63,812 nucleotides of DNA from Bacteroidota bacterium. GTDB taxonomy: Bacteria > Bacteroidota > Bacteroidia > Chitinophagales > Chitinophagaceae. The position numbers and the translations under genes are program-made. The stretch is taken from positions 1 to 63,812 of the forward strand of contig JABDGW010000004.1 in assembly GCA_013285855.1 (NCBI GenBank), read 5' to 3'. Below the pieces are notes generated by a model. The model was not told where the DNA came from. It saw only the letters and a program-made list of their open reading frames with translations, and ran no database searches. Positions 1-63,812 of this stretch are shown here, piece after piece; within the stretch, counting starts at the first letter, position 1, and each line of letters starts with the position of its first letter.

Positions 1-2151
1 GGGGTCATAAAAATAATCACGGTTCACGCGCCACGCTTCGTCTAAAATATCACGCCATTCGGCAGGAGGATCAATCTTTACCTGTATCGCTGCAATATTC
101 AACATGCCTTTTCCAGCCTCCGGTTTTTCTCCTGCGTTGGTGATGCCTAACATATTGTCTTTTCCATACAACATCTTTTTTCCATCTGCAGAAATAATAA
201 AGTAGTTCATTGGCATTACTTCATCATCCTTTCTTGTTTTTAAACTGAACTTATGTAAAGTGCCGGAACCATCAGTACCGTAATCAATATAAAATATCAC
301 ATCATCGCCTGTACCAAGATTACCATAGTTACCTGCCTTTACAGGTATATCAATAATGCGATCCTGTATATCATCCCAATCAATAACAAGCTTGTTATTT
401 GCACTATCTGTTTTTTTATCCGCAGCCGGTTTTTTGCCCTCTTTTGCTTTTGCGAGTGAATCGGCTGTTTTGGCCTCATCTTTCTTTATCGTTTCTTCAT
501 CACTTTCTTTTGCCAGCGGGGAAACCGTTTCCTTCTGTAGTGTAACAAGGTAAATGGAATTGTCTAATTTAAAATCTGCGTTAGATTGGTCGAACCAGTT
601 GATCACCGGTCCTGCATCGGTGGAAGCAAAGAAATATAAATATTTTCCGGTAGACGAAAACTTAGGTTCTGAAGCATCGCTTAAACCATCTGTAACTGCA
701 TACGACTTTTGCTCTGCAACATTATAGAGGTAAACACGCTTAAACTGCGTAGAGGTTACTTTGGTGTATGCAATCCATCTTGAATCAAAAGACCAGTCAT
801 TAAATAATTCCCTGAATGTGCCGGGCGTATATAATTCATCTGTATCTATTTTTTTTATGCTGCCTGACGCCACATCTATAACATACATGTTGCGGCCATT
901 ATCGCAGTACACAATTTTTTTACTATCGGGCGACCAGCGTGGTTGTGTATAAAAACCATCACCGGTAATTTTAATCATTTTTGTAGTGCCTTTACTATCC
1001 TGCGGCTCAAGGTATAATTGATACTCACCGGTGGAATCAGAAAAATAAGCAATCCATTTTGCATCCGGAGACCATGCCGGTGTTTTTTCATGCACAGCAA
1101 CTGTATTGGTAAGGTTACGATAGTCTCCCTTTTCATACGGCACGGTAATAATTTCTCCCCTGAAATCAACCACAGCTCTTGCGCCTGTTGGTGAAATATC
1201 TGCAGAGCGTAAATATTTATCACCTGATACAAAGCGGGGTCTTAATTCCAGCAGGTCTGCAGCAATACCAACGGTCAATTTTTTTTCAGCATTTGTTGAT
1301 GGATCATAAATGTGCAGGTAACCTGCCTGTTCAAAAATTACTTTACCATCACCGCCGGAAGGATTAATCACCGGAAAACCTTTAAACTGCGTAAGCTGTT
1401 TCACCTGCTTTGATGCAACATCATAAGAGAATAAATTAAACTCGCCATTCCTATCGCTTCTGAAATAAATTGTATTACCAATCCACGCAGGCTGCACATC
1501 ATTGCTACCACCATCGGGTTGAGGTAATTTAATAATGCTTTTATCGGCAAAGGAAAACTGCCAGATGTTAGAGATGCCGCCTCCGCGATAATGTTTCCAC
1601 TGCCTGAACTGATCAGGTGTTGGGTTATATGCCAATGATTTTCCATCGGGCGAATATGCGGCATAATATGCATTGGGGATTTCAAGCTGTGTCGCTGGCC
1701 CGCCTGTAATTGGAACCGTAAATAATTGTGTATAACGGGTGGTAAACATATTTCGCTGCGACATAAATAACACCGATTTGCTATCGGGTGTAAATCCACG
1801 CACTATATCACCCGAAGGATGCCAGGTAAGTCTTTTGGGTACACCACCCTCTACAGGAATAATGTAAACATCGGTGTTACCATCGTACTGGCCGTTGAAA
1901 GCTATCCATTTGCCATCCGGAGAAAATATGGGATTTGATTCAAAGCCTTCGCTGATGGTTAGGCGGCGCGGCTGCGAACCATCTGTGTTTGCTACCCAAA
2001 TATCTTCCGCATAAACAAATGCAATGTGGTTGGCGCTGATAGCTGGCTGCATGAGCATACGTGTATCGGTTGGATTGGTATTTCCGGCGTAAGCATTTAA
2101 TGAAAAAAACAGGACAAACAGTAATGCTGCAAAGCGTGTGTTTACTTTCAT
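1..2151 (-). CDS. Tricorn-like S41-family protease, N-terminal two thirds (partial)
   Basis: The reading frame is open from an ATG at 2151 to the window edge, giving 717 codons with no stop. It starts with a signal peptide (MKVNTRFAALLFVLFFSLNA). Many WD40/PD40-type propeller repeats follow, with SPDGKWIAF- and SPDGKSLAY-like signatures. A Lys/Glu/Ala-rich linker lies near residues 530-580. At the edge the frame reads WRDILDEAWRVNRDYFYDP, which matches the start of the tricorn core (C1) domain. Bacteroidota tricorn homologues have about 1,050-1,100 residues, so the PDZ domain and the S41 catalytic part lie outside the window. Expected role: periplasmic or cell-surface peptide degradation. The family call is firm; activity cannot be judged because the catalytic Ser is not in view. 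Confidence 0.88.
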   Translation of the reverse strand, partial: MKVNTRFAALLFVLFFSLNAYAGNTNPTDTRMLMQPAISANHIAFVYAEDIWVANTDGSQPRRLTISEGFESNPIFSPDGKWIAFNGQYDGNTDVYIIPVEGGVPKRLTWHPSGDIVRGFTPDSKSVLFMSQRNMFTTRYTQLFTVPITGGPATQLEIPNAYYAAYSPDGKSLAYNPTPDQFRQWKHYRGGGISNIWQFSFADKSIIKLPQPDGGSNDVQPAWIGNTIYFRSDRNGEFNLFSYDVASKQVKQLTQFKGFPVINPSGGDGKVIFEQAGYLHIYDPSTNAEKKLTVGIAADLLELRPRFVSGDKYLRSADISPTGARAVVDFRGEIITVPYEKGDYRNLTNTVAVHEKTPAWSPDAKWIAYFSDSTGEYQLYLEPQDSKGTTKMIKITGDGFYTQPRWSPDSKKIVYCDNGRNMYVIDVASGSIKKIDTDELYTPGTFRELFNDWSFDSRWIAYTKVTSTQFKRVYLYNVAEQKSYAVTDGLSDASEPKFSSTGKYLYFFASTDAGPVINWFDQSNADFKLDNSIYLVTLQKETVSPLAKESDEETIKKDEAKTADSLAKAKEGKKPAADKKTDSANNKLVIDWDDIQDRIIDIPVKAGNYGNLGTGDDVIFYIDYGTDGSGTLHKFSLKTRKDDEVMPMNYFIISADGKKMLYGKDNMLGITNAGEKPEAGKGMLNIAAIQVKIDPPAEWRDILDEAWRVNRDYFYDP

Positions 2152-2317
2152 AAATTTATTCAATTAAAATTTTTTTGAAATTAAAATAAGAAGTACAGTT
2201 GTAAAATAACTATATAAGATTGAAATAAAGATATAGTGCAATCAATTTATATTTTAATACAACCGTTAATTTCATTGCTTATACCTTGTTAGATTTCTCA
2301 TAGGCAGGTATATAAAA

Positions 2318-4729
2318 TCATTCCACAGTTATCACTACTTCATCTGCCTGTAATCCATCTCCTTCAGCTTTCAGTTTCATTGTACCTGCATTGCCTTTAG
2401 GTCGAACAATCACCAAACATTTCCCTTCAAAAGTTTTATGCTGCGGTTGCTGCATACTTTCCGCATCAGCAGGATCTGCATTACCTGTTGCAATTATTTC
2501 ACCGTTACCGCTAACGCTGAAATGCAATGGCAGCGCGGTATTCGGAACAACCTGCCCGTTTGCATCCAACACTTCTGCAGTAATATAAGCAAGGTCATTT
2601 CGGTTGGCATGTATATGTGTGCGGTCGGCAACCAAACGAATGCGTGCAGGTTTGCCTGCTGTTTTCAATACAACGGAATCAACCGCTTTACCATTTTGCA
2701 AACCGATTGCTTTTAAAACACCAGGCTGGTAATTAATAGTAAATGTTGCCGTGAGTTTTGTTTGCGGAGATGCATTTTGTTCGCCGATTATTTTATCATT
2801 AAGCACAAGTCGCACCGCATCGTAACGTGTGTAAACATGTACTTGTAAAGACTTGCCTTCGGCGCCATCAAAAGTGTAAGAAGGAAATTCACTTTGCCAT
2901 CCCCAATAACTCACCGCTTCCGTATGACCTTCGGGTACCGGCGCATGCACAAGCATTTCAAGCTTGCTGCGGTTCCAAACAACATCACGATAATATGATT
3001 GCGGTTTCTTACCACCAATCAAATCAATATCACCGCAAAAAGAATTAAACCACGGAAATGTTTGCAGTTGAAAGCCGCGTGTACTATCAAGAGAAGTATG
3101 ACCAATACCTGTTTCACCTAAATAATCCATCGCCGTCCAAACAAAATCACCAATTACGTAAGGATGCCGTTCCACCTGTTGCCAGTTTTCAAAAGCTTCC
3201 TGCGGAACACTCTCTGTGCCCATCATAATACGCTGTGGATATTTTTCGTGGTCGCTTTCATATTCTTTCCACAAGTAATTATAACCACCTACGTCAAGCA
3301 ATGCAAAAGCAGCAGCAGTTGTATCCCACTTGTAACCAGGATGGTCCCAGAAATGACAAATCGCTTCCGTTACAGGGCGTGTGCTATCAATGCTTTTTAC
3401 TTCGTCGCGTAAATTTTTTTCGATCACAAGGCCTGATGCATCAGCTCTTTCATTTATTTCATTGCCGATGCTCCAGAAAATTACTGAAGGATGATTGCGG
3501 TCACGAAGTACTATTGCATCAATATCTTTTTTCCATGAAGTATCAAAATATAAATGATAGTCTTCAGGATTCTTTGCACGTTCCCACATATCAAATGCTT
3601 CATCAATAACAATGATACCAAGACTGTCACATGCATCTAAAAATTGTTGTGAAGGTGGATTATGGCTTGTGCGAACAGCGTTGAAACCAAATTGTTTTAA
3701 AAGCTCAACCCTGCGTTCTTCGGCACGATTAATTGTTGCAGCACCAAGCGCACCATTGTCATGATGTACACATCCGCCCCGAAGTTCAATAGGTTTATCA
3801 TTAAGCAGGAAACCTTTATCTGCAGTAATGCTGATGGAACGAACACCAAAGCCCGTAACAAAATGGTCAATGATTTTATCGCCCTGCAAAATTTCTGTTA
3901 CAGTGTGATAGCGGTAAGGAAAATCGGGTGACCAAAGATTTGGATGAGATAATTGAATTATTTGGTTGATTGTAGAATTTTGAGATTGCGAAACGGAGAA
4001 ATTATTTTCTTTAATTGCCACAATATTATTTTTTGAATCAAGAATTTTTGTGCGGAGTTTGAATGATTGATTGCTTTGATCATTCTGAACAATTGTTGTT
4101 TGAATATTTATTGTTGCAGATGTTTCAGAAACTTTTGGTGTTGTAATACAAACTCCCCATTGTTCAATATGCACAGGATTGGTTATCGTCAACCATACAT
4201 GACGATAGATGCCTGAACCACTGTACCAGCGTGAATTTTTTCCTTCATTACGTACACGAACAGCGATAATATTTTCTCCGTTTTGTTTTAAGTATGGGGT
4301 GAGGTCATAATAAAACGGTGTATAACCATAGGGATGATTGCCAAGATGATGTTCATTAATCCATACATCGCTGTTCATATAAACACCATCGAAATAAACA
4401 GTTACTTTTTTATTGGTGATATTATTTAATATAAAATGTTTTCTGTACCATGCGGTGCCGCCAACGGTATAACCTGTTGCAGTAGCGCCAATACTTTTTG
4501 AAGTGAAAGGACCGGTAACGGAATCTGATTGATCCGGTAAATCTTCAATACTCCAGTCGTGCGGAAGTTCTACCGTGCGCCAATCATTATCGTTGAGGGT
4601 TTCTTTTTCACCATCTTGTATATCGGCTTTCAAAAATTTCCAGTTTTCCTCGAAAAGCGTTTGTGTACGTTGAGCATGTATTGAATCAAATAATATTGCA
4701 AACAAAAAAATGAATAAAAAATTTTTCAT
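2318..4729 (-). CDS. Glycoside hydrolase family 2 protein (beta-galactosidase-like)
   Basis: This 803-residue secreted enzyme has a signal peptide (MKNFLFIFLFAILFDSIHA). Its order is the GH2 sugar-binding jelly roll (about 25-185), an Ig-like domain (190-300), a TIM barrel (300-580), a DUF4982-like domain (about 585-660, with YWGWQSEFPSYTF) and a C-terminal GH2 domain. The acid/base is E424 in FWSIGNEINERAD and the nucleophile is probably E506 in MMGTES. Length and domain order match Bacteroidota GH2 enzymes that carry DUF4982. The likely substrate is a beta-galactoside or related plant or host glycan, but specificity cannot be read here. No SusC/SusD genes are adjacent, so this is not an obvious polysaccharide-utilisation locus. 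A remnant of another carbohydrate-active gene lies just upstream. Confidence 0.93.
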   Translation of the reverse strand: MKNFLFIFLFAILFDSIHAQRTQTLFEENWKFLKADIQDGEKETLNDNDWRTVELPHDWSIEDLPDQSDSVTGPFTSKSIGATATGYTVGGTAWYRKHFILNNITNKKVTVYFDGVYMNSDVWINEHHLGNHPYGYTPFYYDLTPYLKQNGENIIAVRVRNEGKNSRWYSGSGIYRHVWLTITNPVHIEQWGVCITTPKVSETSATINIQTTIVQNDQSNQSFKLRTKILDSKNNIVAIKENNFSVSQSQNSTINQIIQLSHPNLWSPDFPYRYHTVTEILQGDKIIDHFVTGFGVRSISITADKGFLLNDKPIELRGGCVHHDNGALGAATINRAEERRVELLKQFGFNAVRTSHNPPSQQFLDACDSLGIIVIDEAFDMWERAKNPEDYHLYFDTSWKKDIDAIVLRDRNHPSVIFWSIGNEINERADASGLVIEKNLRDEVKSIDSTRPVTEAICHFWDHPGYKWDTTAAAFALLDVGGYNYLWKEYESDHEKYPQRIMMGTESVPQEAFENWQQVERHPYVIGDFVWTAMDYLGETGIGHTSLDSTRGFQLQTFPWFNSFCGDIDLIGGKKPQSYYRDVVWNRSKLEMLVHAPVPEGHTEAVSYWGWQSEFPSYTFDGAEGKSLQVHVYTRYDAVRLVLNDKIIGEQNASPQTKLTATFTINYQPGVLKAIGLQNGKAVDSVVLKTAGKPARIRLVADRTHIHANRNDLAYITAEVLDANGQVVPNTALPLHFSVSGNGEIIATGNADPADAESMQQPQHKTFEGKCLVIVRPKGNAGTMKLKAEGDGLQADEVVITVE

Positions 4730-4751
4730 AAAAGCAATTTAATAAGAGTAA

Positions 4752-4946
4752 TCCGTTTTGACCTGCAGGCACACTATATTTTCTTGGAGGATATTGATAT
4801 TGTGTTGCGCCGATAGATGTTCCGTTTATGTAAACCGAATCCCTGTCAACAACATTGCCTAAAAAAAGCCGCAATGATTTACCAAGCATGCTTGCCGGCA
4901 AATTAAATTCTTTTCTAAACCAAACAACGCCGTTATTTTCAAACAT
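4752..4946 (-). pseudogene. Remnant of a sialate O-acetylesterase-type jelly-roll domain
   Basis: About 65 codons read like the galactose-binding-type jelly roll found in sialate O-acetylesterases and GH2 enzymes. Visible signatures are NNGVVWFRKEFNLPAS, LFLGNVVDRDSVYINGTSIG and PPRKYSVPAG. After VPAGQNG the frame runs into unrelated sequence at the start of the GH2 gene. Upstream there is no continuation and no catalytic SGNH domain. Both ends are therefore missing, and the piece is best read as a decayed gene scrap. It is not part of the GH2 gene, which carries its own complete jelly roll. Confidence 0.6.
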
Positions 4947-4954
4947 TCTCTAAA

Positions 4955-5053
4955 ATGCCCTTGCCGCAAGGCTTTGAACAACCTTATCATGATTTAAAAT
5001 ATTATGAAGCATTGCAGTTTCCTTATGCGCCGGGTATTGGCGGTAATCAATAA
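4955..5053 (+). pseudogene. Unidentified 32-codon gene-like fragment
   Basis: A short plus-strand frame begins MPLPQGFEQPYHDLKYYE and ends FPYAPGIGGNQ before TAA. Its composition resembles real protein more than random AT-rich DNA, but I do not recognise the family. It lies head-to-head with the esterase-like scrap, inside a roughly 500-base stretch without an intact gene. It is most likely the 3' tail of a deleted gene, though chance is possible. Confidence 0.2.
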
Positions 5054-5228
5054 AAAATTTACTTCTGCACCGGATTGGTAAATACAACACAGCAAACATG
5101 AAAAAAATTGTTGCACTAATTTATAAGCAATATTTTTCATTGCAGCAAGGAAAACTTTGTGGTGAAGGAAAAACTTTAGTAGATCAGGATTAAATTAATC
5201 TCAGTATTGAATTTACCTTGTATTCGTA

Positions 5229-6323
5229 ATGAAGCAAAAAGAGATAAATTTTTCCAAATTGATTATCACTTCATCTGTTTTGTTTTTTATTTCATTAATC
5301 ATAAAAATTGTTTCCGCAAATAAAGAATTTATTGAAAGGTATTATTCCACCTTAGTGTATATAAAAATTTCGGTCATTTTAAGAACCCTTACAAGTTGGA
5401 TACCTTTCAGTGTGGGTGACGTTTTGTATTAATTGCAATTATTTATTGTTTGGTTAAGTTAGCACAATGGGGTCAATTCAATTTTTCAACGAAAAGTCAC
5501 TATAAATACCTTTCTTTTTAACCTGATAAAAATTATTCGCATAGCCTTGGCCATTTATATAGTGTTTAATCTGGTTTGGGGATTAAATTACAAAAGAACT
5601 GGTATATCTTCTCAGTTACAAATTACTCCAACAATGTATTCAACTGAAGCATTGAAGAGTTTAACTGCTGACCTTGTGAAGCGGATAAATACAGCATATT
5701 CCGCCTCCAACACACATATTTTTGAACTTGAGTCATATAAAACAATTTTTGCAAACGCAATTGCTAGTTATAAAAATACTTCATATCATTATTCATTTCT
5801 AAGTTACAATCAACCTTGTATTAAGAGTGCTCTAATTAATAACTTCGACAATTATTTTGGGATTGCCGGGTACTATAATCCATTTACAGCAGAAGCACAA
5901 ATAAATACCTCTATTCCCCGCTTCCTTATACCTTATATTACAAGTCATGAAATAGCCCATCAACTTGGTTATGCGAATGAAAGTGAGACTAATTTTGTAG
6001 CTTACCTTATATCAAAAGATTCTTATGAAAACATGTTTCGCTATTCTGCGTATTTCACATTATTTAATTACGCAAACAAACAATTGTTTTTGATAGACAG
6101 TTTGTCTGCAACCACAAATTTTAAAGCATTGGATAGCTTAGTGAAAATAGATGAAACAATTTACCGGAAATTTTTAGGGCACGACTCAAGTTTTGGTGCA
6201 CATTATTCAACAACATTTTATAATTACTATCTTAAATCAAACAATTCGGCAAAAGGAATGAATGCCTATAATGATGTTATTGCATTAATAATTGCATATC
6301 AGAAACGGTACGGAGAATTATAA
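5229..6323 (+). pseudogene. DUF3810 zinc-peptidase-like membrane protein, frame-broken
   Basis: Two pieces in the same frame belong together: 5229-5432 (N-terminal membrane part ending PFSVGDVLY) and 5547-6323 (ending KRYGEL). Between them frame 0 has stops, but the plus-two frame continues the family sequence (LIAIIYCLVKLAQWGQ) from about 5426 to 5518. It then returns to frame 0 as LIKIIRIALAIYIVFNLVWG. Two single-base lesions, in the T runs at 5422-5425 and 5511-5519, would explain this. The combined length of about 365 residues matches DUF3810. The soluble part has the metallopeptidase motif HEIAHQ in YITSHEIAHQLGYANESETNF. It is either a recent pseudogene or carries two sequencing errors. 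Substrate and role are unknown. Confidence 0.72.
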
Positions 6324-6512
6324 AAGGGAAAAGTAGCAAAAAAGAAAAGGCAATAATAATAGTATTAATGAAAGATAATTGCATAATGCAAGTTTAAAGG
6401 ACGGAACACAAAATTCCATGGCTTTACAAATGCTTCAACGTTAGCGGGCGTTTTACAGCTACATCCAAATCCATAGACTGTTTTCCAAGGCAAAATATTT
6501 TTGAAAATAAAT

Positions 6513-6558
6513 TTGCGAAACCGAAAGGTTGCACATATATTTGCAACCGATTAGTTTC
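6513..6558 (+). promoter_or_regulatory. Promoter with overlapping dyad operator (ArsR-type locus)
   Basis: A Bacteroidota-type promoter is visible: TTG at 6513-6515, a 20-base spacer and TATATTTG at 6536-6543 (consensus TTG-N19/20-TAnnTTTG). A nested palindrome centred at about 6537.5 covers it. The inner arms are GGTTGCA (6527-6533) and TGCAACC (6542-6548). The outer arms are GAAAC (6517-6521) and GTTTC (6554-6558), each five bases from the inner arm. Because the dyad overlaps the -7 box, it looks like a repressor operator. The adjacent repressor gene is only a remnant. Confidence 0.6.
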
Positions 6559-6578
6559 ACAATAAAACAATTAGCAAG

Positions 6579-6671
6579 ATGAGAAGTAATGTTTTTCAAG
6601 TTATAGCCGACCAGACAGAACGAGTGATAATAACACTTACAAATGACATAAACGAATTAGAAAAATGTTAG
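6579..6671 (+). pseudogene. N-terminal remnant of an ArsR-family regulator
   Basis: Thirty codons begin MRSNVFQVIADQTERVII and stop at TAG. The opening matches ArsR-family regulators of the kind that start M-R-x-x-V-F-Q-x-I-A-D-x-x-R-x-x-I, which often sit beside SRPBCC or RibD/DHFR-like genes in Bacteroidota. The helix-turn-helix is missing, so no DNA-binding product is expected. Promoter and operator are preserved directly upstream. Confidence 0.5.
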
Positions 6672-6722
6672 GCGTATTTTCAAAATAAGCGCATCAAAAT
6701 AAACGCTAAATAAAGCTATAAT

Positions 6723-6932
6723 ATGGTTGAAGTATTTAAAACAAATGTGCAACACCGCGAACTGGCTGAGCAACTTGCTTCAATTCTTCGCGGTCGGTTT
6801 GCTTTTTCCAAAATTAATTTTGACCTTGAGGATTGCGACAAAATATTGAGGGTTGAGGGCAAACAGATTTGCGTGGAAACTATCATCGAAATACTAAGCA
6901 CCCATGGGCTTGAATGCGAAATTCTTACATAG
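6723..6932 (+). CDS. Small hypothetical protein, possible HMA-like fold
   Basis: The protein has 69 residues and no signal peptide or membrane segment. It begins with ATG 51 bases after the ArsR remnant. The alternation of predicted strands and helices (VEVFKTNV, a helix to about residue 25, KINFDLEDCDKILRVEG, a helix, then LECEIL) suggests a small beta-alpha-beta-beta-alpha-beta ferredoxin-like fold, as in heavy-metal-associated domains. The CxxC copper site of true HMA chaperones is absent. It lies 57 bases before the RibD/DHFR-like gene on the same strand and is probably cotranscribed with it from the promoter at 6513. Function is unknown. Confidence 0.6.
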   Translation: MVEVFKTNVQHRELAEQLASILRGRFAFSKINFDLEDCDKILRVEGKQICVETIIEILSTHGLECEILT

Positions 6933-6989
6933 GATTTGGCGGACCTCACCGAAATAAAATAAATCACTAACAATAAAAATCAAACAACA

Positions 6990-7586
6990 ATGAGAAAAAT
7001 AATCGTTTTATCAATGATCACATTAGATGGAGTAATGCAAGCACCTGGTGGACCTGAGGAAGATACATCGGGCGTTTTCAAATATGGCGGCTGGACCGCA
7101 CCATATGGTGACGAAATTGGTGGTAAGGTGGTTCAAGAGGAACTGAAACAACCTGCAGATTATCTTTTGGGCAGAGAAACATTTGAGATTTGGGCTGCCT
7201 ACTGGCCAGAACATGCAGACTTTTGGCCTGGTATCAATGATGGCACAAAATACGTCATGTCAGGAACTACGAAAAAGTCAGACTGGAAAAACACCGTATT
7301 TGTCGAAAGTTTGGAAGATATAAAAAAGCTCAAAAACTCAGAAGGTTCTGACATCCAGGTTTGGGGCAGCAGTAAGCTTATTCAGCTACTACTTAAGAAT
7401 GATTTAGTGGACGAACTCCGGCTCAAAATTTACCCCGTTACTCTTGGTGCAGGAAAAAAGTTATTTGATAACGGCCCGATTCCGGCAGCATTTACATTAA
7501 CGGAGAATTTGGTTACATCAACCGGCGTTATTATTGCGAATTACAAGCGGGCTGGAGAAGTCAAGACAGGAACTGTTGGATCTTAA
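6990..7586 (+). CDS. RibD C-terminal / dihydrofolate-reductase-like protein
   Basis: The 198-residue protein belongs to the family of stand-alone RibD C-terminal domains (YyaP/YwjB type). It opens MRKIIVLSMITLDGVMQAPGG, and LDGVMQAP is the family signature. It continues with LLGRETFEIWAAYWP, YVMSGT and IQVWGSSKLIQLLL, and ends with the conserved LRLKIYPVTLGAGKKLF segment. The fold binds NADPH, but the physiological substrate of these proteins is generally unknown; they should not be equated with FolA, which is encoded separately at 38315. In related genomes such genes often follow an ArsR-type regulator, which fits the remnant and operator upstream. Confidence 0.88.
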   Translation: MRKIIVLSMITLDGVMQAPGGPEEDTSGVFKYGGWTAPYGDEIGGKVVQEELKQPADYLLGRETFEIWAAYWPEHADFWPGINDGTKYVMSGTTKKSDWKNTVFVESLEDIKKLKNSEGSDIQVWGSSKLIQLLLKNDLVDELRLKIYPVTLGAGKKLFDNGPIPAAFTLTENLVTSTGVIIANYKRAGEVKTGTVGS

Positions 7587-7842
7587 GAGGAAATAAAATG
7601 AGAAAAAATAATTGTTTCATCAGGGTATAAATAGAGAACTTCGGTTGACGGTGGAGGTTTTCAATTACCCGCCATCGGCAATACTTGTTTGTTGTATGCA
7701 AGCGTAAATCCAACATTATAAATTTAGTGATTAGTTATTATCTTAATCCTTAGTAACAATTTTTCAGCTTCAAGAATTTGAAATGAATAATAAAATGTAA
7801 CGCCTTTATTTTCGAACCTAAATTTGATGATATAACAACAAT

Positions 7843-8304
7843 ATGGAAGAAACAGAAAAAGATGAGTTTAAATTGATTGGACTTAAGCTTAACAACAAAA
7901 CGACTAATCAAAACGGGCAATCAAGCATTGACTGCGGTAACTTATGGCAAAAATTTGAGACCGAAAATTTTGCAGGAAAAATACCAGGCAAGTTAAGTGA
8001 CGAAATTTATGCAGTTTATTATGACTATGAAGGCGACCATACCAAACCGTTTTCATATTTTATTGGCTGTAAAGTAAAAATTGATACTCAAAACTGTCAG
8101 GGTATGGACAGTTTAATCATACCTGCCGGAAGTTATTATAAAGTAATTGCGAAAGGGAAAATGCCTGATTGTGTTGCTAATTCCTGGGAGAAAATCTGGA
8201 GTTTAATTATTGACAGAGCTTATCAATTTGATTTCGAAATTTACAATGAGCGTAGTAAAGATTGGAATGATGCAGAAGTGGAAATTTTCATTTCTTCTAA
8301 CTAA
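7843..8304 (+). CDS. GyrI-like / AraC effector-binding-domain protein
   Basis: The 153-residue stand-alone protein resembles the GyrI-like small-molecule-binding domain. Visible features are FKLIGLKLNNKT at the start, LWQKFETENFAGKIPGKLSDEIYAVYYDYEGDH, FSYFIGCKV, the PAGSYYKV signature of this fold and FDFEIYNERSKDWNDAEVEIFI at the end. No helix-turn-helix is fused to it, so it cannot act alone as a transcription factor. Family members bind hydrophobic or cationic small molecules, or hydrolyse some of them. It lies 20 bases before the carbonic anhydrase gene on the same strand and may be cotranscribed with it. Confidence 0.82.
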   Translation: MEETEKDEFKLIGLKLNNKTTNQNGQSSIDCGNLWQKFETENFAGKIPGKLSDEIYAVYYDYEGDHTKPFSYFIGCKVKIDTQNCQGMDSLIIPAGSYYKVIAKGKMPDCVANSWEKIWSLIIDRAYQFDFEIYNERSKDWNDAEVEIFISSN

Positions 8305-8324
8305 GAAAAAACAAATTACATACA

Positions 8325-8987
8325 ATGAAATTTTTAGCGATAATATTATTTATAAACTTATTTTCTTCCTGCAGGCAAAAGCAGGAAGAAAATCAGGTGA
8401 ATATGCAGGCACCACTTGACAAACTGAAATCAGGAAATGAAAAGTTTGTAACTGGTCATCTTATACATCCTGATGAAACACTAAATAGAATCAGGGAATT
8501 AAAAAAAGGACAGAATCCTTTTGTTGTTATTGTTAGCTGCTCTGACTCACGGGTGCCGCCGGAATTAATATTTGACCGGGGATTAGGCGATGTTTTTTCA
8601 ATACGTACCGCAGGCAATGTAATTGGAGACTATGAATTAGGAAGTATTGAATATGCTGTTGAGCATCTTCATTGCAAACTAATAGTGGTATTGGGTCATG
8701 AAAACTGTGGTGCTATCCAGGCATATGCATCGTCTGAAAATGAAAAGCCTGCCGGCGACCATATTCAAAATATAGTAAGCTATATAGCTTCAGAAGAAGA
8801 AGAAAAAATTATTCCGGACAGTCTAAGATCGAATATTGACACTTTGGTTAAAGCCAATATTGCACATGGTGTTAATTTACTAAAGTCATCTGCTCCTGTT
8901 TTAAAACCTCTTGTTGACAAGAATGAATTAAAAATCATCGGTGCTTATTACGACCTTGATAACGGGAAAGTTTTATTTGATGAGTGA
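8325..8987 (+). CDS. Beta-class carbonic anhydrase, predicted lipoprotein
   Basis: Beta-carbonic anhydrases interconvert CO2 and bicarbonate. The zinc site is complete: C72 and D74/R76 in SCSDSRVPPE, and H125 and C128 in GHENCGA. RTAGNVIGDYELGSIEYAVEHL is the usual core. What is unusual is the N terminus, MKFLAIILFINLFSSCRQ, which reads as a lipoprotein signal with a lipobox at C16. The enzyme would then be anchored in the periplasm or outer membrane instead of the cytoplasm. The total of 220 residues is normal for the class once the signal is removed. It ends before a convergent rhomboid gene. Confidence 0.93.
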   Translation: MKFLAIILFINLFSSCRQKQEENQVNMQAPLDKLKSGNEKFVTGHLIHPDETLNRIRELKKGQNPFVVIVSCSDSRVPPELIFDRGLGDVFSIRTAGNVIGDYELGSIEYAVEHLHCKLIVVLGHENCGAIQAYASSENEKPAGDHIQNIVSYIASEEEEKIIPDSLRSNIDTLVKANIAHGVNLLKSSAPVLKPLVDKNELKIIGAYYDLDNGKVLFDE

Positions 8988-9045
8988 AGAACGGTTATCA
9001 CCACATCGCCAAGTTGTAACGGTCACTTCCAATACCATTATCTTA

Positions 9046-9873
9046 TTACCTGGAATACTCTTCCAGCATTTGTTTTTCTTTACTTGTAAGGCTATGCATT
9101 CCTTTCCTGTGAATTTTTTCAAGTATTCTATCTATTTCCTGTTGCTTGTTTGCTCTTTCTATATTGTACTTGTGATCAACAGTAATAGCATCTGAATGTT
9201 TCCTGAAAAAATAATTATCTATAAGCAAAATATGTGGTCTTGTAATGATCATATAAATAAAAAATACTGAAGGCAGCATAATGATTACAATTGCCCAGGT
9301 ATTATTGATTAATGCAGAAGGCTGTATAATAATGGCAATTAACAGTCCAACCAAAGCACCGCCTAAATGTGCATCATGACCAATATTATTTTTCCTTGAC
9401 CTGATGCCATAAATAGAATACAAAACATAGATAAGGCCAAACAGCCAGCCCGGAATAGAAATGGGCAGAAACAATAAACCAATATGCATGCCCGGGAATA
9501 AAGCTATTGATGCGAACATAACGCCTGTAACGCCTGCAGAAGCGCCAACAGAATCATAATCGCCATCATTGCGGTGAATGAAAAGTGAAAGCAGGTCACC
9601 GCCAATAAGACTTAAAAAATAAATAAGTAAAAATTTTACAGGCCCCAAATACAATTCAAGCGAGCCGCTGAAAAAGTATAAAGCAAGCATGTTGAAAATA
9701 AGGTGCATCCAGTTCACATGCAAAAAACCGGAAGTAACCATGCGCTTATAATCTTTATATAACAAAACTGCATCTACCCTGAACTTATATTTATTATAGA
9801 AAGTGCTGTTCTTAAATCCCTGGTAAGAAACAATTACGTTTACAAGTATTAATAGTAGTGAGATAATGCCCAT
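9046..9873 (-). CDS. Rhomboid-family intramembrane serine protease
   Basis: The protein has 275 residues and six predicted transmembrane helices in the first 215. The catalytic dyad is visible: S112 in VGASAGVTG and H169 in GHDAHLGG. The HxxxN-type helix MHLIFNMLALYFFSGSLE contains the conserved oxyanion region. The first helix starts directly at the N terminus (MGIISLLLILVNVIVS). A soluble charged tail (IERANKQQEIDRILEKIHRKG) has the Q/K-rich composition common in Bacteroidota rhomboids. It would cleave transmembrane segments of unknown client proteins. It converges with the carbonic anhydrase gene and is transcribed away from the YdeI-like gene at 9965. Confidence 0.93.
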   Translation of the reverse strand: MGIISLLLILVNVIVSYQGFKNSTFYNKYKFRVDAVLLYKDYKRMVTSGFLHVNWMHLIFNMLALYFFSGSLELYLGPVKFLLIYFLSLIGGDLLSLFIHRNDGDYDSVGASAGVTGVMFASIALFPGMHIGLLFLPISIPGWLFGLIYVLYSIYGIRSRKNNIGHDAHLGGALVGLLIAIIIQPSALINNTWAIVIIMLPSVFFIYMIITRPHILLIDNYFFRKHSDAITVDHKYNIERANKQQEIDRILEKIHRKGMHSLTSKEKQMLEEYSR

Positions 9874-9964
9874 TGCTGACTTCTTCTTATTGCAATGTAC
9901 AAAGTGAATGATTTTTAAAAAGCGTTTTTTAAAGTGTTTTTATAAATTTGTTTAAAACATTTTT

Positions 9965-10579
9965 ATGCCTGTCATTGATAAAAGAATTGATGCTTACATT
10001 GAAAAGAAAGCTGATTTCGCCAAACCAATTTTAAAGCATTTAAGAGAGTTGGTGCATAAAGCTTGTCCACAAACAGAAGAAACGATAAAATGGGGAATGC
10101 CTTTTTTTGATTATAAAGGAAGTGTTTTATGTGCAATGTCGGCGTTTAAAGAGCATTGTTCATTTATGTTTTGGAAAGCAAAACTGATGAAAGATCCGGA
10201 AGGTATTTTGCAAGTTGCTGAAAGACATGCTATGGGAAATTTCGACCGTATCACTTCGCTAAAAGATTTGCCTTCAGACAAAATATTGACTGCATACATA
10301 AAAGAAGCCGCGAAGCTGAATGAAGACAACATAAAACTTCCGGCGAGGAAAAAAACTGCTGTAAAGGAATTAGAAATGCCTGTTGATTTTGCTGCGGCTT
10401 TAAAAAAGAATAAACAAGCGCAAACTGTTTTTGAAAAATTTCCTCCAGGTAAAAAGAAAGATTATATAGAATGGATAACAGAAGCAAAAACGGAATCCAC
10501 GAAAATTAAACGTATAGAAACCGCCGTTGAATGGATTGCTGAAGGAAAGGCAAGACATTGGAAGTATGAAAAATGCTGA
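9965..10579 (+). CDS. YdeI/OmpD-associated-type protein with DUF1801 fold
   Basis: The 204-residue cytoplasmic protein has two parts. Residues 1-115 match DUF1801 (frataxin-like fold), with EETIKWGMPFFDYKGSVLCAMSAFKEHCSFMFWK. Residues 135-204 match the YdeI/OmpD-associated helical domain, with MPVDFAAALKKNKQAQTVFEKFPPGKKKDYIEWI and the tail RIETAVEWIAEGKARHWKY. The role is not established; related proteins have been linked to envelope or peptide stress. The gene ends one base before the convergent response-regulator stop at 10581. A single-domain DUF1801 relative is encoded at 43318. Confidence 0.88.
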   Translation: MPVIDKRIDAYIEKKADFAKPILKHLRELVHKACPQTEETIKWGMPFFDYKGSVLCAMSAFKEHCSFMFWKAKLMKDPEGILQVAERHAMGNFDRITSLKDLPSDKILTAYIKEAAKLNEDNIKLPARKKTAVKELEMPVDFAAALKKNKQAQTVFEKFPPGKKKDYIEWITEAKTESTKIKRIETAVEWIAEGKARHWKYEKC

Positions 10580-10580
10580 A

Positions 10581-11333
10581 TCAATCTTTCTTTAATCCCA
10601 GGCGTTGCAGCAGCATATCTTTTTTTGCTTTAGATATCATTAATTTCTCGCCATTATCAATAACTACATAACCGCCATCGGAACGTATAAGATTAGTAAT
10701 ATGCTGCATATTAACTATAGTGGAATGATGAATGCGCTGAAAGATATCTGCGGGTAACATTTCTTCAACATCGCCCAGATTTTTTGAGATTAAAAACTTT
10801 TTATTGGAAGTTAATTGAATATTAGTGTAAGCGCCTTCTGCGTGGCAATATAAAATGTTTTCGGCTGCTATAAATTCATACCCTTCGCGCTGCGGAAAAG
10901 CAATCTTTTGTTGTTGTGCAGGCTGCCTTATATTATGCAGTAAATTTTCAATATTGACGCTACCCTCTGAAGCAAGAATTTTTTCTTCCGCTTTTTTTAC
11001 TGCAATTTTTAAATCATTCGCATCAACAGGTTTTAATAAATAATCAACAGCACTTATGCGAAAAGCTTTTGCTGCAAACTTATCGTAAGCAGTTGTAAAG
11101 ATGATGCAGAAATCAATGTGGTCAAGCATTTCCAGCATTTCAAATCCATTCATCCATGGCATTTCCACATCAAGAAAAATAAGGCGGGGCTTATATTTTT
11201 TTATGGCAAGTATTCCTTCTTTTCCTGATAAACATGTTGCTGAAATTTCAACATTGCCGCAATATTTATTAAGGTCAGCTTTAAGTGCATCAATACAATT
11301 CTGCTCATCATCTATTATTAATGATTTTATCAT
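10581..11333 (-). CDS. LytTR-family response regulator
   Basis: The 250-residue regulator has an N-terminal receiver domain (1-120) with acidic residues D8/D9, phosphoacceptor D55 in LIFLDVEMPWMNG, T80/T81 in FTTAYDKFA and K101 in DYLLKPVD. The C-terminal LytTR DNA-binding domain (about 145-245) has REGYEFIAAENILYCHAEGAYTNI and the FQRIHHSTIVNMQHI segment. It lies 149 bases downstream of the sensor kinase at 11483 on the same strand and is evidently its partner. Target genes are unknown; the beta-helix lipoprotein at 15075 lies on the other side of the kinase. Confidence 0.95.
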   Translation of the reverse strand: MIKSLIIDDEQNCIDALKADLNKYCGNVEISATCLSGKEGILAIKKYKPRLIFLDVEMPWMNGFEMLEMLDHIDFCIIFTTAYDKFAAKAFRISAVDYLLKPVDANDLKIAVKKAEEKILASEGSVNIENLLHNIRQPAQQQKIAFPQREGYEFIAAENILYCHAEGAYTNIQLTSNKKFLISKNLGDVEEMLPADIFQRIHHSTIVNMQHITNLIRSDGGYVVIDNGEKLMISKAKKDMLLQRLGLKKD

Positions 11334-11482
11334 CTGATCGCGAAAATATTTTTATGAAGAATTGAAAAGCTTCAGCTTTTAAAATTAAGCAACTCTTTTT
11401 TCAATTATGCATGTAAGCTTTTAGTTAACGGGTTTGATTTGATAATTTTTAGAAATAAGTTCATAAACGGTGAAACAAACTA

Positions 11483-14400
11483 TCAATATTCAGAAAAACT
11501 AATAATAACTTTCGTTCCGATGGGCTTAACGCTTCCATCTTTTTTATCAACTATTTCAATAGTTGCATTTCTTTCGTTCAATATATTATCTAAGTCAAGG
11601 CGTGCCTGTGTTAAGTGTTCTCCTTTGGATTGATGTGCAGCATCTGCGCTTAAAAATTTATTTTGTTTTGATACTTCTCTGCCAATTCCGTCATCATCAA
11701 TTATGCAGCAAATGGTATTATCGTTTTTGGCAACTGTTACTGTGACTGTTCCTTCTTCATTCTTGGGCATAATGCCATGCCAGATTGCGTTTTCAATAAA
11801 TGGTTGAATAATGAGTGCTGGAACCATTATGGATTTAAGATCGAGCGTTTCGTCAACATTAAACTGATAGTTGAATCTATTGCTGAAGCGCATGCTTTCG
11901 AGCTGGGTATATAAACGGCATGTTTCTATTTCATCATACAAACTAATTTCTCTCTTGTCTGAATTTTGAAATACAGTGCGTATAAGCTTTGAAAAAGTAG
12001 TTAGGTAAAGAATGGATTTTTCCTGGTCATTTTTTTGTATGAGAGATTTAATCGAATTCATGCAATTGAAAATGAAATGCGGGTTCATTTGTGCACGAAG
12101 GGCTTTGGCTTCTAACTCAAGCAATTCCTTTTCATAACCTGATTTCAGCCTTTCTTCTCTTCTTACAATACGCACTCTTACTTTAATAATAACATAAAAC
12201 AATCCTATTAATAACAACACCACTATTGTCCAAAACCACCATGTTTGCCACCACGGTGGAGTGATTATAATACTGATGTTTTTCTCCGCCCATATTCCAA
12301 TATTGTTAGATGCTCTTATTCTAAAAATATAATGGCCGGGAGGTACATTAAAATAAAAAGCTTTTTTTTCAGTTCCTGCATTTCTCCATGTTTTATCATA
12401 GTTCTGCAGCATAAAACGATATTGATTATTTTCGGGGTCGCTGTAATGCAATACAGCAAATTCAAAAGAAAAAATATTTTGCTTATAGTTTAAATCAATT
12501 TCCCTGGTTTGTGAAAGCGCAGTTTTTAATGGACTATTACTGCCTGGATTTATTAATTGTTCATCAATAAAAAAATCGGTTAAAGCTATTTGCGGTGGAG
12601 TAGCGTTTGCGGTTATACTTTCTGGAAAGAAATCGTAATAGCCATTTTGAGTTCCACATAAAATATTGCCTTTGGGACCCTTGAGGCTTTTTACGAAGTT
12701 GAGTAAATTGCTTTTTACGCCAAAGTATTTGCCATATATTACAAGACTGCTCCGGTTACCATTTACTTTTAGAATATTGACAGGGCAAAACAGCCAAAGA
12801 TTTTTTTGATTATCTTCTGTAATAGATTGCACATTTTTAATTTGCACTCCTGTATTCGGATCAATGAAAGGAGTAAATTTTTTTGTTGAACTATTATATG
12901 AAAAAATTCCGTTGCTTGTACTTATCCAAACAATTCCTTTTGCATCCTGAAACAGGCTTGATATATTGGAACCTTTAAAATAATGAGCAAAAACTCCTGT
13001 TTGCTTGTTTAATACATTTACTCCGCCAAAACTTCCATTACCAATCCATAATTGATCGCTTTTGTCATTCAATAAGCATTGAATTGCATTGTCGCTAAGA
13101 CTATTTGTATCTTTAGAACTATGTTGATAATGAGTGAACCTTTCGGTTTTTGTGTCCATTTTATCCAACCCGTCAAAAGTACCCAGCCACAAGTTTTGAT
13201 CTTTATCTAAAAGAATAGTGATAACCGTATTATTAATGAGGCTGTTTTTATTTTTAGGATCATGCTGAAAACGCTTAAATTTTCCTGTAGCCTGATCAAA
13301 ATGATTGAAACCTCCGCCATAGGTTGATACCCATAGCTTGCCATTTTGATCTTTGCAAATCATATCAACGTAAGTGTTACTTATGCTGTTTTTATTCAAG
13401 GAATCATAAACATATCTTTTTTTAATTGTATCGCCTTTTGCAGTTAAAACAAGACCATTGCTTGAGCCTATCCAGATTCCAGCGGAATCCTCGTATATGC
13501 ATCCTGCATCGTCATTGCCTAACTCATAAAAGGGGAAATTTTCATGCAGCGGATCAACGCGAAATAAATTTCCTATTAGAGTACTGATCCAAAGAACACC
13601 ATCCCGCGAAGCATATGCCCACCAGCCACTATAATCATTAAAACCCGTTAATGAATCACCCCATCCATAAAATGTTGCTTCACCAGTGTTAGGGTTATAG
13701 CGATTAAGGCCACCTGAAATTGTACCAATCCATAAAGCACCTGTTGCGTCTTCAGTTATAAACGTTATATGATCATTACACCACGGGAAAATATTTCTTA
13801 CAGGCGGCCTGCTTAATTTTTGCGGATTGAGCGAATCGTATGGATGCCTCGTAAAGCTCCCTGTTGCACGATCCATTGAGTGCAGTCCATCACCTGCGGT
13901 ACCCACCCAAAAATTTCCATGCCTGTCTTCATAAATAGCACGTACTCTATTATCAACCAGGCTATGAGAGTTGTTTGGGTCATGCATGTAACGGATAAAC
14001 TTTCCCGTTTTCCTGTCTAATCTATTTAAGCCTCCTTCGTTAGGCACCACTCCTTTATCATTAATAAAGGGGCTCCCTGTTCCAACCCATATTGTTCCTT
14101 CTCTGTCTTCATATAATGCTCTTACATGATTGTTGCTAAGGCTTGTTGAATCGTTTTCGATATGACTAAAACGCCGGAATTTTCCAGTCTTTATATTTAG
14201 CAGGTCAAGCCCTCCATAAGTACCTATCCATATATTTTTTTCATGGTCTTCCAGGATAGCTGTAACGGTATCATTTATAAGGCTTGTTTTATCTCCGGGT
14301 ATATTATTGAAATGCGTAAATACATTATTGATTGGATCAAACCTGTCAAGTCCATAACCATGCATGCCAGCCCATATCATTCCTTTAGAATCAGCATATA

Positions 14401-14662
14401 TACATTCAATCCTGTTGTTTGCAAGCGAATTTTTATTAAAAGGATCATACACATAATGGGTTACTTTGAAACCATCATATCGGTTTAGGCCCTGGTTTGA
14501 TGCAAACCACATATATCCCTGCGGATCCTGAGTAATTCCGGTAATTAGTTTCCACGGAATGTCTTCAGGCGGCGGCACAAGATGAAAGATAAGCTGCTGA
14601 GACCATAACAGGTTTGTATGCAGAACAAATAAAAAGATAATGGTAGGGCGATAATTGCGCAT
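11483..14662 (-). CDS. Periplasmic-propeller sensor histidine kinase (LytS-type)
   Basis: The 1,059-residue membrane kinase has a signal peptide (MRNYRPTIIFLFVLHTNLLWS). About a dozen two-component-regulator propeller repeats follow (DPQGYMWFASNQGLNRYDG, DHEKNIWIGTYGGLDLLN and similar). A Y_Y_Y domain lies at about 700-785, and one transmembrane helix (WWFWTIVVLLLIGLFYVIIK) follows it. The His_kinase domain has the phosphoacceptor H862 in AQMNPHFIFNCMNSIKSLI, an N box in IQPFIENAIWHGI and the ATP lid DDDGIGR. The propeller probably senses a periplasmic ligand, as in hybrid two-component glycan sensors. There is no fused receiver or AraC domain, so output passes through the LytTR regulator just downstream. 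Confidence 0.95.
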   Translation of the reverse strand: MRNYRPTIIFLFVLHTNLLWSQQLIFHLVPPPEDIPWKLITGITQDPQGYMWFASNQGLNRYDGFKVTHYVYDPFNKNSLANNRIECIYADSKGMIWAGMHGYGLDRFDPINNVFTHFNNIPGDKTSLINDTVTAILEDHEKNIWIGTYGGLDLLNIKTGKFRRFSHIENDSTSLSNNHVRALYEDREGTIWVGTGSPFINDKGVVPNEGGLNRLDRKTGKFIRYMHDPNNSHSLVDNRVRAIYEDRHGNFWVGTAGDGLHSMDRATGSFTRHPYDSLNPQKLSRPPVRNIFPWCNDHITFITEDATGALWIGTISGGLNRYNPNTGEATFYGWGDSLTGFNDYSGWWAYASRDGVLWISTLIGNLFRVDPLHENFPFYELGNDDAGCIYEDSAGIWIGSSNGLVLTAKGDTIKKRYVYDSLNKNSISNTYVDMICKDQNGKLWVSTYGGGFNHFDQATGKFKRFQHDPKNKNSLINNTVITILLDKDQNLWLGTFDGLDKMDTKTERFTHYQHSSKDTNSLSDNAIQCLLNDKSDQLWIGNGSFGGVNVLNKQTGVFAHYFKGSNISSLFQDAKGIVWISTSNGIFSYNSSTKKFTPFIDPNTGVQIKNVQSITEDNQKNLWLFCPVNILKVNGNRSSLVIYGKYFGVKSNLLNFVKSLKGPKGNILCGTQNGYYDFFPESITANATPPQIALTDFFIDEQLINPGSNSPLKTALSQTREIDLNYKQNIFSFEFAVLHYSDPENNQYRFMLQNYDKTWRNAGTEKKAFYFNVPPGHYIFRIRASNNIGIWAEKNISIIITPPWWQTWWFWTIVVLLLIGLFYVIIKVRVRIVRREERLKSGYEKELLELEAKALRAQMNPHFIFNCMNSIKSLIQKNDQEKSILYLTTFSKLIRTVFQNSDKREISLYDEIETCRLYTQLESMRFSNRFNYQFNVDETLDLKSIMVPALIIQPFIENAIWHGIMPKNEEGTVTVTVAKNDNTICCIIDDDGIGREVSKQNKFLSADAAHQSKGEHLTQARLDLDNILNERNATIEIVDKKDGSVKPIGTKVIISFSEY

Positions 14663-14934
14663 ACAGAACTTTTTATTGCAATTACAAAATAACCAAATGG
14701 AAATTACTTAATATTCCGATATTATAGTGAAGTATTGAATTGTTTACAGGCTAAAACAATAAAAGAATCTACTTGCGAAGATGCAGAGTTATAGTTTTAG
14801 AATATCTCAAAAACTTTGTTTATCCTAAATGTAATAATTAGTTTTTTCAATTGAGTATATAATTTAATAATTCCCGCTTCCCAGTTCATAACCAGTCTTT
14901 ACATTAAAACTGTTTGAATAATCTGCCCGGTAAA

Positions 14935-14962
14935 ACCTGATTAGTCAAATACTAATTCAGGT
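14935..14962. other. Inverted repeat in a 412-base gene-free spacer
   Basis: The spacer 14663-15074 between the divergent kinase and beta-helix genes holds no convincing ORF. It contains ACCTGATTAGT (14935-14945), a CAAAT loop and ACTAATTCAGGT (14951-14962). The arms pair except for one bulged base. There is no T tract after it and it sits about 110 bases before the ATG at 15075. A regulator site or leader structure is more likely than a terminator. Confidence 0.4.
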
Positions 14963-15063
14963 GTTCTATCTATTAAATACCCCTTGATATGTAGTTGTAT
15001 AAAAAATAAGTTTACAGCATTGTTTAATAACATCACATAGTTATTCATTCACTTAAATAAAAC

Positions 15064-15070
15064 AAGGAGG
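15064..15070 (+). promoter_or_regulatory. Strong Shine-Dalgarno sequence (AAGGAGG)
   Basis: A full AAGGAGG lies four bases before the ATG of the beta-helix lipoprotein. Most genes in this window have no recognisable purine-rich site, which is typical of Bacteroidota. The consensus site here suggests unusually strong initiation and fixes the start. Confidence 0.65.
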
Positions 15071-15074
15071 CTTT

Positions 15075-16232
15075 ATGAAAAACACCAAATTTTACTTACC
15101 ATTATGTTCATTATCTATTGCAGCTCTAATATTTTTTAACAGTTGCAAAAAAGAATCAGCGCCCGTACAATCCCAACTGGATGCTCAATCCGAAGATCAG
15201 TTAACAGCAAAATGGGGTAAGCCTGATATTACAGTTCATAATGGTGAATCTATCCAGGCAGCTGTAGATAAAGCAAAGAAAGGAACAACCATTTTTATTG
15301 AACCCGGTATTTATAAAGAAGCAATTGTAGTTTCAAAGCCCGGAATAAAATTAATTGGAAAAATTTCCTTTAAAGGCGATGAAGTTGTTATTAAAAATCC
15401 CGGTGATGAGGAAGACGGAATTTCAGTTACTGGCCAGGGCGATGGATTTACGCTGGCAAACGTAACTGTAAAAAATTTTGAAGACAATGGTGTTCTGCTT
15501 GATAGCGTTGACAATTTCACTATCTCAGCGGTTAAATCTATCAACAACAAAGAGTACGGAATTTTTCCTGTACATTCCAATCATGGTGTAATTGAATTTT
15601 GTACTGTTACCGGCTCTTCCGATACAGGAATTTATGTAGGGCAATCATCAGATGTAAAGATGCAGTTTAATACAGCCTATGGAAATGTAAATGGCCTGGA
15701 AATAGAAAACTCTTCAAATGTAACTGCTGCATATAATAACAGCTATGATAATGTTGCCGGAATTTTAGTAGATGTGTTACCGGGAAAAGATATAAAAACC
15801 TGCTCAAACATATCGGTGCGGTTCAACAACTGTAATAATAATAACCACGTAAATTTTGGTGATACTGCAGAATTGGAATCATCTATTCCAACAGGCATAG
15901 GCATATTGGTGCTTGGGGCAGATCAAACCAATATTGAAAACAACATTGTAACCGGCAATGGTTTTACAGGTGTAGTAGTTTTCAGTACTTTGGTGTTATC
16001 AGTAATTGCCAATGTTCCGCCAGATGAAATTTTAAAAGATATAGAACCAAATCCTGATGGGGATAGAATTACAAGAAATTATTTTCACAATAATGGGTTT
16101 AATCCGCCTGTAATTCCGGGTTTGGATTTGCCGGGAGTTGACCTGCTTTGGGATGGCTCCGGAAAAGACGATTGCTGGAGCAGTAATATTTTTCAAACAT
16201 CTGCTCCTTCACCATTGCCTTCATGCAACTGA
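15075..16232 (+). CDS. Parallel beta-helix repeat lipoprotein
   Basis: The 385-residue protein has a lipoprotein signal (MKNTKFYLPLCSLSIAALIF followed by FNSC, lipid on the Cys). After a short linker, from about residue 55 it shows right-handed parallel beta-helix (NosD/pectate-lyase-like) repeats: SIQAAVDKAKKGTTIFIEPG, then many turns of the type NFEDNGVLLDSVDNFTI, GIYVGQSSDVKM and GLEIENSSNVTAAYNNSYDN. No catalytic residues of a known lyase are evident. It is likely a surface or periplasmic polysaccharide-binding or -modifying protein. Translation starts from a consensus Shine-Dalgarno, and a strong hairpin terminator follows, so it appears monocistronic. It diverges from the sensor kinase gene. 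Confidence 0.85.
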   Translation: MKNTKFYLPLCSLSIAALIFFNSCKKESAPVQSQLDAQSEDQLTAKWGKPDITVHNGESIQAAVDKAKKGTTIFIEPGIYKEAIVVSKPGIKLIGKISFKGDEVVIKNPGDEEDGISVTGQGDGFTLANVTVKNFEDNGVLLDSVDNFTISAVKSINNKEYGIFPVHSNHGVIEFCTVTGSSDTGIYVGQSSDVKMQFNTAYGNVNGLEIENSSNVTAAYNNSYDNVAGILVDVLPGKDIKTCSNISVRFNNCNNNNHVNFGDTAELESSIPTGIGILVLGADQTNIENNIVTGNGFTGVVVFSTLVLSVIANVPPDEILKDIEPNPDGDRITRNYFHNNGFNPPVIPGLDLPGVDLLWDGSGKDDCWSSNIFQTSAPSPLPSCN

Positions 16233-16268
16233 TTTGTTTGCAGAAAAGATAATTTAAATCGAATAGTA

Positions 16269-16298
16269 AAAGGAGGCATTTGTATAAATGCCTCCTTT
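16269..16298 (+). terminator. Rho-independent-type hairpin after the beta-helix gene
   Basis: The arms AAAGGAGGCATTT (16269-16281) and AAATGCCTCCTTT (16286-16298) pair perfectly over 13 bp around a GTAT loop. The hairpin lies 36 bases after the lipoprotein stop and is followed by AATATC without a long T run. The ATG at 16288 lies inside the stem and is not a credible start for the next gene. Confidence 0.82.
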
Positions 16299-16350
16299 AA
16301 TATCAAATGATTTACGAATAACAGTTAAATTGTATAATAAAACCAAACAA

Positions 16351-16863
16351 ATGAAAACACTTATTTTTCTTTTTCTGATTGCTTATAGTTGTAGTGTGGC
16401 TGCTCAAAAATCAGTATTTATAAGGGTGTATAATTTAGCAGGCTACAAGATTATGAAAGGCAAATTTGCAGGCACAACGGACAGTGCTGTGTTGATTTAT
16501 AAAGACACTGGAATTGTAGCTATTTCATTTACTTCTATCGGCTATATTAAAACAAAAAGAAGTTTAGGACATAATATGGCAATATGCGCTGTAGTTGGTG
16601 CGGTGCCATTAGCGATTGCAGGTGCTGCCGAAGGAGAACCGGCTGTAAATGATGGTACTTTAGAAGGTGATTTGCATGATGCCCTTAACCCTACTCCTGC
16701 AGAAGGCGGAGTATCGGGTCTCTTTGTAGGAGGAGTTCTTGGCGCTGCTACAGGTGCAGCCATAACCGCATTTACAAAACACACAATTTTTACAATCAAC
16801 GGTAACCTAAATAATTGGTATGAACAAAAGAAAAAGCTTGATCTGATGCCTGCAGGCAAATAG
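16351..16863 (+). CDS. Hypothetical secreted glycine-rich protein
   Basis: The 170-residue protein starts at the ATG at 16351 with a clear signal peptide (MKTLIFLFLIAYSCSVAA, then QKS). An in-frame ATG at 16288 lies within the preceding terminator and is rejected. The central part has Ala/Gly-rich hydrophobic segments (ICAVVGAVPLAIAGAAEGEP and GLFVGGVLGAATGAAITAF), resembling the glycine-zipper-like segments of small outer-membrane or periplasmic proteins. The ends are beta-rich. I do not recognise a named family. Function is unknown; it appears to be transcribed alone. Confidence 0.7.
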   Translation: MKTLIFLFLIAYSCSVAAQKSVFIRVYNLAGYKIMKGKFAGTTDSAVLIYKDTGIVAISFTSIGYIKTKRSLGHNMAICAVVGAVPLAIAGAAEGEPAVNDGTLEGDLHDALNPTPAEGGVSGLFVGGVLGAATGAAITAFTKHTIFTINGNLNNWYEQKKKLDLMPAGK

Positions 16864-16901
16864 CTGTTGTCCTGGCAAAATTTCTTAACGACAAACTTGA
16901 T

Positions 16902-16982
16902 ATGGTTCCCGACCCAGTACATACTACATTGCCACAACAAATAAATGCATTTGATACTGCGAACGTAGATATTAGTTATTAA
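16902..16982 (+). other. Possible gene-tail fragment in the spacer before ruvA
   Basis: The 321-base spacer 16864-17184 has no intact gene. One frame reads MVPDPVHTTLPQQINAF and ends NVDISY before TAA, with protein-like composition continuing upstream of the ATG (KFLNDKLD). It may be the tail of a lost gene. The family is not recognised, and chance cannot be excluded. Confidence 0.15.
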
Positions 16983-17166
16983 AATTTAAATAAGTTTTTA
17001 CAGGTTGCATTTAAAGTATCATTCAAAATAAAATCCAAATAAAATCCTGCAGCTTTCTATATTTTTTTTAAACGAATAAGGAAACTGGATATTTAAACAA
17101 TCGAACATTCAAAATCAAACAAAATTTCTTTTCTTTTAAAATAACATTCAATATACATGAAAACCA

Positions 17167-17174
17167 TATTTTTG
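17167..17174 (+). promoter_or_regulatory. Candidate -7 box (TATTTTTG) for ruvA-sprA
   Basis: TATTTTTG matches TAnnTTTG and lies ten bases before the ruvA ATG. No clear TTG is seen at the expected -33 position. If it is used, the leader would be only a few bases long. Confidence 0.4.
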
Positions 17175-17184
17175 ACCCCATTGT

Positions 17185-17766
17185 ATGATTGCATTTGTAA
17201 GCGGAAAATTTGTTACCAGGTTGCCTTCGCAGGTAATAGTTGACGTAAACGGCGTTGGGTATGATCTGCAGATTAGCCTGAACACTTATTCAGCCATCAG
17301 CAATAAAGAAAGTGGAAAGCTTTTTACTTACCTGCATATTACCGAGAATGCACATACATTATATGGTTTTTCTGATTTGGAAGAAAAGGAGTTGTTCCTG
17401 CAATTAATAAGTATTTCCGGCGTTGGTGCATCTACAGCAAGAATGATGTTAAGCGGATTGAAGCCTGACGAAATAATCAAATCAATTGTAAACAATAACA
17501 CCAAACAGTTAGAAAGCATTAAAGGTATTGGCCGAAAAACAGCAGAAAGAATTGTGCTTGAATTAAAAGATAAATTAGGCCGCCTGCAAACCAGCCAGCC
17601 AAATTCTGCGTATTCACTAAATACGGTTGAATCAGATGCTCTGAATGCCCTCATAGCTTTAGGAATTCAAAAAAATATTGCTGAAACAGCCATAAAAAAA
17701 GTATTTTCAACCGCCAATAATTCTTCAGTTGAAAACATTATTAAACTTGCATTAAAAAATCTATAG
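17185..17766 (+). CDS. ruvA: Holliday junction branch migration protein RuvA
   Basis: The 193-residue protein matches RuvA throughout. It has an OB-fold N-terminal domain (MIAFVSGKFV, VIVDVNGVGYDLQISLNT, LYGFSDLEEKELFLQLISISGVG) and two helix-hairpin-helix motifs (SGVGASTARMMLSGL and IKGIGRKTAERIVLELKDKLG). A C-terminal RuvB-binding domain (ALNALIALGIQKNIAETAI) follows. It binds four-way junctions as a tetramer and loads RuvB during recombinational repair. sprA begins 38 bases after its stop; ruvA next to sprA is a recurring arrangement in Bacteroidota. ruvB and ruvC are not in the window. Confidence 0.98.
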   Translation: MIAFVSGKFVTRLPSQVIVDVNGVGYDLQISLNTYSAISNKESGKLFTYLHITENAHTLYGFSDLEEKELFLQLISISGVGASTARMMLSGLKPDEIIKSIVNNNTKQLESIKGIGRKTAERIVLELKDKLGRLQTSQPNSAYSLNTVESDALNALIALGIQKNIAETAIKKVFSTANNSSVENIIKLALKNL

Positions 17767-17803
17767 CTTATCGAGCAAAGTTCTACCTAACCAGCTTAAG
17801 AAA

Positions 17804-20800
17804 TTGACAAAGATTTTTATTGCTACACTTCTATTTGTTATTCTATCGGCATGTTTGTGCCACAATCTTTTTGCACAGAATCCTGATAGTTTGCGCTTTC
17901 CTTTGCAGGACACGCGTGGGGATAAGTTTAGCTGGAATTACAATAATCCTTTTGATATTAATGATACTGCTATCATTAAACAGGATATTGAATACGATCC
18001 TTTAACCAATCAATATTATATAACAGAAAAAGTTGGCGATATCATTTACCGTAAGCCAACTTACCTCACATTTGATGAGATGTACCGGCTGCAAAGCGAA
18101 AAACAGGAAATGGATTATTTTAACCAGCGTTCGCAAACGCTGCTTGATTTAAACCGGAAGGTTTCCCGTCCGCCACCGCATGTGTATGATAAATTATTCG
18201 ACAGGATGTTTGGCGTAGGCCCCGAAGGACTTAAAGTAGATATAAAACCACAGGGAACAATTGATCTTACGATGGGCTACCAGGGGCAGGTCATTAAAAA
18301 TCCCACGCTGCCTGAAAGTGCCAGGAAAAATGGAGGGTTGGATTTTAATATGAATACCAACCTAAACATTAATGCAAGCATTGGCGATAAATTAAAACTT
18401 CCTATCAGTTATAATACGCTTGCCAACTTTGATTATGAAAACCAGCTTAAGCTTGACTATAAAGGCATGGATGATGAAATATTAAAATCAGTGGAAGCAG
18501 GTAATATTTCTTTTCAAACTAAAGGCACTTTGCTTAGCAGCCCGCAAAGCTTATTTGGTGTAAAAACACAGCTGCAGTTTGGAAAATTCTTTATTACAGC
18601 AGCCATTGCCAGTCAAAAATCACAACAGCAATCTTTGGCTTTACAAGGTGGCGGATTAAGCCAGAACATTAATAAAAAACTGGATGATTATGATGAGAAC
18701 CGGCATTTTTTATTAGCGCAATATTTTAAAGATAATTACAATACTGCTATGAGTAACCTGCCGGTGGTAAACAGCCAGGTTCAGATTATGCGCATGGAAG
18801 TTTGGGTTACCAATAAAACGGGTGCAACTACAAATACAAGAAGCATAGTTGGCTTTATGGATTTAGGCGAAAACTCGCCTTACAATACGGCGATTAATTC
18901 AATACCAGGCAATATCAAACCTCAAAATAATTCTAATGATTTATATTCTAAATTACTAAGTGATGCTAATTTCAGAAATCCTTCACTGGTTAACAGCTTA
19001 TTATTGGCAAGAGGTTTAACACCTGTAAATGATTTTGAAAAAACTTTTGCGCGCAAGCTTGATTCATCAGAGTATTATTATAATCCGCAGGTTGGTTTTC
19101 TTTCTCTAAATGTGCAATTGCAGCCTGATGATGTTTTGGCTGTTGCTTATCAATATACATATAATGGGCAGGTTTTCCAGGTAGGGGAATTTTCCCAGGA
19201 TGTAACGGTTGATTCAACACAGGGCGTGCAAAAAATGCTTTTCCTGAAACTATTAAAAGCAACATCACAGCGCGTAAATCTTCCCATCTGGCAATTGATG
19301 ATGAAGAATGTTTATTCCATTGATGTAACAGGCTTGCAGGCGGAGGATTTCAAGTTAAATGTATTGTACCAGGAACCAAGCGGCGGTTTAAAAAGATACC
19401 TGCCGGAAAGCGACCCTGTTGTTGCCGGGAGCCCATTAATACAAATTCTGCGTGCTGACCGTTTAAATAACCGCAACGATCCGCAGCCGGATGGCTTATA
19501 TGATTTTGTTGACGGGTTTACGGTTATATCGCAACAGGGAAAAATTATATTTCCTGTACTTGAACCTTTTGGTAATGATCTAAAGAACCTTGCTTTTCAA
19601 GGACAGCCCGATTCTACAGTAAATAAATATGTTTTTCAACAATTGTATGATTCAATAAAAGCAATTGCGCAAACTCATGCTAACCTTAATCATTATATTT
19701 TACAGGGAACAGTTAAAGGAAGTTCGAATACAGATATTTACCTGGGCGCATTCAATATTCCGCAAGGTTCTGTTACAGTTACAGCAGGCGGCCAGGTGTT
19801 GCAGGAGAATACAGATTATATTATTGATTACAACCTTGGCACATTAAAAATAATCAACCAGGCAATTATAAATGCCGGTATTCCTGTTGATGTTCAGTTT
19901 GAAAATAATGCAACGTATGGTATTCAGCAACGAAGTTTTTTGGGTCTTCGTCTTGATTATGTTGCCAACGAACATTTATCACTTGGAGGAACAATAGAAA
20001 GATTGGCAGAACGCCCTTATTTTACCAAAGTAAATTATGGAGAAGACCCGATACGTAATACCATGTATGGTGTTGATTTCAATTATCAGAATCAATTACC
20101 CGGCTTAACCAGGCTTATTAATAAATTACCTTTTTATAATTCAGATGCGCCAAGCACAATTTCTGCTTACGGCGAAGCTGCTGCACTAAAGCCCGGTCAT
20201 CCTCCGCAAATTGGCAAGGGTTCTGAAGGCTTGATCTATATTGATGATTTTGAAGGCGCCACCAGCAGCGTTGATCTGCGGTTTCCTTTTATTTCATGGG
20301 CATTAGCATCAACACCGCAAGGCAACGGCTTATTTCCTGAAGCTACAGCGACGGATAGCCTTATTTATGGAATGAACCGGGCAAAACTTGCATGGTATAA
20401 TATTGAGCCAACTTTGCAGGATAAGTCAAGCTCCAATAATCCTTTAAAAGGTGATTTAAGAGAATTAAGCGACCCGAGAGTAAGGCAGGTTTTCACCAAC
20501 GAATTATTCCCGCAGCGTACAACAAACATTACTGATGTAATTACTTCCACGTTTGATCTTGCTTATTATCCAACTGACCGGGGACCTTATAATTTTACTG
20601 ATGATGTTGCAGACATAGACAATAACGGCAAATTAAAAAACCCGGAAAAGAGATGGGGAGGTATTATGCGCAGCCTTGACCAAACTGACTTTGAAACAGG
20701 TAATATTGAATATATAGAATTTTGGGTTCAGGACCCATTTATTAAAGACCCAACAAGCACCGGCGGAAAATTATTTATTGATCTTGGTAATATAAGTGAA

Positions 20801-23800
20801 GATATTTTAAAAGATGGAAGGCGCTTTTACGAGAATGGTTTGCCTACGCCAAGCATTCCTGCAATAACAGATAAATCTGTTTGGGGAAGAACACCTATAA
20901 ACCCGATACAGGTTACGCAGGCTTTCAGTAACGATCCAAATGACCGCGCCTACCAGGATGTTGGTTTTGATGGCCTCGCTGATGACTCTGAAAAAATTCA
21001 GCGCAGTGCTTACCTGAATGATATTGCAAATAATTTTGGTGCAACTTCTTCTTTTTATCAGCAGGCATCTGTTGACCCTTCAAATGATGATTATAAATGG
21101 TATCGCGATGCAAGCTATGATGCCTCTGGAACAGGCATTTTAGGACGATACAAGAACTATAATAATCCGCAAGGCAATTCACCTGTATCAACCAGCAATT
21201 CTGCATTTTCTCCTGCTGCAACATTGTATCCCGATAATGAAGACCTTAACCACGACAATACTTTAAATGAATCGGAAGAATATTATGAATATGAAATTGA
21301 TCTGAAGCCAGGCATGGGCGTTGGTATTCCTGGTTCACAATATATTACTGACCAACGTGTAGTAAATCCGCGGCTTGCTGATGGAACAACGGCACCTGAA
21401 AATTGGTATCTCTTTCGTGTGCCTATAGAAAAATTTACTACCAAGGTCGGAGCAATCCCTGATTTTAAATCAATCCGTTTTATGCGCATGTACCTTACCG
21501 GTTTCCAGGATTCGGTTGTAATGCGTTTTGCCACTTTTGATCTTGTGCGCAATCAATGGAGAACATTTACTTATGATGTGGATACCATTGGTGCTTACAA
21601 GCCTGTTTCTTCTAACTCAACTATAAATGTACTTGCCGTAAATGTTGAAGAAAACAGCAGCCGCCAGCCAATACCTTATAAAACGCCACCGGGTATTGAT
21701 CGTGTGCAGGAATTAAGTAATAACGGCGTTAATCTTTTACAGAATGAACAGGCGATGAGTTTGCAGATAAACAATCTTGAAAAACATCAGTCAAGAGCAG
21801 TTTTTAAAACACTTAATCTTGATTTAAGGCAATATGGCGAGATGAATATGTTTGTGCATGCTGAATCCGGGTTAAAACAATCGCCCCAATTAGCAGATGG
21901 ACAAATTGATGCAGTAGTTCGTATAGGACAGGATTTTCTCAGTAACTATTATGAAGTAAAAATACCGCTGCAAATTACACAGTTCAACAGCGCTGCCACT
22001 GCTGAGCAAATATGGCCTGATTCAAACAGCCTTAATCTTGTTTTAAATGATCTTGTGCAGCTAAAAATCCGGCGCGATTCAAAAACAACAAACATTGCGG
22101 GTTATTATTCAGAAATTATTGGAAACAGAACCTATGCAATAAAAGGCAACCCGAATTTAGGTGAAGTACAGGGCTTTTTAATTGCAGTAGAAAATGAAAC
22201 AGAAAACATAATCAGTACAGAAGTGTGGGTAAATGAATTGCGCTTATCAAAAATTGATGACAAAGGCGGCTATGCTGCTTTGGGCAGGGTAGATATGCAG
22301 CTTGCAGATTTAGGAACGCTTTCCCTTTCAGCTAATACATATTCTTATGGTTTTGGAAGTATTGATCAGCAGATAAATCAACGCGCAATAGACAATATGT
22401 TCCAGTATGATGCAGCGCTTAATATTGATGCAGGTAAATTTTTCCCGCAAAAAATTGGAATTTCTATTCCTGTATATGCAAGCATCAACAAAACAATTCT
22501 TACGCCGGAATACGATCCTTATGATCTGGATATTTTGTATAAAGACAAATTGAAATTAGCCGGCAGCGGCCGCGATTCAATAAAGAAAGCAGCTGCAGAT
22601 ATTACTACCATAAAAACAGTAAATTTTACCAATGTTCGTTTTGGACAGGTTGGTTCAACGCCGCATTTATGGAGCTTAAGTAATTTCGACTTCAGTTATT
22701 CATATACAGAATTCGATCAAACCAATTCGCTGATCCTGGAAAATAATATTAAAAAATATCATGGTGGTCTTGGATACACGTATAACCAATCTTCTAAATT
22801 TAAGGAGCCTTTTAAAAATCTTATTAAAAATAAAAGTGTATGGCTAACACCCATAAAAGATATCAACTTTAATTACATTCCTTCGCTTTTAAGTTTCAGG
22901 GCTGATATTAACCGGCAGTATGGCATATATGTTCCAAGAATTGTAAATACTTATGATTCTAAAGTAGAACAGGTTGATACAACTTACGATAAGTATTTCA
23001 CTTTTGACCGTTATTATAATTTGAGATGGGATTTTACACGCAGCCTTAATCTCGATTTTTCAGCAGTAGCTTTTGCAAGAGTTGATGAACCATTCGGCCA
23101 GTTGAATACTAAAGCGAAAAAAGATACTGTGCGCGAAAATTTCTTTCATGCCGGAAGAAACACAATGTACCAGCAGCAGGCAACATTAAGTTATAATATT
23201 CCATTAGCTAAATTACCGATTACAGACTGGATTACGGCGCGCTACAGTTATACAACTTCTTATAACTGGATCGGTGCAAGCCTTCTGGCTACAAGCCTGG
23301 GCAACATAATAGAAAATACGCAGCAAAATAATTTTACAGGCGAGTTTGATTTTACGCGGCTCTATTCAAAATCAAAATTTTTAAATAAGATAAGTCAAAC
23401 TGAAGATAATACAGACAATGGCGGGGATGAAACGAATCCCAGCGATAGCATCCAGGCGCCAAAGCCAAGAGCCCAGGTAATTAAAGATTCTTCAGGCAAT
23501 AAGCTAAAAGGTTTTGAAAAGCGCCATGCCTTGCAGAAATGGCGCCAGCAAAAAAGAGATTATCGTAAACAGCAGCGTAAAAATAAACAAGCCGCCACCG
23601 GCAGCGGGCTTGCAAATGCTGCGGGCCATATAATAACTATGGTAAAACACGCATCACTTAGTTATAATGAAAATTATGACAGCCGTGTGCCGGGCATTAC
23701 AACAGGTACAGGTTATTTAGGTCAAAATCAGCAAACAAACCAGCCGGGCTTCGCTTATATTTTTGGTAAGCAGCCGGATAGTAATTGGTTAAATCAAAAA

Positions 23801-25066
23801 GCAAGCGAAGGTGTAATTACACGTGATAGTTTATTTAATATTTTATATACGCAGGATTACCAACAACAAATAAACCTAACTGCACAGCTTGAACCAATAA
23901 GAGAATTTAATATTGATGTGAATGTGCAGAAAACATTTTCTAAAAATTATTCTGAACTATTTAAAAATCTTTCATTAACACCTGCAATAGACAACTTCCA
24001 ACACCTTAGCCCATTGGCAGGCGGCGGATTCAGTGTTTCTTATATCAGCTTTCAAACACTGTTTAAAAAATCTGATCCAAACCAGATATCGCAAACATTC
24101 CAGGAGTTTCAAAATAACCGTATTGTAATTGCAAACCGCCTTGCAACATCAAACAAGTATTGGATTGATAGTGGCTCCAGACGCGGTGTTGATGGATTTC
24201 CTACCGGTTATGGCCGTTATCAGCAGGATGTTTTGTTGCCTGCATTTATTGCGGCATATACAGGTAAAGATCCAAACTCAGTTGCGCTGATTAATCAATC
24301 AAATTCAAGTATTAAATCAAATCCATTCAGCGGTATTCATGCATTGCCTAACTGGCGTATTACCTACACGGGCTTAACGAGAATTGAAAGTCTTGCAGAT
24401 AAGTTCAGCAATATTACTATTACGCATGGCTATAACAGCACATTCAGCATGAACAGTTTTACCAGTGCATTATTATATTATGATCCGTTGCATCTTGGCC
24501 AGCCTGCATTTTTAGATACAGTTTCAGGCAACTATATTCCTTTCTTCTTAATACCAAACTTAACCATACAGGAACAGTTTGCACCATTAATTGGGTTTGA
24601 TATTACAACCACAGACCAAACTGCAATACGTTTTGAATATGCAAAAAGCAGGCAGTTGAGTTTAAGCCTGTATGATTACCAGCTAAGTGAAGTGCGAAGC
24701 AGTTCTGTAACCTTTGGCGGAACGTATCGCAGAAAAGGAGTTAACATGCCATTCAAACTTCCGTTTGTTAAAGCCAATCCAGATCAAACAGATTTAAATA
24801 TAAGCCTTGATCTTTCGTTTCGTAATGATTTGCAAACAAACAGCAGGCTTGATCAGCCAACTGCATACAGTACCGGTGGGCAAAAAACAATCAGCATACA
24901 ACCATCATTTGATTATCTTATAAATAATCGTATTGATCTTAAATTTTATTTTGATCAGCAACGCATTATTCCATACATCTCAACATCTGCACCAATCATA
25001 ACTACAAGAGCAGGTATAGAGTTGCGTATTTCAATTGCACCATCAGGCTCAGCTCCGGGACAATAA
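17804..25066 (+). CDS. sprA: T9SS outer-membrane translocon SprA (Sov)
   Basis: The 2,420-residue protein is the size of SprA, the very large outer-membrane beta-barrel through which type IX secretion substrates pass. The start is a TTG 38 bases after ruvA; it gives a signal peptide (TKIFIATLLFVILSACLCHN) and no ATG fits better. Family sequence includes the N-terminal EKVGDIIYRKPTYLTFDEM and DFNMNTNLNINASIGDKLKL, and the plug-region GLIYIDDFEGATSSVDLRFP. The carboxy-terminal third is rich in alternating barrel strands. A charged Lys/Arg/Gln-rich insertion lies at about residues 1,860-1,930. It should export the T9SS-tailed proteins at 46841 and 56260. The ORF is intact. Confidence 0.97.
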   Translation: MTKIFIATLLFVILSACLCHNLFAQNPDSLRFPLQDTRGDKFSWNYNNPFDINDTAIIKQDIEYDPLTNQYYITEKVGDIIYRKPTYLTFDEMYRLQSEKQEMDYFNQRSQTLLDLNRKVSRPPPHVYDKLFDRMFGVGPEGLKVDIKPQGTIDLTMGYQGQVIKNPTLPESARKNGGLDFNMNTNLNINASIGDKLKLPISYNTLANFDYENQLKLDYKGMDDEILKSVEAGNISFQTKGTLLSSPQSLFGVKTQLQFGKFFITAAIASQKSQQQSLALQGGGLSQNINKKLDDYDENRHFLLAQYFKDNYNTAMSNLPVVNSQVQIMRMEVWVTNKTGATTNTRSIVGFMDLGENSPYNTAINSIPGNIKPQNNSNDLYSKLLSDANFRNPSLVNSLLLARGLTPVNDFEKTFARKLDSSEYYYNPQVGFLSLNVQLQPDDVLAVAYQYTYNGQVFQVGEFSQDVTVDSTQGVQKMLFLKLLKATSQRVNLPIWQLMMKNVYSIDVTGLQAEDFKLNVLYQEPSGGLKRYLPESDPVVAGSPLIQILRADRLNNRNDPQPDGLYDFVDGFTVISQQGKIIFPVLEPFGNDLKNLAFQGQPDSTVNKYVFQQLYDSIKAIAQTHANLNHYILQGTVKGSSNTDIYLGAFNIPQGSVTVTAGGQVLQENTDYIIDYNLGTLKIINQAIINAGIPVDVQFENNATYGIQQRSFLGLRLDYVANEHLSLGGTIERLAERPYFTKVNYGEDPIRNTMYGVDFNYQNQLPGLTRLINKLPFYNSDAPSTISAYGEAAALKPGHPPQIGKGSEGLIYIDDFEGATSSVDLRFPFISWALASTPQGNGLFPEATATDSLIYGMNRAKLAWYNIEPTLQDKSSSNNPLKGDLRELSDPRVRQVFTNELFPQRTTNITDVITSTFDLAYYPTDRGPYNFTDDVADIDNNGKLKNPEKRWGGIMRSLDQTDFETGNIEYIEFWVQDPFIKDPTSTGGKLFIDLGNISEDILKDGRRFYENGLPTPSIPAITDKSVWGRTPINPIQVTQAFSNDPNDRAYQDVGFDGLADDSEKIQRSAYLNDIANNFGATSSFYQQASVDPSNDDYKWYRDASYDASGTGILGRYKNYNNPQGNSPVSTSNSAFSPAATLYPDNEDLNHDNTLNESEEYYEYEIDLKPGMGVGIPGSQYITDQRVVNPRLADGTTAPENWYLFRVPIEKFTTKVGAIPDFKSIRFMRMYLTGFQDSVVMRFATFDLVRNQWRTFTYDVDTIGAYKPVSSNSTINVLAVNVEENSSRQPIPYKTPPGIDRVQELSNNGVNLLQNEQAMSLQINNLEKHQSRAVFKTLNLDLRQYGEMNMFVHAESGLKQSPQLADGQIDAVVRIGQDFLSNYYEVKIPLQITQFNSAATAEQIWPDSNSLNLVLNDLVQLKIRRDSKTTNIAGYYSEIIGNRTYAIKGNPNLGEVQGFLIAVENETENIISTEVWVNELRLSKIDDKGGYAALGRVDMQLADLGTLSLSANTYSYGFGSIDQQINQRAIDNMFQYDAALNIDAGKFFPQKIGISIPVYASINKTILTPEYDPYDLDILYKDKLKLAGSGRDSIKKAAADITTIKTVNFTNVRFGQVGSTPHLWSLSNFDFSYSYTEFDQTNSLILENNIKKYHGGLGYTYNQSSKFKEPFKNLIKNKSVWLTPIKDINFNYIPSLLSFRADINRQYGIYVPRIVNTYDSKVEQVDTTYDKYFTFDRYYNLRWDFTRSLNLDFSAVAFARVDEPFGQLNTKAKKDTVRENFFHAGRNTMYQQQATLSYNIPLAKLPITDWITARYSYTTSYNWIGASLLATSLGNIIENTQQNNFTGEFDFTRLYSKSKFLNKISQTEDNTDNGGDETNPSDSIQAPKPRAQVIKDSSGNKLKGFEKRHALQKWRQQKRDYRKQQRKNKQAATGSGLANAAGHIITMVKHASLSYNENYDSRVPGITTGTGYLGQNQQTNQPGFAYIFGKQPDSNWLNQKASEGVITRDSLFNILYTQDYQQQINLTAQLEPIREFNIDVNVQKTFSKNYSELFKNLSLTPAIDNFQHLSPLAGGGFSVSYISFQTLFKKSDPNQISQTFQEFQNNRIVIANRLATSNKYWIDSGSRRGVDGFPTGYGRYQQDVLLPAFIAAYTGKDPNSVALINQSNSSIKSNPFSGIHALPNWRITYTGLTRIESLADKFSNITITHGYNSTFSMNSFTSALLYYDPLHLGQPAFLDTVSGNYIPFFLIPNLTIQEQFAPLIGFDITTTDQTAIRFEYAKSRQLSLSLYDYQLSEVRSSSVTFGGTYRRKGVNMPFKLPFVKANPDQTDLNISLDLSFRNDLQTNSRLDQPTAYSTGGQKTISIQPSFDYLINNRIDLKFYFDQQRIIPYISTSAPIITTRAGIELRISIAPSGSAPGQ

Positions 25067-25209
25067 TTGTGTTTTAATAATTATTTGTATTCAGGTGATG
25101 AATGACTTTTTGTTTGCAGTAATCAGTTGTTTAAAAAGTTTTATTAATATAATTGCAATACAGTATATTCAGTTTCAAATATTCCCTGCATCATTAATAA
25201 GAATGAAAC

Positions 25210-25890
25210 ATGAATCTTCCGGATATACCAGAATATGTTGCTAACTATTTCGATTTTATTATTGACTTTGGAACCAATCCTAAAAATGCCTGCAAAAAAT
25301 ATAAAGCATCAAACAGTATAAATAAAGACCTGCTTACGTTTGCAGCTATCGGTATTGTATTTACATGGCTTACAATTTCATTGTTAAAAAGAATTGCTGA
25401 ATCAAACAATGATAAATCAGACATTTTAAAAATTGCGGATAAAGTTGACGCCGATACTGCAGCATTGATTGTTCTTCCCTGCATCATTATTATTTCCCTG
25501 CTGGTGCATCTCGCCGTAAAATTGATCTTCTTCTTAAACAGAAAAATCTATAAACACAAAATTTCTAATTCCATCAATTTAAAAAACACAATAAACGGCA
25601 GTCTTGCCTTTTTCTCTTTTGCACCATTTGTATTAATGCTTTGTTTTTTATTTATCATGGTTACCATGTATCAGTTTCATGGCAGGTTAAATTTTACAGA
25701 ATTCATTTTTATTTTGTCTCCATCAATTATACTGCAATTGCTCTTTATTATCTGGTATTTCCCTGCGGGTTTAAGCGCCATGCAGCAGGATGAATTGAGC
25801 AGCAGTTATCGCAAAGCCATTTACAGTGTTTATGGATTGATATTCGTATTAATAGCAATGCAGGATTGGATAAAAGGTATATTCAATTAA
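25210..25890 (+). CDS. Hypothetical Yip1-like integral membrane protein
   Basis: The 226-residue protein has five predicted membrane helices: LLTFAAIGIVFTWLTISLL, ALIVLPCIIIISLLVHLAVK, FFSFAPFVLMLCFLFIMVTM, FIFILSPSIILQLLFIIWYF and AIYSVYGLIFVLIAMQ. A cytosolic N terminus of about 45 residues precedes them. Helix spacing resembles the Yip1-domain and DUF-type membrane proteins common in Bacteroidota, but no diagnostic motif is present. An in-frame ATG at 25204 would add two residues; 25210 is retained. It lies between sprA and the ComM-like gene on the same strand, with gaps of 143 and 68 bases, so cotranscription is uncertain. Function is unknown. Confidence 0.75.
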   Translation: MNLPDIPEYVANYFDFIIDFGTNPKNACKKYKASNSINKDLLTFAAIGIVFTWLTISLLKRIAESNNDKSDILKIADKVDADTAALIVLPCIIIISLLVHLAVKLIFFLNRKIYKHKISNSINLKNTINGSLAFFSFAPFVLMLCFLFIMVTMYQFHGRLNFTEFIFILSPSIILQLLFIIWYFPAGLSAMQQDELSSSYRKAIYSVYGLIFVLIAMQDWIKGIFN

Positions 25891-25958
25891 ATTTATTCAG
25901 CGAATAATTCTTTATTTAGTTTAGCTTTAATCTTAAGACATAATTAGCTGCAAAACCC

Positions 25959-27503
25959 ATGCTTGTTAAAACCTTTGGAAGTGCTGTTTACGGAGTTGAA
26001 GCCATCACTATTACAACTGAAGTAAATGTAAGTGCAGGCCAGCATTATACAATTGTTGGCTTGCCCGATAATGCTGTGAAAGAAAGTTTGCAGCGCATGG
26101 AAAGTGCTATTAAAACAAATGACTGGTACATGCCGCGGATAAAGATTGTTGTAAATCTTGCGCCGGCAGATATAAAGAAAAGCGGCTCTGCATTCGATCT
26201 TCCTATTGCCATTGGTGTGCTTGGAGCCAGCGAACAAATTGAAGAGCCTGAACGTTTAGCTGATTATATAATGATGGGCGAATTAAGTTTAGATGGAACA
26301 ATTCAATCTATAAAAGGCGCATTGCCTATTGCTATACAGGCGCGTAAAGAAGGCTTTAAAGGATTGATAGTTCCCAAAGCAAATGCACGTGAAGCGGGCA
26401 TGGTAAATAACTTAAATGTTTATGGTGTAACACATATAAAAGAAGTAGTTGAATTTTTTAAGGATGAAAATTCTTTGCAGCCTGTCATTGTAAATACACG
26501 CGAAGAATTTTTTGATGCACAACAAATTTTTGATGTTGATTTTAATGATGTAAAAGGACAGGAAAATATTAAGCGTGCTTTGGAGATTGCAGCAGCCGGT
26601 GGTCATAATGCAATACTGATTGGTCCACCCGGTGCAGGTAAAACTATGCTGGCAAGAAGGCTTCCGACAATACTTCCGCCATTGAGTTTGTATGAAGCAT
26701 TGGAAACGACAAAAATTCACAGCGTTGCAGGCAAGTTGCCCGAGAATAGTTCATTAATAAGCAGGCGGCCATTTCGTTCACCGCATCATACCATCAGCGA
26801 TGTGGCATTGGTTGGTGGTGGAGGAATTCCGCAACCCGGTGAAATATCTTTAGCACATAATGGTGTTTTGTTTTTAGATGAATTGCCTGAGTTCAAACGC
26901 ACTGTTTTAGAGGTAATGCGCCAACCGATGGAAGAAAGAAAAGTAAGTATTTCAAGAGCAAAAGTTGCCGTTGATTTTCCTGCAAGTTTTATGTTGATCG
27001 CTTCAATGAATCCATGTCCTTGCGGTTTTTATAATCATCCTGAAAGAGAGTGCACTTGTCCGCCAGGTGCTGTTCAAAAATACCTAAACAGAATTTCAGG
27101 CCCATTGTTAGATAGAATTGATTTACATGTAGAAGTAACGCCGGTTGCTTTTAGTGAATTAAGCAATACAAAATCAAAAGGCGAGCCTTCTTCCTCTATT
27201 CGTGAACGTGTTATTAAAGCAAGAGACATACAAACAGAACGTTACAAAGACATTGAAGGCATGTATTGCAATGCGCAGATGAGCAGCAAACAACTAAGAG
27301 AGATATGTGTGATTAACCAGGCCGGTGAAAGTTTATTAAAGCGTGCCATGGAAAAATTAAATTTATCTGCACGTGCTTATGACCGAATCTTAAAAGTTGC
27401 CAAGACGATTGCTGATCTTGCAGGAAGTGTTGATATAAAAGTTGAACATTTAGCCGAAGCTATTCAATACAGAAGTTTGGATAGAGAAGGTTGGGCTGGA
27501 TGA
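25959..27503 (+). CDS. YifB/ComM-family Mg-chelatase-like AAA+ ATPase
   Basis: The 514-residue protein has the three-part order of YifB/ComM. An N-terminal ChlI-type domain (MLVKTFGSAVYGVEAI, YTIVGLPDNAVKESLQRM) comes first. An AAA+ core follows with Walker A GPPGAGKTML (222-231), Walker B in NGVLFLDELPEF and a Cys-rich SMNPCPCGFYNHPERECTC segment. A C-terminal helical Mg-chelatase domain (LNLSARAYDRILKVAKTIAD) completes it. ComM is a helicase that promotes branch migration during integration of transformed DNA in naturally competent bacteria. Whether this organism is competent cannot be judged here. The gene is complete and faces a convergent TMEM175-like gene. Confidence 0.95.
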   Translation: MLVKTFGSAVYGVEAITITTEVNVSAGQHYTIVGLPDNAVKESLQRMESAIKTNDWYMPRIKIVVNLAPADIKKSGSAFDLPIAIGVLGASEQIEEPERLADYIMMGELSLDGTIQSIKGALPIAIQARKEGFKGLIVPKANAREAGMVNNLNVYGVTHIKEVVEFFKDENSLQPVIVNTREEFFDAQQIFDVDFNDVKGQENIKRALEIAAAGGHNAILIGPPGAGKTMLARRLPTILPPLSLYEALETTKIHSVAGKLPENSSLISRRPFRSPHHTISDVALVGGGGIPQPGEISLAHNGVLFLDELPEFKRTVLEVMRQPMEERKVSISRAKVAVDFPASFMLIASMNPCPCGFYNHPERECTCPPGAVQKYLNRISGPLLDRIDLHVEVTPVAFSELSNTKSKGEPSSSIRERVIKARDIQTERYKDIEGMYCNAQMSSKQLREICVINQAGESLLKRAMEKLNLSARAYDRILKVAKTIADLAGSVDIKVEHLAEAIQYRSLDREGWAG

Positions 27504-27586
27504 TTGATTTGATGATGTGATTATTTGAAAATTTGATAATGAAAGAAAAAAAAGTTTATGCAGGGACGCGTTACTAAGTATTTATA

Positions 27587-28300
27587 TCATTTATCAGCTG
27601 GAAATAATTGTCTTCTTTTTTTACTGCGAATAGAATGAAAGATAGTAAACGCAGGAGCGATTAAAAAATAAACGAATCCGGAACTGCCTGCTATTTCAAC
27701 CGGTAAAAGAAATGCAATAACTGTAGATAAAAACCCTATTAGAACAAGAATAAGATGAGCCCACATCCTGGTTTTAGTGTCGTAAATTTCTATTGGGGTT
27801 AATTCCAGTTCATTTTTTTTATAATAAGCATGCAGGTACATAAAAAAGAAAAGCAAATAAATAATAGTGTAACCACCACTGTAGATATACATAAGCGTGG
27901 GTACCTGCGGTTGTGTGATTTGAATATGTGTTGAAGCTGAATTGAACATAAGTGTAAACAAAAATTTCAGTGGATACACATAAAACAAAACAAGGAACAT
28001 TAAAAATGCATTTAAAAAAATAATTGTCTTATTGTCTAAAGCATACCTGCGAAAAAATATATTTTGTTCAAACCAAATCAGCATCAGCAAAAAGAAACTA
28101 ACACCAAAAGCAAAAAAGCCTTTCATTGTTATGATAAGTTCTTCAAAATTTTTTGGCACTTCCAATGAAACAATCAGTAATGTAACAGCAAAACCAAACA
28201 CAGCATCACTAAATGCTTCAATACGTTTTACTTCACCGCCACGCAATTGAAAATCCGTATTACGTTTTTGAATTTCTTTTGCGACTGTTTTCCTTAGCAT
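27587..28300 (-). CDS. TMEM175/DUF1211-family membrane protein (potassium-channel-like)
   Basis: The 237-residue protein carries the family signature RIEAFSDAVFGFAVTLL (about residues 26-42), the RxxxFSD motif of TMEM175 channels. Five or six further hydrophobic helices follow (GFFAFGVSFFLLMLIWFEQ, IIFLNAFLMFLVLFYVYPL, LILVLIGFLSTVIAFLLPV). Bacterial TMEM175 proteins form tetrameric K+-permeable channels. The gene diverges from nothing nearby: the M1 peptidase upstream is on the same strand, with its stop 94 bases away. A fully conserved first-helix motif makes the assignment good, although channel activity is not proven for all DUF1211 proteins. Confidence 0.88.
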   Translation of the reverse strand: MLRKTVAKEIQKRNTDFQLRGGEVKRIEAFSDAVFGFAVTLLIVSLEVPKNFEELIITMKGFFAFGVSFFLLMLIWFEQNIFFRRYALDNKTIIFLNAFLMFLVLFYVYPLKFLFTLMFNSASTHIQITQPQVPTLMYIYSGGYTIIYLLFFFMYLHAYYKKNELELTPIEIYDTKTRMWAHLILVLIGFLSTVIAFLLPVEIAGSSGFVYFLIAPAFTIFHSIRSKKRRQLFPADK

Positions 28301-28394
28301 ACTAACACAGATAAATTTTGTTTTAGCTGTTATATGTTCAATACTTTAAACAACAAAGCCGTCAACAATTATAATGGTGAATATATTATTTCGT

Positions 28395-30095
28395 TTATGG
28401 TTTTCCACTCACTTCCTTAATCCTCATATAATAATTGTTCACAATCCACGCTGTATCAAAAAAAGCAACATTCTTCGAACTTCTCCATTGTTGTGTTGGA
28501 TAAATACGCAGGCTTTTACCATCATGCCATAAAACCAATTGCATATTAAAACCGGTAACGCAACTATCCCAGCGATAATAGACTTGCTTTTTATCTGCAG
28601 AATAATAATAACTCAGTTGAGGAACTTGCGTGGTGCGTAAATATTGATCAAACACTTTGTTTAAATCAATGCCTGCATTTTTAGAAATATAATCTTCTAT
28701 TTGTTTTGTTGTAACAGTTTGATGATAGAAAGTTTTATTTAAGCCGCGTAAAATGCTTCTCCACTTCTCATTATTATTAATAGTATGTCGAATTGCCTGC
28801 AGCATGTTACCACCTTTATAATACATGTCGCCACTGCCTTCTTCATTTACGCCGTAATGCGCAATGACAGGTGCATCATTTTTAATTCGTGTACGTGTTC
28901 CAACATTGTATGCATTGCCGGAATCTTTGCCGAATAAAGACTCGGTGTACAATGTTTCGCTGTAGTTGGCAAAGCTTTCATGTATCCACATGTCAGCCAG
29001 ATCTTTTGAGGTTATGTTATTGCCAAACCATTCATGACTGCTTTCATGTTCAATAATAAAATCCCACTTTAAACCTAAACCTGTATTCGAAAGATCAATC
29101 CATGTTTTGCCATAGCGGTAACCATTATGAAAACCGTTTCCATAGGCAACCGCGCTTTGATGCTCCATGCCCAAATGTGGCGATTGAACCAGCTTATATC
29201 CATCTTCATAAAAAGGATACGGGCCATACCAATGTTCCAAATTGTGCAGCATTGGCTTCACCTGTTCAAATTGCTGCTTCGCTGAATCAAGGTCATAATC
29301 AAGCACCCAATAATTCAAGTCGAGTGTTCCTTTTTCGCCATTCAATGTGTCGCTGAAATTTACATACTTGCCGATGTACGGAATGATATTATAATTGTTG
29401 ATTGGATTTTTCACTTCCCATTTGTAAGTTGTTGTGCCATCATTATTTTTTTGTGTTGATGTTAATCGTCCATTGCCAACAGCCACCAATGTATCCGGAA
29501 CAATAACAGAAAGCGAAGCGCCATTGTCAGGTTCATCAGCTTGAATGTCTTTACAAGGATACCAAACACTGGCGCCAAAACCCTGGCAGGTAACACTCAT
29601 CCATGGTCTCCCCAAATTATCTTTCTTCCAGATCCATCCGCCATCCCATGGTGGTTTAATTGCTTCTCGTGGTTTGCCGTGATAAAATATTGTGATTGCC
29701 TCATCGTCAATTTGCAATTTAGAACTCGAAACCTGTCTTACTATTGTTGGAAGAGGAGTGACATACCAAACATTATTTCCAATCTTTTTAAACTTCAGTG
29801 AACTTGTATGTTGAATAACACTATCTATGATAAGAGGATTTTGCAAATCAATTTGCATTATATCAGATCCACCAGGATTTGTTGTTCGATATTTAATTGA
29901 ACAAATTCCTTCAATCGTCTTATTCTCATAATCCGGCTTTACTGTTATATCATATCGTAATACATCCCACCATGCGCGTTCAGGGGTAATGCTGCCGCGC
30001 AAGGTATCTGCATGTGTGAATGTTTTTTTTTCCTGTGCAAATGCTGAAGTAAAAAGTAAAAAGTAAAAAGTAAAAAAAAGAAACCGCTTTATCAT
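28395..30095 (-). CDS. Secreted M1-family metallopeptidase (aminopeptidase N-like)
   Basis: The 566-residue secreted peptidase has a signal peptide (MIKRFLFFTFYFLLFTSAFA) and an N-terminal M1 beta domain to about 270. The thermolysin-like domain has the substrate-binding GMEHQSA (309-315), a variant of GAMEN. The zinc site is H350-E351-S-S-H354 with E373 in WIHESFANYSE. It is shorter than classical aminopeptidase N because it lacks the large C-terminal domain, which is usual for Bacteroidota M1 proteins. It would release N-terminal residues from peptides in the periplasm. The signal-peptide coding region contains four copies of a heptanucleotide repeat (30049-30079). The stop of recF lies ten bases upstream on the same strand, so the two may be cotranscribed. 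Confidence 0.95.
   Translation of the reverse strand: MIKRFLFFTFYFLLFTSAFAQEKKTFTHADTLRGSITPERAWWDVLRYDITVKPDYENKTIEGICSIKYRTTNPGGSDIMQIDLQNPLIIDSVIQHTSSLKFKKIGNNVWYVTPLPTIVRQVSSSKLQIDDEAITIFYHGKPREAIKPPWDGGWIWKKDNLGRPWMSVTCQGFGASVWYPCKDIQADEPDNGASLSVIVPDTLVAVGNGRLTSTQKNNDGTTTYKWEVKNPINNYNIIPYIGKYVNFSDTLNGEKGTLDLNYWVLDYDLDSAKQQFEQVKPMLHNLEHWYGPYPFYEDGYKLVQSPHLGMEHQSAVAYGNGFHNGYRYGKTWIDLSNTGLGLKWDFIIEHESSHEWFGNNITSKDLADMWIHESFANYSETLYTESLFGKDSGNAYNVGTRTRIKNDAPVIAHYGVNEEGSGDMYYKGGNMLQAIRHTINNNEKWRSILRGLNKTFYHQTVTTKQIEDYISKNAGIDLNKVFDQYLRTTQVPQLSYYYSADKKQVYYRWDSCVTGFNMQLVLWHDGKSLRIYPTQQWRSSKNVAFFDTAWIVNNYYMRIKEVSGKP
30049..30079. repeat. Heptanucleotide tandem repeat (GTAAAAA x4) in a signal-peptide region
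   Basis: GTAAAAA occurs at 30049, 30056 and 30063, and a fourth copy from 30070 runs into extra A residues. On the minus strand this is TTTTTAC repeated and encodes the FFTFYFLLFT core of the M1 peptidase signal peptide. Seven is not a multiple of three, so a gain or loss of one unit would shift the frame. Two copies of the same heptamer lie at about 32572-32585 upstream of the gene at 32601. Confidence 0.85.
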
Positions 30096-30104
30096 AAAAC
30101 AAAT

Positions 30105-31187
30105 TTATAGTTCAATCAAATCATAATCTTTACCAATCTTCATAAAAGCCTGTTGTAATCTTTCTTTATGCGTGTCAGTAATAAAAACCTGTGCGCCACT
30201 TTGCACGCAAACATATTGCAACAAATTCTGCATACGTTGTTCATCTAATTTTTCAAACACATCATCTAATAATAAAACAGGAGAGAAGCCTTTGTTTTCT
30301 TTTAGTATTTCAAAAGCTGCCAGCTTAAATGCAAACAATAAACTTTTCCGCTGGCCTTGCGAAGCAATGTTCCTGAAATTTGATTGCTGCAGTTCAATTG
30401 TAATATCATCTTTATGAATGCCGCAACCAGTACGTTGCAAATACAAATCGCGCTGAAGGTTTTGCTCCAGCAATTCTTCAAATGAAATATGGTTTAGCTG
30501 GCTTTCATATTCAAGAATAAGTTTATCATCGTTATTGGCAATTGAAATATATTGCTGCAAAACCTGCGGTAAAAATTCTTTTAAAAATTTTAACCTTCGC
30601 TCATAAACAAAATTTCCTTTTTCAAGCAACTGAGTGTTTAAAATTTCAAGCAATGATTCATCATAACTGTTTCTTTCTGCGGCAAACTTTAAAAAGCTGT
30701 TGCGTTGCTGTAAAATTTTATTGTAAGCAATCAATTGCTCAAGATAATCATGCTGTAATTGAGAAAGCAATGTGTCAACAAATTTCCTGCGTTCTTCACT
30801 TCCTTCCGTAATTAAAGAAACATCATCCGGCGCAATCATTACACAGGGAAATTTTCCAATGTGCTCTGAAAAGCGTTGATACATTTCATCATCAACAGAA
30901 AATTCTTTTCGGTTGTTTTCACGTAATATGCAAACCAGCTTTTTTTCTTCTTCATCTTTAATAAATTTCGCTTCAATACGAAAACCTGCATAACCATCTT
31001 TCACGCTTTGATTATCTGGTCGGTTAAAACTGCTTTTGGTGAAGCACAAATAATAAATAGCATCGAGCAAATTTGTTTTGCCGCTTCCGTTCCTGCCATA
31101 AATACCAGTAATGTTTTTATTGAAACTGAATTGTTCGAAAATATAATTACGGAATTGTGTAAGGGAAATTTGTCTGCATGCCAACAT
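30105..31187 (-). CDS. recF: DNA replication/repair protein RecF
   Basis: The likely start is the ATG at 31187 (MLACRQISLTQFRNY), which gives 360 residues, the normal RecF length. The frame is open further upstream to 31346 but that part does not resemble RecF. Walker A is GIYGRNGSGKTNLLDAIYYL, RecF-typical segments include FPCVMIAPDDVSLITEGSEERRKFVD, the signature motif is ASQGQRKSLLFAFKLA, and Walker B is VLLLDDVFEKLDEQR. RecF binds ATP and DNA and helps load RecA at single-strand gaps. It diverges from exbB with 171 bases between the starts. A TACTTTGCA promoter-like sequence near 31329 faces exbB. Confidence 0.97.
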   Translation of the reverse strand: MLACRQISLTQFRNYIFEQFSFNKNITGIYGRNGSGKTNLLDAIYYLCFTKSSFNRPDNQSVKDGYAGFRIEAKFIKDEEEKKLVCILRENNRKEFSVDDEMYQRFSEHIGKFPCVMIAPDDVSLITEGSEERRKFVDTLLSQLQHDYLEQLIAYNKILQQRNSFLKFAAERNSYDESLLEILNTQLLEKGNFVYERRLKFLKEFLPQVLQQYISIANNDDKLILEYESQLNHISFEELLEQNLQRDLYLQRTGCGIHKDDITIELQQSNFRNIASQGQRKSLLFAFKLAAFEILKENKGFSPVLLLDDVFEKLDEQRMQNLLQYVCVQSGAQVFITDTHKERLQQAFMKIGKDYDLIEL

Positions 31188-31358
31188 GAGGGCAAGATTA
31201 GGGAAAATTATTGCATTTGCATACCGGTCAGGTCGCTTGAAAGCGTTCCGACCCTGCTGCAAAATCTTTCTTAAAATAACATCAGCACGTAATTTATCAA
31301 CACGGCAGCCGTTGTTTTGTGGTTGAACGTACTTTGCACTCATCAAAAAAAATAAAGA

Positions 31359-32039
31359 ATGGGATTTTTATTACAGGTTGATACAACAAAACTGGTAAAC
31401 ACAATTGCACAGCAACCGCAAACAATGAATCTATGGAGTCTTTTAAATAAAGGCGGCTGGATAATGTATCCTTTGTATGTGTTGCTTGCTGCTGCCATAT
31501 TTGTTTTTTTTGAAAGATTGATCGCCATACGCAAAGCATCAAGAATTGATGCGAATTTTATGCATATCATCCGAGATAATATTATTACCGGCAATGTAGT
31601 TGCAGCCCGTAATCTTGCACGCAATACAGATAATCCTGTAGCCCGTATTATTGATAAAGGCATTCAGCGCATTGGCAAACCTATTGATGCTATTGAAAAA
31701 AGCATGGAGAATGTTGGAAGATTAGAGATGTATAAAATGGAACGCAACCTGAATATACTTTCGTTAATTGCGGGCATTGCGCCGATGTTTGGTTTTTTGG
31801 GAACGATCGTTGGTATGCTGCAATTATTTTCTGCTATTGCTTCAACCGGCGAGTTGGAACTGGGTGAAATTGCAGGTGGTATTTATACAAAAATGATAAC
31901 ATCGGCAACGGGTTTGATCATTGGTTTGCTGGCTTATGTTGGCTATAATTTTTTAAATACGCAGGTGGATAAAACAGCAAACCGCATGGAAATTGCAAGT
32001 GCGGAATTTATTGATGTTTTGCAGGAACCGACAAGATAG
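31359..32039 (+). CDS. exbB: ExbB/TolQ/MotA-family proton channel
   Basis: The 226-residue inner-membrane protein has three membrane helices: WIMYPLYVLLAAAIFVFFERLI, LSLIAGIAPMFGFLGTIVGML and ITSATGLIIGLLAYVGYNFL. The family signature APMFGFLGTIVGMLQLF is present. ExbB forms a pentameric channel with ExbD and uses proton-motive force to drive TonB. A hydrophilic N terminus of about 35 residues precedes the first helix. It is followed 79 bases later by exbD. TonB itself is not adjacent; a TonB-like lipoprotein is encoded at 36616. Confidence 0.95.
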   Translation: MGFLLQVDTTKLVNTIAQQPQTMNLWSLLNKGGWIMYPLYVLLAAAIFVFFERLIAIRKASRIDANFMHIIRDNIITGNVVAARNLARNTDNPVARIIDKGIQRIGKPIDAIEKSMENVGRLEMYKMERNLNILSLIAGIAPMFGFLGTIVGMLQLFSAIASTGELELGEIAGGIYTKMITSATGLIIGLLAYVGYNFLNTQVDKTANRMEIASAEFIDVLQEPTR

Positions 32040-32118
32040 TTATAAATTATAAGTGATAAGTTATGAATGGAAACTTGCACAATTTTTAAACTATAACTCA
32101 TAATTCATAATTAATTAA

Positions 32119-32517
32119 ATGAATATACGAAGAAGATATAAAACTCAGGGGCAGGTACATGCAGGCACACTAAATGATATTTTATTCATATTGCTTTTTT
32201 TCTTTTTGATCATTTCAACACTGGCTAATCCAAATGTGATCAAGGTAAATAATCCCAGGGGCTCAAAAGATACAAAGGCAAAGCAGCATATTGTTGTTTC
32301 TATTGATAAAGACCAGAATGTTTATATTGGTCAGCATAAAATTGACCCGAATAATCTTGACAGTTTAATAAAATTTGAAGTAGATAAAAACCGAAATACT
32401 ATTGATACGCCTTCTGTTGTTATCAATGCTGATACAGCTTCTTTTTATGGCGAGGTTTTTCATGTAATGCAATCCGCAAAACGTGCCGGTGCTAAAGTTG
32501 TCGCGAATGTGAAATAA
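32119..32517 (+). CDS. exbD: ExbD/TolR-family biopolymer transport protein
   Basis: The 132-residue protein has one N-terminal membrane helix (LNDILFILLFFFLIISTLAN) that contains the conserved Asp of ExbD in LNDILF. A periplasmic domain (QHIVVSIDKDQNVYIG, TASFYGEVFHVMQSAKRAGA) follows. It partners with ExbB just upstream. The intergenic 79 bases contain AT-rich near-palindromic runs (TTATAAGTGATAAGTTATGA and ATAACTCATAATTCATAATT) similar to other spacers in this window. Confidence 0.94.
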   Translation: MNIRRRYKTQGQVHAGTLNDILFILLFFFLIISTLANPNVIKVNNPRGSKDTKAKQHIVVSIDKDQNVYIGQHKIDPNNLDSLIKFEVDKNRNTIDTPSVVINADTASFYGEVFHVMQSAKRAGAKVVANVK

Positions 32518-32600
32518 GTCTTTCGTTATAAGTTTTAAGTAATAAGTTCGAACAGTTGTTTTTATTTTGAATTTTTACTTTTTACTTTTGAATTCAATTC

Positions 32601-33593
32601 ATGAATTTTTTTCGTTACATCAATATTGCAAGAAAAGTTTACAGTGAAATAAAAATTCAAACCCGATTCAATAAAACATTTCTTATTCCTTATTTAAATG
32701 AACTTGAAAGAAAATACAACGGTACATTTCAACCGGAGCAGCGAGAGAAAATAACAGATTATTACGGCTTATTCATCACATCATTTTTATGCAGCAGCTA
32801 TAAAAGATTATATGGAAAATCTTTAACTGATGAAGAACGCAAAAGAGCAACATTATTTGGCATTCTCACACCGGTTGGCGATGATCTTTTTGATATTGAC
32901 AACCTGGATAATGAAAGCATAAGGCAAATAACATTTCAGCCGGAAACATTTAATGCAACTACTTTTTCTGGGCATGTTGCCAAAGAAATTCAAACATATT
33001 TGTTAAACGCTGTTCCGTATAAGCAGGAATATCTTGAAGCTTCAAAAAATGTATTGGATATACAGGTTGAAACCGCAAAGCAAACAAATCCTCAAATTCC
33101 AAAAGATGAAATGCGGCGCATTACGTATATAAAAGGCGCAGTAAGTGTTATCATTTATCATCAATGTTTAAATGAAGTTGCAGATGTACAAATGAAGGAA
33201 GTTTTATTTTTAATTGGAAGTTTATATCAATTGGGCAATGATATTTTTGATTTGTATAAAGATGTTCGCGATAACATTTATACGCTTGTAAATACCTGTG
33301 ATGATTTTATTCAGTTTAAAAAGAATTTTATTGAAAGAGTGAAACTGCAAAATGAAAAAATTTACGCTCTGCCTTATCTAAAAAAAGATAAAGAAGATTT
33401 TTGTATTGTAATGAATACAATTAATGCAAGAAGTTTAGTGGCAATTGACCAGTTTATTACAACTCAGAAAAGATATGGAAATAAAATTGATTGGTGGAAA
33501 CTTGAAAGAAAAGATATGATTGTTGATATGGAGAAGACAAAGAACATTTTAAAGTGGTTAAAATATATTTTTAAACTTCCGGCCATTTATTAA
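32601..33593 (+). CDS. Class I isoprenoid / terpene-synthase-like protein
   Basis: The 330-residue, all-helical, soluble protein has the spaced motifs of class I terpene synthases. The Asp-rich metal motif is D94-D95-L-F-D98. The second metal motif N213-D-I-F-D217-L-Y-K-D221 is an NSE-like triad with the usual Lys before the last acid. An RRIT segment (172-175) lies about 40 residues upstream of it, where the pyrophosphate sensor is expected. The R291-Y292 pair lies 78 residues downstream. The length fits bacterial class I cyclases. In such enzymes three Mg ions bound by these motifs ionise a prenyl diphosphate. Sequence outside the motifs looks divergent, so cyclase versus prenyltransferase is open. 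It starts 83 bases after exbD. Confidence 0.68.
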   Translation: MNFFRYINIARKVYSEIKIQTRFNKTFLIPYLNELERKYNGTFQPEQREKITDYYGLFITSFLCSSYKRLYGKSLTDEERKRATLFGILTPVGDDLFDIDNLDNESIRQITFQPETFNATTFSGHVAKEIQTYLLNAVPYKQEYLEASKNVLDIQVETAKQTNPQIPKDEMRRITYIKGAVSVIIYHQCLNEVADVQMKEVLFLIGSLYQLGNDIFDLYKDVRDNIYTLVNTCDDFIQFKKNFIERVKLQNEKIYALPYLKKDKEDFCIVMNTINARSLVAIDQFITTQKRYGNKIDWWKLERKDMIVDMEKTKNILKWLKYIFKLPAIY

Positions 33594-33627
33594 ATTTTGA
33601 AGTTTTATAACATAAAGATGTTTTGAA

Positions 33628-33717
33628 CGTCATGTCGAGGTAACGGGATATTTCTGGAATTAAAGGATGTTTAATATAAAAGATTTCTCTCCCGCTAATT
33701 GCGGGATCGAAATGACG
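33628..33717. repeat. 90-bp palindromic repeat element (MITE/REP-like)
   Basis: The element begins CGTCATGTCGA and ends TCGAAATGACG; these 11-bp ends are inverted repeats with one mismatch. An internal hairpin CCCGC-TAATT-GCGGG lies at 33691-33705. It has no coding content. It resembles short palindromes with GTCATTTCGA-type ends seen in other Bacteroidota spacers. A second element with the same outermost bases is at 43222. Confidence 0.75.
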
Positions 33718-33751
33718 AGCTTACCTTCAAACAAAGTAGGCAAGTACAATA

Positions 33752-34912
33752 ATGTTTAAAAAATTTATCTCTTTATTTTATATAATTTTTGCATCAAAGT
33801 ATTTGCATGCACAAAACAAAGATTCGCTTATTCATGCATTGATTGAAAACGTACAATCTATGCAGGTAAAGCAGGATGGTGAGTTTTATGCAGGCATGTT
33901 TCCAACCTATCGCGAATGCGGTGGTGCGCCGCATAATTATCAGCCTGATAATAATATTTTTTATACAGCAGTTTCCGCATTCGCCTTACGCAATATGTTG
34001 CCTTATTTGAATGATGCTGATAAAAATATTGCGCAGCAGATCATTGATAACATTCAAAAAGTTTATCCTTATTACAGAAATAAGCATGGTTATCCTTATT
34101 ATGGTTTTTGGCCAACAGATGACGTAATAATGCCGCACACTTATTATTTCAAATACTTAAAACAGGTTTTTGGACAAGGCGAAGATTCAGACGATACGGT
34201 GATGATCTTAATGACTGACAGCAGCAATGATAAAGATGTAACTGACTTTAAAAAAAGATTGGAAGCTGTTGCTAATTTATCATCACCAAAAAGAAAAATT
34301 ATATCTACTTACAGCAAATATAAAAATGAGCCTGCATACAGCACCTACCTGGGAAGCCGCACTACACCTGATTTTGACTTTGCTGTGCAATGCAATATTT
34401 TATATTTTGTCTTGGATAAGCATTTGCCTTTTGTACAACAAGACAGTTCTACACTTCACCTGATTACAGAAATGCTTCGCAATCGTGAATACATGAAAGC
34501 GCCAACTTATCTTTCTCCGTATTATGTGCGCTCATCCATTTTAATTTATCATGTTGTAAGATTGATGAATGCTTTTCATATTCCTGCATTAGAAATATAT
34601 AAACAACAATTAATTGATGATGCAAAAAAAGAATTTGATGCAAGCACGAATGTGATGGATAAACTTTTATTGAGTACTTCTTTGATGCGGCTTGGTGTAA
34701 AAGCTGAATTACCGCCATTTCTCTCCATCAATGAATTTGAAAATACCAATCAGCGACAATTCATTTTTTTCCAGGCACGGGCAGCGTTTTCTTATCCTTC
34801 ACCTCTTAAAAAAATATTTTTGCACTGGAGTTATATTAATTATTATTTCTATTGCCCGGCTTATTATAAAATTTTATGGCTGGAGAATTTGGTAATGCAG
34901 GAGCATGAATAA
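33752..34912 (+). CDS. Exported alpha-toroid-like protein with class II cyclase-type DxDDT motif
   Basis: The 386-residue protein begins with a signal peptide or membrane anchor (MFKKFISLFYIIFASKYLHA). The mature part is helical, with aromatic-rich loops suggesting an alpha/alpha toroid: NIFYTAVSAFALRNMLPYL, YPYYGFWPTDD, FDFAVQCNILYFVLDKHLP, SPYYVRSSILIYHVVRLM. The segment GEDSDDTVMIL (D145, D147, D148, T149) matches the DxDDT protonation motif of class II terpene cyclases and squalene-hopene cyclases. At about 365 residues it would be a single toroid, whereas those enzymes normally have two. QW repeats are not obvious. It follows the class I synthase-like gene by 158 bases. It may be an atypical cyclase or an unrelated toroid protein. 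Confidence 0.55.
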   Translation: MFKKFISLFYIIFASKYLHAQNKDSLIHALIENVQSMQVKQDGEFYAGMFPTYRECGGAPHNYQPDNNIFYTAVSAFALRNMLPYLNDADKNIAQQIIDNIQKVYPYYRNKHGYPYYGFWPTDDVIMPHTYYFKYLKQVFGQGEDSDDTVMILMTDSSNDKDVTDFKKRLEAVANLSSPKRKIISTYSKYKNEPAYSTYLGSRTTPDFDFAVQCNILYFVLDKHLPFVQQDSSTLHLITEMLRNREYMKAPTYLSPYYVRSSILIYHVVRLMNAFHIPALEIYKQQLIDDAKKEFDASTNVMDKLLLSTSLMRLGVKAELPPFLSINEFENTNQRQFIFFQARAAFSYPSPLKKIFLHWSYINYYFYCPAYYKILWLENLVMQEHE

Positions 34913-35002
34913 TTTTTATATCGGTCTTAAGCTTTAACATGTTTATCAATAAAAGAAAACCTTATAATTATAACAATACAGCGAAATAAATTTACATCTG
35001 TG

Positions 35003-35010
35003 TATTTTTG
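35003..35010 (+). promoter_or_regulatory. Candidate -7 box (TATTTTTG) close to the ALDH7 start
   Basis: TATTTTTG matches TAnnTTTG and is followed by CGCCCCAT and the ATG at 35019. Transcription would start about four to six bases after the box, so the mRNA would have almost no leader. No consensus TTG is seen about 20 bases upstream. Confidence 0.4.
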
Positions 35011-35018
35011 CGCCCCAT

Positions 35019-36539
35019 ATGGAATTCTTACAACAACTTAATATAAAATCAGGAAATGCCGGCACTTCTACCGGCAGCAAACAATTAACCGGTAAAGGAG
35101 AACTAATCAAATCTTATTCACCTGTTGACGGTAAATTGATAGGATGCGTTACCAGTACAACTAAAGAAGACTACAGTTTAGTTTTAGAAACTGCACAAGA
35201 AGCCTTTTTGGAATGGCGCAAATGGCCTGCGCCTAAACGTGGTGAGATTGTACGGCAATTTGGCGAGGCTTTGCGCAAATACAAAGAACCGCTGGGTAAA
35301 CTGGTAAGTTATGAAATGGGTAAAAGTCTGCAGGAAGGTTTGGGAGAAGTGCAGGAAATGATTGACATCTGCGATTTTGCGGTTGGTTTAAGCCGCCAGT
35401 TATACGGCCTGAGCATGCACAGTGAAAGGCCGGGACATAGAATGTATGAGCAATGGCATCCGCTGGGAATTGTAGGAATAATTTCTGCTTTTAATTTCCC
35501 GGTGGCTGTGTGGAGTTGGAATGCCGCCCTTGCTTGGGTATGCGGAGATGTTTGTGTTTGGAAACCTTCATCAAAAACATCTTTATGTGCTGTTGCCTGC
35601 CAGCAAATTGCAGCAGAAGTTTTTGCAAAGAATAATGTACCTGAAGGCGTAAGCTGTCTTGTAACCGGCAATGCCTGCGGCGACCTGATGAATGCAGATG
35701 AACGTATTCCGCTGATGTCTTTTACCGGGTCTACACGTGTTGGAAAAATAGTTGCGAAAACTGTTGCGGAACGTTTTGGCAGATCTATTTTGGAGCTTGG
35801 CGGCAACAATGCAATTATTATTACAGAGAATGCCGATATGCAAATGGTTTTAACCGGAGCTGTATTTGGTGCAGTTGGAACTGCAGGACAGCGTTGTACT
35901 TCTACCAGGCGTTTAATTATTCATGAAAGCATTTATGATAAAACAGTTGAATCGCTTAAATCTTCCTATAGCCAGTTAAAGATCGGCGATCCTTTAGATG
36001 CAGCTAATCATGTTGGTCCATTGATTGATACCAAAGCCGTTGATGATTATTTAAAAGCCATTGAAACTGCAAAAAACCAGGGCGGAAAAATTATTGTGGA
36101 AGGAGGGAAGCTTGAAGGAGAACAATATGAAAGCGGTTGTTATGTAAAACCATGTATTATAGAAGCGGATAATCATCTTGAGATTGTACAAACAGAAACT
36201 TTTGCACCTGTATTATATGTGATGAAATATAAAACCATTGATGAAGCTGTTGCAAAACAAAACGGTGTTCCGCAAGGATTATCCTCCTCTATTTTTACAA
36301 ATAATATGCGGGAGATGGAATTGTTTTTATCAAATGAAGGAAGCGATTGCGGCATCGCCAATGTGAATATTGGCACCAGCGGTGCAGAAATTGGGGGAGC
36401 CTTTGGCGGTGAAAAAGAAACGGGCGGAGGAAGAGAAAGTGGCAGCGATGCCTGGAAGGCTTACATGCGCAGGCAAACCAATACTATTAATTACAGCAAT
36501 AAATTACCATTGGCACAGGGAATTAAGTTCAGCGTATAA
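35019..36539 (+). CDS. ALDH7-type aldehyde dehydrogenase (alpha-aminoadipic semialdehyde dehydrogenase-like)
   Basis: The 506-residue NAD(P)-dependent dehydrogenase is closest in visible sequence to ALDH7A1/AmaB, which oxidises alpha-aminoadipate semialdehyde (piperideine-6-carboxylate) in lysine catabolism. The catalytic Cys is C293 in GTAGQRCTSTRRL and the general base is E259 in SILELGGNNA. GIISAFNFPVAVWSWNAALA forms part of the cofactor site. The C-terminal GGAFGGEKETGGGRESGSDA is characteristic of ALDH7. No other lysine-degradation gene is nearby, so the substrate is inferred from family only. It appears monocistronic. Confidence 0.93.
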   Translation: MEFLQQLNIKSGNAGTSTGSKQLTGKGELIKSYSPVDGKLIGCVTSTTKEDYSLVLETAQEAFLEWRKWPAPKRGEIVRQFGEALRKYKEPLGKLVSYEMGKSLQEGLGEVQEMIDICDFAVGLSRQLYGLSMHSERPGHRMYEQWHPLGIVGIISAFNFPVAVWSWNAALAWVCGDVCVWKPSSKTSLCAVACQQIAAEVFAKNNVPEGVSCLVTGNACGDLMNADERIPLMSFTGSTRVGKIVAKTVAERFGRSILELGGNNAIIITENADMQMVLTGAVFGAVGTAGQRCTSTRRLIIHESIYDKTVESLKSSYSQLKIGDPLDAANHVGPLIDTKAVDDYLKAIETAKNQGGKIIVEGGKLEGEQYESGCYVKPCIIEADNHLEIVQTETFAPVLYVMKYKTIDEAVAKQNGVPQGLSSSIFTNNMREMELFLSNEGSDCGIANVNIGTSGAEIGGAFGGEKETGGGRESGSDAWKAYMRRQTNTINYSNKLPLAQGIKFSV

Positions 36540-36615
36540 ACTTTGCAGTTTATTTTTTGTTATTGGCATTCTCTTTGAAAATACTGTATTGTATTATTAA
36601 ATTAAAATATTTATT

Positions 36616-37317
36616 ATGCAGTACAGTAAATTAAAAAGTAAAGGATTTGTAGTTTTAACCTCATTGGCGATATCTCTTGCAGCATGTAATTCAAACCGGT
36701 CATCCAATACCGTTGCTGATACAACAGCAGCAACAACACAATCTTTATCTGATACAATGCAGGAACAGGCTGTAGTTCCGCCAGAAACACCCCCAGAAGA
36801 AGCAGCGCCGGTTACCTCGTCTCAATCAAAAACACAATCAGCGCCGGTTACATCATCTCAATCAGAAACACAGTCAGCACCGCAGCCTTCCAATTCAGCC
36901 ACATCAACAAAAGAAGTTATAATAAAAAAGAAAGTAGAAGTTATTGTTGAAGCGCCTCCTGTGGCAAAGTATCCAAAAGTTAAGATGGATAAATCAGGAG
37001 TATATGAATATTCAGAAATAAGTCCTGAATATCCCGGCGGACCAGCTGCTATAGAAAGATATATTAATAACCATATTAACTATCCGCAGCATGCGTTAAA
37101 TAATAATATTCAGGGCAAGGTGAATGTATCGTTCGTTGTAAATGAGTATGGCCAGGTAAATGGTGCACACATTATTGGAAAGGGATTAGGAAATGGTTTG
37201 AATGAAGAAGCAGTAAGAGTAGTTTCCTCACTGCCAAACTGGAAGCCGGGGACTGTAAAGGGAAAACCTATTAAAACAAAGATGACATTGCCTATTACTT
37301 TCAGAATAGAAAGCTAA
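36616..37317 (+). CDS. TonB C-terminal-domain lipoprotein
   Basis: The 233-residue protein has a lipoprotein signal with a lipobox (AISLAAC, lipid on C24). A Pro/Ser/Thr/Gln-rich linker follows, then a TonB C-terminal domain (residues about 130-233: EISPEYPGGPAAIERYINNH, YPQHALNNNIQGKVNVSFVV, LPNWKPGTVKGKPI). True energy transducers are anchored by an inner-membrane helix that touches ExbB/ExbD; here lipidation replaces that helix. It may act as a periplasmic or outer-membrane structural partner, or it may not transduce energy. The linker includes a duplicated 36-base unit (36805-36876). A hairpin terminator follows the stop. Confidence 0.85.
   Translation: MQYSKLKSKGFVVLTSLAISLAACNSNRSSNTVADTTAATTQSLSDTMQEQAVVPPETPPEEAAPVTSSQSKTQSAPVTSSQSETQSAPQPSNSATSTKEVIIKKKVEVIVEAPPVAKYPKVKMDKSGVYEYSEISPEYPGGPAAIERYINNHINYPQHALNNNIQGKVNVSFVVNEYGQVNGAHIIGKGLGNGLNEEAVRVVSSLPNWKPGTVKGKPIKTKMTLPITFRIES
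36805..36876. repeat. Two 36-base direct repeats in the TonB-like linker
   Basis: Units 36805-36840 and 36841-36876 encode APVTSSQSKTQS and APVTSSQSETQS. They differ at a few bases and stay in frame. A change in copy number would alter only the linker length. Confidence 0.85.
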
Positions 37318-37340
37318 TACTGGGCTTCGGTTAAAATAAT

Positions 37341-37363
37341 AAAGCCTCCGTAATGGAGGCTTT
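37341..37363 (+). terminator. Rho-independent terminator after the TonB-like gene
   Basis: AAAGCCTCC (37341-37349), loop GTAAT and GGAGGCTTT (37355-37363) form a perfect 9-bp stem. It is followed by a T-rich run (TATTTTG) and lies 23 bases after the stop codon. Confidence 0.88.
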
Positions 37364-37449
37364 TATTTTGAAGGAATTTCAATTCACACCTTGCCCACAT
37401 CTTTTACTATTCACCTTTTATTATTCACCCAAATAATTACCTTGCACAC

Positions 37450-38244
37450 ATGCAGCAATACCAGCAATTATTACAATTTATTTTGGATAATGGCACACAA
37501 AAAACCGATCGCACAGGCACAGGCACAATAAGTTATTTTGGTTACCAGATGCGTTTTAATTTAAGTGAAGGTTTTCCTTTGGTAACAACTAAGAGAGTTC
37601 ATTTAAAAAGCATTATTTATGAACTACTTTGGTTTTTGCGTGGTGAAACAAATACAAAGTATTTAAAAGAAAATGGTGTAAGTATTTGGGATGAATGGGC
37701 AGACGAAAACGGGGAACTCGGTCCTGTGTATGGTAAACAATGGAGAAGCTGGGAAGGAGCTGAAGGTGAAATTATTGACCAGCTTTCTGATGCCATCAAA
37801 CAAATAAAAAATAATCCTGACAGCAGGAGAATAATCGTAAGTGCATGGAATGTTGCTGATTTGTCAAAAATGGCGTTGATGCCTTGCCATACTTTGTTCC
37901 AGTTTTATGTAGCTGATGGAAAATTAAGTTGTCAATTGTATCAACGCAGCGCCGATGTTTTTTTGGGTGTTCCATTTAACATTGCATCGTATGCTTTATT
38001 AACTATGATGATGGCACAGGTTTGTAATTTGGAAGCAGGTGAATTTATTCACACATTTGGCGATGTGCATATTTATAATAATCATATTGAACAGGTGAAG
38101 CTGCAATTATCAAGAACACCCTATGCCTTACCAACAATGAAATTAAATCCTTCAGTAAAAAATATTTTTGATTTTAAGTTTGAAGATTTTACGCTTGAAA
38201 ATTACCAGTTTCATCCGCCGATAAAGGCACCGGTTGCGGTGTAA
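37450..38244 (+). CDS. thyA: Thymidylate synthase
   Basis: The 264-residue ThyA methylates dUMP to dTMP with methylene-tetrahydrofolate. The full family pattern is visible: [38 protein letters not shown], the nucleophile C146 in [34 protein letters not shown] and [10 protein letters not shown] promoter-like TTACCTTGC lies about ten bases before the ATG. folA starts 70 bases after its stop, which links dTMP synthesis with the reductase that regenerates tetrahydrofolate. The spacer between them contains near-repeated AATTAATAATT runs. Confidence 0.98.
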
Positions 38245-38314
38245 CAATTAATAATTAAGAATGAATAATTAATAATTGGAAAGAATTTTATTATTCATTT
38301 TTTTATTTCATATT

Positions 38315-38812
38315 ATGATCAAATCTCTTGTTGTCGCAGCATCCACCAACAATGCAATCGGTAAAAACAATCAATTGCTTTGGCACTTGCCGAACGATAT
38401 GAAATTTTTTAAGAATGTTACGTGGGCAATGCCTGTGCTGATGGGGAGAAAAACGTTTGAAGCATTAGGCAGTAAAACTTTAAATGGAAGAGTGAATATT
38501 GTACTAACATCCGGCAAATTTTTTAAAGCTGATGGAGTTGTTGTTGTAAATAACTTTCGGGATGCAGAATTTTTTGCAAATGCAAATGATTACAAAGAAT
38601 TAATGATCATTGGCGGTGCTCATGTGTACCAGCAAACAATTGATGATGCAGATAAAATTTATATTACAAGAGTGCATCATGTTTTTGATGATGCAGATGC
38701 ATTCTTTCCTGTAATTGATGAAAAGAAATGGAAACTGATTTCAAATGAAGACCATTTTAAAGACGATAAACATGCTTATGATTACAGCTTTCAATTGTGG
38801 CAACGCAAATAA
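38315..38812 (+). CDS. folA: Dihydrofolate reductase
   Basis: The 165-residue enzyme starts at ATG 38315 (MIKSLVVAASTNNAIGKNNQ); an upstream in-frame TTG at 38276 would add a hydrophobic tail atypical of FolA. Substrate- and NADPH-binding segments are present: NQLLWHLPNDMKFFKNVT, MPVLMGRKTFEALGSKTLNG, NIVLTS, ELMIIGGAHVYQQTIDDADK, and the ending FKDDKHAYDYSFQLWQR. It reduces dihydrofolate to tetrahydrofolate after ThyA action. It follows thyA in what is very likely one operon. Confidence 0.97.
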   Translation: MIKSLVVAASTNNAIGKNNQLLWHLPNDMKFFKNVTWAMPVLMGRKTFEALGSKTLNGRVNIVLTSGKFFKADGVVVVNNFRDAEFFANANDYKELMIIGGAHVYQQTIDDADKIYITRVHHVFDDADAFFPVIDEKKWKLISNEDHFKDDKHAYDYSFQLWQRK

Positions 38813-38919
38813 TCCTTCACTACCTAAGGGGAGAAATTTTATCTTCAAATTATAAATCAGCATTTAAGTTTGCGCAACTCTTAGGGTTTAACATAACTCC
38901 CTTTAGGGTTTGGGGTTTC

Positions 38920-39717
38920 ATGTATTCTTCTTTTCAACTTGCAATAAAATATTTACGTTATTGGCTCGGTGCATCAAACGGCAAAGGCCATGGTGTGCAT
39001 TCGCCTTTTATGTTTGAATTTATAACCAATGTATTAAATGATAAACGCGAGTTTGATTGTTTCCGGTACATAGAACTTTTAAGAGAAGAATTAAAAAATA
39101 ACCATACAGAAATAAATGTTCCTGATTTTGGAGCAGGTTCAAGAATGCAGTTGAATAATAAACGCAAAATATCTGCGATAGCAAAGTCATCTTTAAAACC
39201 AAAAAAATACAGCCAGTTAATATTCCGCATTGTCCATTACTATAAACCCGAAAACATTCTTGAATTAGGAACTTCATTGGGCATTACAACTTCTTATTTA
39301 TCGTTTGCAAATCCAAACGCAAAAATTATTACAATGGAAGGAGCGCAGCAGGTTGCATACATTGCCCAAAAAAATTTCAACCAGTTATATCTTTCCAACA
39401 TACAAATTGTTGAAGGAAATTTTGATCAAACACTTCCTGCTGTCATAAGTCAACTGCCAACAGTAAACTTTGCTTTCATAGATGGCAATCATCGTAAACA
39501 ACCAACGCTGAATTATTTTCATCAACTGCTTGCCAAAGTAAATGAATCAACCATTTTAATCTTTGATGATATACACTGGAGCATAGAAATGGAAGCTTCG
39601 TGGGAGGAAATAAAAAATCATCCATCAGTAACATTAACGATTGATCTGTTCTTTATTGGCATTGTTTTTTTTCGCACTGAACAAAAAACAAAACAACATT
39701 TTTCTATACGATTCTGA
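38920..39717 (+). CDS. Class I SAM-dependent methyltransferase (O-methyltransferase-like)
   Basis: The preferred start is ATG 38920 (MYSSFQLAIKYLRYWLGAS), giving 265 residues; an ORF extension to 38797 overlaps folA and does not look like family sequence. The N-terminal segment SNGKGHGVHSPFMFEFITNV is found in Bacteroidota proteins of this group. The SAM-binding motif I is PENILELGTSLGITTSYLSF. Motif II is KIITMEGAQQVAYIAQKNF, and FAFIDGNHRKQPTLNYFHQL with LIFDDIHWSIEME supplies the metal- or substrate-side acidic residues seen in O-methyltransferases. The substrate is unknown. It may be read through from thyA-folA. Confidence 0.85.
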   Translation: MYSSFQLAIKYLRYWLGASNGKGHGVHSPFMFEFITNVLNDKREFDCFRYIELLREELKNNHTEINVPDFGAGSRMQLNNKRKISAIAKSSLKPKKYSQLIFRIVHYYKPENILELGTSLGITTSYLSFANPNAKIITMEGAQQVAYIAQKNFNQLYLSNIQIVEGNFDQTLPAVISQLPTVNFAFIDGNHRKQPTLNYFHQLLAKVNESTILIFDDIHWSIEMEASWEEIKNHPSVTLTIDLFFIGIVFFRTEQKTKQHFSIRF

Positions 39718-39783
39718 CAACTCAGCATATCAAATTTTGCAGTTAACATAAAAGCCAATAATTTTCGGGCTGAACTTATTGCA

Positions 39784-40908
39784 ATGACGATAGGGATTCT
39801 TAAAGAACCTGCTTACGAAACAAGAATTTCACTGCTTCCTGAAGCGGCTGCTTCACTTACCAAACAAAATATAATTGTGCAGCTTGAAAAAAATGCAGGC
39901 GCTTTGGCTTATGCTTTTAATGATGCATATCAAACTAAAAACATACAAGCATTTGAGCGTTCTGAAATTTTAAAGCAAGCTGATATTCTTTTGTCCATTA
40001 ATCCTTTGTCAGAAGAAGACGTTCAGCAATTAAAACCCAATGCAATTCTTGTTGGCGTTTACCAGCCTTTGTTTAATTATGATTTAATGAAACAGTGGGC
40101 GGAAAAAAATATTACAACATTTAGCCTGGATATGATCCCACGCACTACACGTGCACAAAGCATGGATGTATTAAGCAGCCAGGCAAATATTGCAGGGTAT
40201 AAAGCAGTGGTGGAAGCAGCAAATATTTATCCGCGGTATTTTCCAATGTTTATAACGGCAGCAGGTAGCATTACGCCTGCAAAGGTTTTAATACTTGGTG
40301 CCGGTGTTGCCGGCCTGCAGGCAGTTGCCACCGCAAGGCGCCTGGGAGCTGTTGTTGAAGTGTTTGATACAAGACCAGCAGTGAAAGAAGAAGTAATGAG
40401 TTTGGGTGCAAAATTTATTGAAGTGGAAGGTGCTGCAGATGCATCAAAAGCCGGTGGATATGCCGTAGAGCAAACAGAAGAGTATAAACAGAAACAACAA
40501 CAGAGAATTGCAGACTCTATCGCAAAAGCAGACATTGTTATAACAACGGCACAAATTCCTGGGAAAAAAGCACCGATATTAATTACAGATGAAATGCTGA
40601 ATGCCATGAAGCCGGGTTCTGTTATTATTGATATTGCATCAGCAACCGGCGGCAACACATTGCAAACGAAAAATAATGAAACCATTCAATACAATAATGT
40701 AACGATTGTTGGCAACAGTAATCTTGCATCTACATTGCCTTCAGACGCAAGTAAGTTGTATGGAAAGAATGTGTTGAATTTTTTACAGCTAATTATCACA
40801 AAAGAAGGCAACATTAATTTGAATTTTGATGATGATATTGTTGCAGGTTGTTGCATAACGCATAATGGCAAAGTGGTGAATGAAAGAGTGAAAAGTTTAA
40901 TTGGCTAA
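39784..40908 (+). CDS. pntA: NAD(P) transhydrogenase subunit alpha, domain I (NAD-binding)
   Basis: The 374-residue soluble domain belongs to the proton-translocating transhydrogenase and binds NAD(H). Visible signatures are MTIGILKEPAYETRISLLPE at the start, FSLDMIPRTTRAQSMDVLSS, and the Rossmann motif VLILGAGVAGLQAVATARRL with EVFDTRPAVKEEVMSLGAKF. ADIVITTAQIPGKKAPILIT follows. It lacks the membrane helices found in one-piece PntA; these are encoded by the next gene at 41001. The split alpha subunit is usual in many bacteria. The complex passes hydride between NADH and NADP using the proton gradient. Confidence 0.96.
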   Translation: MTIGILKEPAYETRISLLPEAAASLTKQNIIVQLEKNAGALAYAFNDAYQTKNIQAFERSEILKQADILLSINPLSEEDVQQLKPNAILVGVYQPLFNYDLMKQWAEKNITTFSLDMIPRTTRAQSMDVLSSQANIAGYKAVVEAANIYPRYFPMFITAAGSITPAKVLILGAGVAGLQAVATARRLGAVVEVFDTRPAVKEEVMSLGAKFIEVEGAADASKAGGYAVEQTEEYKQKQQQRIADSIAKADIVITTAQIPGKKAPILITDEMLNAMKPGSVIIDIASATGGNTLQTKNNETIQYNNVTIVGNSNLASTLPSDASKLYGKNVLNFLQLIITKEGNINLNFDDDIVAGCCITHNGKVVNERVKSLIG

Positions 40909-41000
40909 TTTGAAATTAAATCGCACTGAGAAAGCTGAGGTAACAGATGTTTTCTTTTTTCTTTGTTAACTCCTTAGTTCTGTGCGAAAAAAAATAAATC

Positions 41001-41318
41001 ATGCTAAATTTTATAAGCGAAAATCAGCAGTACATCTACATTGTAATTCTCATGATTTTTTTAGGCATTGAAGTGATTGGCCGCGTGCCAAGCGTTTTGC
41101 ATACCCCATTAATGAGCGGTGCAAATGCCATTCATGGCGTTGTAATTATTGGTGCAATCATCGTAATGGGTAAAGCAGAAAGCAATAATTATTTAGCATT
41201 GATATTGGGTTTTCTCGCCGTGATTTTAGGAACATTAAATGTTGTTGGCGGATTTGTGGTAACGAACAGAATGTTGGAAATGTTTCGTGGAAAACAAAAT
41301 CCGAATAAAAAGAAATAA
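41001..41318 (+). CDS. NAD(P) transhydrogenase subunit alpha, membrane part
   Basis: The 105-residue membrane protein has three helices: YIYIVILMIFLGIEVIGRVP, AIHGVVIIGAIIVMG and LALILGFLAVILGTLNVVGG. VPSVLHTPLMSGANAIHGVV is the diagnostic PntA membrane-domain signature. The tail GFVVTNRMLEMFRGKQNPNK completes the usual length of the separate PntA-2 subunit. It lies between the NAD-binding part and a four-helix-bundle gene that separates it from pntB. Its last codons overlap the left inverted repeat at 41298-41332. Confidence 0.95.
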   Translation: MLNFISENQQYIYIVILMIFLGIEVIGRVPSVLHTPLMSGANAIHGVVIIGAIIVMGKAESNNYLALILGFLAVILGTLNVVGGFVVTNRMLEMFRGKQNPNKKK

Positions 41319-41332
41319 ATCCGAAATCCGAA
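41298..41332. repeat. Left inverted repeat flanking the four-helix-bundle gene
   Basis: The sequence begins AATCCGAATAA and ends CGAAATCCGAA. The reverse complement of the right copy (41691-41727) has the same order, AATCCGAATAA then CGAAATCCGAA, with a different middle. The left copy covers the last codons of the pntA membrane subunit and the whole 14-base gap. Confidence 0.6.
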
Positions 41333-41689
41333 TTGGAAGACAGTAAGAAATATGATTTGGAAGAAAGAACAGAAAAATTTTCATTGAGAGTTAGAGATTT
41401 CTGTGTTAAGCTTAAAAAGAATGTTATCAATATTGAATATATTAAACAATTAATAAGAGCGGCTGGTTCAATTGCAGCGAATTATTTGGAAGCAAATGAA
41501 AATCTTGGAGAGAAAGATTTAAAGATGCGCATAAAAATTTGCAGAAAAGAATCAAAAGAAAGTCAGTTATGGTTAAAGCATGTATTAGTTTATGAAGTTG
41601 AAACCTTGGATGGAGAAAGGAAAATTTTATTACAGGAAGCATCAGAATTAGAAAAAATCTTTGGAGCTATTTTGCGAAAACTGAATTAG
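41333..41689 (+). CDS. Four-helix-bundle protein (23S rRNA intervening-sequence type)
   Basis: The 118-residue protein starts with TTG. It matches the four-helix-bundle (S23/IVS) family by its YDLEERTEKFSLRVRDFCVKL opening, IRAAGSIAANYLEANE, the KDLKMRIKICRKESKESQLWL segment and the ending ELEKIFGAILRKLN. Members occur inside intervening sequences of 23S rRNA and in odd spacers of Bacteroidota genomes; related folds serve as retroelement accessory proteins. Its position within the pnt operon makes no metabolic sense. Both gene ends lie within a few bases of an inverted repeat, which suggests it travels as a small cassette. A molecular function is not established. Confidence 0.9.
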   Translation: MEDSKKYDLEERTEKFSLRVRDFCVKLKKNVINIEYIKQLIRAAGSIAANYLEANENLGEKDLKMRIKICRKESKESQLWLKHVLVYEVETLDGERKILLQEASELEKIFGAILRKLN

Positions 41690-41690
41690 T

Positions 41691-41727
41691 ATTTTTCGGA
41701 TTTCGAATTTAATTATTCGGATTTATT
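41691..41727. repeat. Right inverted repeat flanking the four-helix-bundle gene
   Basis: The sequence starts near TTCGGATTTCG and ends TTATTCGGATT immediately before the pntB ATG at 41728. Inverted, it aligns with the left copy at 41298-41332. The pair could form a long hairpin in a transcript. Confidence 0.6.
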
Positions 41728-43170
41728 ATGCAACAAAACATACTTACACTTATATATCTTATTGCTTCAGTAACATTTATTGTTGGTTTAAAAATGTTAT
41801 CTCATCCCGAAAAAGCGCGCAATGGAAATTTGATTGCTGCCGCAGGAATGACATTGGCAATTTTAGGTACTATCTTTTTATATAAAGATGATGCAGGAAA
41901 TACGCTGCATAATTACGGTTGGATATTCGGTGGAATTTTAATTGGAGGCATTATCGGAACGCTCGCAGCAAAAAAAGTAAAAATGACTGCCATGCCTGAA
42001 ATGGTGAGTTTGTTCAATGGCATGGGTGGTGCATGTGCGGCGTTGATTTCGATTGTTGAGTTCAATCATTTTTCCGAAGTATTTACTAAACCTGGTTGGT
42101 CTGAAGTTCCATGGAATCTAACAGGTAATATGATTGGTCACTTACTTACAATTTATGCAGGCGCATTCATTGGGAGTGTTTCATTTGCAGGCAGTGTAAT
42201 TGCATGGGGAAAATTGAATGGTAAGATAAAAGACTTTTCTTTTAAAGGACAGCATATTTTCAATCTTGTTTTGCTTGCTGTAATTGTTGGATTTATTGTT
42301 TATTTATTATTTGATCTTAATCCTTCTAACTATAAATTATTTTATCTCATTCCGCTTTTATCTCTTTTATACGGCGTTTTGTTTGTGTTTCCCATTGGTG
42401 GCGCAGATATGCCTGTTGTAATTTCTTTGCTCAATTCTTTTACAGGTGTTGCTGCAGCTTGCGGTGGTTTTTTATATAATAATAAAGTGATGCTAACCGG
42501 TGGAATTTTGGTTGGAGCTGCAGGTACGTTACTCACCATTCTTATGTGCAAAGCAATGAACCGGAGTTTGAAAAATGTATTGATTGGAGATTTTGGCGGA
42601 GGAAATACAGTAACATCATCACAAAGTAAAACAGGCGAAATCTATAAAGAAATAACTGTCAGCGATGCTGCAGTTGCAATGGCTTATGCAAGAAAAGTAA
42701 TGATTGTTCCGGGTTATGGTTTGGCAGTTGCTCAGGCACAACACGCCTGTCATGAATTGGAAAAATTATTGGAAGAAAAAGGTGTTGAAGTAAAATATGC
42801 TATTCATGCGGTTGCAGGCAGAATGCCCGGCCACATGAATGTGTTATTGGCTGAAGCAGATGTGAATTATGAAAAATTGTTGGAGATGGAACTAGCCAAT
42901 GATGAATTTAAAACAACAGATGTTGTATTAATACTTGGTGCCAACGATGTAGTAAATCCTGCGGCAAAAACAGATCCAACTTCACCCATTTATGGTATGC
43001 CGATATTGGAGGTAGAAGAAGCAAAAATGGTAATTGTAAATAAGCGCAGTATGAAGCCTGGTTATGCAGGAATTGAAAATGAATTATTTTTTCACCCGAA
43101 AACTTCTATGCTGTTTGGTGATGCAAAAAACGTGTTGCAGCAATTGATCAGTGAAGTAAAGACGTTGTAA
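41728..43170 (+). CDS. pntB: NAD(P) transhydrogenase subunit beta
   Basis: The 480-residue subunit has about eight to nine membrane helices in residues 1-285 and an NADP-binding domain III at the C terminus. Diagnostic sequence includes MPEMVSLFNGMGGACAALIS, GKLNGKIKDFSFKGQHIFNL, ADMPVVISLLNSFTGVAAAC, IVPGYGLAVAQAQHACHELE, AIHAVAGRMPGHMNVLLAEA and VVLILGANDVVNPAA. It pairs with the two PntA proteins upstream. It is separated from them by the four-helix-bundle gene, with only 38 bases between that gene's stop and this ATG. Confidence 0.97.
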   Translation: MQQNILTLIYLIASVTFIVGLKMLSHPEKARNGNLIAAAGMTLAILGTIFLYKDDAGNTLHNYGWIFGGILIGGIIGTLAAKKVKMTAMPEMVSLFNGMGGACAALISIVEFNHFSEVFTKPGWSEVPWNLTGNMIGHLLTIYAGAFIGSVSFAGSVIAWGKLNGKIKDFSFKGQHIFNLVLLAVIVGFIVYLLFDLNPSNYKLFYLIPLLSLLYGVLFVFPIGGADMPVVISLLNSFTGVAAACGGFLYNNKVMLTGGILVGAAGTLLTILMCKAMNRSLKNVLIGDFGGGNTVTSSQSKTGEIYKEITVSDAAVAMAYARKVMIVPGYGLAVAQAQHACHELEKLLEEKGVEVKYAIHAVAGRMPGHMNVLLAEADVNYEKLLEMELANDEFKTTDVVLILGANDVVNPAAKTDPTSPIYGMPILEVEEAKMVIVNKRSMKPGYAGIENELFFHPKTSMLFGDAKNVLQQLISEVKTL

Positions 43171-43221
43171 CTGATCAGTAGTTTTAGTTTGAAATTAATT
43201 TTAAAAGAGTAAGGAGCTGAA

Positions 43222-43299
43222 CGTCATTGCCAACTTGATTGGCAATCTCATAATTTAGTAATTGTGAATTATGAGATTCCCACTTTCGTGGGAATGACG
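43222..43299. repeat. 78-bp cloverleaf-like palindromic repeat
   Basis: The ends are CGTCATT and AATGACG. The left arm contains its own hairpin (GCCAA-CTTGA-TTGGC), and the right arm another (CCCAC-TTTC-GTGGG). Between them ATCTCATAATT pairs with AATTATGAGAT. The whole can fold as a cruciform or cloverleaf. It lies between the convergent pntB and DUF1801 genes and shares its terminal CGTCAT/ATGACG with the element at 33628. Confidence 0.8.
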
Positions 43300-43317
43300 C
43301 GCAGAACGTTTAAGATT

Positions 43318-43719
43318 TTATTTCCTTCTTGATTTTTGATACTCTTCCCTGATCTTAAGCAAATCAATTTTTGAACAATCATGTATTAACTGCTTTACAA
43401 TATTTAAAGGCATTTCTTCTGCATTATTAAAATTGATACAACCTTTTTGAAATTTTGCTTTTGATAAAAGCGCTTTATATTTTGAATAAATAGTTAAAGA
43501 ACCATACATAGGCAATAAATGTAAAGTCATATAATTTTTACCGCTTCCTAAACCATATTTAAAAGTGCCCGGAGCATTATAAATAATTATTTCCTGGCCC
43601 ATCATTGAACCAACACCTGCGGTTACAGTTTTATCATTTGCAATAATGACTTCATGTAACGCAGTTAATAATTTTTGTCGTTCAGGAAGTTGTTTGGAGA
43701 TGTATTCATTAACTGTCAT
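43318..43719 (-). CDS. DUF1801-domain protein
   Basis: The 133-residue cytoplasmic protein has the DUF1801 fold (also called YdhG-like or frataxin-like). It opens MTVNEYISKQLPERQKLLTA and continues with HEVIIANDKTVTAGVGSMMGQEIIIYNAPG, then a strand-rich core (KYGLGSGKNYMTLHLLPMYG). A helix ending LIHDCSKIDLLKIREEYQKS follows. Members are small alpha-beta proteins of unclear role. It resembles the N-terminal half of the protein at 9965, which carries an extra YdeI domain. It is transcribed toward pntB. Confidence 0.82.
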   Translation of the reverse strand: MTVNEYISKQLPERQKLLTALHEVIIANDKTVTAGVGSMMGQEIIIYNAPGTFKYGLGSGKNYMTLHLLPMYGSLTIYSKYKALLSKAKFQKGCINFNNAEEMPLNIVKQLIHDCSKIDLLKIREEYQKSRRK

Positions 43720-43942
43720 TGTATGATTTGTTATCTAAAAATAATGATGTTTTAAATAATGCTGCTATGAAAAAACATCAGCACAAGTGTGCGACGCAAG
43801 GAACGATACCATCACTACAGAAGCTGGTAACATAATAATAAAAATGCGAAGCATTAAAGAATTGATTGTTGATCGAAACAAATAAAACGTTTCAGGAATT
43901 TAGGCATCCCTTCCATTGATGTAGAAGGAATGAGGGTGAGGA

Positions 43943-45298
43943 TCATATCTTTTTATTCATCCATTTATTACTTTGAATATACCAATATGAAGGAATGAAC
44001 AATGCAATCCAATAGATCCATTCGCTTATCCAGCCGATAGTGATGGGCAGGTTAAAATATTCGAGCACGAGATAAACATATATGATGTATAAAACGAGCG
44101 CAATGGATTCTGTGATAAGATTTCTGCGACTGTTGCCTGTACCTACAACTGCATTTAACCACACAACTGAAACCGACTGAAGAATGAGTGCGAAAGAAAT
44201 TACCCGGGCAACGGGAATGGCAGCATTGATAAAGCTTTCTGATTGCCCATATGCACTTAAAAAAAAACGTGTAAAAATATTGATGAGTATGGCTACACTT
44301 ACTGAAAAAGTTAATGCAAGTCTGGTGATTTTTACAACGAGTTCTTTAACGCGATGCTCCAGTTTTTGTCCGATAATATTACTTACCATGCTGTTAGATG
44401 CAGAAGAAAAAGACCATGCAAAACATCCGAAAATTCCAAACAGATTGCGCATGATGTTAGAGATGGCTAATGGTTGTGCGCCCTGATGTTCAATTAAAAT
44501 ATAAAAGAACTCCCAACTTGCTACACTTGCACTGAATTGTATAACAATTGGCAAAGATTGATGTAGTATCAACCTGATGGAATTGAAATCTAAACTTTTA
44601 TTTTTAAAAAGGTTGATGCTTTTACCAATGCCTTTAAAATGTATCACGCTAAAGATGGTGACCAATCCTGTAAACTCAGCAATAACAGATGCATAAGCGG
44701 CACCATTAAAGCCAAGTGCAGGCAAACCAAAATGACCAAATATTAAAGCGTAATCAAAAAAGATATTTGATCCTGTTTCGGCAATAGTTCCAATAATCAA
44801 ATACTTGCTTTGATTAATACTTATTAATAAAGAATTGCGCATTTGATAGATGTATAAAAATGGCAAACCCCAAATGCGTACGCGCAAAAACTCTGTTGCC
44901 ATTTCAATATCTTCTTTGTTATGCAAAGAATTTTTTAAAATGAATGGCGCAATAAAATAAGTAACTAAAATTCCTGTAACAGCAAATACAATTGAAATAC
45001 GAACTGCCTGTATAAATAACAAACCAATTTCTTCTGATTTATTCTCGCCTGCACGTCGGCTCATTACTGCCTGCAAACCACTGCTTAAACCAAAACCCAT
45101 CACACCAAATATTAAATAATAAACACCGGTAATGCCTGCAATAGCCAAAGCCTGTTCACTTAAATGACCAAGAAAAATGTTGTTGGTAATAAAGTTTATG
45201 TTGGGCACAAGAATAGAAGCAGCAATGGGCAAAGCAATACGCAAAATTTGTTTATTGCTTATCTCAACCTGTAATCTCATATTTGCTGCAGTGGCCAT
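43943..45298 (-). CDS. MATE-family efflux transporter
   Basis: The likely start is ATG 45298 (MATAANMRLQVEISNKQILR), giving 451 residues; the ORF could extend to 45343 without family support. Twelve membrane helices in two halves are visible. The N-terminal half opens ILRIALPIAASILVPNINFI, and VYYLIFGVMGFGLSSGLQAV and FNGAAYASVIAEFTGLVTIF are typical MATE segments. Transporters of this family exchange Na+ or H+ for drugs or metabolites. The substrate is not predictable. It diverges from the small membrane gene at 45349, with 50 bases between the starts. Confidence 0.92.
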   Translation of the reverse strand: MATAANMRLQVEISNKQILRIALPIAASILVPNINFITNNIFLGHLSEQALAIAGITGVYYLIFGVMGFGLSSGLQAVMSRRAGENKSEEIGLLFIQAVRISIVFAVTGILVTYFIAPFILKNSLHNKEDIEMATEFLRVRIWGLPFLYIYQMRNSLLISINQSKYLIIGTIAETGSNIFFDYALIFGHFGLPALGFNGAAYASVIAEFTGLVTIFSVIHFKGIGKSINLFKNKSLDFNSIRLILHQSLPIVIQFSASVASWEFFYILIEHQGAQPLAISNIMRNLFGIFGCFAWSFSSASNSMVSNIIGQKLEHRVKELVVKITRLALTFSVSVAILINIFTRFFLSAYGQSESFINAAIPVARVISFALILQSVSVVWLNAVVGTGNSRRNLITESIALVLYIIYVYLVLEYFNLPITIGWISEWIYWIALFIPSYWYIQSNKWMNKKI

Positions 45299-45348
45299 GG
45301 GTGGGCGAAGGTAAGTGTGAATATGAATGAATGTTAAACACAAATATT

Positions 45349-45594
45349 ATGAACTTAACGGACTGGATTGGTGCAACAGGTGTAACCATTTTATTGCTTG
45401 CTTATTTTTTAAATTTGATTGACAAAATTTCCCAGCACAGCCTTAGCTATATTCTTTTAAATTTAGCAGGAGCCGGGCTTGCCTGTTTTGCATCGGTACT
45501 TTTAAAATATATTCCGTTTATAATTTTAGAAGGTGTATGGACGCTTGTATCACTTGTAATGTTGATAAGATATTTTATGAAAACTAAATTGTAA
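45349..45594 (+). CDS. Small CBU_0592-like membrane protein
   Basis: The preferred start is ATG 45349 (MNLTDWIGATGVTILLLAYF), giving 81 residues; an ATG at 45331 adds six. Three membrane helices follow: TGVTILLLAYFLNLIDKI, SYILLNLAGAGLACFASVLL and FIILEGVWTLVSLVMLIRYF. The pattern W-x-G-x-x-G near the start, LNLxGAG in the middle and EGVW in the last helix matches the CBU_0592-like family. Its function is unknown. It is followed 42 bases later by another small membrane protein gene. Confidence 0.82.
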   Translation: MNLTDWIGATGVTILLLAYFLNLIDKISQHSLSYILLNLAGAGLACFASVLLKYIPFIILEGVWTLVSLVMLIRYFMKTKL

Positions 45595-45636
45595 AACAAC
45601 ATCAACATCATTCATAAATCATCTTACATTTAGCGC

Positions 45637-45957
45637 ATGGATGAGGAAAGAAAAAAAGCGAGTAAGCTGCGTATTTTGTTCAGGCTTGCTTTTATCTGTA
45701 ATATTTTTTTTATTGTTTGCATCATATTACGCTATTCAAATGTGCCGCAGTTTATTCCTCAGCCAATAATTGAATTTTCTATTATTTTAGGATGGTTTGC
45801 GCCGCTTATTAATTGTATAAATTTTGTACTTGCGCTTATCTTTCTTTCACGCATCCGAAAAAAACAAGTTCCGCTTTGGCTTTTATATACAAACATTATT
45901 TGCTTTATTATCCAAATTTATTTTTTCTTTATAATGCATGATACACAATATACTTAA
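45637..45957 (+). CDS. Hypothetical three-helix membrane protein
   Basis: The 106-residue protein has three membrane helices: ILFRLAFICNIFFIVCIILR, FSIILGWFAPLINCINFVLA and LLYTNIICFIIQIYFFFIM. A short Lys/Arg-rich N terminus (MDEERKKASKLR) precedes the first, which suggests it lies in the cytoplasm. No family is recognised. It overlaps the start of the queuosine-precursor transporter by 20 bases, so the two are translationally coupled and probably functionally linked. Confidence 0.72.
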   Translation: MDEERKKASKLRILFRLAFICNIFFIVCIILRYSNVPQFIPQPIIEFSIILGWFAPLINCINFVLALIFLSRIRKKQVPLWLLYTNIICFIIQIYFFFIMHDTQYT

Positions 45958-46747
45958 AGACAAACCAACAAAACTGTTTCTTGGTTTCACTGCTTTTTTT
46001 GTTGCCAATGCGCTGATAGCAGAATGCATTGGCACAAAAATATTTTCGCTTGAAAAATTACTCGGGCTGCATACTTCAAACATTACTTTGTTTGGGCAAA
46101 GCGGCTTATCATTTAATCTTACCTGCGGCGTTTTATTGTGGCCATTAGAGTTTGTAATGACCGATTTAGTGAATGAATATTTTGGCCCGAAAGCTGTGCG
46201 CCGCATAAGTTATACGGCAGTTATATTGATCAGTTACGCATTCATTATGTTTTACAGCAGCATTCATATTCCGCCTGCAGATTTCTGGATAACATCAAAT
46301 CAAACCAAAGGCATTGATAATATGCAAACTGCTTTTAATGGAATTTTCGGGCAGGGCATGTGGATCATTCTTGGCAGCTTAACTGCATTTTTGGTAAGCC
46401 AGATAGTTGATGTAACCATCTTTCACCGCATAAAAAAAGTTACAGGAGACAAACATATTTGGTTAAGAGCAACCGGCTCAACTTTAGTATCGCAATTGGT
46501 AGATAGTTATATTGTATTAACCATTGCATTTAAGTTTGGCAGCAACTGGGCGTGGCCTTTGATATTTGCTGTTGGAACGATGAACTACATTTATAAATTT
46601 ATCATGGCAATAATTTTAACTCCCGTAATAGTTTTGGTTGAAAAGAGAATTGAAAAATATGTTGGCCATAAAACTGCAGTCCAAATGAAAAAAATTGCAA
46701 TGGGACAACCGGCTGATGATTTTGAAAATATTCCAACTGCCGGGTAA
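45938..46747 (+). CDS. Queuosine precursor transporter (YhhQ/VUT family)
   Basis: The 269-residue membrane protein has six or seven helices and the YhhQ/VUT family pattern. FVANALIAECIGTKIFSLEK opens it, and LTCGVLLWPLEFVMTDLVNEYFG contains the conserved T-D-x-x-N-E-Y-F-G signature. ISYTAVILISYAFIMFYSSI and WLRATGSTLVSQLVDSYIVL follow. Family members import queuine or preQ0/preQ1 for tRNA modification. It starts within the end of the preceding gene. No queuosine biosynthesis gene lies in the window. Confidence 0.92.
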   Translation: MIHNILKDKPTKLFLGFTAFFVANALIAECIGTKIFSLEKLLGLHTSNITLFGQSGLSFNLTCGVLLWPLEFVMTDLVNEYFGPKAVRRISYTAVILISYAFIMFYSSIHIPPADFWITSNQTKGIDNMQTAFNGIFGQGMWIILGSLTAFLVSQIVDVTIFHRIKKVTGDKHIWLRATGSTLVSQLVDSYIVLTIAFKFGSNWAWPLIFAVGTMNYIYKFIMAIILTPVIVLVEKRIEKYVGHKTAVQMKKIAMGQPADDFENIPTAG

Positions 46748-46840
46748 ATATTAAAGGGCCTGCGGGTTTGCAAATAATCTCACGTTTTTACACAAAACCG
46801 GATTTAAACAGCATACATTTATACACTAAATTTTTACCTG

Positions 46841-48358
46841 ATGAAACAAAAAATTTTACTTCTGTTTTGTGTTGCAGTTATAACTGTATCAAAATACAAC
46901 TTATTTGCCCAGAGCTGGAAACTCAGTGGCAATGCAACAACAAATCCATCAACTAATTTCCTTGGCACTACAGATAATAAAGATCTTGTTATCCGCACAA
47001 AAAACACAGAAAGATTGCGTATAAATTCTAATGGTAACATTGGAATAAATACAAGCAGTACACCAATAGCATTGCTGGAGATGCACAATACCAGGCAGAT
47101 AAATTCTATCTATGTTACCAACAGCAGCACCAATAGTAACCAATATGGATTTCGCACTGTTGTAAACGGTGTTAATGCAAGTGCTTTTAGAACCGCAGGT
47201 GAGTTTACGGCCTCTGGATCAGGAAGCCAGAATATAGGCCTGAATGTTCTTGCGTCGGCAGGAAATATCAACTATGGAGGAATTTGTAATGCAACAGATG
47301 GCGCAACAGCAAATATTGCTGTTTGGGGTTATACAGGCGGACCAACCGGCAGTAAAAATTATGCTGTGTATGGTTCTATCGCAAGTTTCAGCGCTGGCAA
47401 CGACTTTGCCGGATATTTTGCAGGAAGAACGTATGTAAGCACATCACTTGTTATAGGAACTTCAGAAACAGCATCGAATTCATCAGTTACTATACATTCG
47501 CCGGCTGAGACAAGCAATAGCATACTTCTAGTAAATACCAATGAGAGTGGTAATGGAATCCAGGCAAACTATTCCGGATCTCCTTCAAATTATTATGCTA
47601 TTTGGGGAATTGCTCCGTCTTCAGGTCCAAGCCAGGCTGGTTATTTTTCAGGTAACGTTACTGTTACCGGAACATTTTCAAACCCGTCTGATGAAAGATT
47701 AAAAGAAAATATTAATCCTTTAAGCAATGTAACAGATAAGATTATGCAGGTAAGCGTAAACACATATAATTTTAAAAAAGAGTTCAGCAGCCTTAATCTT
47801 CCGCAGACAAAACAATACGGCTTCCTTGCACAAAATCTTCAAAAAATATTTCCTGAATTAGTACAGACAGTAGTTGATAAATCAAAAGGAGAAAATAATT
47901 TCTTTGAATATAAAACCGTGAATTATTTAGGAATGATTCCTATTCTTACAAAAGCATTACAGGAAGAACACACACAGCGCATACAAACAGAACAGGAACT
48001 TCAGGATTTAAAACAACGATTGGAAAACATTGAAGCATTGCTTTCTCAAAATGGAGCATTATCTCACTCTGTTAATCAAAAAGCATTCAGTAGTGCTGTG
48101 GCAAAACTTGATCAAAACGCGCCAAATCCATTTAATCAAAAATCAACCATTAATTGTTTTGTTCCTTCAAACACAAAAAATGCAATGGTTGTTGTGTATT
48201 CAGGCAACGGCACCAGCGTAAAAACATTTAATAATCTTAATGCCGGTAATAACCGTTTGGATATAACTGCAAACACACTTGCCGGTGGCGTATATACATA
48301 CGTTTTATTGATTGATGGAAAGCAGGCAGACAGCCGGCAAATGATAATTACCAAGTGA
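46841..48358 (+). CDS. Secreted tail-fibre-like protein with S74 chaperone domain and T9SS sorting tail
   Basis: The 505-residue exported protein has a signal peptide (MKQKILLLFCVAVITVSKYN). Its N-terminal 270 residues form repeated beta motifs as in phage tail fibres and Bacteroidota adhesins (LRINSNGNIGINTSS, AGYFSGNVTVTGTF). An S74 endosialidase-type intramolecular chaperone domain begins at SDERLKENINPL and includes QYGFLAQNLQKIFPELV and YLGMIPILTKALQEE. A coiled coil (QEEHTQRIQTEQELQDLKQR) follows. The end is a T9SS type A sorting domain (LDQNAPNPFNQKSTINCFVP, GGVYTYVLLIDGKQADSRQM). S74 domains trimerise fibres and often release themselves at the conserved Ser. It should be exported through SprA. 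Confidence 0.9.
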   Translation: MKQKILLLFCVAVITVSKYNLFAQSWKLSGNATTNPSTNFLGTTDNKDLVIRTKNTERLRINSNGNIGINTSSTPIALLEMHNTRQINSIYVTNSSTNSNQYGFRTVVNGVNASAFRTAGEFTASGSGSQNIGLNVLASAGNINYGGICNATDGATANIAVWGYTGGPTGSKNYAVYGSIASFSAGNDFAGYFAGRTYVSTSLVIGTSETASNSSVTIHSPAETSNSILLVNTNESGNGIQANYSGSPSNYYAIWGIAPSSGPSQAGYFSGNVTVTGTFSNPSDERLKENINPLSNVTDKIMQVSVNTYNFKKEFSSLNLPQTKQYGFLAQNLQKIFPELVQTVVDKSKGENNFFEYKTVNYLGMIPILTKALQEEHTQRIQTEQELQDLKQRLENIEALLSQNGALSHSVNQKAFSSAVAKLDQNAPNPFNQKSTINCFVPSNTKNAMVVVYSGNGTSVKTFNNLNAGNNRLDITANTLAGGVYTYVLLIDGKQADSRQMIITK

Positions 48359-48376
48359 GCTGGTACGTAAACACAA

Positions 48377-49231
48377 TTATATTTCTTTAAAATTTAAATG
48401 TTGCTTTTTGAACGCAGAAGGATTTACACCTGTCATGCTTTTGAAAACTTTATTAAAGTAAGATAAGCTGTCAAACCCTGTTTCATAACATACTTCAGAA
48501 ACAGTTTTGTCTTGCAGTAATAATGTCTTTGCCTGTGTTATTCTATATTGATTTACAAAATCAGTAAACGTCATTCTTGTTTGCTTTTTGAAGTATCTGC
48601 AAAAAGCGGCAGTACTTAAATGAACATTTGCTGCTACTTTATTCACGTCTGGTGTTTCATTATAGTTGGCGTGTATGTATTTGTATATTGATCCCATGCG
48701 GATCTTATCATTAAGAAAGAGTTTGATACTTGTATCCTGCTCATTCAATTCTTTTACTTCATTTGAATTAGCTAATAGCTGAAATATTTCAAGTAAACAC
48801 AATAGTTGTTCAAAATTATTTAACCCTTTCATAAACTTTAGCTTTCCTGCTACGGTTTGCTTTGTTGAGCCGCTAAAAGACAATCCTAAATATGCTTTAT
48901 CAAAAAGTGATTGAATTGAATCAAATTCCGGTGTTTGTTTAAAAGCATCACCCATGAAATTATCTTTTAACTGAACTACGATTTGTTTGTATTCTGTTTG
49001 TAAGCCATAATCAAAATTCAGATGAGGTATATTAGGTCCGATCAATACGAGATCGCTCTCCATAAAACTTGATATATGCTGGCCAACATGCCTGATGCCG
49101 GTAGTAGCTTCTACATACACCAATTCATATTCAGGATGATAATGCCAGAAAAAATAATTTTTTAAACTCGGCGTAAATAGCCTGAATGATTGACCCGGAT
49201 CAGGCAACACAATCTCTTTCTGAATCTTCAC
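48377..49231 (-). CDS. AraC-family transcriptional regulator
   Basis: The 284-residue regulator has a cupin-type sensor domain (about 1-130, with FFWHYHPEYELVYVEATTGI, typical of AraC-type sugar or metabolite sensors). A C-terminal AraC helix-turn-helix pair (about 185-278: KVAANVHLSTAAFCRYFKKQ, FVNQYRITQAKTLLLQDKTV, ETGFDSLSYFNKVFKSMTGV) follows. It diverges from the PhyH-like oxygenase at 49372, with 140 bases between the starts. That arrangement suggests it regulates that gene and possibly itself. Confidence 0.92.
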   Translation of the reverse strand: MKIQKEIVLPDPGQSFRLFTPSLKNYFFWHYHPEYELVYVEATTGIRHVGQHISSFMESDLVLIGPNIPHLNFDYGLQTEYKQIVVQLKDNFMGDAFKQTPEFDSIQSLFDKAYLGLSFSGSTKQTVAGKLKFMKGLNNFEQLLCLLEIFQLLANSNEVKELNEQDTSIKLFLNDKIRMGSIYKYIHANYNETPDVNKVAANVHLSTAAFCRYFKKQTRMTFTDFVNQYRITQAKTLLLQDKTVSEVCYETGFDSLSYFNKVFKSMTGVNPSAFKKQHLNFKEI

Positions 49232-49371
49232 AACGTTCTTTTATCAACACTAAATAACTTAAAAAAATATAGAAAAAGTCAATACAGAGCAAATAATTGT
49301 CATTGATGATAAAATAAATAAACTGGCGATAATTGAGCTTTGCATCATTGAATCATTATAAATCTTGTTAT

Positions 49372-50337
49372 ATGCAAACAATAACTATGGCGCCAAAAGC
49401 GGGAAATGCTCATAAAGATATTCCCGGTAATCCTTCAACTTCTAAAAGCAGTAATGTTAAGCTTAACGACAGAAGCAATGGCAAGCCTTTACAATTACTA
49501 TCTGAAGAAGATTGGAAATTCTGGATTGAGAACGGGTATATTGTTATTAAAAACGCAGTTCCCAAAGAACAGGCAGAACGCCTTGCAAATTTTTTGTGGG
49601 AGTTTGAAGAAAAAGATCCGGATGACCCTGAAACATGGTATGCGCCGCCACGTGCAGAAATGAAAATGAAAGAGCTAACCAACACAGGAATGGTTGAAGT
49701 GTATAATCACCAGCTTTTATGGGATAACAGGCAGTACCCAAAAGTGCATCAGGCTTTCACAGACATTTGGGGAACAGAAAAATTGTGGGTTACAATTGAC
49801 AGGGCAAATCTGAATTTACCCATTCGTCCCGGTTATAAGTACAAAGGATTTATTCACTGGGATTATGACCCGGAAACTAAACCACAAAATGTGCAGGGTG
49901 TATTAGCGCTGGCTGATCAGACAGATGAAAACATGGGAGGCTTTCAGTGTGTGCCTGAATTATACAGAACCTATGATACATGGAAACTTACACAACCTGA
50001 AAACCGCGATCATTTTAAACCTGATGTAACCGGTTTTGAGATAGTAAAGGTGAAAATGAATGCCGGAGATCTGTTGATTTTTAACAGCCTGCAACCGCAT
50101 GGAATAAGGGTAAATAACAGTGGTAACAAAGTACGGTTAGCGCAATATATTTCAATGATGCCTGCTGAAGAAGATAACGAAGAATTACGCGAATGGAGAA
50201 TTTCTTCCTGGATGGAAAGAAGAGCGCCGGAAGGTTATGCTTTTCCGGGTGATCCAAGGCAATGGGAAAGAAATAAATATCAAACTGCAGTGCTTACACA
50301 ACTTGGCAGAAAATTGCTTGGAATAGAAAAATGGTAA
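49372..50337 (+). CDS. Phytanoyl-CoA-dioxygenase-family (PhyH) Fe(II)/2-oxoglutarate oxygenase
   Basis: The ATG at 49372 gives 321 residues; a TTG at 49333 adds 13 and is less likely. The jelly-roll iron site reads FIHWDYDP (H162, D164) with the distal His in LQPHGIRVNNSG (H243). A 2-oxoglutarate-anchoring Arg lies a few residues later in KVRLAQYI. GGFQCVPELYRTYDTWKL is also characteristic of PhyH-like proteins. The first 40 residues are Ser/Asn-rich and probably disordered. The substrate is unknown; it could be a lipid, an alcohol or a secondary metabolite. An AraC regulator diverges from it. Confidence 0.88.
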   Translation: MQTITMAPKAGNAHKDIPGNPSTSKSSNVKLNDRSNGKPLQLLSEEDWKFWIENGYIVIKNAVPKEQAERLANFLWEFEEKDPDDPETWYAPPRAEMKMKELTNTGMVEVYNHQLLWDNRQYPKVHQAFTDIWGTEKLWVTIDRANLNLPIRPGYKYKGFIHWDYDPETKPQNVQGVLALADQTDENMGGFQCVPELYRTYDTWKLTQPENRDHFKPDVTGFEIVKVKMNAGDLLIFNSLQPHGIRVNNSGNKVRLAQYISMMPAEEDNEELREWRISSWMERRAPEGYAFPGDPRQWERNKYQTAVLTQLGRKLLGIEKW

Positions 50338-50352
50338 TTGCTTTAATCATTT

Positions 50353-50383
50353 GGTAAGAGTGATTGATTCAATCGCTCTTACC
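50353..50383. terminator. Hairpin after the PhyH-like gene
   Basis: GGTAAGAGTGATTG (50353-50366), loop ATT and CAATCGCTCTTACC (50370-50383) form a 14-bp stem with one G-U pair. An A run and then T run follow (AAAAAAATATTTTTT). It lies 15 bases after the oxygenase stop and directly before the small ORF at 50399. Confidence 0.75.
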
Positions 50384-50398
50384 AAAAAAATATTTTTT

Positions 50399-50590
50399 AT
50401 GTGTCTTATTAAAAATAAATCGGTTAATAATAAAAGTTGTAAAGGTTATTGTATTAATTGCAAGCTTAGAGAATCTTTGCAAACAGGCTCTTTAAATCCT
50501 GACGAAAAGAATTTAACCAATGCTGGTATATTACAGGTAGTTCAGAAAAATATGTACACAGCAAATAACGTGACGCTATTTAAAAACTAA
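50399..50590 (+). CDS. Small four-cysteine protein
   Basis: An ORF of 63 residues from the ATG at 50399 encodes MCLIKNKSVNNKSCKGYCIN at its start. Cysteines at residues 2, 14, 18 and 21 give a CxxxCxxC cluster suited to metal binding. An in-frame GTG-type start at 50351 lies in the terminator hairpin and is rejected. The rest is polar (NPDEKNLTNAGILQVVQKNM). I do not recognise a family. It overlaps the end of the convergent LysM gene by 11 bases. It could be a real microprotein or a chance ORF. Confidence 0.4.
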   Translation: MCLIKNKSVNNKSCKGYCINCKLRESLQTGSLNPDEKNLTNAGILQVVQKNMYTANNVTLFKN

Positions 50591-51530
50591 CATTCAAATT
50601 AAAGCTCGCATCATTTACATGCAGTGCCGCCGCAGTTGCGTTACTAACACGGAAATTAATTCCTGTATTTTCTTTAAGATCGCCCATATTCCAAAGCACT
50701 TTTGCGTAAACTGCACTGCCGTTATCTGCAGTTATTTTTACAATTGTGCCAGGCTCAATATCATTTGCGAGAATATAATATTTCCCATCAGTCCAACCGC
50801 TGGATGTTTTAAAGGTTTTTGAAATGCCGGAAATATTTTGCTTGTTTTTAGTTTTCCTTTCTTTAAACTGAGACGCAAAAAATCCTTCACCTGAATAATC
50901 TATTACAGGCGCAGCTGTTATACTGCTCGTATTATCTCCCGTTTGCAGTACAGGCTGCGTTTTTACATCATTATCTTCAGCTTTAATATTTTCCGTATTA
51001 GCTACAGGTTCCTTTTTTTGTTCTGTAGTTTCAACGGTTTCAACTCTTTGTTTTTGTGAAGGTGTTGTTGCCAATTTATCATTGCCTTTATTGCTGATGA
51101 TAAGCAGTGTGCCGATCTTCGTGCTGTTATCGGCAAGATGATTCCATGATTTTAACTGATCAACACTTACATTGTATTTTTTACTGATGCTATATAAGGT
51201 TTCTCCCTTTGTAACAACATGTGTTATTTCATTTGATTGCGGTGCTGAAATTTTTGTAGTTGTTGCTGCAGTGTTTGTTGTTACTTTTTTTGCACTAACT
51301 TGTTTTTGTGTTGAAGGGATTTTTATTTGCGAACCATACACAAGTTTAGTATCTGCATGCATGCCATTTATGCGCATAATATCACCAACTGAAGTATTGT
51401 ATTCCTGGGCAAGTGCAGATAAGCTTTCTCCCTGTTTTAATGTATGTATAACATAATTGTTTTGGGCTGATACATATTGAAATGAAAAAGCTGCAATCAT
51501 AACGGCAGCAATTGTCTTTACATAATTCAT
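50580..51530 (-). CDS. Secreted protein with two LysM domains and an RlpA-like C-terminal domain
   Basis: The start is ATG 51530 (MNYVKTIAAVMIAAFSFQYV), preferred over the in-frame GTG at 51536, giving 316 residues with a signal peptide. Two LysM peptidoglycan-binding domains follow: HTLKQGESLSALAQEYNTSV and HVVTKGETLYSISKKYNVSV. After a Glu/Lys/Thr-rich linker the C-terminal 100 residues (YILANDIEPGTIVKITADNG, AVYAKVLWNMGDLKENTG) resemble a double-psi beta-barrel (RlpA type). It probably binds the cell wall; a hydrolytic residue is not clear. The rRNA methyltransferase gene upstream is on the same strand, separated by 21 bases. Confidence 0.86.
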   Translation of the reverse strand: MNYVKTIAAVMIAAFSFQYVSAQNNYVIHTLKQGESLSALAQEYNTSVGDIMRINGMHADTKLVYGSQIKIPSTQKQVSAKKVTTNTAATTTKISAPQSNEITHVVTKGETLYSISKKYNVSVDQLKSWNHLADNSTKIGTLLIISNKGNDKLATTPSQKQRVETVETTEQKKEPVANTENIKAEDNDVKTQPVLQTGDNTSSITAAPVIDYSGEGFFASQFKERKTKNKQNISGISKTFKTSSGWTDGKYYILANDIEPGTIVKITADNGSAVYAKVLWNMGDLKENTGINFRVSNATAAALHVNDASFNLNVSF

Positions 51531-51551
51531 ATGCACAATTTTTTTGCAAAT

Positions 51552-52934
51552 TTATTCTTTACGAATACGCCATTCTGTTGGATAATAGTTATTAACACGG
51601 TTGTGCAAAATTTTTATCCAGCCAAGCGGAAAGCTTTTGTACGTGCATAAAGCCCAGCCTTTATAATCCGTATTGACGGAAATTTCTTTCTTGCGCAGGT
51701 ATTGCAATGCCTCATTTTCGGTTAATTCAATCTTTGTAATATCATCGCTTATTATTGAGCTTAAGGCAAGCTCATGGTGCGGAACCAAATCTTTTCCTTT
51801 TATTTCTCCCAATTGCACGCCTGCTTTTTTTAAATATAAATTTTTTTGAAGTAGCGCAACATCGCTGTTCCATTGTTTATGAATAACGCGTATTATTTCC
51901 TGTTGCTTAAAAAAAAGCCAGTCTTTTTTTATTAACCATTCATCAAGCAAATTCATTTCTTTATTGGATACTTGTAATAAGGATAACGTATTTTGTTTTG
52001 AATAATTTTCTTCTTCATTTTTATGCAATGCTGCAATAAAAAAGCCTTCACCTTTTAATTTATGCGGCCAGAAACGATAGCCACAAGCCTTGTGTTTGGG
52101 CGATGTTGTTTCATCAATATTCCATTCGTTATTTAACTGTAATTGAATGCTGTTAAAACTAAAATTATCCTGTAGCCAATCCAGGATATCTTCATCTTCC
52201 TGTTGCGAATAAGAACAGGTTGAATAAATTAAAATTCCATCATGTTTTAGTGATGAATAAATATCGGCAAAAATTCTTTGCTGACGCTGGCTGCACAATT
52301 GCACATTATTTTCACTCCATTCTTCAATCGCATCTTCATCTTTTCTAAAAAGCCCGCTGCCACTGCAAGGTGCATCAACAACGATGAGATCAAAATAATT
52401 TTTCAGTCGTTTATAATCTGCCGCATCATTATTTGTTATAACAATATTTTCCGATCCCCATTTTGTTACATTCTCATATAAAATATTAGCTCTTGATTTT
52501 ATTACTTCGTTTGAAACGATCAATGCATTTTTAAAATAAGAAGTGAGTAATGTGGTTTTCCCACCGGGCGCAGCACACAAGTCCAGAATTTTTATGTTTG
52601 AATGAGGAGTAAATGTTTGTTGCAGAATTTCCCATAAAAACATGCTGCTTGCTTCCTGCACATAATATGCTCCTGCATGCAACAAAGGATCAAATGTAAA
52701 TTGCGGACGTTCATTTAAATAAAAACCATATGCACACCAGGGCACAGGTTCGTTCAAATTAAAATGCGGATGCGTGAAATTTTTTGAAGAAGAAAAACGC
52801 TCATATTTGTTTTTATTAAAACGGATAGAAGTTATTGCCTGTGGATGGTAATGTACTTTTTCAAATGCATATTTATTAAAGCCTTGAATATTTTCAAGCG
52901 AACTCAGTAATTCATTTGGTAAAGCGTTTTCCAA
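51552..52934 (-). CDS. rsmF: RsmF/RsmB-family rRNA (cytosine-5) methyltransferase
   Basis: The 460-residue enzyme has the NOP2/Sun methyltransferase pattern. Motif I is ILDLCAAPGGKTTLLTSYF, motif IV with a catalytic Cys is VVDAPCSGSGLFRKDEDAI, and motif VI with the second Cys is LIYSTCSYSQQEDEDILDWL. A C-terminal PUA-like RsmF tail extends to the end. It probably methylates 16S rRNA. The only suitable start is TTG at 52934, which follows the bioF stop TGA without a gap and is in the same frame as bioF. Translation therefore depends on coupling or on readthrough of bioF. Confidence 0.93.
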   Translation of the reverse strand: MENALPNELLSSLENIQGFNKYAFEKVHYHPQAITSIRFNKNKYERFSSSKNFTHPHFNLNEPVPWCAYGFYLNERPQFTFDPLLHAGAYYVQEASSMFLWEILQQTFTPHSNIKILDLCAAPGGKTTLLTSYFKNALIVSNEVIKSRANILYENVTKWGSENIVITNNDAADYKRLKNYFDLIVVDAPCSGSGLFRKDEDAIEEWSENNVQLCSQRQQRIFADIYSSLKHDGILIYSTCSYSQQEDEDILDWLQDNFSFNSIQLQLNNEWNIDETTSPKHKACGYRFWPHKLKGEGFFIAALHKNEEENYSKQNTLSLLQVSNKEMNLLDEWLIKKDWLFFKQQEIIRVIHKQWNSDVALLQKNLYLKKAGVQLGEIKGKDLVPHHELALSSIISDDITKIELTENEALQYLRKKEISVNTDYKGWALCTYKSFPLGWIKILHNRVNNYYPTEWRIRKE

Positions 52935-54026
52935 TCAGGATAATTTTTTTACAAGTTGCTCAACTTCATTAATTGTATTGAAAGCATGCAGCACAATGCG
53001 CAATCTTTCTTTATTTAAAGGAATGGTTGGATATAAGATCGGGCGAACATCAAAAGCCGCTTCCTGTAATTGCAATGCAATCTCTTTCACAACATCATTG
53101 CCCGGAATAATAACAATTTGAATGGATGTTGATGAATTTAATTTTTGAAATTTTAACTGCGATTGTTGAAAAAAATTAATAAGATTCTGCAGTTGTTTTC
53201 TTTCATCATTTAAAAAAGGGAATGTATTATAGCTGGCTTGAATAGCAGCAACGGAATGCTCCGGTAAAGCCGTCGTATAAATAAAACTTCGTGCAAAATT
53301 TATAAGATAATCTTTTAATTGTTGTGAGCCAGTAACAACAGCGCCATGACAGCCGCATGCTTTGCCGAAAGTGTAAACGCGGCAAAAAATTTCATTGTGT
53401 AAATTTTCGTGCTGGCATAGTCCTTTGCCATTTTCACCAATAATACCAATAGCGTGTGCTTCGTCAATTATTAAATGTGCATTGTATTTTTTGCTTAATG
53501 AAACAAGTTGTTGTAAAGGGCAAAAGTCTCCGTCCATACTAAACACAGATTCTGTTACAATAAAAACATTGCCTGTTGCAGATTTTATTTTTTTTTCCAG
53601 TTCATCAAGATTGTTATGCTCAAAAGAAAAGCTTTGTGCAAAGGATAAGCGAATGCCATCTCTTAAAGAAGCATGGCATAATTGGTCATATAAAATTGTA
53701 TCGCCTTTTTGCGGAACAGCGCTTAATAAACCAATATTTGCATCGTAACCTGAATTAAAAATTAATGCCGCTTCTGCTTTATGAAATGTTGCAATTTGTT
53801 TTTCTGTTTCTTCAATTAAGGCATAATTACCAGCCAATAATCTTGAACCTGTTGAGCCTGTTTTTAAATTATGATCAATTTTTTTATTCAATAAATTATT
53901 ATGCACAATTCCGAGATAATCATTTGAACAAAAATCAATCTTGCCCGCGGACAATCTTAATTGCCTGAAAGCATTTTGTTGTTTGCGTTGCTGTAATTTT
54001 TTTTCGAGGAAAGAATCATTGTACAT
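52935..54026 (-). CDS. bioF: 8-amino-7-oxononanoate synthase-like PLP enzyme
   Basis: The likely start is ATG 54026 (MYNDSFLEKKLQQRKQQNAF), giving 363 residues; a TTG at 54050 adds eight and lies in the promoter region. The alpha-oxoamine synthase fold is clear: KIDFCSNDYLGIVHNN, GSTGSRLLAGNYALIEETEK, LIIDEAHAIGIIGENGKGLC and the PLP Lys in VYTFGKACGCHGAVV. It condenses pimeloyl thioester with alanine in biotin synthesis. Other bio genes are not in view, so a related alpha-oxoamine synthase cannot be excluded. A TAGTTTTG box at about 54048-54055 fits a promoter. Confidence 0.88.
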   Translation of the reverse strand: MYNDSFLEKKLQQRKQQNAFRQLRLSAGKIDFCSNDYLGIVHNNLLNKKIDHNLKTGSTGSRLLAGNYALIEETEKQIATFHKAEAALIFNSGYDANIGLLSAVPQKGDTILYDQLCHASLRDGIRLSFAQSFSFEHNNLDELEKKIKSATGNVFIVTESVFSMDGDFCPLQQLVSLSKKYNAHLIIDEAHAIGIIGENGKGLCQHENLHNEIFCRVYTFGKACGCHGAVVTGSQQLKDYLINFARSFIYTTALPEHSVAAIQASYNTFPFLNDERKQLQNLINFFQQSQLKFQKLNSSTSIQIVIIPGNDVVKEIALQLQEAAFDVRPILYPTIPLNKERLRIVLHAFNTINEVEQLVKKLS

Positions 54027-54060
54027 GAAGAATGTTTCGCTTAAATTCAAAACTAATCGT

Positions 54061-54090
54061 TTGTTGTTAAATAGTTCTATGCTGATATTT
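54061..54090 (+). promoter_or_regulatory. Candidate recG promoter
   Basis: TTG at 54061-54063, a 19-base spacer and GATATTTG at 54083-54090 match TTG-N19-TAnnTTTG with one mismatch. The predicted transcription start is about 54095-54098, which would make the recG message nearly leaderless if translation starts at 54096. The region is shared with the divergent bioF promoter. Confidence 0.4.
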
Positions 54091-54095
54091 GTAAC

Positions 54096-56207
54096 ATCAA
54101 CGCAACTTCATCCATATTAACCTCACCGATAGAATATTTAAAAGGAGTTGGCCCTTTAAAGGCCGATCTTTTAAAAAAAGAAGTGGGCATTTTTACGTTT
54201 GAAGACTTACTGAATTATTATCCTTTACGCTATATTGATCGTACAAAAATTGAAAAGATTGCCAGTATAAACCCGCAGACAGATTATATACAGGTTGCAG
54301 GGAAAATAACAGAAATTGAAACGCTTGGTGAAAGGAAGGCAAAGCGCATGATTGCTACGCTTGAAGATGAAACGGGTGTTGTTGAATTAACCTGGTTCCA
54401 GGGAATTCAATGGATACAAAAAACCTTGCAGGAAGGCAACCAATATCTTGTGTATGGTAAAACTGGTTTTTTTAATGGCAGGCCGCAGATTATGCACCCG
54501 GAAATTGAGTTATTTACGTCTGAGTTAAAAAATGGCAAATCGTTCCTGGAACCTGTGTATCCAACAACCGAAAAATTAAAAGCAAAAGGTTTAAATGCGC
54601 GGCAGCTTGCAAAACTTACAGGAGCTTTATTTACACTTGTTTCTTCAAAAGATATTATTGAAAACATACCTGATGAAATTTTACAAAAATTAAGTTTAAT
54701 AAAAAGATACGATGCGCTTACTGCAATTCATTTTCCCAAAAACCAACATGATTTTGAAAAAGCTTTGCACCGCTTAAAGTTTGAAGAATTTTTTTTAGCA
54801 CAGGTAAGAATGGGCATGATCCGCAGCAAAAGGCATCGCAAAAGTAAAGGCGTATTATTTGAAAAAGTAGGGGAGTTGTTCAATTCATTTTATAAAAATT
54901 ACCTGCCTTTTGAATTAACGAATGCGCAAAAAAGAGTAATAAAAGAAATAAGAACTGATACAGCAAAACCGCACCAGATGAACCGTTTATTGCAGGGTGA
55001 TGTTGGCAGTGGTAAAACTATTGTTGCCTTGCTTGTAATGTTGATTGCTGCGGATAATGGTTATCAAAGCTGCATGATGGCGCCCACAGAAATTCTTGCG
55101 CAGCAGCATTACAATAGTTTAAAAAATCTTTTGAAAGATATGCCCGCAGGCATAGCATTATTAACCGGAAGTACTAAACAAGCTGAACGCAAATTAATAT
55201 TACAGGATTTAAAAAAAGGAAACATACATATTTTGGTTGGCACACATGCAGTGATTGAAGAAGTTGTTCAATTTAATAATCTTGGTTTGGTTGTAATTGA
55301 TGAGCAGCATCGCTTTGGTGTGGCACAACGCGCAAAGCTTTGGGAGAAAGCTGAAACGCCGCCGCATGTTTTAGTAATGACTGCAACACCAATTCCGCGA
55401 ACGCTTGCAATGACTGCTTATGGCGACCTGGATTATAGCGTGATTAATGAATTGCCACCCGGCAGGCAACCTATAATAACAGTTCACCGGTTTGAGACAA
55501 AACGTGCTTCTGTGATGGATTTTGTGAGAGTTGAAATTGAAAAAGGCAGGCAGGTTTTTTTCGTTTATCCGCTGATAGAAGAAAGTGAAAAGATGAGCTA
55601 TGAAAATTTGATGCAGGGTTATGAGCAGGTAAAAAGTTTTTTTCCTGAACATAGATACAGTATCAGCATGATTCATGGTAAAATGCCGGCTGAACAAAAA
55701 GATATTAACATGCAGCGCTTTAAATCCGGCGACACACAAATACTCGTAGGTACAACTGTAATTGAGGTTGGTATTGATGTACCTAATGCTTCGGTAATGG
55801 TTATTGAAAGTGCAGAAAAATTTGGCTTATCGCAATTGCACCAGTTAAGAGGCCGCGTTGGGCGCGGAAGTGATAAAAGTTATTGCATTCTTTTATCGCC
55901 TTATAAATTAAATAATGAAGCTAAAGAGCGTTTAAAAATTATGTGCGCAACAAATGACGGTTTTAAAATTGCCGAAAAAGATCTTGAGATTAGAGGGCCG
56001 GGAGAAATTGAAGGCACAAAACAAAGCGGAATGTTAAACTTCAGGCTTGCAAGTTTAGTCAATGATAAAGATTTGCTTGATGCGGCGAAGTTTTATTCAG
56101 AATTAATTTTGAATGAAGATGAAGGTTTATTGCAAATTAAAAATGATGGATTAAAAACTTATCTTCTTTCGCAAAAAGGAAAAACTGCATGGAGTAAAAT
56201 TTCCTGA
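54096..56207 (+). CDS. recG: ATP-dependent DNA helicase RecG
   Basis: RecG unwinds and regresses stalled replication forks. The helicase motifs are complete: Walker A LLQGDVGSGKTIVALLVMLI, DExH box VVIDEQHRFGVAQRAKLWEK, motif III VLVMTATPIPRTLAM, motif VI QLHQLRGRVGRGSDKSYCIL and the RecG tail DLEIRGPGEIEGTKQSG. The first ATG/GTG/TTG in frame is GTG 54183, but family sequence (SSILTSPIEYLKGVGPLKAD) continues upstream to at least 54108, with the next in-frame stop at 54072. No standard start codon exists there; ATC 54096 is the best guess, ATA 54114 or ATT 54087 are alternatives. The length is then about 703 residues, normal for RecG. Confidence 0.93.
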   Translation: MNATSSILTSPIEYLKGVGPLKADLLKKEVGIFTFEDLLNYYPLRYIDRTKIEKIASINPQTDYIQVAGKITEIETLGERKAKRMIATLEDETGVVELTWFQGIQWIQKTLQEGNQYLVYGKTGFFNGRPQIMHPEIELFTSELKNGKSFLEPVYPTTEKLKAKGLNARQLAKLTGALFTLVSSKDIIENIPDEILQKLSLIKRYDALTAIHFPKNQHDFEKALHRLKFEEFFLAQVRMGMIRSKRHRKSKGVLFEKVGELFNSFYKNYLPFELTNAQKRVIKEIRTDTAKPHQMNRLLQGDVGSGKTIVALLVMLIAADNGYQSCMMAPTEILAQQHYNSLKNLLKDMPAGIALLTGSTKQAERKLILQDLKKGNIHILVGTHAVIEEVVQFNNLGLVVIDEQHRFGVAQRAKLWEKAETPPHVLVMTATPIPRTLAMTAYGDLDYSVINELPPGRQPIITVHRFETKRASVMDFVRVEIEKGRQVFFVYPLIEESEKMSYENLMQGYEQVKSFFPEHRYSISMIHGKMPAEQKDINMQRFKSGDTQILVGTTVIEVGIDVPNASVMVIESAEKFGLSQLHQLRGRVGRGSDKSYCILLSPYKLNNEAKERLKIMCATNDGFKIAEKDLEIRGPGEIEGTKQSGMLNFRLASLVNDKDLLDAAKFYSELILNEDEGLLQIKNDGLKTYLLSQKGKTAWSKIS

Positions 56208-56259
56208 CAACAAATTTAATTGTAGAAGCGTTTTATTCGTAACTTAATAAAAATTTTCT

Positions 56260-59200
56260 TTGAAGAATTCATTAATACTGATTGCGGTATTGGTTGCAGG
56301 CCTCACCCAAACCACATCTGCCCAATATTTACAGTTTGTTGAAAATAAAGGCCAGTGGGATAAATCCATTAAATTCAAAACAAATCTTAATGGCGGTGCT
56401 CTGTTTTTAAAATCTTCGGGATATAAAGTAGTTCTGCATAATAAAGATGAGCTTAAAAAAATAGAAGATTATTTCGGCGGGCATGCTGACAGTACAGAAA
56501 AAAGCAATGCTTTAAAAGCTGCACACAAGTTTATACTACACTCTCACGCTTACGAAATAAATTTTTTAAATGCCGATTCAAACGCTGTTGTTGAGCCGGA
56601 CAAGCCTTTAAGTGTTTTTAATAATTATTTAATCGGGAAAGACAGCACTAAATGGAGAACAGGATGCAGGATATTCAATGGCGTTACTTATAAAAATATT
56701 TATAAGAATGTTGACCTGAGATATTATTCTGACAACGGAAATTTAGAATACGACCTTATAATAAAGCCCGGTGCTGATGTAAGTAAAATATCATTGCAAT
56801 TTAATGGGCTTGATGGCTTGTTGATGAATAAATATGGAAACCTTACTATGCACACTTCAGTGGGCGATGTTTATCAAAGTATTCCATCAAGCTATCAAAT
56901 AGTTAAAAATCTGAAAAGAAAAGTAAAGGTTGGCTACCAGGTTAGTGGCAGTACAGTTCATTTTAAACTGGATAATTATGATAAAAACAGCACGCTGATA
57001 ATTGATCCAACAGAAATATTTTCAACATTTGTAGGCAGCATTTCAGATGTTTGGGGTTATTGCGCAACTTATGATAATGCAGGAGATTTTTATGCAGGAG
57101 GTATTGCATTTGATCCTGGGTATGATGCCCGGCATATAGGCGGATATGATGGAGTTTTTGCCGGGGGAGATGGCTCTGAAGGAGCAGGTATTGCCTGCGA
57201 TATAGCACTCATGAAATTTAATCCAACCGGAAACCTGGCTTTATATGCAACTTATCTTGGCGGCAGCGGCGATGAGCAACCGCATAGCTTAGTGGTAGAT
57301 TCACGTGGCAATCTTATTATTTCAGGCAGAACTACTTCAGTAGATTTTCCTGTAACAATTCCTACTTATGGTGCCGGCGGAGGCTTTGATATTTTTCTTG
57401 CAAAATTGAGTGCAGATGGAAGAACGCTTTTGTCAGCGCGCAAGTTTGGAGGGTCTGGTTCAGATGGTGTAAATGTTGCTCCCAAATATGTTTCAGAAGG
57501 CATTCAAACTACACGCAGGAATTATGGAGATGATGCAAGAAGTGAAGTGATTACAGATTACCTGGATAACATTTACCTGGCAAGTTGTACACAGTCAAAA
57601 GATTTTCAAACTTCACCAAATGCATTTAAAAAAAGTTTGAGCGGCCTGCAGGATGGAGTTTTTATAAAAACTTCAACTGACCTATCAAATGTTTATATGT
57701 GTACCTTATTAGGCGGCAGTAGCAATGACGCAGCTTTTGTACTTTCTATAAGTAATACAACAGGCAATATATATATAGGAGGAGGAACTGCAAGTACAGA
57801 TATGGCCTTCAATGCAACTAATGCACCGCAGGGAATAATACATAGTAGTTTCCAGGGCGGAGAAGTAGACGGGTTTGTTACCGAAATAAGCAGTGATTTA
57901 AGTACCTTAATTAAAACATGTTATATAGGTACTAATGGAAATGATATGGTGTATGGCATTCAAACGGATAAATATGGCTATCCTTATGTTATGGGAACTA
58001 CAACCCAAAGTTTTCCTGTTTATAAATCGGCGTTCAACACCAATAACAACCAGGCAAATGGTAAACAGTTTATAAGCAAACTAAACCCTGATCTAACGCA
58101 GGTAATATATTCTGCAAACTTTGGTAAAGGGTCTAATATACCCGATATATCTCCAACGGCTTTTTTGGTTGATGTTTGTGGCAATGTATATGTTTCGGGT
58201 TGGGGCGGTAAAGCCAACGATCGCTATTACTCCACACAGAATGTTATAGGAATGAGCATTACTGCGAATGCAATTTTAAAACAAACTGATGGCAGCGATT
58301 TTTACTTTTTTGTTTTGGAAAAAGATGCCAATAGCCAGTTATTCGGCAGCTATTTCGGAACGGTGGATCCAAATGCGTTTGGAGATCATGTTGATGGAGG
58401 CACAAGCCGCTTTGACAGGCGGGGCGTAATTTACCAGGCAGTATGCGCTAATTGTAATAAAATAGGCGTGTTTCCAACTACAACAGGTTCCTGGAGTCCG
58501 GGCAATCCGGCACAAACACGTGCATTATGTAATGAAGCAGCCGTAAAAATAGCTTTTGAATTAGCAGGTGTTATTTCATCTATACGCACATCAATTAATG
58601 GTGTTATCCGCGATAGTACCGGGTGTATTCCATTAACCGTTGATTTTGTCGATACGCTTGCACTCGGTAAAGAATATGTGTGGGATTTTGGAGACGGATC
58701 AAACACAACTACTACCATTCCCAATACCAGCCATACTTATCCTAATGTTGGGGATTATAAAGTAAGACTAATAAGTATTGATTCCGCATCATGTAATATA
58801 GCCGATACTTCATACATAACAATAAGGGCGAGAAGCAATAGGGCGCAGCTTGCATTGGCAGTTACAAAATTGCCGCCGTGTGCATCATTTAATTACCAGT
58901 TCAACAATAATTCAATACCGCCGCCGGGTTATAATTTTCAGCCGGATGATTTTACCTGGGATTTTGGTGATGGAACAGTAGTTACAACAAATGCTCCATT
59001 TTTAACGCACCAGTATGCAGCCAGTGGTGTGTACAACGTAAAGCTTTATCTTGAAGATACCACTTTTTGCAATTCACCTGATTCAGCAGTATATCAATTA
59101 AGGGTTGCATCCATACTAATGGCGCAGTTTGAGACACCGCCAAACGGTTGCGCTCCTTATAACGCTGTATTTAATAATACATCCCTTGGCGGTCAAAATT

Positions 59201-59880
59201 TTGTCTGGAACTTTGGTGATGGAACAACTTCATCAGTTGCCTATCCTACGCACTTATATTCAAACCCGGGAACGTATACAATAACATTATCGGCAACAGA
59301 TAATTTAACTTGTAACCCAACAGATGATACTACTGAAACGATAGTGGTGCATGAAAGCCCAACAGCTTCTTTTACATATAGCCCAACCACACCTAAAGAA
59401 AATACGCCTTATGATTTTACAAACACATCTGTTGGTGCAGTAAATTATAAATGGGAATTTGGTGATGGTGATAGCCTGATTACAACCAGCATGTTACCTG
59501 TAAGCCATATCTATAATACAGCAGGCAGTTACGCAGCTTGTTTAATTGCTTTTAATCAGTATGGATGTACTGACACTTCATGCCAGCAGGTTACGGCAAT
59601 TGTTTCACCACTGGTTGATGTACCTAATGCTTTCTCTCCAAATGGTGATGGTACAAACGATGTAATATTTGTAAAAGGCTATGGTATTGATAAAATGACG
59701 TGGAATATTTATAACAGGTGGGGCCAGCTCGTATTTACATCGTTTAATTTAAACACAGGGTGGGATGGCCATTTTAAGGGCGCATTGCAGCCGCAGGATG
59801 TGTATGCTTACATCTTAAATATAAATTTTACTGATGGAACTCGCTATAGCAAAAAAGGTGATATAACTTTACTAAGATAG
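56260..59880 (+). CDS. Secreted PKD-repeat protein with gliding-motility/T9SS type B C-terminal domain
   Basis: The 1,206-residue protein starts with TTG and a signal peptide (MKNSLILIAVLVAGLTQTTS). Residues 22-250 match the N-terminal domain that opens QFVENKGQWDKSIKF. A propeller of SBBP-type repeats (ATYLGGSGDEQPHSLVVDSR) follows to about 700. Four PKD domains carry the motifs YVWDFGDGSN, FTWDFGDGTV, FVWNFGDGTT and YKWEFGDGDS. The tail is the gliding-motility-associated C-terminal domain (VPNAFSPNGDGTNDVIFVKG, IYNRWGQLVFTSFNLNTGWD), a type B T9SS sorting signal. It lies 14 bases before a PorP/SprF gene, the typical secretion and attachment partner. Confidence 0.96.
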   Translation: MKNSLILIAVLVAGLTQTTSAQYLQFVENKGQWDKSIKFKTNLNGGALFLKSSGYKVVLHNKDELKKIEDYFGGHADSTEKSNALKAAHKFILHSHAYEINFLNADSNAVVEPDKPLSVFNNYLIGKDSTKWRTGCRIFNGVTYKNIYKNVDLRYYSDNGNLEYDLIIKPGADVSKISLQFNGLDGLLMNKYGNLTMHTSVGDVYQSIPSSYQIVKNLKRKVKVGYQVSGSTVHFKLDNYDKNSTLIIDPTEIFSTFVGSISDVWGYCATYDNAGDFYAGGIAFDPGYDARHIGGYDGVFAGGDGSEGAGIACDIALMKFNPTGNLALYATYLGGSGDEQPHSLVVDSRGNLIISGRTTSVDFPVTIPTYGAGGGFDIFLAKLSADGRTLLSARKFGGSGSDGVNVAPKYVSEGIQTTRRNYGDDARSEVITDYLDNIYLASCTQSKDFQTSPNAFKKSLSGLQDGVFIKTSTDLSNVYMCTLLGGSSNDAAFVLSISNTTGNIYIGGGTASTDMAFNATNAPQGIIHSSFQGGEVDGFVTEISSDLSTLIKTCYIGTNGNDMVYGIQTDKYGYPYVMGTTTQSFPVYKSAFNTNNNQANGKQFISKLNPDLTQVIYSANFGKGSNIPDISPTAFLVDVCGNVYVSGWGGKANDRYYSTQNVIGMSITANAILKQTDGSDFYFFVLEKDANSQLFGSYFGTVDPNAFGDHVDGGTSRFDRRGVIYQAVCANCNKIGVFPTTTGSWSPGNPAQTRALCNEAAVKIAFELAGVISSIRTSINGVIRDSTGCIPLTVDFVDTLALGKEYVWDFGDGSNTTTTIPNTSHTYPNVGDYKVRLISIDSASCNIADTSYITIRARSNRAQLALAVTKLPPCASFNYQFNNNSIPPPGYNFQPDDFTWDFGDGTVVTTNAPFLTHQYAASGVYNVKLYLEDTTFCNSPDSAVYQLRVASILMAQFETPPNGCAPYNAVFNNTSLGGQNFVWNFGDGTTSSVAYPTHLYSNPGTYTITLSATDNLTCNPTDDTTETIVVHESPTASFTYSPTTPKENTPYDFTNTSVGAVNYKWEFGDGDSLITTSMLPVSHIYNTAGSYAACLIAFNQYGCTDTSCQQVTAIVSPLVDVPNAFSPNGDGTNDVIFVKGYGIDKMTWNIYNRWGQLVFTSFNLNTGWDGHFKGALQPQDVYAYILNINFTDGTRYSKKGDITLLR

Positions 59881-59894
59881 AAGGAGAAGTTGTT

Positions 59895-60926
59895 ATGAAA
59901 ATAAGTTCTAAAGATGGTTATTTATTATCCTTTGTTTTATTTATCTCGGTGTTTAATTACATAGCAGCACAGGATTTACATTTTTCGCAATACTTTAATG
60001 CACCGCTTTTAACCAACCCTGCCAATACAGGTTTTGAGCCTGATGCAGACTGGCGCGCAGGAATAAATTATCGAAACCAATGGGCTGGTATTTTAGATGA
60101 TCCATATAAAACTATGAGTGCCTGGGCCGATGCTCAAATGTTTAATAATCGTTTTGAAAACGGATGGATGGGAGCAGGCATGGTTTTATTAAAAGATGTT
60201 GCGGGTAGCGGTAATTTAAGTAGTACTAAAGTGTATGGTTCTGTTGCTTATCATCAGTTGGTAGGATATAAAAGTTTGTTGAGCGGCGGCTTTGGCATTG
60301 GAGCTGTGAATAAAAGAATTGATGTTACAAAACTCACTTTTAATTCGCAATGGAACGGAAGGTTTTTTGATGTAACTATTCCAAACAATGAGGTTTTTAA
60401 TGCAACATCTGTTTGGTATTTTGATTTGAATGCCGGCCTTAATTATGCAATTTTTCCTTCAGACAATGCTTATATAAACGCAGGTTTCAGTGTTGATCAT
60501 ATTAACATGCCCAGCGAATCCTTTTTTGCAAACACTACAGCTGATACAAAAGTGCCCATGCGCTTCAATACATTCTTAAACGGGAGTTTTAAAGTAAATA
60601 ACCAGTGGATCGTAAACCCTAATGTATATGTTAGTGTAATAAGTAAATCAACAGAAATTGTTGGCGGTATGAATGCGCATTACAATTTAAGCGGAGATGG
60701 TACAACACAGTTGATCGGTGGGTTATATTACCGCGTAAAGGACGCATTTATACCTATGGTTGGCGTTTCTGTAAGCAGTATTTCTGCAACTATAAGTTAT
60801 GATGCCACTAATTCCGGGTTAGGTACGTACAGCCAAACACTTGGCGCTTATGAATTGTCTATCACAAAAATTGGATTGTTTTCAGATTATGGTACAAATG
60901 TGAAATGCCCGTCAGTGAAGTTTTAG
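59895..60926 (+). CDS. PorP/SprF-family type IX secretion membrane protein
   Basis: The 343-residue outer-membrane beta-barrel has a signal peptide (MKISSKDGYLLSFVLFISVF). Signature sequence QDLHFSQYFNAPLLTNPANTG opens the family, and WRAGINYRNQWAGILDDPYK and GMGxVLLKDVAGSGNLSSTK-like barrel strands follow. Members help specific type B-tailed proteins leave the cell or attach to the surface. It follows its presumed client by 14 bases, with an AAGGAG Shine-Dalgarno about nine bases before the ATG, which is unusually strong here. Confidence 0.94.
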   Translation: MKISSKDGYLLSFVLFISVFNYIAAQDLHFSQYFNAPLLTNPANTGFEPDADWRAGINYRNQWAGILDDPYKTMSAWADAQMFNNRFENGWMGAGMVLLKDVAGSGNLSSTKVYGSVAYHQLVGYKSLLSGGFGIGAVNKRIDVTKLTFNSQWNGRFFDVTIPNNEVFNATSVWYFDLNAGLNYAIFPSDNAYINAGFSVDHINMPSESFFANTTADTKVPMRFNTFLNGSFKVNNQWIVNPNVYVSVISKSTEIVGGMNAHYNLSGDGTTQLIGGLYYRVKDAFIPMVGVSVSSISATISYDATNSGLGTYSQTLGAYELSITKIGLFSDYGTNVKCPSVKF

Positions 60927-60950
60927 CATTAGATAGCGAAGTAATTGGAA

Positions 60951-61454
60951 ATGGATATGAACCGAATATTAATAACATCACTATTTCTCTATACAACAAT
61001 TGGATTTTTTAATAATAAAAGCATTAAGGCCGGCTATAATAAGCGGTCAACGCAAACTGATACCGTAAGTATATATGGCTCTTGGAAAATTATTAGTTAT
61101 ACACCAGGTTATATATCTGCACTTACCGACGAGGAAGCTAAAAAATATATTGGTAAAACAATAACTTTGAAACCAGATTTAGCAACAGTTATTAATGATA
61201 CCTGCAATCAGCCAATTTTCAAATCAACTATTCAAAATTCTGATCAATATTTTTATGAGAGTCGAATAGACAAGGCAACCTTGAAGATAAAATCAGACAG
61301 CATAAGAATTATTGAAATTGATTGTGAAAACCCAAAGTATTCAGATGATAATTCTCCAAATTTTCTATACGATTTTATTACAGTTAATAAGGATTTAATG
61401 ATTGTTAGTTTCAATGGTGTTTATTTCCATTTAAAAAGAATTAGATCCTTTTGA
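60951..61454 (+). CDS. Hypothetical secreted lipocalin-like protein
   Basis: The frame offers starts at TTG 60945, ATG 60951 and ATG 60957; 60951 gives 167 residues with a hydrophobic N-terminal signal (MNRILITSLFLYTTIGFF). The mature part is strand-rich. SIYGSWKIISYTPGYISALT, then EEAKKYIGKTITL, a Cys pair and the ending NGVYFHLKRI resemble small lipocalin-like proteins with an isolated W near the first strand. No specific ligand can be named. It follows the PorP/SprF gene by 24 bases and may share its transcript, though nothing else links it to secretion. Confidence 0.65.
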   Translation: MDMNRILITSLFLYTTIGFFNNKSIKAGYNKRSTQTDTVSIYGSWKIISYTPGYISALTDEEAKKYIGKTITLKPDLATVINDTCNQPIFKSTIQNSDQYFYESRIDKATLKIKSDSIRIIEIDCENPKYSDDNSPNFLYDFITVNKDLMIVSFNGVYFHLKRIRSF

Positions 61455-61494
61455 TCTATTTATATCTATAACGATATTATAGTGCATTCTGAAA

Positions 61495-62190
61495 TTAAGA
61501 TGCGTCATCATCATCATCCTTCAATAACTCCGGACGTTTTAATTTTGTTAGCTGTAAGGCCTGTTCATATCTCCATTCATTAATTTTTTTTTGATCTCCG
61601 CTTAATAAAATATCAGGCACTTTCCAGTTTTTAAATGCTGCAGGTCTTGTATAAACGGGTGGGGCTAACAGATCATCCTGGAAAGAATCAAATAAAGCTG
61701 AAGTTTCATCATTCAATACACCGGGAATTAATCTTCCTATTGCATCAACAACAATGGCAGCAGCAAGTTCGCCGCCGCTTAAAACAAAATTGCCAACAGA
61801 AATTTCCTTTGTTATATAATTATCGCGTATGCGCTGGTCAATACCTTTATAATGACCACAGATAATTAATAAATTTTTTTGCAGAGAAAGATGATTCGCT
61901 GTTTTTTGATTAAACATTTTTCCGTCTGGTGTGAGGTAAATTATTTCATCATACTCCGTTTGTACTTTTAATTCTTCGATAGCATTTGCCAAAGGTTCAC
62001 ACATCATTACCATGCCTGCACCACCACCATATTGATAATCGTCAACCTGGCCGTATTCATTAATTGCCCATTTGCGTAAATTGAAAGTGTTTACTGAAAG
62101 CAGTTTTTTTTCCTGCGCTCTTTTCATTATGCTGTGGTTTAACGGGCTTTCCAGCAGTTCAGGCAATACAGTAAGAATGTCAATCTTCAT
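61495..62190 (-). CDS. trmD: tRNA (guanine-N1)-methyltransferase TrmD
   Basis: The start is ATG 62190 ([20 protein letters not shown]), giving 231 residues; upstream in-frame starts add five atypical ones. SPOUT-fold signatures are complete: [76 protein letters not shown] and [20 protein letters not shown]. TrmD methylates G37 of tRNAs for Leu, Pro and Arg and prevents frameshifting. The C terminus is an Asp run. rpsP, rimM and rplS, its usual neighbours, are absent. Confidence 0.97.
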
Positions 62191-62229
62191 CAGGCAAATA
62201 TACACTCAACAACGTGCTTCAGAAGATCA

Positions 62230-62619
62230 TTAGTCATCAGTAACCTGTTCCCAATCTCTTCTTTGTTTTTTTGTAGGCCTTCCTATTTTGCTTAAACGTT
62301 TTCCTGTATGAAAACTGGAAGCCTGCACCTGCGTTGTATCTTTTTCTTCCTGCGGTGTAAGATCAATATAATATTTTATCGCTTCGCTGTATTGCACACG
62401 GTGATGTAATAAATCAACCACCTGTATTACCCATTTTCTTTCTTCTGCTTTAATAATATAAATATCTCCGGCAGTTACATTTTTTGATGCTTTTACCGCT
62501 GTATCATTTAGTTTTACTCTGCTCTTTTCACACGCTTCCGATGCCTGTGCACGTGTTTTAAAAATGCGGATACTCCAGAGATATTTATCAACACGCAATT
62601 TTTCCTTTGCTTCCTTCAT
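62230..62619 (-). CDS. RNA-binding S4-domain protein (Hsp15/HslR-like)
   Basis: The 129-residue protein opens with an S4 domain (LRVDKYLWSIRIFKTRAQAS, then SRVKLNDTAVKASKNVTAGD). A basic C-terminal tail (GKRLSKIGRPTKKQRRDWEQ) follows, as in Hsp15. HslR recycles stalled 50S subunits carrying peptidyl-tRNA. It lies 39 bases upstream of trmD on the same strand, so both translation-quality genes are probably cotranscribed. Confidence 0.93.
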   Translation of the reverse strand: MKEAKEKLRVDKYLWSIRIFKTRAQASEACEKSRVKLNDTAVKASKNVTAGDIYIIKAEERKWVIQVVDLLHHRVQYSEAIKYYIDLTPQEEKDTTQVQASSFHTGKRLSKIGRPTKKQRRDWEQVTDD

Positions 62620-62832
62620 ATCAATTAAAAATTTTTATAACTATATGATGAGTGAAGGTAAATACATTTTTGTACGGCATTTTCAGGTACAACACTATTC
62701 TAATATTTATTTTAACAGGCTAATAATATGTCCGTTTGGAATATTCATTTGTTCAAACATTCTTCATGTGTATGCAATGTTTAAAAAATTATTGCGTTTT
62801 CCACAAAACTTATTATATCCAAAATAAACCTT

Positions 62833-63258
62833 ATGCAGAAAATTGTACACGCCTCGCTTTCTTTCAAACTACAAAAAACAGCAAAGAAACCCATATTTGG
62901 CGCCCATGTTATAAATGCGTTATCTATACTTGTTGCAAAAGATAAGGAAGAACAGTTGAATTACTTAAACCTTCCTGTGCCTGTAAAAGAATTGCGTATT
63001 ATTAATGATGATTTATCAACTGCGCTGAAGGCGGCACTTACGGGAAATAATAATGTTGTAAAAAATGCAGTTATACAATGGGATGCCGCATTTACACTTA
63101 CAGCCAATTATATAAGCAGCCTGGCTAATGGTGATGAAAACTTTATTCGTAATACAGGTTTTGTGCCGGCAAAAAACGACATCAATTCTGCACAAAAAAT
63201 AATTGGTACTTCTAAATTTAAAACAGTTGTTGATATTTATGCTTATTCCGCATCGTGA
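62833..63258 (+). CDS. Hypothetical protein of a Bacteroidota helical-bundle type
   Basis: The 141-residue protein lacks a signal peptide. It is mostly helical, and the segment IQWDAAFTLTANYISSLANG followed by DENFIRNTGFVPAK resembles Bacteroidota proteins in which a helical bundle precedes fibronectin III domains. Here the FnIII part is missing, so the protein may be a short paralogue or truncated. It has no obvious enzymatic motif. It is preceded by an open 213-base spacer and followed by an AT-rich hairpin. Confidence 0.55.
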   Translation: MQKIVHASLSFKLQKTAKKPIFGAHVINALSILVAKDKEEQLNYLNLPVPVKELRIINDDLSTALKAALTGNNNVVKNAVIQWDAAFTLTANYISSLANGDENFIRNTGFVPAKNDINSAQKIIGTSKFKTVVDIYAYSAS

Positions 63259-63351
63259 TGAAATGATAGCTTTTTCAACATTTTGTGTAAGCCAAATATG
63301 ATTCTGTAATCATATATCAGTAATAACCTGCACAATTAACTAAAAAATCAG

Positions 63352-63381
63352 AACTAAAAATATGCAACCTTATTTTTAGTT
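63352..63381. terminator. AT-rich hairpin upstream of apaG
   Basis: AACTAAAAATA (63352-63362), loop TGCAACCT and TATTTTTAGTT (63371-63381) form a perfect 11-bp stem. It lies about 95 bases after the hypothetical gene and about 60 before apaG. Its low GC content makes it a weak terminator; a second small hairpin (ATATGATT-CTGT-AATCATAT) lies at 63296-63315. Confidence 0.45.
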
Positions 63382-63439
63382 ATCAAATGATCTGCATTTT
63401 TATTTCAAATACTTATCTTTATTCCTGTAAACAACTAAA

Positions 63440-63812
63440 ATGACTTCAAAGATTTCTGAAGGTGTTGAAATTAGTGTTGAAAGTTTTTACCAGGCAGACT
63501 ACAGCAACCCTGCCAATAGTGAATTTATGTTTGCTTACCGTATTACAATTGAGAACCATAATGACTTTAGTATAAAATTATTACGCCGAAGCTGGAATAT
63601 ATTTGACAGTAATGGTGAGTATCGCGATGTAGAAGGTGAAGGTGTTGTTGGCGTACAACCTGTTTTACAATCCGGCAAGCAGTTTCAATATGTAAGCGGC
63701 TGTAACCTTCGCAGCGAACTTGGCCGTATGTTTGGAAATTATGAAATGGAAAATTTAAATAACAAAAAAATCTTCCAGGTAAATATTCCGCCTTTTGATT
63801 TAATAGCACCAC
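63440..63812 (+). CDS. apaG: ApaG-family protein (partial, 3' end outside window)
   Basis: The frame from ATG 63440 stays open to the edge (124 codons). It begins MTSKISEGVEISVESFYQAD and matches the ApaG immunoglobulin-like fold: FMFAYRITIENHNDFSIKLL, RRSWNIFDSNGEYRDVEGEG, VVGVQPVLQSGKQFQYVSGC and FQVNIPPFDLIAP. ApaG-type domains are linked to Co2+/Mg2+ resistance in enterobacteria and to protein interactions elsewhere. The usual length is about 125-130 residues, so almost the entire protein is visible and only the last few codons are missing. Confidence 0.93.
   Translation, partial: MTSKISEGVEISVESFYQADYSNPANSEFMFAYRITIENHNDFSIKLLRRSWNIFDSNGEYRDVEGEGVVGVQPVLQSGKQFQYVSGCNLRSELGRMFGNYEMENLNNKKIFQVNIPPFDLIAP

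Follow-up and report, generated by a model that had tools for sequence, protein, structure and literature searches.

Two neighboring genes of a Chitinophagaceae bacterium, ORF A and ORF B, have the predicted folds of a class I isoprenoid synthase and a class II terpene cyclase, and we propose, with a probability of roughly 0.4, that they catalyze consecutive steps of one isoprenoid pathway that is split across the inner membrane, with the class I step first. The genes lie on contig JABDGW010000004.1 (GCA_013285855.1). The window, the whole stretch of DNA analyzed, comprises positions 1-63,812 of this contig, and all coordinates below are those of the window.

32601..33593, + strand: ORF A, 330 aa; predicted class I isoprenoid-synthase fold, second metal motif non-canonical, no sign of a signal peptide
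33594..33751, + strand: 158-nt spacer between A and B; able to form a hairpin (z -2.17) and found once in the genome
33752..34912, + strand: ORF B, 386 aa; export predicted, fold that of a stand-alone class II terpene cyclase (TC-beta type)

Both reading frames are present where a sequence-only reading of the window had placed them, and the motifs it quoted were found at the expected residues: DDLFD at 94-98, NDIFDLYKD at 213-221, and RY at 291-292 of A, and DSDDT at 145-149 of B. Its suggestion that a class I fold stands beside a class II fold was borne out by structure prediction and fold comparison of both proteins; rather than unrelated folds, the predicted models are isoprenoid-synthase-like for A and class II-like for B.

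From the computed folds, acid network, and pairing, we infer the export of B and the order, intermediate, substrate, and product of the pathway as follows. Cytosolic A, an IDS-like class I enzyme, would bind a prenyl diphosphate via metal ions at both of its Asp-rich motifs and ionize it, with departure of diphosphate. Its product may be a terpene hydrocarbon or alcohol in free form, or the prenyl group may be handed to a lipid acceptor. The lipid would then arrive at the periplasmic face of the membrane, where D147 of exported B, positioned by N215 and Y258, would protonate the terminal double bond, and B would cyclize the chain at its far end. The class-I-first order is favored mainly because B has a putative signal peptide and none is seen on A.

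The AF2 model of A (pLDDT 95.1) adopts a class I isoprenoid-synthase fold. In a Foldseek search of the PDB, the best 50 of 352 matches were isoprenoid-synthase or UbiA-type folds (best E 1.8e-3), and the top VIA value (Z 16.8 over 259 residues at 3.5 Å) was a tie whose rows include MoeN5 (Z 16.8) as well as 7e4n (Sat1646) and 7e4o, both titled class I pimarane-type diterpene synthases. Conservation was counted over 61 distinct rows, to which 115 entries of A were reduced.

32880..32894, + strand: first Asp-rich motif of A, DDLFD (residues 94-98); D94 in 61/61, D95 in 53/61, D98 in 60/61
33132..33134, + strand: invariant Lys of A, K178, in 61/61; falls on the KT lysine when A is aligned to a trans-isoprenyl diphosphate synthase (3lom, E 0.041)
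33237..33263, + strand: second motif of A, NDIFDLYKD (213-221); D214, D217, and D221 each in 61/61, position 213 N in 47 and D in 14
33507..33509, + strand: nearly invariant C-terminal Arg of A, R303, in 60/61

Judged over the 61 distinct rows, the first motif is the DDxxD/E of canonical class I terpenoid synthases. Such enzymes have an NSE triad of the form (N,D)Dxx(S,T)xx(K,R)(D,E), with an RY pair about 80 residues past it. The second motif of A, NDxxDxxKD, is an N/D, D, D variant of the NSE or second Asp-rich motif, and the earlier assignment of a canonical NSE does not hold, since the Ser/Thr position is Asp in 61/61. The RY pair likewise proved to be a chance occurrence (R291 in 5/61, Y292 in 8/61); R303 is a possible substitute for the RY arginine. 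The reaction typical of this class, which A may catalyze, is Mg2+-dependent ionization of a prenyl diphosphate.

In its fold, its invariant Lys, and a Q-xx-(N/D)D-xx-D segment, A resembles trans-isoprenyl diphosphate synthases (PF00348) and MoeN5-type prenyltransferases. Unlike PF00348 enzymes, A lacks both GGKRIRP and the RRG past the first motif, which bind IPP in trans-isoprenyl diphosphate synthases and which the canonical enzymes of a genome of the same genus (G007) carry in full or near-full form. It also falls below the Pfam cutoff (13.2 bits for the window's A against a gathering score of 27), with weak PF00348 matches in 9 of 29 relatives (best E 4.3e-4). An hhalign comparison of the A profile with the genus' own IDS and PSY, using single sequences as templates, gave probabilities of 0.9% and 0.1%, respectively. 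We rejected assignment of A as a squalene/phytoene synthase, for which Pfam matches were weak and confined to 5 of 29 members, and judged as chance both a phmmer match of A alone to the repeat protein 7ue2 and short matches of A profiles to growth hormone (E 0.17 and 0.016).

PMC7839719 gives DYLDNLxD and DY(F,L,W)IDxxED as the motifs of class IB enzymes (YtpB/BalTS); unlike YtpB, A does not have them, its own motifs being DDLFD and NDIFDLYKD.

The AF2 model of B (pLDDT 90.4) has a class II terpene-cyclase fold. Its top Foldseek match by far was the cyclase (TC-beta) domain of bacterial drimenol synthase (E 7.5e-9), with a VIA Z of 30.0 over 302 residues (4.3 Å, 17% identity), and the match pairs residues 1-384 of B with a later stretch of the drimenol synthase chain. 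In profile searches of the PDB, drimenol synthase was the sole entry type below E 0.01 (E 9.8e-5); it was found by the wider B profile only and missed by a profile from family B sequences alone. Cellobiose 2-epimerase-type barrels reach a VIA Z of 18.0, which would fit an alpha/alpha-barrel carbohydrate enzyme or binding protein in which the DxD is coincidental, but drimenol synthase lies 12 Z units above them, no other PDB type comes below E 0.01, and the Asp/Asp/Asn/Tyr network is invariant, all of which make this identity very improbable. Squalene-hopene cyclase (PF13243) has no match in B and reaches only E 0.14 in 1 of 30 relatives, and scans of A and B with Pfam, NCBIfam, and PHROGs gave only sub-threshold matches that we judged to be chance.

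After some loci that had been entered twice with different starts were merged, 137 entries of B gave 122 distinct rows.

34184..34198, + strand: class II acid motif of B, DSDDT (145-149); D145 and D147 in 122/122, D147 the predicted proton donor and D145 a candidate base by mapping
34394..34396, + strand: N215 of B, in 122/122; matched in alignment by the Asn within the INVLY segment of drimenol synthase, putative counterpart of AstC N324
34523..34525, + strand: Y258 of B, in 122/122; aligns with AsDMS Y427, putative counterpart of AstC Y361

The position of the acid motif and the conservation of D145 and D147 sustain the earlier reading of DSDDT, whereas the strict DxDDT form does not stand: of the 137 entries, 127 have D at the fourth position, 9 have C, and 1 has S, for a consensus of DxD[D/C]. 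D145 and D147 map to D331 and D333 of AsDMS and to D271 and D273 of AstC. Mutation of D331, D333, or Y427 abolishes class II catalysis in AsDMS, and mutation of D271, N324, or Y361 does so in AstC. Across the 122 rows, B has the class II combination of a DxD acid motif with a positioning Asn and Tyr (D145, D147, N215, and Y258, all invariant), and its predicted activity is a protonation-initiated cyclization.

B shares its TC-beta fold and Asp/Asp/Asn/Tyr protonation network with the HAD-TC-beta enzyme AsDMS (Aquimarina spongiae) and the fungal AstC and AncC. In contrast to these enzymes, B lacks a HAD phosphatase domain (no HAD match in its 386 residues), has a predicted signal peptide, mostly reads DxDD rather than DxDTT, and is missing the equivalents of R380 and R425. 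A TC-beta that stands alone, has no HAD domain, and starts with a putative signal peptide of the Bacteroidota type is a form that is new here. Merosterolic acid synthase, MstE, is a monodomain class II cyclase like B (VIA Z 22.6), although identity is only about 10%, and its substrate according to PDB titles is geranylgeranyl dihydroxybenzoate, which has no diphosphate. No exported form was found reported in the literature searched.

Our preferred order of the two steps depends largely on the N-terminus of B, where a signal peptide was called from a hydropathy score and inspection of the N-termini of B and its relatives.

33752..33811, + strand: putative signal peptide of B, residues 1-20, with cleavage before Q21; MFKKFISLFYIIFASKYLHA followed by Q

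A signal-peptide-like start scored positive in 94/122 B rows and in 25/25 rows paired with A, two loci (L047 and L048) scoring only when a longer start codon was chosen. Most paired rows have a charged N-terminus, a hydrophobic core, and an A-Q-type junction. From these features, B is apparently exported through the inner membrane. The remaining 28 of 122 rows, one of them truncated, have no such start, and none was seen on A.

The order that we favor is that of the Bacillus sesquarterpene pathway. SqhC in that pathway is of the squalene-hopene-cyclase type, and B differs from it in its predicted export; in addition, none of the six paired genomes tested has PF13243. According to PMC7839719, the class I enzyme YtpB acts first and the class II cyclase SqhC acts on its product.

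Alternatively, A and B may work in the order of labdane-type diterpene synthase pairs, which likewise have adjacent class II and class I genes. B would then make a cyclic prenyl diphosphate for A to ionize in one compartment, with the N-terminal helix of B serving as an uncleaved anchor or B being otherwise cytosolic. Class II before class I has precedent in plants, fungi, and actinobacteria, and both the signal-peptide-free relatives of B and the pimarane-type synthases among the tied top VIA rows of A are in keeping with it. However, the N-termini of most paired B proteins predict export, and no such start is seen on A. A/B would differ from labdane pairs in a possibly reversed order, separate compartments, a single-domain class II partner, and the non-canonical motif of A. 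We consider the labdane-type order unlikely, although the head-group residues of paired B, considered next, lend it some weight.

In AsDMS, Y373, Y426, and R378 are critical for phosphate recognition; R380, R425, and R513 are dispensable, and Ala mutants of R380 and R425 gained activity. Paired B has putative head-group residues of its own, R/K203, Y257, and R343, the last of which is nearly diagnostic.

34778..34780, + strand: R343 of B, in 22/25 A-paired rows and 0/97 others

Paired rows mostly keep Tyr at the equivalents of Y373 (position 199, 17/25) and Y426 (position 257, 19/25), and they add R/K203 (24/25) two residues from position 205, the counterpart of R378, which is basic in 5/25; the mapping around B 199-207 has low alignment confidence. 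R380 and R425 correspond to D207 and P256 in 25/25 paired rows (D/E and P across B), and R513 has no aligned counterpart. The loss of R380 and R425 argues against the labdane-type order but counts for little, given that both are dispensable in AsDMS. For the same reason, and because paired B mostly keeps both critical Tyr and has R/K203 and R343, we withdrew the suggestion that B had lost a diphosphate clamp. Paired B might therefore accommodate a phosphate or diphosphate, and a neutral substrate and a class-I-first order are both less well supported on that account. R/K203, Y257, and R343 suggest a substrate with a polar or anionic head, and within the class-I-first pathway this favors the version in which A hands its prenyl group to an acceptor.

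The association of the two genes is conserved. Homologs of A and B, whose failure ever to co-occur had been named beforehand as counterevidence, form a conserved pair in a lineage of Chitinophagaceae according to a neighborhood survey. Within this family, A is present in 48/57 B-bearing genomes compared with 83/244 overall (odds ratio 23, p 2e-19, with relatedness ignored) and in 25/27 B genera. The genes are adjacent in 23 genomes, in 19 as a tandem with A first and in 4 convergently, and named strains with the pair include Parafilimonas terrae DSM 28286 and Ilyomonas limi. Mapping the paired label onto the A tree takes 5 changes, of which strong branch support forces at least 4; the B tree, built without AsDMS, takes 2. 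Different A subfamilies thus keep one type of B partner: the B proteins of the pairs fall into essentially a single lineage, and their A partners are drawn from several A subfamilies.

Pairing of the genes need not mean a shared substrate. B might cyclize some prenyl lipid of the periplasm, such as a quinone tail or polyprenyl phosphate, while the product of A is unrelated, with adjacency reflecting co-regulation only. B occurs without A in 9/57 and A without B in 35/83 family genomes, and in a class sample outside the family, with 33 B-bearing and 15 A-bearing genomes, only one (G332) has both, so that B in general is independent of A. Against separate substrates, adjacency survives B identity down to about 31% and the change from tandem to convergent orientation, it is kept in 15/15 of the most similar named loci, B pairs with different A subfamilies, and positions 257 and 343 carry residues particular to paired B. 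Thus, we regard separate substrates as quite unlikely and retain consecutive steps as the preferred reading. Five complete genomes with the pair were each found to encode two canonical IDS and one PSY-type enzyme and no PF13243 cyclase, which indicates a supply of prenyl diphosphate without A.

The surroundings of the pair are mostly housekeeping genes (M42 peptidase, RibBA, SIR2, Thi genes, RecO, CTP synthase, and alanine racemase), which is also what separate substrates would lead one to expect, and no biosynthetic gene cluster was seen among the neighbors scanned. ExbB and ExbD are encoded just upstream (PF01618, 3.3e-26; PF02472, 1.7e-20), as the sequence-only reading had it, but they are not a meaningful neighbor: among 61 neighborhoods inspected, exbBD lies within 5 genes of A or B solely in the window and G007, and we rejected it as a functional partner. 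In G007, ebo genes lie near B. A plasmid search gave no match for A.

Our findings bear on where terpene cyclization may take place in bacteria. We offer more tentatively, and with some doubt, the idea of a periplasmic terpene cyclization in which class I chemistry is cytosolic and class II chemistry is carried out beyond the inner membrane by a stand-alone Bacteroidota TC-beta, a relative of the proposed single-domain ancestor of HAD-TC-beta enzymes, to yield an undescribed cyclic membrane lipid. To our knowledge, the periplasm would be a new location for class II cyclase chemistry. In the open-access literature searched, class II terpene cyclases in the periplasm gave nothing but work on a mycobacterial lipid (print may hold more), and no genome mining of class II terpene synthases in Bacteroidota was found. 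That literature held no apparently related work on signal-peptide terpene cyclases in Bacteroidetes, and for terpenes or isoprenoids in Parafilimonas and Ferruginibacter only taxonomy.

The arrangement had been called unrecognized, and this agrees with both genes lying below Pfam and NCBIfam cutoffs. The pair recurs in Chitinophagaceae, yet because neither gene reaches these cutoffs, genome mining that relies on such models would probably overlook both. If our reading is true, Chitinophagaceae would have an undescribed route to ring-shaped lipids, with one enzyme in the cytosol and the other exported.

The locus, in a genome that groups with Chitinophagaceae, consists of two open reading frames and the spacer between them, preceded by exbB and exbD and followed by an aldehyde dehydrogenase gene.

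32601-33593, + strand: ORF A, 330 aa, class I isoprenoid-synthase-like
33594-33751: A-B spacer, single copy
33752-34912, + strand: ORF B, 386 aa, class II terpene-cyclase-like

Both proteins fall below the cut-off of every Pfam and NCBIfam model. In an AlphaFold2 model of B (pLDDT 90.4, pTM 0.89; alignment of 30 sequences), the first ten Foldseek rows are all drimenol synthase (best 7.5e-9), and VIA-align superposes the two over 302 residues (Z 30.0), with lower Z scores for the monodomain class II cyclase MstE (22.6), for squalene-hopene cyclase (22.1 at most) and for sugar epimerases (18.0). When 39 diverse B sequences were made into a profile and run against 177,635 PDB sequences, drimenol synthase again came out on top (E 9.8e-5 and 0.0015), the third match being unrelated (E 0.58); a narrower profile of 30 family B sequences missed it in the PDB. 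With hhalign, B matches an aligned 112-residue piece of drimenol synthase at 95.1% probability (E 3.2e-8). The class II character that a sequence-only reading had suggested for B is thus matched in the predicted model by a fold of the TC-beta type, with drimenol synthase the best match by both fold and profile.

The acid network is preserved. In the Aquimarina spongiae enzyme (AsDMS), D331, D333 and Y427 are essential, according to PMC12365925. In fungal AstC (PMC13244436), N324 and Y361 hold D273, which is the acid, and D271 is the base; mutants of D271, N324 and Y361 are inactive. Alignments carry these catalytic residues to B D145, D147, N215 and Y258, each present in 122/122 distinct B sequences, so that the protonation motif proposed for B (DSDDT, 145-149) stands, with both D145 and D147 invariant.

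For A, the AlphaFold2 model (pLDDT 95.1, pTM 0.90; alignment of 29 sequences) supports the proposed class I fold: the best 50 of 352 Foldseek matches in the PDB are all isoprenoid-synthase or UbiA-type proteins, among them dehydrosqualene synthase (1.8e-3) and a class IB synthase (2.4e-3), none of the 352 falling below 0.001. VIA-align gives Z 16.8 for Sat1646 (259 residues, 3.5 A), a score shared by MoeN5 and by structures of class IB and prenyl synthases. All motifs named for the two proteins, including DDLFD (94-98), NDIFDLYKD (213-221) and RY (291-292) in A, lie at those residues, but two of the readings placed on them fail across 61 A sequences: the Ser/Thr position of the NSE motif is Asp throughout, making the second motif non-canonical, and the RY pair is not conserved. 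D94, Q155, K178, Q210, D214, D217, D221 and D309 are found in 61/61 sequences and R303 in 60/61. GGKRIRP-type and RRG elements, both seen in the two canonical synthases of its genus, are absent from A. The protein resembles a class I enzyme related to IDS whose second motif departs from the canonical form.

Homologues of the two genes do co-occur, the point on which the proposed pairing hung. Among 244 Chitinophagaceae genomes, A is present in 83, B in 57 and both in 48 (Fisher OR 23, p 2e-19, relatedness ignored); by genus (n=101) the counts are 41, 27 and 25 (OR 45, p 7e-11, relatedness likewise ignored). The genes are adjacent in 23 of the 48, 19 in tandem with A first and 4 convergent. In a named-genome scan for B (80 of 95 loci retained), A lies immediately upstream at every one of the 15 loci most closely resembling B (48-79% identity); at the other 65 it was not found within the flank covered, which is short at some of them. 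Against a fixed pair, A is missing in 9/57 B genomes and B in 35/83 A genomes of the family, and among 325 genomes sampled across the class, those outside the family number 33 with B, 15 with A and only one, G332, with both, on different contigs. In quick trees with some long branches, 24/25 paired B rows among 122 sequences form one group (SH-aLRT 85), the 25th, from genome G067, having no firm placement, but for the A tree (61 sequences) 5 changes of the paired label are needed, at least 4 of them forced by strongly supported branches. B has therefore been joined to different A subfamilies, a pattern that argues for a functional link between A and B. Unpaired B genes adjoin one conserved gene (YggS-like by eye) in four inspected loci (L074:8387-10533, on G000:C33, the second B of the window's own genome; L075, L076, L078). 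One genus of another family (G480, G298, G454) carries tandem A genes and a third copy (L161, L129, L130, L128), with no B match there.

The scanned genes flanking the pair are of ordinary types that vary from lineage to lineage, and the locus is thus not a classical gene cluster. An aldehyde dehydrogenase-like gene (window 35019-36539; one blastp cluster) adjoins or lies near A in seven inspected loci, with paired and unpaired A alike (window, L063, L066, L068, L071, L073, L173), and a release-factor-like gene (by eye) is near A or B in nine; these neighbours mark a common genome position. The A-B spacer folds better than 195/200 shuffles (z -2.17). At L062:7754-9688 of G067, the stop codon of a UbiA-family gene directly adjoins the start codon of A, whose own end overlaps the predicted start of B; the three genes look like one UbiA-A-B operon. 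In Parafilimonas terrae DSM 28286 (G007, L061:500-5720), of the window's own genus, B is followed ~2.6 to 7.8 kb further downstream by an ebo-type set (EboA domain, TatD-like, EboC UbiA-like, AroB-like, EboE).

The N-terminus of window B reads MFKKFISLFYIIFASKYLHA up to a putative cleavage boundary, followed by Q, and most paired relatives begin in the same way, often with an A-Q end. By hydropathy score, 94/122 B rows, including 25/25 paired rows, have a signal-peptide-like segment, in L047 and L048 only when a longer start than the first choice is taken; B rows of several other families start ~25 residues later and have no such segment. A signal-peptide-like start is lacking in most homologues from other families (L090-L110, L242, L249; Dyadobacter and Rudanella among them), and the B family therefore seems to have changed compartment.

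We therefore favour, mainly on the predicted signal peptide, an order in which A would act first in the cytosol, using class I chemistry to make a prenyl lipid, and B would then apply class II chemistry to that lipid in the periplasm. According to PMC7839719, class I precedes class II in YtpB and SqhC, a precedent for step order, not for protein family. Prenyl supply was surveyed in five complete paired genomes, each with two PF00348 synthases and one PF00494 gene; the window's own genome (67% complete, 157 contigs) has one PF00494 gene and two PF00348 matches resembling one split gene. A PF13243 cyclase was found neither in those five nor in this incomplete genome.

The head-group end of B may hint at the substrate. 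AsDMS requires Y373, Y426 and R378 for head-group recognition and gains activity in R380A, R425A and R513A, according to PMC12365925. At the aligned positions, with low alignment confidence around 199-207, paired B has Y199 in 17/25, Y257 in 19/25, a basic residue at 205 in 5/25, and D207 and P256 in 25/25. R/K203 is present in 24/25 paired rows and R343 in 22/25; in the 97 non-paired rows, R343 (N, S, D or G there) and Tyr 199 never occur. The head-group end of paired B is thus distinctive and could in principle hold a polar or phosphate group. These residues speak for a substrate with a polar or anionic head, hence possibly a prenylated acceptor, in keeping with A acting first. Alternatively, the same residues may point to a prenyl diphosphate as substrate and to a labdane-type order, with B before A.

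Unlike AsDMS, B is a stand-alone TC-beta protein without HAD and is predicted to be exported. What is new here is the combination of such a HAD-less, stand-alone TC-beta, predicted exported, with a class I partner of non-canonical type. PMC12365925 proposes a stand-alone TC-beta ancestor, to which the B family may be related.
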